NCBI GenBank assembly: GCA_013373325.1
Contig: JABXIA010000198.1
Coordinates: 1-43,176 of the forward strand
Reading direction: 5' to 3'
Length of the DNA: 43,176 nucleotides
Origin: Paracoccaceae bacterium
GTDB taxonomy: Bacteria > Pseudomonadota > Alphaproteobacteria > Rhodobacterales > Rhodobacteraceae
Below are positions 1 to 43,176 of this stretch, in pieces (position 1 is the stretch's first letter; each line of letters starts with the position of its first letter). Below the pieces are notes generated by a model. That model was not told the DNA's origin and ran no database searches. It saw nothing but the letters and a program-made list of their open reading frames with translations. Position numbers and translations under genes: made by a program.

Positions 1-54
1 CAGGTTTTCGATGGCGAAGCCCTGCCGGGCTTCATCTTTCCAAAAATACTCTAA
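1..54 (+). CDS. C-terminal end of an unidentified upstream gene (partial)
   Basis: Frame 1 is open from the window edge to a TAA at 52-54 and gives 17 residues ending FIFPKIL. The last seven codons coincide with a repeat-like element (31-51) that also occurs after another stop codon in this window. The true coding end could therefore have been extended into that element, or this frame may not be coding. No family can be assigned from so little sequence. Confidence 0.3.
   Translation, partial: QVFDGEALPGFIFPKIL
31..51 (+). repeat. Dispersed post-gene element, copy A
   Basis: The sequence TTCATCTTTCC followed by AAAAATACTC closely matches 5868-5889, where the centre reads GGAAATACTC. Both copies lie at or just after a plus-strand stop codon. 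Similar short elements are, from memory, common between genes in Rhodobacteraceae, but the copy number was not checked. Confidence 0.45.
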
Positions 55-83
55 GACCCGCGGCGCTGCAGGCGCTGCGGGTC
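55..83 (-). terminator. Hairpin terminator downstream of purC
   Basis: The arms GACCCGC (55-61) and GCGGGTC (77-83) enclose a further short GCGC pairing. On the minus strand the hairpin starts a few bases after the purC stop and is followed by a T-rich stretch (TTAGAGTATTTTT). It therefore probably ends purC transcription, and it may also stop the plus-strand gene that enters from the left. Confidence 0.55.
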
Positions 84-89
84 CCTGTC

Positions 90-851
90 TCAGTTCACCA
101 GCGTCGGTTTGCCCGGCGCGGGCGGATTGTTCGGCATCACACCCAGACGGCGTGCCACTTCGCTGTAGGCATCCGTGAGGCTGCCCAGGTCGCGGCGGAA
201 CACGTCCTTGTCCAGCTTCTGGCCGGTCTTGATGTCCCACAGGCGGCAGCTGTCGGGGCTGATCTCGTCAGCAATCACCAAGCGCTGGAAGTCGCCCTCG
301 TAGATCCGGCCGATCTCGATCTTGAAGTCGACAAGCCGGATACCCACAGCCAGGAACACACCGGACAGGAAGTCGTTCACGCGCAGCGCCAGGCTCAGAA
401 TATCATCCATGTCCTGCTGGCTGGCCCAGCCGAAGGCAGCGATATGCTCTTCGGTGACCAGCGGATCGCCTAGGGCATCATCCTTGTAGCAGTATTCCAC
501 CACCGGGCGCGGCAGCTGGGTGCCCTCGTCGATGCCGAGACGCTTGGAGATGGAGCCGGCCGCATAGTTGCGCACAATCACTTCCAGCGGAATGATCTCG
601 CAGCTGCGCACCAATTGCTCGCGCATGTTGAGGCGCTTGAGGAAATGGGTCGGGACGCCGATCTGCGCCAGGCCGAGCATAAAGAACTCGCTCAGGATGT
701 TGTTCAGGACCCCCTTGCCCTCAATCACGTCGTGTTTTTCAGCGTTGAAGGCGGTGGCGTCATCCTTGAAATACTGCACGATAGTGCCGGGCTCGGGGCC
801 CTCGTACAAAGTCTTGGCCTTGCCTTCGTAAATCTTCTTGCGACGCGCCAT
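90..851 (-). CDS. purC: Phosphoribosylaminoimidazole-succinocarboxamide synthase (SAICAR synthetase)
   Basis: This 253-residue protein is full length for PurC, which joins CAIR and aspartate using ATP in the eighth step of de novo IMP synthesis in the cytosol. The N terminus ([14 protein letters not shown]) is the family nucleotide-binding start. The middle segment [15 protein letters not shown] and the later VDFKIEIGR and [13 protein letters not shown] are the conserved substrate-binding stretches. The ATG at 849-851 is the natural start and directly precedes the conserved region. It is transcribed away from the zeta-subunit gene across 271 bases. Two other purine genes, purM and purN, lie about 9 kb away as a separate unit. 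Confidence 0.97.
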
Positions 852-1122
852 TGGGAACCTTTCGGGTCAATGCCGGGAATCCGGCCCTGCGATGTGCCGC
901 TCTCATAGTGCAAGGGGGCCTCAGCCGCAAGCTTGCAGCGGCGCGGCGCACCGATACAAGGCAATCCCTCCGCAGCTTGCCGCAGCAGGCACAAGGCCCG
1001 CAACGCCGGCACTGCCCGGGAACATCGAAACTAAGGCCTTATCCGGCAGAGTTTTTTCTTGCCCTGCCCCCCTATCACACTCCTATCATAGATGGGGTTC
1101 AACCGGTTAATGAGGATGCACC

Positions 1123-1440
1123 ATGACAACATTTGACGACCGCGAGCAGGCATTTGAAGCCAAATTTGCCCACGACGAAGAGATGCAATTCAATGCGCAG
1201 GCGCGCTGCAACAAAATGCTGGGCCTGTGGGCCGCTGGCTTGCTGGGGCTGAGCGGCACGGACGCCGATACATTTGCCGGAACCGTCGTGGCCGCGGATC
1301 TGGAAGAGGCAGGCCACGAGGACGTTGTGCGCAAGCTGGAAGACGCGTTGCAGGGCAAAGCCTCCGCGGATGAAATCAGGGCGAAACGCGCCGAACTGCT
1401 TCCGCAGGCAAAAGACCAGATCCTGAGCGAGGCTGGCTGA
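1123..1440 (+). CDS. F1-ATPase zeta subunit, DUF1476 family
   Basis: This 105-residue acidic helical protein begins TTFDDREQAFEAKFAHDEEMQFNA and continues NKMLGLWAAGLLG, the signature of DUF1476. In Paracoccus denitrificans this family was identified as the zeta subunit, which inhibits ATP hydrolysis by the F1Fo-ATP synthase through its N-terminal segment. The conserved N terminus seen here is that inhibitory region, so the same role is likely by family knowledge. The start is the ATG after AATGAGGATGCACC. The ATP synthase operon itself is not in the window. The gene stands alone, divergent from purC, and a GC-rich hairpin follows it. Confidence 0.9.
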   Translation: MTTFDDREQAFEAKFAHDEEMQFNAQARCNKMLGLWAAGLLGLSGTDADTFAGTVVAADLEEAGHEDVVRKLEDALQGKASADEIRAKRAELLPQAKDQILSEAG

Positions 1441-1460
1441 GGCCTTTTGGCGGCTGGCGG

Positions 1461-1491
1461 GCCGCGGCTTTAACCTTTTGTTTGCCGCGGC
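1461..1491 (+). terminator. Candidate terminator after the zeta-subunit gene
   Basis: Two copies of the self-complementary octamer GCCGCGGC (1461-1468 and 1484-1491) can pair across a 15-base loop and are followed by AGAAGATTTTAA. The stem is strong but the T-tract is short and displaced, so this is only a candidate. Confidence 0.4.
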
Positions 1492-1700
1492 AGAAGATTT
1501 TAAGGCTGAGCACGGCTGCTTGTGCTTTAAGCCATGCCGCATATCACCCTGCGGCGGCGGCTTTGCGGCAGCTTGTCAGTGATCTCATAATAAAGATGAG
1601 GAAAATGAAATTGCCCTTGCCCGCCCGGCGTGAGACAGGGGAAGACCACAATTTTGCCGCCCTGCCCGCAGGGGCGGCGCGCTGACACGGGACACAACTG
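1492..1700 (+). other. Structured leader region upstream of the Bmt-type methyltransferase
   Basis: About 210 bases precede the methyltransferase start and hold no convincing ORF. They contain several potential stems, the clearest being GCCGCCCTG (1656-1664) against CAGGGGCGGC (1669-1678). I compared the region with what I remember of cobalamin, SAM-II, SAH and SAM/SAH riboswitch cores and found no convincing match. It may be a plain 5' leader or an undescribed control element. Confidence 0.25.
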
Positions 1701-2723
1701 ATGACAAACACCTTCAAACAGCTACTGGACACCAGGGACGTGCTGCTGGCGGATGGCGCGACCGGCACCAACCTCTTTGCCATGGGCCTGCAATCCGGCG
1801 ATGCCCCGGAGCTGTGGAACGTTGATGAGCCCAAGAAAATCCTGGCGTTGTACCAGGGATCGGTTGATGCGGGCAGCGACCTGTTCCTGACCAACAGCTT
1901 CGGCGGCACCGCTGCGCGCCTGAAACTGCACGACGCGCAGGGCCGGGTGCGTGAATTGAACCGCATTGCAGCCGAATTGGGCCGCGAAGTTGCTGACAAG
2001 GCGGAACGCAAGATTGCCGTTGCCGGTTCCGTCGGACCGACCGGCGAAATTTTCGAGCCGGTTGGGGAGATGTCCCATTCCCTGGCGGTTGAGATGTTCC
2101 ACGAACAGGCCGACGCCCTGAAGGAAGGCGGCGCCGATGTGCTGTGGCTGGAAACCATTTCCGCCCCCGAAGAATTTCGTGCGGCTGCCGAAGCGTTCAA
2201 GCTGGCAGACATGCCCTGGTGCGGCACCATGAGCTTTGACACCGCCGGGCGCACCATGATGGGCGTGACCTCCTCTGACCTGGCGCAGCTGGTGGAAGAG
2301 TTCGCCAACGCGCCGCTGGCCTTTGGCGCCAACTGCGGCACCGGCGCCTCCGACATCCTGCGCACCGTTCTGGGCTTTGCCGCGCAAGGCACCGAACGCC
2401 CGATCATCTCCAAGGGCAATGCCGGCATTCCAAAATACGTCGACGGCCACATCCACTATGACGGCACCCCGGAACTGATGGGCGAATATGCGGTAATGGC
2501 CCGCGATTCCGGCGCCAAGATCATTGGCGGCTGCTGCGGCACCATGCCTGACCACCTGCGCTCCATGCGTGATGCGCTGGACAGCCGCCCGCGCGGCGAG
2601 GCACCGGCGCTGGAGAAAATCGTCGAAGTGCTGGGCCCCTTTACCTCTGAAAGCGATGGCACTGGCGAGGATGCAGCCGCAGGCGGTGAGCGCCGCGGCC
2701 GCCGTGGCCGCCGCCGCGCCTGA
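1701..2723 (+). CDS. bmt: Homocysteine S-methyltransferase domain protein (Bmt / MetH N-domain type)
   Basis: This 340-residue protein has the homocysteine-methyltransferase barrel: LLADGATGTNLF near the N terminus, GANCG (C212), and IIGGCCGTMPDHLR (C278, C279). The three cysteines bind the zinc that activates homocysteine. It is commonly annotated betaine-homocysteine methyltransferase. In Roseobacter-type genomes it is also the homocysteine half of a split cobalamin-dependent methionine synthase, and the corrinoid protein 1.7 kb downstream supports that reading. The end is a basic tail (GGERRGRRGRRRA) that is absent from the barrel proper. The ATG at 1701 fits the domain start, and a strong terminator follows. 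The methyl donor, betaine or methyl-corrinoid, cannot be decided from sequence alone. Confidence 0.85.
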   Translation: MTNTFKQLLDTRDVLLADGATGTNLFAMGLQSGDAPELWNVDEPKKILALYQGSVDAGSDLFLTNSFGGTAARLKLHDAQGRVRELNRIAAELGREVADKAERKIAVAGSVGPTGEIFEPVGEMSHSLAVEMFHEQADALKEGGADVLWLETISAPEEFRAAAEAFKLADMPWCGTMSFDTAGRTMMGVTSSDLAQLVEEFANAPLAFGANCGTGASDILRTVLGFAAQGTERPIISKGNAGIPKYVDGHIHYDGTPELMGEYAVMARDSGAKIIGGCCGTMPDHLRSMRDALDSRPRGEAPALEKIVEVLGPFTSESDGTGEDAAAGGERRGRRGRRRA

Positions 2724-2753
2724 TCGTTCCTGCCAATGTGGACTAGATGAATG

Positions 2754-2784
2754 GCGCCGCGTCTTCACACGCGGCGCTTTCTTT
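2754..2784 (+). terminator. Rho-independent terminator after bmt
   Basis: A perfect 9-bp stem, GCGCCGCGT (2754-2762) with ACGCGGCGC (2769-2777), has a 6-base loop and is followed by TTTCTTTC. It lies between convergent bmt and the acylphosphatase gene. Confidence 0.85.
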
Positions 2785-2797
2785 CGGCCTGACCGGC

Positions 2798-3076
2798 CTA
2801 CTCGGTGATACTAAAGCCGCTGATCCCAGGGTCCGGATCGGTTCTTTCTGTCAGTACATCCTTGACCGAGGCTGCCCCGGGGCCGCGGCCCATTTTGCGC
2901 ACCATATCCGCGACGCTGGCTGCGGGCCCTATCAGCAGCGCCCGGACAGAGCCATCCGGTTCATTGCGGACCCAGCCCGACAACCCGTGGCGCAACGCCT
3001 CCGCCCGCGCCCAGGTGCGGAAAGCCACGCCCTGCACGCGCCCTGTGACGCGCGCCTTCATAGCAACTATGCTCAT
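2798..3076 (-). CDS. acyP: Acylphosphatase
   Basis: This 92-residue protein has the full acylphosphatase fold signature: VTGRVQGVAFRTW with the phosphate-binding arginine, and GWVRNEPDGSV with the catalytic asparagine. The family hydrolyses carboxyl-phosphate bonds of small acyl phosphates in the cytosol. The ATG at 3074-3076 is supported by AAGGAG eight bases upstream. A second ATG five codons later would also leave the domain intact. It is on the opposite strand to the methionine genes around it, so its position there need not mean a shared role. Confidence 0.93.
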   Translation of the reverse strand: MSIVAMKARVTGRVQGVAFRTWARAEALRHGLSGWVRNEPDGSVRALLIGPAASVADMVRKMGRGPGAASVKDVLTERTDPDPGISGFSITE

Positions 3077-3149
3077 TGGACACGCTCCTTCTTGTCAGAG
3101 TGATGCCAACCTTAGCACACTTCAGCCGCCTGGATTGTTCAACAACCGG

Positions 3150-4229
3150 TCAGAACAGCGCCAGCTGGTCGCCCGGCTGCGGAGGGCGCGCAAAAAGGTC
3201 GCAACGCAGTGCCTCCGTCTGCTCCCGCAGGCCCAGCCGTTTGCAGGCCGCCTTGAAGCGCTGAGCGATCATCTCGGCATAACGCCCCTCGCCCCGCATC
3301 CGATGCCCCCAGCGCGGGTCATAATCGCGCCCGCCGTGCATCTCGCGCAACCGCGCCATCACCTTGGTCGCCCGGCCCGGCGCGTGTTCTGCCAGCCACT
3401 CTTGCCACAGCTCCGACACTTCCCGCGGCAGCCGCAGCATGATCCAGCTGGCAGCATCAGCCCCGGCCTCCGCTCCCGCGGCCAGCAGTGCCTCCAGCTC
3501 ATGATCCGTCAGCCCCGGCACAACAGGCGAGGTCATCACCCGCACCGGCACCCCAGCCTCTGTCAACCGCCGGATCGCAGCCAGCCGCCGGGCCGGCAGC
3601 GGCGCCCGCGGTTCCATCCGGCGGGACAGGTCCGGGTCCAGTGTGGTGACGGAAACCCCCACCCGCACCAGCCCCTTCTCTGCCATCGGTGCCAGGATGT
3701 CCAGATCCCGCTCCACCATTGCCCCCTTGGTTACGATTGCCACCGGGTGGTTGAAATCGCGCAGCACTTCCAGGCAGGCGCGCGAAATGCGCAGATCCCG
3801 CTCGCAGGGCTGGTAGGGATCCGTGTTGGTGCCAAGCGCAATTGCGGCGACCTTATAGCGGGGCGCTGACAGCTCCTTGCGCAGAACCTGGGCGGCATTG
3901 GGCCGTGCAATCAGCCGGGTTTCGAAATCCATTCCCGGCGACAGCCCAAGGTAGGCATGGGTCGGCCGTGCAAAACAGTAAATGCAACCATGCTCGCAAC
4001 CGCGGTAGGGATTGATCGAGCGGTCAAACGGCAGATCGGGAGAGCGGTTGTAGGTGATCAATGTGCGCGCCGTTTCCTGGCGCACATCAGTGGGAATCAC
4101 GGCATCCGGCAGTTCCTGGAACCAGCCATCATCCACCCCTTCCCGAACCAGCTCGAAACGGCCTGCCGCATTACTGAGGCTGGCGCGCGTTTTGCGGCGC
4201 ATGGTGTGTGGCGTGTTTTCAGGCAGCAT
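3150..4229 (-). CDS. PA0069-family radical SAM protein
   Basis: This protein is about 359 residues from the chosen ATG at 4227-4229. The frame is open further upstream, but those residues look unlike the family. The radical SAM cluster motif CEHGCIYC follows INPYRG, and GTNTDPYQPCE and SVTTLDPDLSRRMEPR match the spore-photoproduct-lyase-like PA0069 group. It should bind a [4Fe-4S] cluster and cleave S-adenosylmethionine reductively. The substrate of this group is unknown to me. It sits between bmt and the corrinoid gene but on the opposite strand, sharing a divergent promoter region with the corrinoid gene. That placement is suggestive but not proof of a link to methyl transfer. Confidence 0.85.
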   Translation of the reverse strand: MLPENTPHTMRRKTRASLSNAAGRFELVREGVDDGWFQELPDAVIPTDVRQETARTLITYNRSPDLPFDRSINPYRGCEHGCIYCFARPTHAYLGLSPGMDFETRLIARPNAAQVLRKELSAPRYKVAAIALGTNTDPYQPCERDLRISRACLEVLRDFNHPVAIVTKGAMVERDLDILAPMAEKGLVRVGVSVTTLDPDLSRRMEPRAPLPARRLAAIRRLTEAGVPVRVMTSPVVPGLTDHELEALLAAGAEAGADAASWIMLRLPREVSELWQEWLAEHAPGRATKVMARLREMHGGRDYDPRWGHRMRGEGRYAEMIAQRFKAACKRLGLREQTEALRCDLFARPPQPGDQLALF

Positions 4230-4282
4230 GGGCGCAAAATAGCGGCCGCAGAAGAACAAATAAAGAACAAATGGGTAAAATC

Positions 4283-4305
4283 GAAGATTTCCATGTGGAA
4301 TCTTC
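4283..4305. promoter_or_regulatory. Inverted repeat in the divergent promoter region (candidate operator)
   Basis: The arms GAAGATT (4283-4289) and AATCTTC (4299-4305) surround CCA-TG-TGG with one unpaired base, giving about ten symmetric pairs. It lies in the AT-rich 222-base gap between the radical SAM gene and the corrinoid-protein gene. It is a plausible binding site for a dimeric regulator. No regulator is identified. Confidence 0.4.
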
Positions 4306-4451
4306 ATTATTCTTGCGCCGGAATTGTCTCTATACGTCGGTTAGAAACGCGGCAATGTCGCAAATAATGCAGTTCGCAAACAGCATTCTGTCACAAAAGC
4401 CTCAGAAATAGGCCAACACCGGGGATTCCCCCGTCAGCAAGGATTAGGCGC

Positions 4452-5150
4452 ATGTCGGACGAAGAAGACATCATCCTCTCGGAACTCGATGACGAGGAAC
4501 TTGTTCAGCAGATGTTTGACGACCTCTATGATGGTCTCAAAGAGGAAATCGAAGAAGGCGTGAACATCCTTCTGGAGCGCGGCTGGGTTCCCTACGACAT
4601 CCTGACCAAGGCACTGGTTGGCGGCATGACCATCGTCGGCGCCGACTTCCGCGATGGTATCCTGTTCGTTCCCGAAGTTCTGCTGGCGGCAAACGCGATG
4701 AAGGGCGGCATGGCCATCCTGAAGCCGCTGCTGGCCGAAACCGGCGCGCCGCGCGTGGGCTCCATGGTCATCGGCACCGTCAAGGGCGACATCCACGACA
4801 TCGGCAAGAACCTGGTTTCGATGATGATGGAAGGCGCAGGTTTCGAGGTTGTCGACATCGGCATCAACAACCCTGTCGAGAACTACCTGGAATCGCTGGA
4901 AGAGCATAAGCCTGACATCCTCGGCATGTCGGCTCTGCTGACCACCACCATGCCCTACATGAAAGTCGTGATCGACACCATGGTCGAGCAGGGCCTGCGC
5001 GACGACTACATCGTGCTGGTTGGCGGCGCGCCGCTGAACGAAGAGTTCGGCAAGGCAATCGGTGCCGACGGCTATTGCCGTGACGCAGCCGTGGCCGTGG
5101 AAATGGCCAAGGACTTCGTTGCGCGCAAGCACAACTCGATGAGCGCCTGA
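4452..5150 (+). CDS. Corrinoid (cobalamin-binding) methyltransferase protein
   Basis: This 232-residue protein has two domains. The N-terminal helical cap (about residues 10-95) resembles that of MetH and of methanogen-type corrinoid proteins. The Rossmann-like B12 domain carries GDIHDIGKNL, with D113, H115 and G118 forming the DxHxxG motif whose histidine is the lower cobalt ligand. Later come GMSALLTTTM and LVGGAPL. It shuttles a methyl group on cobalamin between partner proteins. The neighbouring Bmt-type barrel and the following DUF1638 gene suggest it is the B12 module of a split methionine synthase. The start ATG at 4452 is preceded by AAGGATTAGGCGC. Other methylamine-type roles are possible but less fitting here. 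Confidence 0.9.
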   Translation: MSDEEDIILSELDDEELVQQMFDDLYDGLKEEIEEGVNILLERGWVPYDILTKALVGGMTIVGADFRDGILFVPEVLLAANAMKGGMAILKPLLAETGAPRVGSMVIGTVKGDIHDIGKNLVSMMMEGAGFEVVDIGINNPVENYLESLEEHKPDILGMSALLTTTMPYMKVVIDTMVEQGLRDDYIVLVGGAPLNEEFGKAIGADGYCRDAAVAVEMAKDFVARKHNSMSA

Positions 5151-5151
5151 T

Positions 5152-5862
5152 TTGGCACGCAAAGGACGTGCAGCCCGCTTGACAGAGCGGGCTGCATTCC
5201 GCCCGCCGACCGGGCGGACACTCGAGGAAACATCCCTCACCGAACAGGGCTTGGCCGCCCCTGAAAAGAAGACCGGCCGCATCCTGCTGATTGCTTGCGG
5301 TGCACTGGCGCGCGAGATCCTTGCCATCAAGGACGCTAACGGCATGGATCACATCGACCTCACCTGCCTGCCTGCCAAGCTGCATCTTTATCCCGAGCAG
5401 ATCGTGGACGCCGTCGACGGCGCCGTGGACAAGCATTCAGCCGTTTATGACAAGATTTTCGTGGTTTATGCCGACTGCGGCACTGGCGGCGCGCTGGAGC
5501 GTAAATGCGCTGAATTGGGCGTGGAGATGGTGGCAGGCCCGCATTGCTATTCCTTCTTCGAAGGCAACGAGACCTTTGCCCGCAATTCGGAAGAAGGCGA
5601 AATTACCGCTTTCTACCTCACAGACTTTCTGGTCAAACAATTCGACGCCTTTGTCTGGCGCCCGATGGGCCTCGACAAGAACCCGGAGCTGCGGGACATG
5701 GTGTTCGGCAATTACACCAAGCTGGTCTACCAGTCCCAGGTCAGCGATCCCAAACTGGTGGAAAAAGCGCAAGAATGCGCAGACCGCATGGGCCTGGCGT
5801 TCGAACACCGCCACACCGGTTATGGCGATCTGGAAACCGCCATGACAAACTGGGCCCGGTAG
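5152..5862 (+). CDS. DUF1638 family protein
   Basis: This 236-residue protein starts with TTG one base after the stop of the corrinoid gene, so the two are almost surely co-transcribed and probably translationally coupled. The first 40 residues are basic and variable. The DUF1638 domain begins at about KTGRILLIACGALAREI. Visible conserved features are the cysteines in IACGA, DLTCLP, VYADCGTGG and GPHCY, which could bind metal or corrinoid. From memory, mutant-fitness studies in Phaeobacter tied a DUF1638 gene beside the corrinoid gene to methionine synthesis. The biochemical activity is unknown to me. No signal peptide or membrane segment is visible. Confidence 0.85.
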   Translation: MARKGRAARLTERAAFRPPTGRTLEETSLTEQGLAAPEKKTGRILLIACGALAREILAIKDANGMDHIDLTCLPAKLHLYPEQIVDAVDGAVDKHSAVYDKIFVVYADCGTGGALERKCAELGVEMVAGPHCYSFFEGNETFARNSEEGEITAFYLTDFLVKQFDAFVWRPMGLDKNPELRDMVFGNYTKLVYQSQVSDPKLVEKAQECADRMGLAFEHRHTGYGDLETAMTNWAR

Positions 5863-5867
5863 CCCTC

Positions 5868-5893
5868 TTCATCTTTCCGGAAATACTCCGGGG
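5868..5893 (+). repeat. Dispersed post-gene element, copy B
   Basis: TTCATCTTTCCGGAAATACTCC begins five bases after the DUF1638 stop codon and closely matches copy A at 31-51. It is followed at once by a hairpin (5898-5915). Confidence 0.5.
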
Positions 5894-5897
5894 AGCA

Positions 5898-5915
5898 CGA
5901 GGGGCCGACCCCTCG
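5898..5915. terminator. Hairpin between convergent DUF1638 and sufE genes
   Basis: A perfect 7-bp stem, CGAGGGG (5898-5904) with CCCCTCG (5909-5915), has a CCGA loop. It lies between two convergent genes but lacks a clear T-tract on either side, so it may be a weak or bidirectional terminator. Confidence 0.45.
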
Positions 5916-5922
5916 GCCCGCT

Positions 5923-6333
5923 TCAGGCCTGCGCCATCGCGGTTTCGCGGATCCGTTCGATCATGGCGCGCAGACCGTTGGAGCGCTGCGAGGACAGATG
6001 CTCATTCAGCCCCAGCCGTCCCAGCTCAGCCTTGGCATCCACCGCCGGAACCTCTGTCAGCGCCAGCCCGTTGTAGAGGCAGCGCAGCACCGCGATCAGA
6101 CCGCGCACAATCATCGCGTCGCTGTCACCGTCAAACCGGAATTCTCCGCCTTCGATCGTGGCATGCAGCCAGACCTGGCTGGCACAGCCATCCACCTTGG
6201 TCGCAGGCACTTTCAGCGCTTCGTCGAGCGGCTCCATTGCCTTGCCCAGATCGATCACATGGCGGTAACGGTCCTCCCAGTCCTCCATGAACTCGAAGTC
6301 TTCAACGATCTCTTCAAAGGCGGCAGTGGCCAT
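5923..6333 (-). CDS. sufE: SufE cysteine desulfuration protein
   Basis: This 136-residue protein matches the SufE length and fold. C50 in KVDGCASQVWL is the sulfur-accepting cysteine that takes persulfide from the SufS desulfurase and passes it to the SufBCD scaffold for Fe-S cluster assembly. The segment DFEFMEDWEDRYRHVIDLGK at residues 12-31 is the usual N-terminal helix. No other suf genes are in the window, as is common for sufE in this group. The ATG at 6331-6333 is the natural start. Confidence 0.93.
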   Translation of the reverse strand: MATAAFEEIVEDFEFMEDWEDRYRHVIDLGKAMEPLDEALKVPATKVDGCASQVWLHATIEGGEFRFDGDSDAMIVRGLIAVLRCLYNGLALTEVPAVDAKAELGRLGLNEHLSSQRSNGLRAMIERIRETAMAQA

Positions 6334-6467
6334 CGTTCGTCTATCCTCAAATCCCGCATCAGGTGCAGATCAGCACCTAAGCCCCTGCCCGCGCCTTTTC
6401 AACCGCTTTTCAAGCTGCTGCCAATCGGGTAATCCGTTGCAAAGACAATTTGAACGGGCGGGGACAG

Positions 6468-6977
6468 ATGCATAAACCATTGGCTCTTACATTGGCCTGC
6501 GCGCTGGTGCTTTCAGCGTGCGGCTGGCGGGACTCACGGCTGAACCCGACCAACTGGTTTGGCAGCTCGGAACCGGCAGAGGTAGAGGTGGCGGAAAACG
6601 TCAACCCGCTGCTGCCGCAGGAAAGCAATGCCAGGGGCATCTTTGCCAAGAAACCGCCCAAAGACAAAAGCGTTCTGATCAGCCAAATCGCCGGGCTGCA
6701 AATTGAGCGGACGGCCTCCGGTGCGATCATCCACGCCACCGGCATCGCCGAGCGGCAGGGCGCCTTCAAGCTCGAACTGCGCCCAGTGGAGGACACGGAA
6801 GATGGCGTGCTGGCATACGACTTTCGCGTGGTTTACCCAGAAGAGCCGACCCTGACCGGCAGCGAGTTCAGCCGCACACTGCATGCCGCACGCACCCTGT
6901 CGAATCAGGATCTGGAGGCGGTCCGCATCGTCCGGGTGAACGCCGAGGCAAATGCACGTGAAAGCCGCAGGCGCTGA
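6468..6977 (+). CDS. Small lipoprotein of unknown function
   Basis: The chosen ATG at 6468 follows GGGGACAG and gives 169 residues that start with a lipoprotein signal ending LVLSACGW. The cysteine is at about residue 17. The mature part begins with a low-complexity acidic stretch and then a compact domain (about residues 65-165) rich in beta-type segments such as ISQIAGLQIERTASGAIIHATG and LAYDFRVVYPE. It is probably lipid-anchored in the periplasm. I do not recognise a domain with a known function. A strong terminator follows. A TTG in frame at 6450 is open but would spoil the signal peptide. Confidence 0.8.
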   Translation: MHKPLALTLACALVLSACGWRDSRLNPTNWFGSSEPAEVEVAENVNPLLPQESNARGIFAKKPPKDKSVLISQIAGLQIERTASGAIIHATGIAERQGAFKLELRPVEDTEDGVLAYDFRVVYPEEPTLTGSEFSRTLHAARTLSNQDLEAVRIVRVNAEANARESRRR

Positions 6978-6996
6978 AACCCTGTCTATTCCAAAA

Positions 6997-7028
6997 AAGA
7001 AAACGCCCGCTGATGCGGGCGTTTTCTT
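6997..7028. terminator. Strong bidirectional terminator
   Basis: A perfect 14-bp stem, AAGAAAACGCCCGC (6997-7010) and GCGGGCGTTTTCTT (7015-7028), has a TGAT loop. A and T runs on the flanks let it work in both directions, for the lipoprotein gene and for the minus-strand rnd unit. Confidence 0.9.
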
Positions 7029-7139
7029 AAGAGATGACCAGTTTACACGAGAAACATCGAACATCCGTGCACCTAATCTTTCCTGTTCCGAAACGCACTC
7101 CTAAGAATAATCAAAGCGCCCCCAAAAACTAACCCGAAC

Positions 7140-23064: not shown

Positions 23065-23412
23065 ATGAACACAGCCATTTCCTCTATCCGCAATCTCGGC
23101 CCTGCCTACGAAGAAGCCTGCCAGCGCGCGGGTATTGCTTCCGCTGAGGATCTGCGCGCCCTTGGCGCCGATGCGGCCTATGCCCGGCTTTTACAAACCG
23201 GAACGCGGCCGCATTTCATTGGCTATTACGTGCTGGTCATGGCCCTGCAAGGCCGGCCCTGGAATGATTGCAAGGGCAAGGAGAAGGAAGAGCTTCGCAA
23301 ACGCTTTGATGCGATCAAGGCAGAGGCGAGACCGACGCACAATTTCAAACTACTGGCAGAGCTGGATGCAATAGGTGTGCGTGCAACCCAGGCAGACCTC
23401 AAGACGCTCTGA
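23065..23412 (+). CDS. TfoX C-terminal-domain protein
   Basis: This 115-residue protein consists mostly of the TfoX C-terminal helix-hairpin-helix-like domain: SIRNLGPAYEEACQRAGIASAEDLRALGADAAYARLLQTG. In competence regulators this domain is paired with a TfoX N-terminal domain, which is missing here. The C-terminal domain alone is common in proteobacteria and has no firm function. The ATG at 23065 begins directly before the domain. It is divergent from the P450 gene. Confidence 0.85.
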   Translation: MNTAISSIRNLGPAYEEACQRAGIASAEDLRALGADAAYARLLQTGTRPHFIGYYVLVMALQGRPWNDCKGKEKEELRKRFDAIKAEARPTHNFKLLAELDAIGVRATQADLKTL

Positions 23413-23555
23413 CACCCGGCGCCTGCACTGAAACGGCTGGCTGTTAGCAAGACGTTCATCTGCCGGACAAGAGTACTGGCTCAGGAAATTTTGCAACTAT
23501 TCCAAAGCTGCTGCGTTGTGTCCTCAATCGCTGACACACCAAAGGGAGTTCCGGA

Positions 23556-23726
23556 ATGGACCTGATCCGCATCATCTTCGCTGTCATTTTGCCGCCGCTG
23601 GGCGTGTTCCTGCAGGTGGGCCTGGGTAAGCACTTCTGGCTGAACATCCTGCTTACGCTTCTCGGCTATATCCCGGGCATCGTGCACGCCGTCTGGATAA
23701 TCGCACGGACGCCCAGCCATGCCTGA
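23556..23726 (+). CDS. YqaE/Pmp3-family small membrane protein
   Basis: This 56-residue protein reads MDLIRIIFAVILPPLGVFLQ, followed by GKHFWLNILLTLLGYIPGIVHAVWII. That is the two-helix signature of the Pmp3/YqaE family, linked to stress and membrane potential in other organisms. The ATG at 23556 is preceded by AAGGGAG eight bases upstream. Its TGA at 23724-23726 overlaps the ATG of the DUF4112 gene (23719), so the two are probably translated together. Confidence 0.92.
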   Translation: MDLIRIIFAVILPPLGVFLQVGLGKHFWLNILLTLLGYIPGIVHAVWIIARTPSHA

Positions 23727-24231
23727 ACTGCCGAACCGTCAGAAAATAGAACTTTTGAAGCTTGAACGCCTCGCTCAGAGTATGGACCGCGCGTTTCGCG
23801 TTCCGCTGATTGGGGTGCGACTTGGCTGGGACAGTATTGCGGGCCTGGTGCCGGGCATTGGAGATGCACTTGCTCTGGCCCCTGCCGGATACATTCTCTA
23901 CCGCGGCTTCCGGATGGGGGCCTCCGCCCCGGTGCTGGCGCGGATGGCTGCCAACATCGGGATCGACACGCTGATAGGCTCAATCCCCCTTGCCGGCGAC
24001 CTGTTTGACGTGGCTTGGAAAGCCAATACCCGCAACACCGCCCTGCTGCGCCGCCACCTGGAAGAAAGCGGAAAAATGGATGAGCCGCTGCCCAAACGTT
24101 TGGGCCGGCGGAAGTTTTCCAGCCTCACAGCTCCGCGGGAACTGCGGCTTTCTCCCGCCTGGACAGGCAGCCAAGGCACGCAGAGGAAACAGCCAGGGAT
24201 TCGCCGCCACCCGCTTGGCCGCCCATTGTAG
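23719..24231 (+). CDS. DUF4112 membrane-associated protein
   Basis: This 170-residue protein has the DUF4112 core at about residues 12-112: LERLAQSMDRAFRVPLIGVRLGWDSIAGLVPGIGD, then two hydrophobic stretches and GSIPLAGDLFDVAWKAN. The remaining C-terminal 55 residues are basic and variable. The domain occurs widely and has no established biochemical role. It overlaps the preceding YqaE gene by eight bases, which suggests a shared membrane or stress role by association only. A terminator follows, shared with convergent ndk. Confidence 0.88.
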   Translation: MPELPNRQKIELLKLERLAQSMDRAFRVPLIGVRLGWDSIAGLVPGIGDALALAPAGYILYRGFRMGASAPVLARMAANIGIDTLIGSIPLAGDLFDVAWKANTRNTALLRRHLEESGKMDEPLPKRLGRRKFSSLTAPRELRLSPAWTGSQGTQRKQPGIRRHPLGRPL

Positions 24232-24238
24232 ATACGAA

Positions 24239-24268
24239 AAAGGCTGCAACCCGCAGGCTGCAGCCTTT
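24239..24268. terminator. Terminator between DUF4112 and ndk
   Basis: AAAGGCTGCA (24239-24248) pairs with TGCAGCCTTT (24259-24268), with A-rich and T-rich flanks. It can act for both convergent genes. Confidence 0.85.
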
Positions 24269-24290
24269 CTAAACCAGTTCAGCCTATGGC

Positions 24291-24713
24291 TTAGCCGACC
24301 AGCTCGAGGCCGGAGAAGAAGTAAGCGATTTCCACTGCAGCGGTTTCCGGAGCGTCGGAGCCGTGCACGGAGTTTTCGCCAACCGATTCAGCGAATTCGG
24401 CGCGGATGGTGCCGGCCGCGGCGTCTGCCGGGTTGGTGGCGCCCATGACTTCGCGGTTTTTCGCGATGGCGTTTTCGCCTTCCAGAACCTGCGCAACGAT
24501 CGGCGCGGACGCCATGAATTCGCACAGCTCGTCGTAGAACGGACGCTCGGCGTGCACCTTGTAGAACTCACCCGCTTGCGCTTTGGTCAGGTGAATGCGC
24601 TTCTGTGCCACGATGCGCAGGCCGGCTTCTTCAAACTTGGCGTTGATTGCGCCGGTCAGGTTGCGGCGGGTTGCATCGGGCTTGATGATCGAGAAAGTGC
24701 GTTCCAGTGCCAT
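24291..24713 (-). CDS. ndk: Nucleoside diphosphate kinase
   Basis: This 140-residue enzyme has the family layout from [20 protein letters not shown] to [12 protein letters not shown], in which H117 is the phosphohistidine that relays phosphate from ATP to other nucleoside diphosphates. The protein is full length with all active-site stretches, including [11 protein letters not shown] and MGATNP. The ATG at 24711-24713 is the natural start. It works in the cytosol and is not in an operon with either neighbour. Confidence 0.98.
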
Positions 24714-24911
24714 GGGGCAGACTCCTGTGCTGAAAAGCCGGACGTCATGCCCGGCCCGTTACGAATTGCCGCCCCGATAGCATGGCTCTGTGACAGGATA
24801 AAGAGGGGATTGCGCAGCTTTGACGCAGCTGGAGTTTCGGGGTTGCACTTATCTGATTCTTTTTGTCAGGTAATGCGGCGCGAACAGGCTTGAAACTTGA
24901 AACAAGGTTGA

Positions 24912-25190
24912 ATGATGAAACCTGCATTTGCTCTGATCGCCTCCCTTGCAGCAGCCCCGGCGGTTGCCGCTTAAACTGCCATACCCATGACCTACGGTCT
25001 GTTCGAAACAGCCATCGCCCATACAGATCTGGAAAGCTGCCCGGCGCAGCTTGCGAAACCGGACACCTTCTGCCGCGCCACCCTGCGCCATGACGAGATC
25101 CACGTCTTTGCCTTCAGCCGTGAAGATGGCAACCCGCTGGTCGGCTTTGCCTCCTATGCCTTCAACGATCTCGCACAGCATCTGAATTAA
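24912..25190 (+). pseudogene. Small secreted protein gene interrupted by one in-frame stop codon
   Basis: From ATG at 24912 or 24915 the frame encodes a Sec signal peptide (KPAFALIASLAAAPAVAA). It then meets TAA at 24972-24974, exactly at the expected signal-peptidase site, and continues open in the same frame for 71 more codons to TAA at 25188-25190. The remainder (TAIPMTYGLFETAIAHTDLESCPAQ, then DTFCRATLRHDEIHVFAF) reads like a small folded domain with two cysteines. I recall similar secreted proteins in related genomes with glutamate at this site, so a G-to-T change (GAA to TAA) is the simplest explanation. A sequencing error, or reinitiation at ATG 24987 giving a cytosolic form, are alternatives. 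Confidence 0.7.
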
Positions 25191-25274
25191 CAGCTGCTCA
25201 TGATGGGGCTGCCAGCCGCCGCCAGCTCCCCTCCCCCATTGACAACACCGCAGCACTGCCGCAGTGCTCGGGTC

Positions 25275-27122
25275 ATGTTACGTATCAGCGATATCTCCTA
25301 TGCGGTCGAAGGCCGCCTCCTGTTCGATGGCGCCAGCGCCACGATTCCCGCCGGGCACAAAGTCGGGCTGGTCGGCCGCAACGGCACCGGCAAAACCACG
25401 CTGTTCCGGCTGATCCGCAATGAGCTGTCGCTGGAATCCGGCAGCATTTCCCTGCCAAGCCGTGCGCGGATCGGCGGTGTGGCGCAGGAAGCGCCCGCCT
25501 CGGATGTGTCGCTGATCGATACTGTTCTGGCAGCGGACACCGAACGCGCCGAACTGATGGCAGAGGCGGAAACCGCACAGGACCCGGGCCGGATTGCGGA
25601 GATCCAAACCCGCCTGGCCGACATCGACGCCTGGTCTGCCGAGGCCCGAGCGGCCTCTATCCTCAAAGGACTGGGGTTTGACTACGACGCCCAGCAGCGC
25701 CCCTGCTCCGATTTCTCAGGCGGCTGGAGGATGCGTGTCGCATTGGCATCAGTGCTGTTTTCCCAGCCGGATCTGCTGCTGCTTGACGAACCGACCAACT
25801 ATCTGGACCTGGAAGGCGCGCTGTGGCTTGAGGCCTATCTGGTGAAATACCCGCACACGGTGATCATCATCAGCCACGACCGCGAACTGCTGAACCGGTC
25901 GGTCAATGGCATTCTGCACCTCGAGGACTTGGGCCTGACCTTCTATTCCGGCAACTATGACCAATTTGCCCGCCAGCGTGCCGCCAATCGGGCCAATCAG
26001 GCGGCCCTGGCCAAGAAACAGGACGCCCGCCGCGCCCACCTGCAGGCCTTTGTGGACCGGTTCAAGGCCAAGGCCAGCAAGGCCAAACAGGCGCAAAGCC
26101 GGGTGAAGATGCTGGAGAAAATGGAAACCATCCGTGCGCCTGAAGACGCCGCACGCACCGTGTTCACCTTCCCCGAACCCGAAGAACTGTCGCCGCCGAT
26201 CATCGCCACCGAGGGTGCGTCGGTGGGCTACGACGGCACCACAATCCTCAGCCGGCTGGATCTGCGCATCGACCAGGACGACCGCATCGCGCTGCTGGGT
26301 AAGAACGGCGAGGGCAAATCCACCCTCTCAAAAATGCTGTCGGGCCGCCTGGATGTGATGACGGGCCGGATGACCCAGTCCAGCAAGCTGCGGATCGGCT
26401 TTTTTGCCCAGCATCAAGTGGATGAGCTGCACATCGACGAAACGCCGCTGCAGCACCTGCAGCGCGAACGCCCCGACGAAGGCCAGGCCCGGCTGCGTGC
26501 CCGGCTGGCCGGTTTCGGCCTGGGCGCAGATCAGGCCGATACGGCCGTGGGCCGACTCTCAGGCGGTCAGAAAGCGCGCCTGTCGCTGCTGCTGGCCACC
26601 CTGCCCGCGCCGCATCTGCTGATCCTTGACGAACCGACCAACCACCTGGACATCGAAAGCCGCGAGGCGCTGGTGGAGGCGCTGACGGCCTATTCCGGCG
26701 CGGTCATTCTGGTCAGCCACGACATGCACCTCCTCAGCCTGGTGGCGGACCGCCTGTGGCTGGTGTCCGGCGGCACGGTGAAACCCTTTGAGGGTGACTT
26801 GCCCGCCTACCGCGACCTGCTGCTGACACGCGACAAACCGGCGGGCAAGCCCAAGGCAGAGAAGCCCAAGCGCCCCTCCCGGGACACCATCCTGGCCCTG
26901 CGTGCAGAGGTCCGCAAGGGAGAGGCCCGGCTCGAAAAAGTCAGCGAGATGCGGGACAAACTGGCCAAAAAGCTGGCGGACCCCGCCCTGTATGAAGACG
27001 GCCGCAAGGACGAGGCTGTGGTCTGGCAGCGCAAATATGCCGAAGTGATGGAAGCGCAGGACCGTGCCGAGGATCTTTGGATGAAGGCGCTGGAAAAACT
27101 GGAACAGGCAGAAGCACAATGA
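25275..27122 (+). CDS. ABC-F family ATP-binding protein
   Basis: This is 615 residues from the ATG at 25275, directly before the conserved LRISDISYAVEGRLLF. An earlier open start is not supported. It has two ATPase domains and no membrane segment. The first has Walker A GRNGTGKTTL, signature FSGGWRMR and LLLLDEPTNYLD. The second has GKNGEGKSTL, LSGGQKARLSLL and LDEPTNHLD. The domains are joined by a basic helical linker of the ABC-F type, and the C-terminal tail is coiled (RKGEARLEKVSEMRDKL). ABC-F proteins act on the ribosome in translation or antibiotic protection. Subfamily assignment (Uup or YheS-like) is uncertain. Its stop overlaps the marC start. Confidence 0.95.
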   Translation: MLRISDISYAVEGRLLFDGASATIPAGHKVGLVGRNGTGKTTLFRLIRNELSLESGSISLPSRARIGGVAQEAPASDVSLIDTVLAADTERAELMAEAETAQDPGRIAEIQTRLADIDAWSAEARAASILKGLGFDYDAQQRPCSDFSGGWRMRVALASVLFSQPDLLLLDEPTNYLDLEGALWLEAYLVKYPHTVIIISHDRELLNRSVNGILHLEDLGLTFYSGNYDQFARQRAANRANQAALAKKQDARRAHLQAFVDRFKAKASKAKQAQSRVKMLEKMETIRAPEDAARTVFTFPEPEELSPPIIATEGASVGYDGTTILSRLDLRIDQDDRIALLGKNGEGKSTLSKMLSGRLDVMTGRMTQSSKLRIGFFAQHQVDELHIDETPLQHLQRERPDEGQARLRARLAGFGLGADQADTAVGRLSGGQKARLSLLLATLPAPHLLILDEPTNHLDIESREALVEALTAYSGAVILVSHDMHLLSLVADRLWLVSGGTVKPFEGDLPAYRDLLLTRDKPAGKPKAEKPKRPSRDTILALRAEVRKGEARLEKVSEMRDKLAKKLADPALYEDGRKDEAVVWQRKYAEVMEAQDRAEDLWMKALEKLEQAEAQ

Positions 27123-27739
27123 TCGACACTGCATTCCTGATCACATCCTTCGTGACATTGTTCGTGATCGTCGACCCGATCGGCCTGACGCCGGTCTTCA
27201 TCGCCCTGACGCAGGGCATGTCGTCTTCCCGCCGCCGCTCCATCGCGCTGCGGGCCACTATCACTGCAGCCGTTCTGCTGGCGATTTTTGCAGGTTTTGG
27301 CGAAGCAGTGCTGGGCTTCATCGGCATCTCCATGCCCGCCTTCCGGGTGGCTGGCGGCGTCCTGCTGTTCCTGACCGCGCTGGACATGCTGTTCGAACGC
27401 CGCAACAAGCGCCGCGAGGACCGCAGCGAAGAAGATGACTTTGACGACCCGTCCGTCTTCCCTCTGGCAATCCCGCTGATGGCGGGCCCCGGCTCCATCG
27501 CCACGGTGATCCTGCTGACTGGCCAGCAGCCCGGCTTTGCAGGCTTTGCCATGGTAATGGGCGTGGTGATTGCCGTGCTGGCGATCCTCTTGGTAATGTG
27601 CCTGTTTTCCGGCCTGTTCGAACGGATGCTCGGCAAGACCGGGATCACTGTTGTCACCCGGCTTCTGGGTATGCTGCTGGCTGCCCTGTCGGTGCAGTTC
27701 GTGCTGGACGGCCTGCGAGACTTCGGCTTCGCAGGCTAG
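27119..27739 (+). CDS. MarC-family integral membrane protein
   Basis: The ATG at 27119 overlaps the ABC-F stop (ATGA). It gives 206 residues with about six membrane helices, starting FLITSFVTLFVIVDPIGLTPVFIAL. The conserved DPIG and the later FPLAIPLMAGPGSIATVILL are MarC family signatures. A cytosolic acidic and basic loop (ERRNKRREDRSEEDDFDD) separates the two halves. MarC was once linked to multiple antibiotic resistance, but that role was not upheld, and the transported substrate, if any, is unknown to me. Confidence 0.93.
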   Translation: MIDTAFLITSFVTLFVIVDPIGLTPVFIALTQGMSSSRRRSIALRATITAAVLLAIFAGFGEAVLGFIGISMPAFRVAGGVLLFLTALDMLFERRNKRREDRSEEDDFDDPSVFPLAIPLMAGPGSIATVILLTGQQPGFAGFAMVMGVVIAVLAILLVMCLFSGLFERMLGKTGITVVTRLLGMLLAALSVQFVLDGLRDFGFAG

Positions 27740-27783
27740 TATAACGTCCCGGCCCGCCTACATAATAATCAGGAGGTGAGCGC

Positions 27784-28365
27784 ATGGGCGAATATGAAAT
27801 CGGGCGGTTTATCTATCTGATCATCCTGCTGGTCGCGGTAGGGTCTTGGGTCTTTGTCCAGAACCGTCAAAGCCTCGGCAAGACGATGCAGATGTTTGCC
27901 GTCTGGGGCTTCATCTTTCTTGGCGTCATCGCTTCATACGGGCTGTGGGAAGACATCCGCCAAACTGTTCGCCCGCAGCAAAGTGTCGCCATCGACGCGG
28001 GCCGGGTCGAAGTGCCGCGCGCACCGGACGGCCACTATTACCTGACATTGGACGTGAACGGCGTCCCGGTCGAATTCCTCGTCGACACCGGCGCCAGTCA
28101 GGTTGTGCTGAATGAACGTGACGCCCGAAGCGCAGGCATCGACACCGGCAGCCTTGCCTACCTCGGCCGCGCCAGCACCGCCAATGGCGAGGTGCGCACG
28201 GCTTCCGTCTGGGTTGATGAGATCTCGCTGGGCGGCATCACCGACAAGAACCTGCGGGTGTGGGTCAATCAGGGAGAGCTGGAACAATCCCTGCTGGGGA
28301 TGGGCTACCTGCAGCGCTGGTCCAGCATCGAAATCCGCAACGGCGCGTTGTTACTGACACGCTGA
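27784..28365 (+). CDS. TIGR02281-family clan AA aspartic protease
   Basis: This 193-residue protein has AGGAGG nine bases before its ATG. Two N-terminal membrane helices (about 8-23 and 37-55) are followed by a retropepsin-like domain. The active-site aspartate is in VEFLVDTGASQVVLN at about residue 100. The flap and hydrophobic segments (LLGMGYLQRWSSIEI) complete the fold. Members are anchored with the protease domain probably in the periplasm and should work as dimers. The substrate is unknown. It follows marC by 44 bases and may be in the same transcript. Confidence 0.9.
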   Translation: MGEYEIGRFIYLIILLVAVGSWVFVQNRQSLGKTMQMFAVWGFIFLGVIASYGLWEDIRQTVRPQQSVAIDAGRVEVPRAPDGHYYLTLDVNGVPVEFLVDTGASQVVLNERDARSAGIDTGSLAYLGRASTANGEVRTASVWVDEISLGGITDKNLRVWVNQGELEQSLLGMGYLQRWSSIEIRNGALLLTR

Positions 28366-28399
28366 CGGCCGCGAACGCGCAACTTCGGCCTGCAATGTA

Positions 28400-28413
28400 T
28401 TGAGGCGGATCAA
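28400..28413 (+). promoter_or_regulatory. FNR/FnrL-type box upstream of the globin gene
   Basis: TTGAGGCGGATCAA matches the FNR consensus TTGAT-N4-ATCAA at nine of ten bases. A -10-like TTAGAT lies at 28435-28440. If the box is centred at -41.5, transcription would start near 28448 and the -10 would fall almost exactly there. This is the geometry of an oxygen-controlled class II promoter. Confidence 0.7.
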
Positions 28414-28480
28414 AGTTCTGCGCCCGCTTGCCCCTTAGATTGGAACTCAATCAACCCAACAATGAGAGGAGCAAGCCGCC

Positions 28481-28897
28481 GTGACCGATGACGAACTGAA
28501 ACAACTGCAGCAAAGCTACAGCAAGCTGAAAGAGGAAACCGGCAAGTCGCCCTCATATTTCTATGACTCCCTGTTCCGTCATGCGCCTGAATTGCGCCAG
28601 CTGTTCCGCGAGGATCTGGAAGGCCAGGGAATGAAGTTCATGACCACACTGGGCGTGATTGTTGCCAGACTGAATGATGAAAGCGCCGTGGCCCCGCAAT
28701 TTCAGCAGCTCGGCAAGACTCATGCGTCTCTTGGCGTCCTGACGGAACACTTCGCCCCGATGGAAGAAGCCCTGATCGACACCCTGCGCCACGCGCTCGG
28801 AAAGGAGATGACCCTGGAGCTGGAGGCGCTGTGGCGCACGGCCTTCAAGGAGATTTCCCTCAAGATGATCGAACGCGGCGGCATTCAAGGCCACTGA
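28481..28897 (+). CDS. Single-domain bacterial globin
   Basis: This 138-residue globin starts with GTG at 28481, with GAGAGGA upstream. Helix B has SYFYDSLFRHAPELRQLF, and the proximal histidine is H81 in GKTHASLGVL, the pattern of flavohaemoglobin-related globins. The C-terminal helices GKEMTLELEALWRTAFKEIS fit helices G-H. There is no reductase domain. Such globins bind oxygen or NO and are often used in NO detoxification or low-oxygen physiology, and the FNR-type box upstream fits that. The exact ligand chemistry is not known here. Confidence 0.9.
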   Translation: MTDDELKQLQQSYSKLKEETGKSPSYFYDSLFRHAPELRQLFREDLEGQGMKFMTTLGVIVARLNDESAVAPQFQQLGKTHASLGVLTEHFAPMEEALIDTLRHALGKEMTLELEALWRTAFKEISLKMIERGGIQGH

Positions 28898-28918
28898 AAC
28901 GGTCTCTTGGCAGCAGCG

Positions 28919-29470
28919 TCAGCTGTTGCCGGGTTCAGCCGTAATGAATCCCTTGACGGGATAAACCCGGCCGAACGCGCCCGGATAGCTTTCCAGCCGG
29001 ACCGCAGACCAATCGTTTTTTTCCGACACGTCAATCACCGCCATGCCGAGCGAGATCTTGTTGCGGTGCCAGTTTGCGTGGTTGACCCGGATCCTTCGCG
29101 CATCCTCGACTTTTGAAACCACAGCAACATGCCCCAGCGGGTTGGAGCGGGTGGCACTGAAGGCCATCACGGCACCCGGTTCCGGCTCTTTGCTGCGGCT
29201 GTACTGCCCCGTGGCCTGCGCCCACCAGGTCTTGGCATTTCCGAAAATTTCGATCCCGCTGGCGTTGCGGGCAAAGGGCACACACCAGACACGGCGGCCT
29301 TTGGACTGCAAATACTGAACTTCCTGAACGGCATACTCCAGCCGCGCAGCCTCGGCCTCTGCCCGGCTGACGGATCCGTTCTGAACATCACCGCAATTGG
29401 CCAGGAAAAGCAGGCCGGCGCCGGCAATAGGAAGCAGCCGCAGCCGCTTGACCGCACGTACGAAATTCAT
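28919..29470 (-). CDS. CHAP-domain lipoprotein (putative amidase or peptidase)
   Basis: This 183-residue protein has a lipobox LFLANC at C26, so it is probably lipid-anchored on the periplasmic side. The CHAP-like core has the catalytic cysteine C63 in RVWCVPFARNASG, the histidine H114 in NPLGHVAVVS and a polar residue in NHANWHRN. CHAP domains cleave peptidoglycan peptide or amide bonds. The spacing fits, so wall remodelling is plausible but unproven. The ATG at 29468-29470 is preceded by GGGGGGACAG. It is downstream of holC on the same strand but separated by 165 bases. Confidence 0.82.
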   Translation of the reverse strand: MNFVRAVKRLRLLPIAGAGLLFLANCGDVQNGSVSRAEAEAARLEYAVQEVQYLQSKGRRVWCVPFARNASGIEIFGNAKTWWAQATGQYSRSKEPEPGAVMAFSATRSNPLGHVAVVSKVEDARRIRVNHANWHRNKISLGMAVIDVSEKNDWSAVRLESYPGAFGRVYPVKGFITAEPGNS

Positions 29471-29496
29471 CTGTCCCCCCAGTGTCCTGGTCGTTT

Positions 29497-29512
29497 TCCC
29501 GGTGGACCGGGA
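29497..29512. repeat. Short perfect inverted repeat upstream of the CHAP gene
   Basis: TCCCGGT (29497-29503) and ACCGGGA (29506-29512) are separated by two bases, 27 bases before the CHAP gene start. There is no T-tract in the direction of the holC transcript, so an operator is more likely than a terminator. Confidence 0.3.
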
Positions 29513-29635
29513 TTTGTGCTGGAAGGGATAAAGGCCAAGTGACGAAAAATCGAGTAATTGTTGCCCTTGTGAAACAATTCAAACGGGTCGTCGGCAAATT
29601 CTTGCCAACAGCAGGTGCCGAAACCGTAGATCCGC

Positions 29636-30094
29636 CTATTTTTCGGCCTTCTTTTCCCAGCGGCCGCTTTCCTCTGACCAGTACTGGGCGGAACAGCCCT
29701 CATCCGTCAGTGTCTTCCACTGGGTGCGCGCATGCTGCACGGCCTCGGGATCGGTGCCGTCAAACAGGATACAGACCCGGCCCAGCGCCTGCACTTCTTC
29801 GGCACTGACAGCGGCGCCATCCACCGCCATCACGCACTCCGGATTGTTGGCCGCCTCAGGGCCCGCCGTCAGCAGGATGGGCTGCAGCGCGTCATGGGGG
29901 CCGCCCGCAAGGCCATGAGCCCGGAAACTCTCTTCCGGCCCCTGCCACAGGCGGTCATCCAGCCAGGCCATACGCTCCGGATCGCGCCCGCGCACCGCAA
30001 TGCGCCAGCCCGCCCCGCGCGCCTTGTCCAGAAGGACCGGCAGGGTCTCCTCCAGCGGCCTTTGCGTCAGATGATAGAAATAGGCGGCTCCCAT
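29636..30094 (-). CDS. holC: DNA polymerase III subunit chi
   Basis: This 152-residue protein matches HolC: AAYFYHLTQRPLEETLPVLLDKARGAGWRIAVRG at the N terminus, and LDDRLWQGPEESFRAHG and PILLT in the middle. Chi links the clamp loader to single-strand binding protein at the replication fork. It lies six bases downstream of pepA, an arrangement conserved in many proteobacteria. The C-terminal tail is charged (ESGRWEKKAEK). Confidence 0.93.
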   Translation of the reverse strand: MGAAYFYHLTQRPLEETLPVLLDKARGAGWRIAVRGRDPERMAWLDDRLWQGPEESFRAHGLAGGPHDALQPILLTAGPEAANNPECVMAVDGAAVSAEEVQALGRVCILFDGTDPEAVQHARTQWKTLTDEGCSAQYWSEESGRWEKKAEK

Positions 30095-30100
30095 AACGGC

Positions 30101-31576
30101 TTATTCCGCCTCGAACTTGTCCGCGACCAGCCGGTTCAGCGCCATCACGCCCCAGCCGGTGGCACCTTTGGGCGCATAGTCCGTGTCCTTGCTGACCGAT
30201 GCCACGCCGGCGATATCCAGATGGATCCAGGGCATATCGTCCTTGATGAACCGCTGCAGAAACTGCGCCGCAGTAATGGAGCCCGCAGGGCGGCCGCCAA
30301 CGTTCTTCATGTCGGCAATGCGGGATTTAAGCTGCTCGTCATAGGCCTTGCCCAGCGGCATCCGCCAAGCGCCCTCGTCCTCAGACTTGGCAGCCTTCAG
30401 GAAGGCATTGCACAGGTCATCATCGTTGGAGAAGACACCGGCATTTTCATGCCCCAGCCCGATGATAATCGCGCCGGTAAGGGTTGCCAGATCGATCACA
30501 CCTGCGGGCTTGAACCGCTCCTGCGCGTACCACAGGACATCACACAGCACCAAGCGCCCCTCGGCGTCCGTGTTGATGATTTCGACGGTGTCCCCCTTCA
30601 TGGACTTCACCACATCGCCAGGACGGGCGGCGTTGCCAGAGGGCATGTTCTCCACCAAGCCAACCAAGCCAACCACATTTGCCTTGGCCTTGCGCAGCGC
30701 CAGCGCGCGCATGGCGCCTGCCACGACACCGGCGCCGCCCATGTCCATGGTCATCTCTTCCATGCCTGCAGCGGGCTTCAGGGAAATACCGCCGGTATCA
30801 AACACCACGCCCTTGCCAACCAGCGCCAGTGGCGCGGCATCCTTGGCGCCGCCCTTCCACTGCATGACCGCCACCTTGGAGGGGCTGTCGGAACCCTGTC
30901 CGACGCTCAGCAGGGTGCGCATTCCCAGCTTTTCGAGATCCGCCTCTTCCAGGATCTCAACCTCCAGGCCAATGCCCTTCATTTCTTCGATGCGGCGGGC
31001 GAATTCAGTGGTGGTGAGGACATTTGCAGGCTCATTGACCAGATCACGCGTCATATGCACGCCCTCGGCCACCGCCAGCAGCGGCGCACAAGCGGCCTCA
31101 AGCTCAGCCGGTGACTTGGAGGCGACGACAACCTCTCCCTCCGGCTTGTCGCCTTTGGGAGACTTGTGGTTATCAAAAGCGTAGTCCCGAAGCGCCATAC
31201 CCAAAGTCAGATCCGCAGCCTTGTTCATGCTGCCAGCCATAACGGTCAGCCGCTTGCCTGCAGCCCCCTTCACCAGCTTGGCCCCTGCCTGCCGCGCCTC
31301 CACCGGAGTCAGCTTGCGCGGCAGCACCAGAACATCCAGCGCCTCAACCTGCATGCCTGCGGGCCAGCCCAGGGAAATCACATCGCCTGCCTTCGCCTTC
31401 TTGAACCCTTCCGAGTCGATCAGCCGGGCAATAGCCCCCTTGGACATCCGGTTGGCGCTGCGCGCAGCCTGGTCCATGCTGCCGTCCGGCGTCACCATGA
31501 CCGCTACCCGGCCAGTCATCTCTGCTATCGCCTTGGGGTCGTAGTCGACGAAACGGATCGGGGTAAGACTGCTCAT
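30101..31576 (-). CDS. pepA: Leucyl aminopeptidase (M17 family)
   Basis: The chosen ATG at 31574-31576 has AGGAG nine bases upstream and gives 491 residues. The open frame further upstream does not look like the family. The M17 catalytic domain is intact: LVGKGVVFDTGGISLKPA with metal-binding residues, MDMGGAGVV, and the signature NTDAEGRLVLCD. The enzyme removes N-terminal amino acids in the cytosol as a zinc or manganese hexamer. In some bacteria PepA also binds DNA, which cannot be judged here. It is followed by holC and is divergent from the lpt operon. Confidence 0.96.
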   Translation of the reverse strand: MSSLTPIRFVDYDPKAIAEMTGRVAVMVTPDGSMDQAARSANRMSKGAIARLIDSEGFKKAKAGDVISLGWPAGMQVEALDVLVLPRKLTPVEARQAGAKLVKGAAGKRLTVMAGSMNKAADLTLGMALRDYAFDNHKSPKGDKPEGEVVVASKSPAELEAACAPLLAVAEGVHMTRDLVNEPANVLTTTEFARRIEEMKGIGLEVEILEEADLEKLGMRTLLSVGQGSDSPSKVAVMQWKGGAKDAAPLALVGKGVVFDTGGISLKPAAGMEEMTMDMGGAGVVAGAMRALALRKAKANVVGLVGLVENMPSGNAARPGDVVKSMKGDTVEIINTDAEGRLVLCDVLWYAQERFKPAGVIDLATLTGAIIIGLGHENAGVFSNDDDLCNAFLKAAKSEDEGAWRMPLGKAYDEQLKSRIADMKNVGGRPAGSITAAQFLQRFIKDDMPWIHLDIAGVASVSKDTDYAPKGATGWGVMALNRLVADKFEAE

Positions 31577-31777
31577 TCTTGCGCGCTCCTGCTGAAAATC
31601 TCTTGGTTCTTGACACCAGAGGTATCCTGCAGAGCGGCAGTTGGAAAGACCCGGCTGCACGGGCCAAAGCCTGCGGTCCGCCGCCGATTGCCCCCGCGGG
31701 CGAGAATGCAGTTTTCCCCGCCAATCAAATCCACTAAGGTCCGCCAAAACAACAATGGCAAGATCTGGGGGGATCGG

Positions 31778-32905
31778 GTGTCACGCTACGACAGATATGT
31801 GCTGTCACAGTATCTGCTCTTCTTCGGCTTCTTTGCCCTGATTCTGGTGGCCGTCTTCTGGGTGAACCGGGCCGTTGTGCTGTTCGATACGCTGATCGGC
31901 AACGGGCAGTCCGCACTGGTGTTTCTGGAATTTACCGCGCTTACGCTGCCGAACCTGATCCGCATGGTGCTGCCGATTGCCGCCTTCGGCGCTGCGGTCT
32001 GGGTGACCAACCGGCTGAACAGCGAAAGCGAGCTGACCGTGCTGCGCGCCACCGGTACCAGCCCTTGGCAAATGGCCCGCCCGGCGCTGGTTTTCGGCAT
32101 TATCACAGCCCTGATGATGTCGGCGCTGACGCACTATCTGCTGCCGGCCTCGATCAGCCAGCTGGAGTTGCGTGAAAGCGAAGTCTCGCGAAACATCACC
32201 GCCAAACTGCTTAGCGAAGGCGATTTCCTGCATCCCGCCGCAGGTGTAACTTTTTATATCCGGCAGATTGACCCGGACGGGACCCTCCAGGACGTGTTCC
32301 TGTCGGACCGCCGCGACCCGGAAGTGACCGTCACCTACACCGGGAACCGCGCCTTTCTCGTGCGGGACGGCGAAAGCGCGCATCTGATCATGGTAGAAGG
32401 CATGGCGCAGCGGCTCGAGAACAAGTCACAACGCCTCTCTACCACATTCTTTACTGATTTCTCTTATGATATCAGCTCCCTGGCCCGCCAGGCTGAGAAC
32501 CCGGCCCGAAACATCCGTGCTATTCCCAGCCGAGAGCTGATGAACAGCACAGCAGCCGTCACCCGAAGCGACGGTTACTCCGCTGGCGCCCAGGCCGAAG
32601 AGCTGCACCTGCGCTTTGCCCGGGCATTGATCTGCATTGCCGTAACGCTGATAGGCTTTTCCGCATTGATGCTGGGCACGTTCTCGCGCTTTGGCGTCTG
32701 GCGGCAGGCGATGCTGGCCTTTGTCATCCTGATCTTTGTTGAAGGCCTGCGTGGCGTGGTTTCCGAACCCGTTCTCAAAAACCCCGACCTGTGGCCCCTG
32801 ATCTACCTTCCCACCCTGCTGGGCTTGGCGGTGGCACTGGTCTTCCTGATCCTGTCCGCCCGCCCCAAACGGATCCGGACAATGGCAGCGGAGACCACGG
32901 CATGA
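31778..32905 (+). CDS. lptF: LPS export ABC transporter permease LptF
   Basis: The start is a GTG at 31778, preceded by GGGGGGATCG, giving 375 residues, the family length. The frame is open far upstream, but that part overlaps pepA on the other strand. The N terminus SRYDRYVLSQYLLFFGFFALIL is the usual LptF opening. Membrane helices lie at both ends with a periplasmic beta-jellyroll of about 150 residues between them (ISQLELRESEVSRNITAKLL onward). LptF and LptG with the LptB ATPase extract LPS from the inner membrane. Its TGA overlaps the lptG start. Confidence 0.95.
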   Translation: MSRYDRYVLSQYLLFFGFFALILVAVFWVNRAVVLFDTLIGNGQSALVFLEFTALTLPNLIRMVLPIAAFGAAVWVTNRLNSESELTVLRATGTSPWQMARPALVFGIITALMMSALTHYLLPASISQLELRESEVSRNITAKLLSEGDFLHPAAGVTFYIRQIDPDGTLQDVFLSDRRDPEVTVTYTGNRAFLVRDGESAHLIMVEGMAQRLENKSQRLSTTFFTDFSYDISSLARQAENPARNIRAIPSRELMNSTAAVTRSDGYSAGAQAEELHLRFARALICIAVTLIGFSALMLGTFSRFGVWRQAMLAFVILIFVEGLRGVVSEPVLKNPDLWPLIYLPTLLGLAVALVFLILSARPKRIRTMAAETTA

Positions 32906-34005
32906 AACTGGATCTCTACTATGCGCGCCGTTTCACGCAATGGTTTCTGGTGATTATTGCTGTGCTGATGACATTGGTGGTTCTGATCGATCTGAATGAG
33001 CAGATACGCCGGTTTGAATCAGTTGACCTCAGCCTGGCACAGCTGATTGGGCTGACTCTGCTGAACATTCCGGCAGCGCTCAGCGAGTTCCTGCCGCTGA
33101 TCATGATCCTGTCGACCATCGTGCTGTTTGTTGGCCTTGCCCGCAGCAGTGAGCTGGTGGTGACCCGTGCCATCGGCCGGTCGGGCATAAGGGCACTGGC
33201 AGCCCCTGTACTGGTCGCAGCGGCAATCGGCGGACTGGCCGTCACCATGCTCAATCCCATCGCGGCGGCGACAGCCAACCGCTACCAGGATCTGGCAGAA
33301 ACCTATCAAAACGGCGGCCCCTCTGCCTTGTCGCTGAGCGGTGAGGGCCTGTGGCTGCGCCAGGGCGGCGCCCGCGGCCAATCAGTCATTCACGCCAAGG
33401 GGTACAGCGGCGATGCCGCTGACATCACCCTGATTGGCGTTTCGATTCATGCCTACACAAATGCAGGCGGCCCGGTGCGCCGCATAACCGCCGAGACGGC
33501 GCGGCTGGAAGGCAATCATTGGATTCTGACCAATGCAAAGGCCTGGCCGCTGACAGCCGGTATCAACCCCGAAACCGGTGCTGCCCGGCATGAGGAGCTG
33601 CAGCTGCCGACCACGCTGACCACAGACCGCATCCGCGGCACACTGGGCACTGCAAGCGGCATCTCGATTTATGACCTGCCTTCCACCATCCGCGAACTGT
33701 CAGCCGCCGGTTTCACCACCAAGCGCTACGAAGTCCGGCTGCAGGCGGAACTGGCCCGCCCCCTGTTCCTGACCGCCATGGTTCTGGTCGGTGCATCCTT
33801 CACCATGCGGCACGCCCGCTTTGGCGGCACCGGTCTGGCCGTGCTGATGGCCGTGCTGCTGGGATTCGGGCTTTATTTCATCCGTAATTTCGCGCAGATC
33901 CTTGGCGAGAATGGGCAAATCCCGGTGGCGCTGGCCGCTTGGGCACCGCCTTCTGCCGCGATACTTTTGACTTTGGGACTGCTACTCCATGCCGAAGACG
34001 GGTAA
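32902..34005 (+). CDS. lptG: LPS export ABC transporter permease LptG
   Basis: This 367-residue protein starts with KLDLYYARRFTQWFLVIIAVLMTLVVLIDLNEQ, the LptG opening. It has the same layout as LptF: paired membrane helices, a periplasmic domain (about 110-270) and terminal helices. The ATG overlaps the lptF stop by four bases, and its own 3' end overlaps lptD by 17 bases, so the set is tightly coupled. It forms the permease pair with LptF and hands LPS to the LptC-LptA bridge. lptA, lptB and lptC are not in the window. Confidence 0.95.
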   Translation: MKLDLYYARRFTQWFLVIIAVLMTLVVLIDLNEQIRRFESVDLSLAQLIGLTLLNIPAALSEFLPLIMILSTIVLFVGLARSSELVVTRAIGRSGIRALAAPVLVAAAIGGLAVTMLNPIAAATANRYQDLAETYQNGGPSALSLSGEGLWLRQGGARGQSVIHAKGYSGDAADITLIGVSIHAYTNAGGPVRRITAETARLEGNHWILTNAKAWPLTAGINPETGAARHEELQLPTTLTTDRIRGTLGTASGISIYDLPSTIRELSAAGFTTKRYEVRLQAELARPLFLTAMVLVGASFTMRHARFGGTGLAVLMAVLLGFGLYFIRNFAQILGENGQIPVALAAWAPPSAAILLTLGLLLHAEDG

Positions 34006-36178
34006 CCTGCGCCGGGCGCTGCTTCTTTCCGCCGTGCTGCCCTGGCTGGCGCTGTCTGCTCCTGCTCCTCAGGCACAGACTGCCGCGCCCCCGGATCAGG
34101 CACAGCCCGCAATGCTCGTCGCCGATCAGGTGTTCATCACCGCAGACCGGACACTTGTGGCAGAAGGCAATGTCGAAGCTTTCCAAGGCGACATACGCCT
34201 GCGCGCGCAGAAAATCACCTTTGACCAAGGCACAGGCACCCTGCTTATCGAGGGCCCGATCCGTATCGACCAGAACGGTGATATCACCATTCTGGCCAAC
34301 GCAGCGGAAATGGACAGCAGCCTGCGCAACGGACTGCTCAACGGCGCCCGCATGGTGTTGCAGCAGCAGCTTCAGCTCGCCTCGCTGCAGATGACACGGG
34401 TCAGCGGCCGCTATACCCAGCTTTACAAGACCGCTGTGTCCTCGTGCCATGTCTGCGAAGACGGGCGCCCCCCGCTCTGGCAGATCCGCGCCGAGCGCGT
34501 CACCCACGATCAGCAGGAACGCCAGCTTTACTTTGAAAACGCGCAGCTGCGGGTACTGGATGTGCCGGTATTCTACTTTCCGGCGTTCCGCCTGCCGGAT
34601 CCCTCGCTGGAGAGGACCAGCGGCTTTCTGATCCCGTCCGTGCGCTCAACGTCGAACCTCGGCACCGGGGTCAAGGTTCCCTATTTCTTCACCCTTGGCC
34701 CGCACAAGGATTTGACGATCGCGCCCTACGTCTCATCAAGCACCCGGACACTGGACCTGCGCTACCGGCAGGCGTTCCGGCGCGGCCGGATCGAATTCAA
34801 CGGCGCCTATACCCGAGACGATCTCTATCCGGACCAGGACCGTGGCTACATCTTCGGAAAAGGCCGGTTCGAGTTGCCTAGAAACTACCGCTTCACTTTT
34901 GATTTGCGGGCGGTTTCGGACGATGCCTATCTCGCGGATTACGGCCTGCCCGACACTGACCGCCTGCGTTCCAGGCTGGAGCTGTCACGGATCCGCCGGG
35001 ACAGCTTGCTCCGCACATCACTGACCCACTACAAGACGCTCCGTTCCGACGAAGACCCTGACGAAATCCCCTCCGGCATTGCCGAAGCACTTTTTCAGAA
35101 ACGCTATTTCCCAAGCCTCACGGGCGGCGAAGTCCGGCTTACGCTTCAGGGAAACGGGCGCTACCGGCGCTCAACAAACCCGGGCGACGGCCTGAGCGAG
35201 GACTCCGCCACCGGCCGTGACCTCGTCCGCCTGACCGCAGACCTGAGCTGGCTCCGCACCTGGAATCTAGGTTACGGGCTCCTGGCGGAGGCAGAGCTGG
35301 GCGCTGCGGCGGATACCTCCAGGGCGTATGATGACGCCTATTTCACTGATGAAGTAACCCGTCTGACGCCCCGCGGCTCTATGACTTTCCGCCTGCCGAT
35401 GACCCGCCGTGAAGCCAATGGCGCCACCCAGTACCTGGAGCCGATCCTGCAGCTGGGCTGGCGCAACGAAGGCAGTGGTGATGTGGTCAGCGAAGAAAGC
35501 AGGTTCGTCGAATTCGATCAGGGCAATCTTTTGTCACTGTCCCGTTTCCCTGCAACCGATGCCCGCGAGGACGGGTTTACTCTGGTTTATGGTGCCAATT
35601 GGGCGCGCTACTCGCCACAGGGCTGGCAGGCCTACGCAACAATTGGCCAGGTGCTGCGCAGCAAGGAGGACACCCGGTTCACCAAAAGCTCGGGGCTTGG
35701 CGGCACTTCGTCGGATCTTCTGCTGGCCGGCCAGATCAAGTTTGGCGACGGTCTGGCGATCTCCACCCGTGGCCTGCTGAACGGTTCGCTGAACTTTTCC
35801 AAGGCCGAAGTCCGCGGCGAATGGCACACAAAGCGTTCCAGCCTATCCGGCACATACCTGTGGCTTGGCACTGATCCCGTCGAGGAACGGTCAGAGGAAA
35901 GCTCCGAAATCTGGGTCGATGGGCGCTACGACATCAACCCCAGCTGGTCTGCCAGCGCCCGGCTGCGCTACGATATCTCCGACGCCCGGGCCACACGGGC
36001 AGGCCTGGGTCTGGCCTATCAGAATGAATGCGTAACGGTCGACCTTTCGGTCAACCGCCGCTATACCTCAACAACAAGTGTTGAGCCGACAACGGATTTC
36101 GGCTTTACCATCTCCCTCAGCGGTTTTTCCGTAAAGAGCGGCAACAAACAGTACAGGCGGTCATGCAGCAAGACGTGA
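33989..36178 (+). CDS. lptD: LPS assembly outer-membrane protein LptD
   Basis: This 729-residue protein has a Sec signal peptide (LLLSAVLPWLALSAPAPQAQ), an LptA-like jellyroll (about 40-150) and a large C-terminal beta-barrel ending in aromatic and basic residues. It has four cysteines: C153 and C156 in SSCHVCEDG, C681 in YQNECVTV and C726 near the C terminus. This parallels the two inter-domain disulfides of E. coli LptD. With LptE it inserts LPS into the outer leaflet. It overlaps lptG by 17 bases and surA by 16. Confidence 0.96.
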   Translation: MPKTGNLRRALLLSAVLPWLALSAPAPQAQTAAPPDQAQPAMLVADQVFITADRTLVAEGNVEAFQGDIRLRAQKITFDQGTGTLLIEGPIRIDQNGDITILANAAEMDSSLRNGLLNGARMVLQQQLQLASLQMTRVSGRYTQLYKTAVSSCHVCEDGRPPLWQIRAERVTHDQQERQLYFENAQLRVLDVPVFYFPAFRLPDPSLERTSGFLIPSVRSTSNLGTGVKVPYFFTLGPHKDLTIAPYVSSSTRTLDLRYRQAFRRGRIEFNGAYTRDDLYPDQDRGYIFGKGRFELPRNYRFTFDLRAVSDDAYLADYGLPDTDRLRSRLELSRIRRDSLLRTSLTHYKTLRSDEDPDEIPSGIAEALFQKRYFPSLTGGEVRLTLQGNGRYRRSTNPGDGLSEDSATGRDLVRLTADLSWLRTWNLGYGLLAEAELGAAADTSRAYDDAYFTDEVTRLTPRGSMTFRLPMTRREANGATQYLEPILQLGWRNEGSGDVVSEESRFVEFDQGNLLSLSRFPATDAREDGFTLVYGANWARYSPQGWQAYATIGQVLRSKEDTRFTKSSGLGGTSSDLLLAGQIKFGDGLAISTRGLLNGSLNFSKAEVRGEWHTKRSSLSGTYLWLGTDPVEERSEESSEIWVDGRYDINPSWSASARLRYDISDARATRAGLGLAYQNECVTVDLSVNRRYTSTTSVEPTTDFGFTISLSGFSVKSGNKQYRRSCSKT

Positions 36179-37422
36179 AATCCCGGTTCCCGGCTCCCTT
36201 CCTTTCCCGTGCCCTCAAGTCCGCAGCCGCGCTGGCGCTGGTGGCAGGTCTCTCTCTGACCGCCCTGCCGGCCGGGGCACAGAATCTTTTCGCGCCCGCA
36301 ATCACAGTCAATGACGAGGTGATCACCCGGTATGAACTGGAGCAGCGTGCCCGCTTTCAGGCCGCGCTGAGGGTTCCAGGCGACCCGCTGGAAACCGCAC
36401 GCGAGGAGCTGATCAATGACCGGCTCAAGCTTCAAGTGCTGCAACAGGCCGGTATTGAACTGTCCGATGAGGATATTTCCGCCGGCATGGAAGAAATGGC
36501 GGGCCGCGCCAACCTGTCGCTGAGCGAATTCCTGACAGCCCTGCAGCAGCAGGGCGTCGCTCCGCAGACCTTGCGCGATTTCACCAGGGTCGGCCTGGGC
36601 TGGCGCGAATACACCCGCGCCCGTTTCCTGTCCCAGGCGCGCCCGACCCCGGCAGAAATTGACCGCGCTATGGGATCTGCAGGCACCGGCAGCGTCCAGG
36701 TGCTGCTGAGTGAGTTCATCGTTCCCATCAACGATCAGAATGCAGCCCAGGTTGAAGAGTTGATTGAGCAAGTGTCCAGGCTCAAAGGCTATGACAGTTT
36801 TGCCGCCGCTGCGACCCAGTATTCTGCTGCCGCCAGCCGCAATGAGGGCGGCCGCCTGCCCTGGATGCCTCTGACCAAACTGCCGCCGCAGTTGCAGGAA
36901 ATCGTGCTGGCGCTGAAACCCGGCGAAATTTCCGAACCGCTGCCGCTGCAAAACGCCGTAGCCCTCTTTCAGATGCGCGGTGTGCGCGAGGTTGAGGGCG
37001 CGGCACCGCGCTACACCGCAATCGAATACGCCACCTATTTCGTCCCCGGCGGGCCCACGCCTGAAGGGCTGGCCGCAGTGCAGAAGGTTGTAAACAGCGT
37101 CGACACCTGCGAGGACTTCTACGGCCTCGCTCAAGGTCAGGACCCGTCGGTACTGGACATCCAAAGCCTGCCGCCCGCGGACATTCCCCGCGACATCGCG
37201 CTGGAACTGGCCAAGCTCGATCCGAATGAAACCTCCACGGCGCTGACACGCAACAACGGCCAGACTGCAGTGGTCTTGATGCTCTGCGGCCGCACTGCCG
37301 ACCTCGGCGAGGGCGCCAACCGCGAAACCGTGGCCAATGCGCTTGTGGCGCAGCGGATGACATCGCTGACGGACAGCTTCCTGGAACAGCTGCGCGCCGA
37401 CGCCCGGATCGACATCAAATGA
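36163..37422 (+). CDS. surA: SurA-like periplasmic peptidyl-prolyl isomerase / chaperone
   Basis: This 419-residue protein has a signal peptide (AAALALVAGLSLTALPAGAQ) and the SurA N domain (AITVNDEVITRYELEQRARFQAAL). It has one parvulin-type domain (about 170-290; QVLLSEFIVPI and QYSAAASRNEGGRLPWMPL), where E. coli SurA has two. It escorts outer-membrane proteins, including LptD, to the assembly machinery, so its place right after lptD makes sense. It overlaps lptD at its start and pdxA at its stop. Confidence 0.92.
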   Translation: MQQDVKSRFPAPFLSRALKSAAALALVAGLSLTALPAGAQNLFAPAITVNDEVITRYELEQRARFQAALRVPGDPLETAREELINDRLKLQVLQQAGIELSDEDISAGMEEMAGRANLSLSEFLTALQQQGVAPQTLRDFTRVGLGWREYTRARFLSQARPTPAEIDRAMGSAGTGSVQVLLSEFIVPINDQNAAQVEELIEQVSRLKGYDSFAAAATQYSAAASRNEGGRLPWMPLTKLPPQLQEIVLALKPGEISEPLPLQNAVALFQMRGVREVEGAAPRYTAIEYATYFVPGGPTPEGLAAVQKVVNSVDTCEDFYGLAQGQDPSVLDIQSLPPADIPRDIALELAKLDPNETSTALTRNNGQTAVVLMLCGRTADLGEGANRETVANALVAQRMTSLTDSFLEQLRADARIDIK

Positions 37423-38390
37423 CCCGCTCCGGGCCCATTGCCCTCAGTTGCGGTGAACCCGCAGGCATCGGTCCGGAAATCGCCGTCAAGGCATGGGAGA
37501 CACTGCGCGACGGATGCCCGTTCTTCTGGATCGGCGATCCGCGGCATCTGCCGTCAGGCACACCTGTAAGCGAGATTTCATCTCCCGCTGAGGCTTCCGC
37601 AGCCTGTGCAAGCAGCTTTCCGGTCCTGCCGCTTGCCTTCGGCGGCGATGCTGCCAAAGGAACGGCCGATCCGGCCAACGCTTCAGGCGTGATCCAATCC
37701 GTTGAAACCGCGGTAAAACTGGTCCAGGCAGGCGAGGCCTCCGCTGTCTGCACAGCCCCCATTCACAAGAAGGCACTGATCGACGGCGCGGGCTTTGCCT
37801 ATCCCGGCCATACCGAATTTCTCGCTGCGCTGGCGGGCCGCGACCGGGTTGTTATGATGCTGGCCAGCGAACAGCTACGTGTGGTGCCTGCCACCATCCA
37901 CATCGCCCTGTCAGACGTGCCTGCAGCGCTGACACTGGAAGGCTTGCGCGAAACCATAGAAATCACCGCTGCGGGCCTGCAAAGCCAGTTCGGCATTACC
38001 GCACCGCGCATCGCGGTTGCAGGCCTCAACCCGCATGCCGGCGAAGGCGGCGCAATGGGCCGCGAAGAACTCGATTGGATCAATACCCTGGTTGCTCAGA
38101 TGCAGGCGGAAGGCCTGAATGTGACCGGCCCCCACCCTGCTGACACCCTGTTCCACGCCGCCGCCCGCGCCCGCTATGACGCGGCTGTCTGTATGTATCA
38201 TGACCAGGCACTGATCCCGATCAAAACGCTCGATTTCGACCGCGGCGTCAATGTTACCCTGGGCCTGCCCTTCATCCGCACCTCTCCGGATCACGGCACC
38301 GCCTTCGACATCGCGGGCACCGGACAGGCCAATCCCTCCAGCCTGATCGAGGCGCTAAAGCTGGCCCAGGCCATGGCCGCCAGCACTTGA
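37419..38390 (+). CDS. pdxA: 4-hydroxythreonine-4-phosphate dehydrogenase
   Basis: This 323-residue protein has ALSCGEPAGIGPEIAVKA at the N terminus, the metal-binding histidine in FAYPGHTEFLA, and GLNPHAGEGGAMGREE and MYHDQALIPIKTLDFDRGVNVTLGLPFIRTSPDHGTAFDIAG. It oxidises 4-phosphohydroxythreonine to give the ketone that PdxJ joins with deoxyxylulose 5-phosphate in pyridoxal phosphate synthesis. The ATG overlaps the surA stop (ATGA). The order surA-pdxA-rsmA is conserved in many proteobacteria. Confidence 0.97.
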   Translation: MTRSGPIALSCGEPAGIGPEIAVKAWETLRDGCPFFWIGDPRHLPSGTPVSEISSPAEASAACASSFPVLPLAFGGDAAKGTADPANASGVIQSVETAVKLVQAGEASAVCTAPIHKKALIDGAGFAYPGHTEFLAALAGRDRVVMMLASEQLRVVPATIHIALSDVPAALTLEGLRETIEITAAGLQSQFGITAPRIAVAGLNPHAGEGGAMGREELDWINTLVAQMQAEGLNVTGPHPADTLFHAAARARYDAAVCMYHDQALIPIKTLDFDRGVNVTLGLPFIRTSPDHGTAFDIAGTGQANPSSLIEALKLAQAMAAST

Positions 38391-38419
38391 TTCTTCCTTG
38401 GGCGGGAAATATCCCCGCC
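38391..38419 (+). repeat. Dispersed post-gene element, possible copy C, with hairpin
   Basis: Immediately after the pdxA stop, TTCTTCCTTGGGCGGGAAAT is a looser relative of the elements at 31-51 and 5868-5893. It contains arms GGCGGG (38401-38406) and CCCGCC (38414-38419). It may end or attenuate transcription between pdxA and rsmA. Confidence 0.35.
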
Positions 38420-38474
38420 GCAGGCAAGAAAATTCCGGCGCCCCGCCCGCGCCTTGTCCCAGGGTCCAGATGAT

Positions 38475-39317
38475 ATGAGCGCCATAGACAGTCTTCCCCC
38501 TTTGCGCGAAGTGATCGCAACGCATCAGCTGTCCGCCCGCAAATCGCTGGGCCAGAACTTTCTCCTGGATCTGAACCTCACCGCCAAGATCGCGCGGCAG
38601 GCCGGCGACCTTAGCGGCTGCGACGTGCTGGAAATCGGCCCCGGCCCCGGCGGCCTTACCCGCGGCCTGCTGGCTGAGGGCGCCCGCCGCGTGCTGGCTG
38701 TGGAAAAGGACCAGCGCTGCCTGCCTGCGTTGCAGGAGATTGCCGACGCCTACCCGGGCCGCTTCGAAGTGATCAACGGCGACGCGCTGGAGATCGACCC
38801 GCTGGCCCATCTGACCCCGCCAATCCGCATCGCCGCCAACCTGCCCTACAACGTCGGCACCGAACTCTTGGTGCGCTGGCTCACCCCCAAGGAATGGCCG
38901 CCGTTCTGGCAGAGCCTCACCCTGATGTTCCAGCGCGAGGTGGCAGAGCGCATCGTTGCCCAGCCCGGCTCCAAGGCCTATGGCCGCCTGGCAATCCTGG
39001 CGCAGTGGCGGGCGGATGCGCGTATCGTGCTGTCGCTGCCGCCAGGTGCCTTCACCCCGCCGCCCAAGGTCTCCAGCGCCGTGGTGCACCTGGACGCCCT
39101 GCCCGCCCCTCGGTTCGAGGCCGATGCCGCCATCCTTTCCCGCGTCGTCGCTGCCGCCTTCAACCAGCGCCGCAAGATGCTGCGCGCCTCGCTCAAAGGG
39201 ATTTCGCCTGATATCGAGACGCATCTGACCGCGGCGGGAATCCCGCCGACCGAACGCGCCGAACAGGTAAGCCTCGAAGCTTTCTGCGCGCTCGCACGCG
39301 AAGTCGCCAAGACCTGA
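38475..39317 (+). CDS. rsmA: 16S rRNA dimethyladenosine transferase
   Basis: The chosen ATG at 38475 gives 280 residues. Upstream in-frame starts would only add a few residues. Motifs are [13 protein letters not shown], the SAM-binding [14 protein letters not shown], and the catalytic [13 protein letters not shown]-terminal RNA-binding domain has [17 protein letters not shown]. The enzyme dimethylates two adjacent adenines near the 3' end of 16S rRNA during small-subunit maturation, and its loss gives kasugamycin resistance. It follows pdxA after an 84-base gap. Confidence 0.96.
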
Positions 39318-39356
39318 CCAACCTTATCCGTTACATTGCCGGAGCCCGATTTTCAG

Positions 39357-40136
39357 ATGACCCTTGCCGTAGCTGCGCGTCCGACCCTTCTGTCCGTGAA
39401 TGTCAACGCCGTTGCCTACCTGCGTAACCGGCGCGACGTGCCTTGGCCGAACCTGATCGACATTTCCCGCGCAATCCTGCAGGCCGGCGCCCACGGTATC
39501 ACCGTGCACCCGCGCCCGGATGAACGCCACATCCGCTTTTCCGACCTGCCTGCCCTGTCCCGCCTGATTGCCGAGGAGTTCCCTCAGACCGAATTCAACA
39601 TCGAGGGCTACCCGACCCGCCATTTCATCGACCTTGTGCTGGAGAACAAGCCGCATCAGGTGACACTGGTGCCCGACACGCCGGAACAGTCCACCTCCGA
39701 CCACGGCTGGGATTTTGCCGCCGATGGCGAGATGCTCCTGCCCATCGCTGAGGAGTTCAAGGCGGTCGGCATACGGGTCTCTTACTTCGTGGACACCAAT
39801 CCGAACGACCCGGTAATGGCGTTGCAAGCTGGTGCCGACCGGATCGAATTCTACACCGGCCCCTATGCTGACCAGACAGATCCTGATGCAACCGCGCGTG
39901 AACTGGACAAGATCCGCCAGACGGCGGACGCCGCCCGCGCGCTCGGCAATCCGCGCGCCGGCCTGATGATGAATGCAGGCCACGACCTGACCGTCGAAAA
40001 TCTGCCTGGCCTGCGCCAGGCTATTCCCGATCTGGCCGAGGTCTCCATCGGCCACGGCCTGACATCGGATGCCCTGATGCTGGGCTTCCCCGAAGCCGTA
40101 CGCCGCTACCTGAGGGTGCTGGGTCACGACGCTTGA
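39357..40136 (+). CDS. pdxJ: Pyridoxine 5'-phosphate synthase, divergent PdxJ
   Basis: The chosen ATG at 39357 gives 259 residues; an upstream TTG at 39336 is possible. The core fits PdxJ: LSVNVNAVAYLRNRR, GAHGITVHPRPDERHIRFSD, FNIEGYPTRHFIDLVL, VTLVPDTPEQSTSDHGWDF and MNAGHDLTVENLPGL. PdxJ condenses 1-deoxyxylulose 5-phosphate with aminoacetone phosphate to pyridoxine 5'-phosphate, the step after PdxA. The loop sequences HPRPDERHIR and NIEGYP are closer to the form I remember from Bacteroidetes than to the usual alphaproteobacterial type. A second, canonical pdxJ elsewhere in the genome is therefore possible. Confidence 0.85.
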   Translation: MTLAVAARPTLLSVNVNAVAYLRNRRDVPWPNLIDISRAILQAGAHGITVHPRPDERHIRFSDLPALSRLIAEEFPQTEFNIEGYPTRHFIDLVLENKPHQVTLVPDTPEQSTSDHGWDFAADGEMLLPIAEEFKAVGIRVSYFVDTNPNDPVMALQAGADRIEFYTGPYADQTDPDATARELDKIRQTADAARALGNPRAGLMMNAGHDLTVENLPGLRQAIPDLAEVSIGHGLTSDALMLGFPEAVRRYLRVLGHDA

Positions 40137-40157
40137 ACAGCCAGCCGGAAATTCCGC

Positions 40158-40200
40158 AAAAGAAAACCCCCGAAGCCTTCAGCTTCGGGGGTTTTCTTTT
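40158..40200. terminator. Strong bidirectional terminator between pdxJ and the DUF4167 gene
   Basis: A perfect 19-bp stem (40158-40176 with 40182-40200) is built on CCCCCGAAGC and GCTTCGGGGG, with A-rich and T-rich ends and a 5-base loop. It separates two convergent genes. Confidence 0.95.
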
Positions 40201-40215
40201 CTCACCGCAGCCTGA

Positions 40216-40893
40216 TTACTCGGCAGCTTCCGCCGGGCCATCTTCTGCCTTCGGCTTGGGCTTGGCGCGCGGGCGGCTTGGTTTCTTCGGTGCCGGGGCG
40301 TCACCGCCCTCGCTTGCAGCCTCGCCGCCCTCAGCCTTAGCTGCGGGCTTGCGGGTGCGGGGCTTGCGCGCCGGGGCTTTCTTCGGCGCAGCGTCATCGC
40401 CGCTCTCCGCCGGAGCTGCGCTCTGGCTTTCCGGCGTCTCAACCAGGCCGCTGTCCTGCCCGTTGCCATTGTCGCCGCGCGGGTCGATTACCTCGGGCTG
40501 CGGCGTGCTTGCCGGGTCACTGTCAGCAGGTGCTGTGACCGCTGCCTCGCGCTCCTGACGCTCCAGCCGCTCCGCCCGCTCGCGGTCGCGCTCGGCCTGG
40601 CGCTCGCGGTTCTGGCGCTCCTGCTCTTCTCGGCGTGCCTCGATCTCGCGCTGCGCCTCGTTCAGCATCCGCAGGTAATGCTCTGCGTGCTGCTGGAAAT
40701 TCTCGGCCGCAACCCGGTCATTGCTCAGCTGCGCGTCGCGGGCCAGCTGGTTGTATTTGTCAATGATCTGCTGCGGGGTTCCGCGCACCTTGCCTTCGGG
40801 ACCGGAGCTGTCGAACACCCGGTTGACCACATTGGCGCCATTGGGGCGATTTCGGTTCGACTTGGAGCGGGAACGTGATTTGGACGATCTCAT
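40216..40893 (-). CDS. DUF4167 domain protein
   Basis: This 225-residue protein has a basic start (RSSKSRSRSKSNRNRPNG) and then the DUF4167 core at about residues 24-80: RVFDSSGPEGKVRGTPQQIIDKYNQLARDAQLSNDRVAAENFQQHAEHYLRML. After it come a charged coiled-coil (about 80-115) and a long disordered tail of Pro, Ala, Lys and Glu. Basic, disordered ends suggest nucleic-acid or ribosome contact, but no function is established. It is conserved in alphaproteobacteria and often lies beside prmC and prfA, as here. Confidence 0.88.
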   Translation of the reverse strand: MRSSKSRSRSKSNRNRPNGANVVNRVFDSSGPEGKVRGTPQQIIDKYNQLARDAQLSNDRVAAENFQQHAEHYLRMLNEAQREIEARREEQERQNRERQAERDRERAERLERQEREAAVTAPADSDPASTPQPEVIDPRGDNGNGQDSGLVETPESQSAAPAESGDDAAPKKAPARKPRTRKPAAKAEGGEAASEGGDAPAPKKPSRPRAKPKPKAEDGPAEAAE

Positions 40894-41094
40894 ATGCCTA
40901 TCATAAGCCTTGAGTTAATGCGCCGTTGACCCTATGCAGCGCGCCTCAGCGCCGGATCGTTAGCTTTTTTGGGCTTGATGCCGCGGGAATGCTTGAAAAG
41001 CGTTCACCTCTGTACGGCTCATCTTGAGTAACCATGTTCCGGAGCCCCACACAAGGGGGCCTTAAGGTTTTTCTGTGTTTTTTCGCCCGAATAT

Positions 41095-41118
41095 GCGGAT
41101 TTTCGCGTTAAAATCCGC
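41095..41118 (-). terminator. Hairpin overlapping the prmC stop codon
   Basis: GCGGATTTT (41095-41103) pairs with AAAATCCGC (41110-41118). The right arm includes part of the prmC stop codon, and the T-tract on the minus strand is poor. It is a candidate terminator for prfA-prmC. Confidence 0.45.
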
Positions 41119-41965
41119 GATTTGAGGGGGAATGCGCCCGTACCACCCTATCCCGCCCGTCCAGGTCCGGCAGCACCGCGATGCCGCTGAAGCCCGCCGT
41201 CTCCAGCAGCGCGCTGACCGCCCGGCCCTGGGTCGGACCAATTTCCAGCAGCACCCGCCCGCCCGGTGCAAGATGCGCCGCCGCCTGTGCGGCGATCTGA
41301 CGGTAGGCACCCAGGCCGTCGCCACCATCTGTCAGCGCGATGCCCGGCTCATGCCCGCGCACCTCTGCCGACAGCCCGTCCATCTCTTCCAGCGCGATAT
41401 AAGGCGGGTTCGACACGATCAGGTCGAACTGCCCCTCGACCTTTTCAAACCAGTCGGATTGCTGAATATCGGCGCGCGCCTCCACCCTGTGCAGAACCGC
41501 GTTGGCGCTGGCCTGCAGGCAGGCGGCCTCGCTGATGTCGACGCCCAGCCCGGTAGCTTCTTGCTGCTCTGCCAGCAGGGTCACCAGAATACAGCCGGAG
41601 CCAATCCCCAGGTCCAGGATACGCACAAAAGGCTCCGCCAGCGCGGCCTCGATCAGGATCTCGGTCTCTGGCCGCGGATCCAGCACATCGCGCGAGACCT
41701 TGAACCGGCGCCCGTAAAACTCCCGCTCGCCGATCAAATGCGATACCGGAACCCGAACGGCCCGCAGGGAAATCAGCTGCTCATAGCGTTCGGCGATTTC
41801 CGGTGCCAGCTCCTCAGGCGCAATCAGCGTCACCCTGCTGGCCTCGATGCGCGCGGCATGGGCCAGCAGCACCCGCGCATCCCGGGCCGGATCCTGTACC
41901 CCGGCGGCCCGCAGCTTGGCTGTCGCTGCCGCCATTGCCTGTGCCGCGGTCTCTGCCATGCTCAC
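41108..41965 (-). CDS. prmC: Release factor glutamine methyltransferase
   Basis: This 285-residue protein has the N-terminal helical recognition domain and a SAM-dependent methyltransferase domain with [16 protein letters not shown] and the catalytic [12 protein letters not shown]. PrmC methylates the glutamine of the GGQ motif in release factors, and prfA sits directly upstream in the same unit. The GTG start overlaps the prfA stop; an ATG two codons later is also possible. Coupling of enzyme and substrate genes is the usual arrangement. Confidence 0.96.
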
Positions 41966-43017
41966 TGCCCCATTTCCGCCAGAAGCCGCGCCTGATTGTC
42001 CGCGGTCAGCGCGTCGATGATCTCCTCCAGGTCGCCTCCCATCACCTGGTCCAGCTTATAAAGCGTCAGGTTGATGCGGTGGTCGGTCATCCGCCCCTGC
42101 GGGAAATTATAGGTCCTGATCCGCTCCGACCGGTCGCCGGATCCCACCTGGCTCGCGCGGTCGGCTGAGCGTTCGCTGTCGATCCTCTGCCGCTCCAGGT
42201 CATACAGCCGAGTCTTCAGCACCTGCATCGCGATCTCGCGGTTGCGGTGCTGGGATTTCTCTGACGAGGTCACGATCAGCCCGGTCGGCAAGTGGGTGAT
42301 CCGAACGGCCGAATCCGTGGTGTTCACATGCTGCCCGCCAGCGCCCGACGCGCGCATGGTGTCGATGCGGATGTCATTGGGGTCGATATGGATATCCACA
42401 TCCTCTGCCTCCGGCAGCACAGCAACTGTGGCCGCTGAGGTATGGATGCGCCCGCCGCTCTCGGTCGTTGGCACCCGCTGCACCCGGTGCACGCCGGATT
42501 CATACTTCAGCCGGGCAAAGACGTTGTCACCCTTGATATGGGCCACCACTTCCTTAATGCCGCCCAGCTCGGTCGCCTGCTCCTCGATGATGTCGAACTT
42601 CCAGCCCTGCCCCTCGGCATAGCGCTGGTACATGCGCAGCAGATCACCGGCAAAGAGCGCCGCCTCATCGCCACCGGTGCCGGGCCGGATTTCCAGCATC
42701 GCCGGGCGGCTGTCCGCCGCATCCTTGGGCAGCAGCGCCAGCTGCAGCGCGTGCTCCGCTTCCGGGATCGCCGCCTTCAGCGCCGGGATCTCCTCCGCGG
42801 CCAGATCCTTCATGTCCGGGTCCGCCAGCATCGCTTCCGCCTCTTCCAGATCGCTTTGCAGCTTGCGGTAGGCCGTCACCTGCTCCGCGACCGGACGCAG
42901 GTCAGAGTATTCCTTGGCCAGCGCGGCAATATCCCCGCCCCCGGCACCATCCGCCATTGCGGCTTCAAGATACTGAAACCGCTGCAGGATCTGTTCCAGC
43001 CGTTCTTCGGGAACCAT
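41962..43017 (-). CDS. prfA: Peptide chain release factor 1
   Basis: This 351-residue protein has the class I release factor layout. An N-terminal helical domain is followed by the codon-recognition region around [17 protein letters not shown], and then [25 protein letters not shown] with the GGQ that triggers peptide release. It reads UAA and UAG. The ATG at 43015-43017 starts [11 protein letters not shown]. It is the first gene of a prfA-prmC pair and is divergent from a secreted-protein gene. Confidence 0.98.
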
Positions 43018-43077
43018 GGGCGCGCCTATTGTTGTTCATGTTTTGGCCAAATGACCCCCATGTGATATGCTAGAGCC

Positions 43078-43176
43078 ATGCGACATGCCAGAGCCCTTAT
43101 TGCCACAATCCTTCTCCCCCTGCCCGGCCTGGGGCTGGCGGATGTTAAGGCACCCGGCGGCAAGACCATCGACTGC
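43078..43176 (+). CDS. N-terminal part of a secreted protein (runs off the window)
   Basis: The ATG at 43078 opens 33 codons to the window edge. The first 21 residues form a Sec signal peptide (MRHARALIATILLPLPGLGL), with probable cleavage before DVKAPGGKTIDC. I recall small secreted proteins beginning this way next to prfA in Rhodobacterales, but their function is unknown. It is divergent from prfA with 60 bases between starts. Confidence 0.6.
   Translation, partial: MRHARALIATILLPLPGLGLADVKAPGGKTIDC

Follow-up and report, generated by a model that had tools for sequence, protein, structure and literature searches.

What does a DUF1638 protein contribute to a B12-dependent methionine synthase whose parts are made as separate proteins? 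The question is raised by the window, that is, the whole 43,176-nucleotide stretch of Paracoccaceae DNA analysed here, in which a DUF1638 gene directly follows the gene for a corrinoid protein. The features concerned are:

1701..2723, + strand: MtgE, homocysteine S-methyltransferase barrel (PF02574), 340 aa, with C212/C278/C279
2798..3076, − strand: acylphosphatase (PF00708), between barrel and MtgC
3150..4307, − strand: radical SAM protein (PF04055), between barrel and MtgC
4452..5150, + strand: MtgC corrinoid protein, 232 aa, B12 cap (PF02607) plus B12-binding domain (PF02310), DxHxxG at residues 113-118
5152..5862, + strand: DUF1638 protein, 236 aa, PF07796 at residues 72-230, TTG start
5168-5197 and 5198-5218, + strand: a pair of strong RNA hairpins, side by side, within the N-terminal coding extension of the DUF1638 gene

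Parts of a split methionine synthase

The plus-strand genes were assigned by Pfam matches above cut-off: 202 bits to S-methyl_trans for the barrel, 61 bits to B12-binding_2 and 91 bits to B12-binding for MtgC, and 117.3 bits to PF07796 (cut-off 27) for DUF1638. PF02574 is the sole domain of the barrel protein, which thus stands alone. Its NC...GGCC pairs with NC...GGCC in an alignment to Thermotoga MetH, and we take C212, C278 and C279 to be the zinc ligands. The corrinoid motif of MtgC reads D113-I-H115-D-I-G118. A preliminary description of this DNA had pointed to a barrel with three cysteines, a separate corrinoid protein with DxHxxG, and a DUF1638 gene starting one base past the MtgC stop, all of which we see. 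It did not mention the two minus-strand genes separating barrel from MtgC. The acylphosphatase gene is a neighbour in 2 of 80 relatives' loci (fetched by profile scan, all annotated or titled as roseobacter-type alphaproteobacteria) and is probably not part of the system. The radical SAM gene is present in 58 of the 80. We considered it as a reactivase and ruled this out by published fitness data, its Phaeobacter counterpart being dispensable for growth in minimal medium (PMC5764234), and by its absence from 22 of the 80 loci, some of which are incomplete.

The window almost certainly holds two of the three catalytic pieces (MtgE and MtgC) of a known split synthase, together with the accessory DUF1638. 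Split methionine synthase with DUF1638 is an already published system (PMC5764234; PMC12478193). In Phaeobacter inhibens (PGA1_c13370, c13350 and c16040, with DUF1638 as c13340; PMC5764234) the same domains lie in separate genes, in an order that agrees with ours. There, as here, DUF1638 adjoins the corrinoid gene, a radical SAM gene sits between barrel and MtgC, and the pterin part and a RamA-like protein are encoded elsewhere; the present locus differs in genus and in having the acylphosphatase gene. A link between split MetH and DUF1638 from Phaeobacter mutant fitness, which the preliminary description had named, is in print: DUF1638 mutants are methionine auxotrophs, and the authors of that 2018 study offer no specific proposal for the role of DUF1638 (PMC5764234). 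Methionine auxotrophy of mutants has been described both in Phaeobacter (PMC5764234) and in Ruegeria (PMC12478193).

The reading as a methionine synthase is supported, with the amendment that MtgC and MtgD are not reserved for methionine. In Ruegeria, MtgBCDE is common to methionine synthesis and glycine betaine demethylation, which also uses MtgC and MtgD, and the DUF1638 protein is more abundant on betaine (PMC12478193). Genes for all of the corresponding components of Ruegeria pomeroyi (MtgC, MtgD, MtgE, MTTB-family proteins, RamA and DUF1638) were found in our genome.

Could the barrel instead be an ordinary betaine-homocysteine methyltransferase with no tie to the split synthase? Its NCBIfam label is indeed betaine--homocysteine S-methyltransferase, at 605.8 bits against a cut-off of 338. 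Among solved structures, however, Thermotoga MetH matches it better (126.6 bits) than do two betaine-homocysteine methyltransferase entries, 1umy (50.6) and 1lt7 (42.5); its Phaeobacter counterpart is required for methionine synthesis (PMC5764234), and it has been argued that the betaine-binding residues are missing from its family (PMC12478193). We regard this alternative as very improbable.

The preliminary description had found the pterin-binding and reactivation parts absent from this locus and proposed looking in the rest of the genome for a stand-alone pterin-binding domain and for full-length metH or metE. Both parts turned up outside the window, the reactivation part being RamA-like rather than the MetH domain. 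The pterin-binding methyltransferase MtgD is a separate protein at G000:C291 (PF00809; NF005719 above cut-off). A RACo-type protein (C9), cut off by the contig edge, shares the RACo linker, middle and C-terminal domains with the RamA, RACo and AcsV activators, and scores below the NCBIfam cut-offs for AcsV and RamA. Nine places match the MTTB family. Neither the MetH activation domain (PF02965) nor the MetE C-terminal catalytic domain (PF01717) was matched in this genome, which is 90.5% complete, so that their absence is not proven. The barrel, B12 cap and B12 domain each have their homologue in classical MetH. Unlike in MetH, the pieces are unfused, and a RACo-type protein is present in a genome where PF02965 was not found.

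Distribution of DUF1638

We examined co-occurrence in 289 genomes of the class, counting as MtgC orthologs corrinoid matches over 300 bits. DUF1638 and MtgC occurred together in 52 of the 53 genomes with DUF1638 and 52 of the 54 with MtgC, which bears out the association between DUF1638 and the corrinoid protein that the preliminary description had proposed checking. Across the 12 families having both DUF1638-positive and DUF1638-negative members, DUF1638 agreed with MtgC in 10, with MTTB in 7 and with RACo in 6; DUF1638 tracks the MtgC ortholog more closely than it does RACo or MTTB. At 47 of 55 DUF1638 places, the same strand carries a corrinoid-protein gene no more than 500 bases upstream. 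Replacement of the MetH activation domain by DUF1638 was ruled out: PF02965 was matched in 24 of the 53 genomes with DUF1638 and 130 of the 236 without, showing no association (Fisher 0.22, kinship ignored). The comparison thus narrows the question: DUF1638 accompanies corrinoid proteins of the MtgC type rather than RACo reactivation at large or the loss of MetH. A control genome, that of Methanosarcina acetivorans, also gave a DUF1638 match, so the family occurs in an archaeon.

Possible role of DUF1638 and PF13769

The preliminary description's several conserved cysteines proved to be six in the protein, of which C49, C109 and C132 are invariant. These three and H78, H131, D108 and E55 are unchanged in 50 of 50 sequences; C72 is replaced in 3 of the 50. 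The core has a predicted alpha/beta fold (a confident model, pLDDT 96) for which no clear structural relative was found in the PDB, and the invariant residues sit at strand ends of the model. Judged from conservation and the model, chances are about even that this Cys/His/Asp/Glu set is a metal site, and the seven residues can now be named as mutation targets.

Very probably, DUF1638 is an accessory that specifically serves corrinoid proteins of the MtgC type. Our best explanation, held with moderate confidence, is that it serves MtgC by working with RamA in reactivation; the choice of reactivation rather than loading is itself only slightly favoured. According to published genetics in relatives, MtgD methylates Co(I)-MtgC from methyl-tetrahydrofolate, MtgE hands the methyl group on from MtgC to homocysteine, and MTTB-family proteins can load MtgC from betaines as well. 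MtgC whose cobalamin had slipped to Co(II) would be reduced by the RamA-like ATPase, and DUF1638 may join RamA at this step through a putative site formed by the seven residues, possibly with a bound metal or Fe-S centre.

The main rival, which we consider unlikely, makes DUF1638 a chaperone or maturation factor that loads or protects the cobalamin of MtgC and has no part in reduction. Consistent with it, the tightest association of DUF1638 is with MtgC, whose gene it usually follows directly, and four genomes (G081, G187, G224 and G229) manage divergent RACo and more distant corrinoid proteins without DUF1638. B12 synthesis itself has no need of DUF1638, since Phaeobacter can live without DUF1638 but not without its B12-synthesis genes (PMC5764234). 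Against loading, 26 of the 55 DUF1638 places have RACo on the same strand within 6 kb (set against the 54 higher-scoring RACo places), and in G037, G165 and G263 MtgC is encoded away from DUF1638, which keeps its place with PF13769 and RACo. It is less probable still that DUF1638 assists MtgC in methyl transfer, as a partner dependent on a metal or thiol, instead of in reactivation. The invariant set at the modelled strand ends and the tie to MtgC rather than RACo would suit such a role, but the methyl path is already covered by MtgC, MtgD and MtgE, and methionine synthesis is nevertheless lost in the published mutants (PMC5764234). DUF1638 is also not tied to a single donor enzyme, since in G125 its neighbours are a distant corrinoid protein and a URO-D-family gene.

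That DUF1638 is a mere genomic neighbour has next to no chance of being right: the published mutant phenotype contradicts it (PMC5764234), and co-occurrence with MtgC extends to genomes where the two are not adjacent. What speaks for it is one good genome (G109, 99% complete) in which MtgC, RamA, MTTB and PF13769 are present with no DUF1638 match; DUF1638 is therefore not always needed. The same genome counts against the reactivation reading, as does the variability of C72. So do activators from methanogens and acetogens, which, as reported in PMC6855144 and PMC6739815, reduce corrinoid proteins in vitro without a DUF1638-like partner; methanogen RamM showed in vitro activity when given nothing more than ATP, a reductant and its corrinoid protein (PMC6855144).

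Reactivation may involve a further, small protein, PF13769, whose database name is "virulence factor". All 54 genomes with PF13769 also match RACo, and it comes after DUF1638 at 33 of the 55 places. On one plasmid (Terrarubrum) it is fused to the front of RamA; no further fusion was found among the open frames of 74 loci. The main texts of PMC5764234 and PMC12478193 leave this new lead unmentioned (for the latter, judged by the word 'virulence'). We tentatively propose, at somewhat short of even chances, that MtgC reactivation is the work of a three-protein machine in which PF13769 would be a subunit or docking domain of RamA, and DUF1638, carrying a Cys/His/Asp/Glu redox or metal site of its own, would be the partner on the MtgC side. 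If so, the operon corrinoid protein - DUF1638 - PF13769 - MetV - MetF - MtgD - RamA would be a single transferable cassette for handling methyl groups, and 'virulence' would be a misannotation. To the published split synthase and its need for DUF1638, the comparison adds the MtgC association, the seven residues and PF13769. B12 reactivation in aerobic bacteria, a process of importance for the cycling of betaine and methionine in the ocean, becomes directly testable.

Start of the DUF1638 gene

The frame of about 40 residues opening with TTG at 5152 is kept in 7 of 16 relatives examined, and two of these (L052 and L055) have ATG at its beginning, which supports the TTG start. A more downstream start, considered because of the hairpins at 5168-5218, was dropped on the same grounds. 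The other 9 relatives lack the extension and start nearer the DUF1638 core. Between mtgC and DUF1638, some relatives have a hairpin with a T run.

Genes of the split methionine synthase

The cobalamin-dependent methionine synthase that the preliminary description saw as split, with a DUF1638 (PF07796) gene beside it, is real and was read correctly, and the system was already published (PMC5764234, PMC12478193). Three of its genes lie in the window, each matching Pfam above cut-off:

1701-2723, plus strand: MtgE, homocysteine S-methyltransferase barrel
4452-5150, plus strand: MtgC, stand-alone corrinoid protein with B12 cap and B12-binding domains
5152-5862, plus strand: DUF1638 protein

The barrel's three cysteines were located at C212, C278 and C279 of Pfam-supported MtgE, and the separate corrinoid protein's DxHxxG motif at D113-x-H115-x-x-G118 of MtgC; DUF1638 begins, as described, one base past the MtgC stop, with TTG at 5152. 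By Pfam, the two minus-strand genes between MtgE and MtgC encode an acylphosphatase and a protein of the radical SAM family. Facing DUF1638 is a SufE-like gene (5923-6333), which 56 of the 80 loci from relatives also have close by. Identity of the DUF1638 core reaches 97% with two strains of Leisingera and 94% with another; we infer that the window belongs to this genus or a closely related one.

The remaining parts were sought in the same assembly (409 contigs, 90.5% complete). The pterin-binding family PF00809 matched twice: on contig C291 as a stand-alone methyltetrahydrofolate:corrinoid methyltransferase (MtgD; NCBIfam above cut-off), and on C63 as what we take, from motifs, to be dihydropteroate synthase. 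The C-terminal domain of RACo, the corrinoid reactivase, had a single match (C9, in a gene cut by the contig edge), and the MTTB family matched at nine places. Neither the MetH activation domain nor the MetE C-terminal domain had a match in this 90.5% complete genome. The layouts published for Phaeobacter inhibens (PMC5764234) and Ruegeria pomeroyi (PMC12478193) are the same as here; the latter source describes Ruegeria MtgC and MtgD as common to methionine synthesis and glycine betaine demethylation. Beyond these two papers, full-text search for DUF1638 listed one other, where it appears only in a table, in the row for a Sinorhizobium protein; searches for PF07796 and MtgBCD returned the same two papers.

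Start and conservation of the DUF1638 protein

The TTG start could be doubted, since the first 40 residues span two strong hairpins (5168-5197 and 5198-5218) within the coding sequence. It is nonetheless probably the true start, because seven relatives preserve the reading frame of the extension, two of them with ATG; one of the seven has an in-frame 12-base insertion. Nine further relatives examined lack the N-terminal extension, and several of these carry a hairpin and T run between mtgC and DUF1638, so a formerly intergenic hairpin may have turned coding. In one relative (L053) a hairpin stem pair is altered on both sides, as judged by eye.

Seven residues (C49, E55, H78, D108, C109, H131 and C132) are invariant across a set of 50 DUF1638 sequences, made up of the 30 in alignment A1 and another 20 that include divergent ones; C72 is kept in 47. 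An AlphaFold2 model of residues 39-236 (mean pLDDT 96, pTM 0.88), read by secondary structure, would put the conserved Cys, His and Asp at or just past the ends of strands 1-3 and within the loop following strand 3. Neither sequence nor fold search gave a clear PDB relative. Of the jobs suggested for the protein, reactivation of MtgC with RamA is favoured, as roughly twice as probable as cobalamin loading.

Co-occurrence and its exceptions

Co-occurrence of DUF1638 with the corrinoid protein held across 289 genomes of the class: an MtgC ortholog (>300 bits) was present in 52 of 53 DUF1638 genomes.

Genomes positive among all 289, among the 53 with DUF1638, and among those without
MtgC ortholog: 54; 52; 2
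RACo: 65; 52; 13
MTTB: 62; 52; 10
MetH activation domain: 154; 24; 130

Fisher values on such counts ignore relatedness. As a rough correction, in 12 families holding both DUF1638 states among the genomes named in listings, agreement with DUF1638 was found in 10 for MtgC, 8 for PF13769, 7 for MTTB and 6 for RACo. A corrinoid-protein gene lay within 500 bases of DUF1638 at 47 of 55 places, always upstream on the same strand. Across 80 named roseobacter-type loci, several of them short, the stretch retrieved includes MtgC in 75 and MtgE in 54.

The exceptions are informative. The 13 genomes with RACo and no DUF1638 comprise four with divergent RACo (206-230 bits; G081, G187, G224, G229), near which the corrinoid protein has only 42-49% identity to MtgC; three with RACo fragments only (G007, G077, G228); and six with RamA-type RACo (G071, G074, G109, G176, G193 and G226, respectively 82, 67, 99, 93, 64 and 70% complete). 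G109 is a clear counter-example to DUF1638 accompanying MtgC and RamA: MtgC, PF13769, MtgD-like and RamA genes are consecutive, and this 99% complete genome has no DUF1638 match. G125 and G196 have, close to DUF1638, a corrinoid protein with 43-45% identity in place of an MtgC ortholog; in G125 a URO-D-family gene adjoins DUF1638.

Divergent clusters at three loci (L131:4231-8031, L137 and L138) combine RACo-like, pterin-binding and 45-48% MtgC-like corrinoid proteins, without DUF1638 or PF13769; that of L131 includes a URO-D-family gene (by Pfam). A second DUF1638 cluster in G287 (L135:2258-15232) holds MetV-like, MetF-like, MtgD-like, RamA and URO-D-family genes and a distant corrinoid protein, broken up by genes resembling a TRAP transporter.

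PF13769, a small protein labelled 'Virulence factor'

First met in G109, PF13769 is present in 54 of the 289 genomes and tracks the Mtg system: all 54 have RACo (two via fragmentary matches), 53 MTTB, 50 MtgC and 48 DUF1638. Five DUF1638 genomes lack it (G125, G127, G173, G178, G281). Of the 55 DUF1638 places, 33 have it within 500 bases downstream on the same strand, and none has it upstream. Exclusivity to the Mtg system is counted against by a match in Bacillus subtilis; among the same 14 control genomes PF13769 did not match Methanosarcina acetivorans, the only one matched by DUF1638, RACo and MTTB. The accession did not occur among the literature matches listed, and 'virulence' is absent from the main text of both PMC5764234 and PMC12478193. 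Its predicted model (pLDDT 92.7) had no clear relative.

Places of PF13769
G000:C291:4092-4385 (= L141:4092-4385), minus strand: own genome
L165:10585-10917: further place
L168:10601-12880: further place

On C291, PF13769 and MtgD share one stretch and strand, with one Pfam-less ORF between. A plasmid of the betaproteobacterium Azoarcus sp. KH32C has the order corrinoid protein, DUF1638, PF13769, MetV-like, MetF, MtgD-like (annotated dihydropteroate synthase) and ASKHA protein, adjoining glycine betaine transporter genes. This gene set recurs, with some insertions, in Sinorhizobium meliloti Ak57, whereas the corresponding cluster of Paracoccus methylovorus is without PF13769. A fusion occurs in Terrarubrum flagellatum: the gene that follows DUF1638 there codes for a protein of 760 residues in which PF13769 (residues 8-92) forms the N-terminus of a RamA-like protein, followed by a 2Fe-2S domain and the RACo domains. 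It is a single case, and 74 loci showed no second one.
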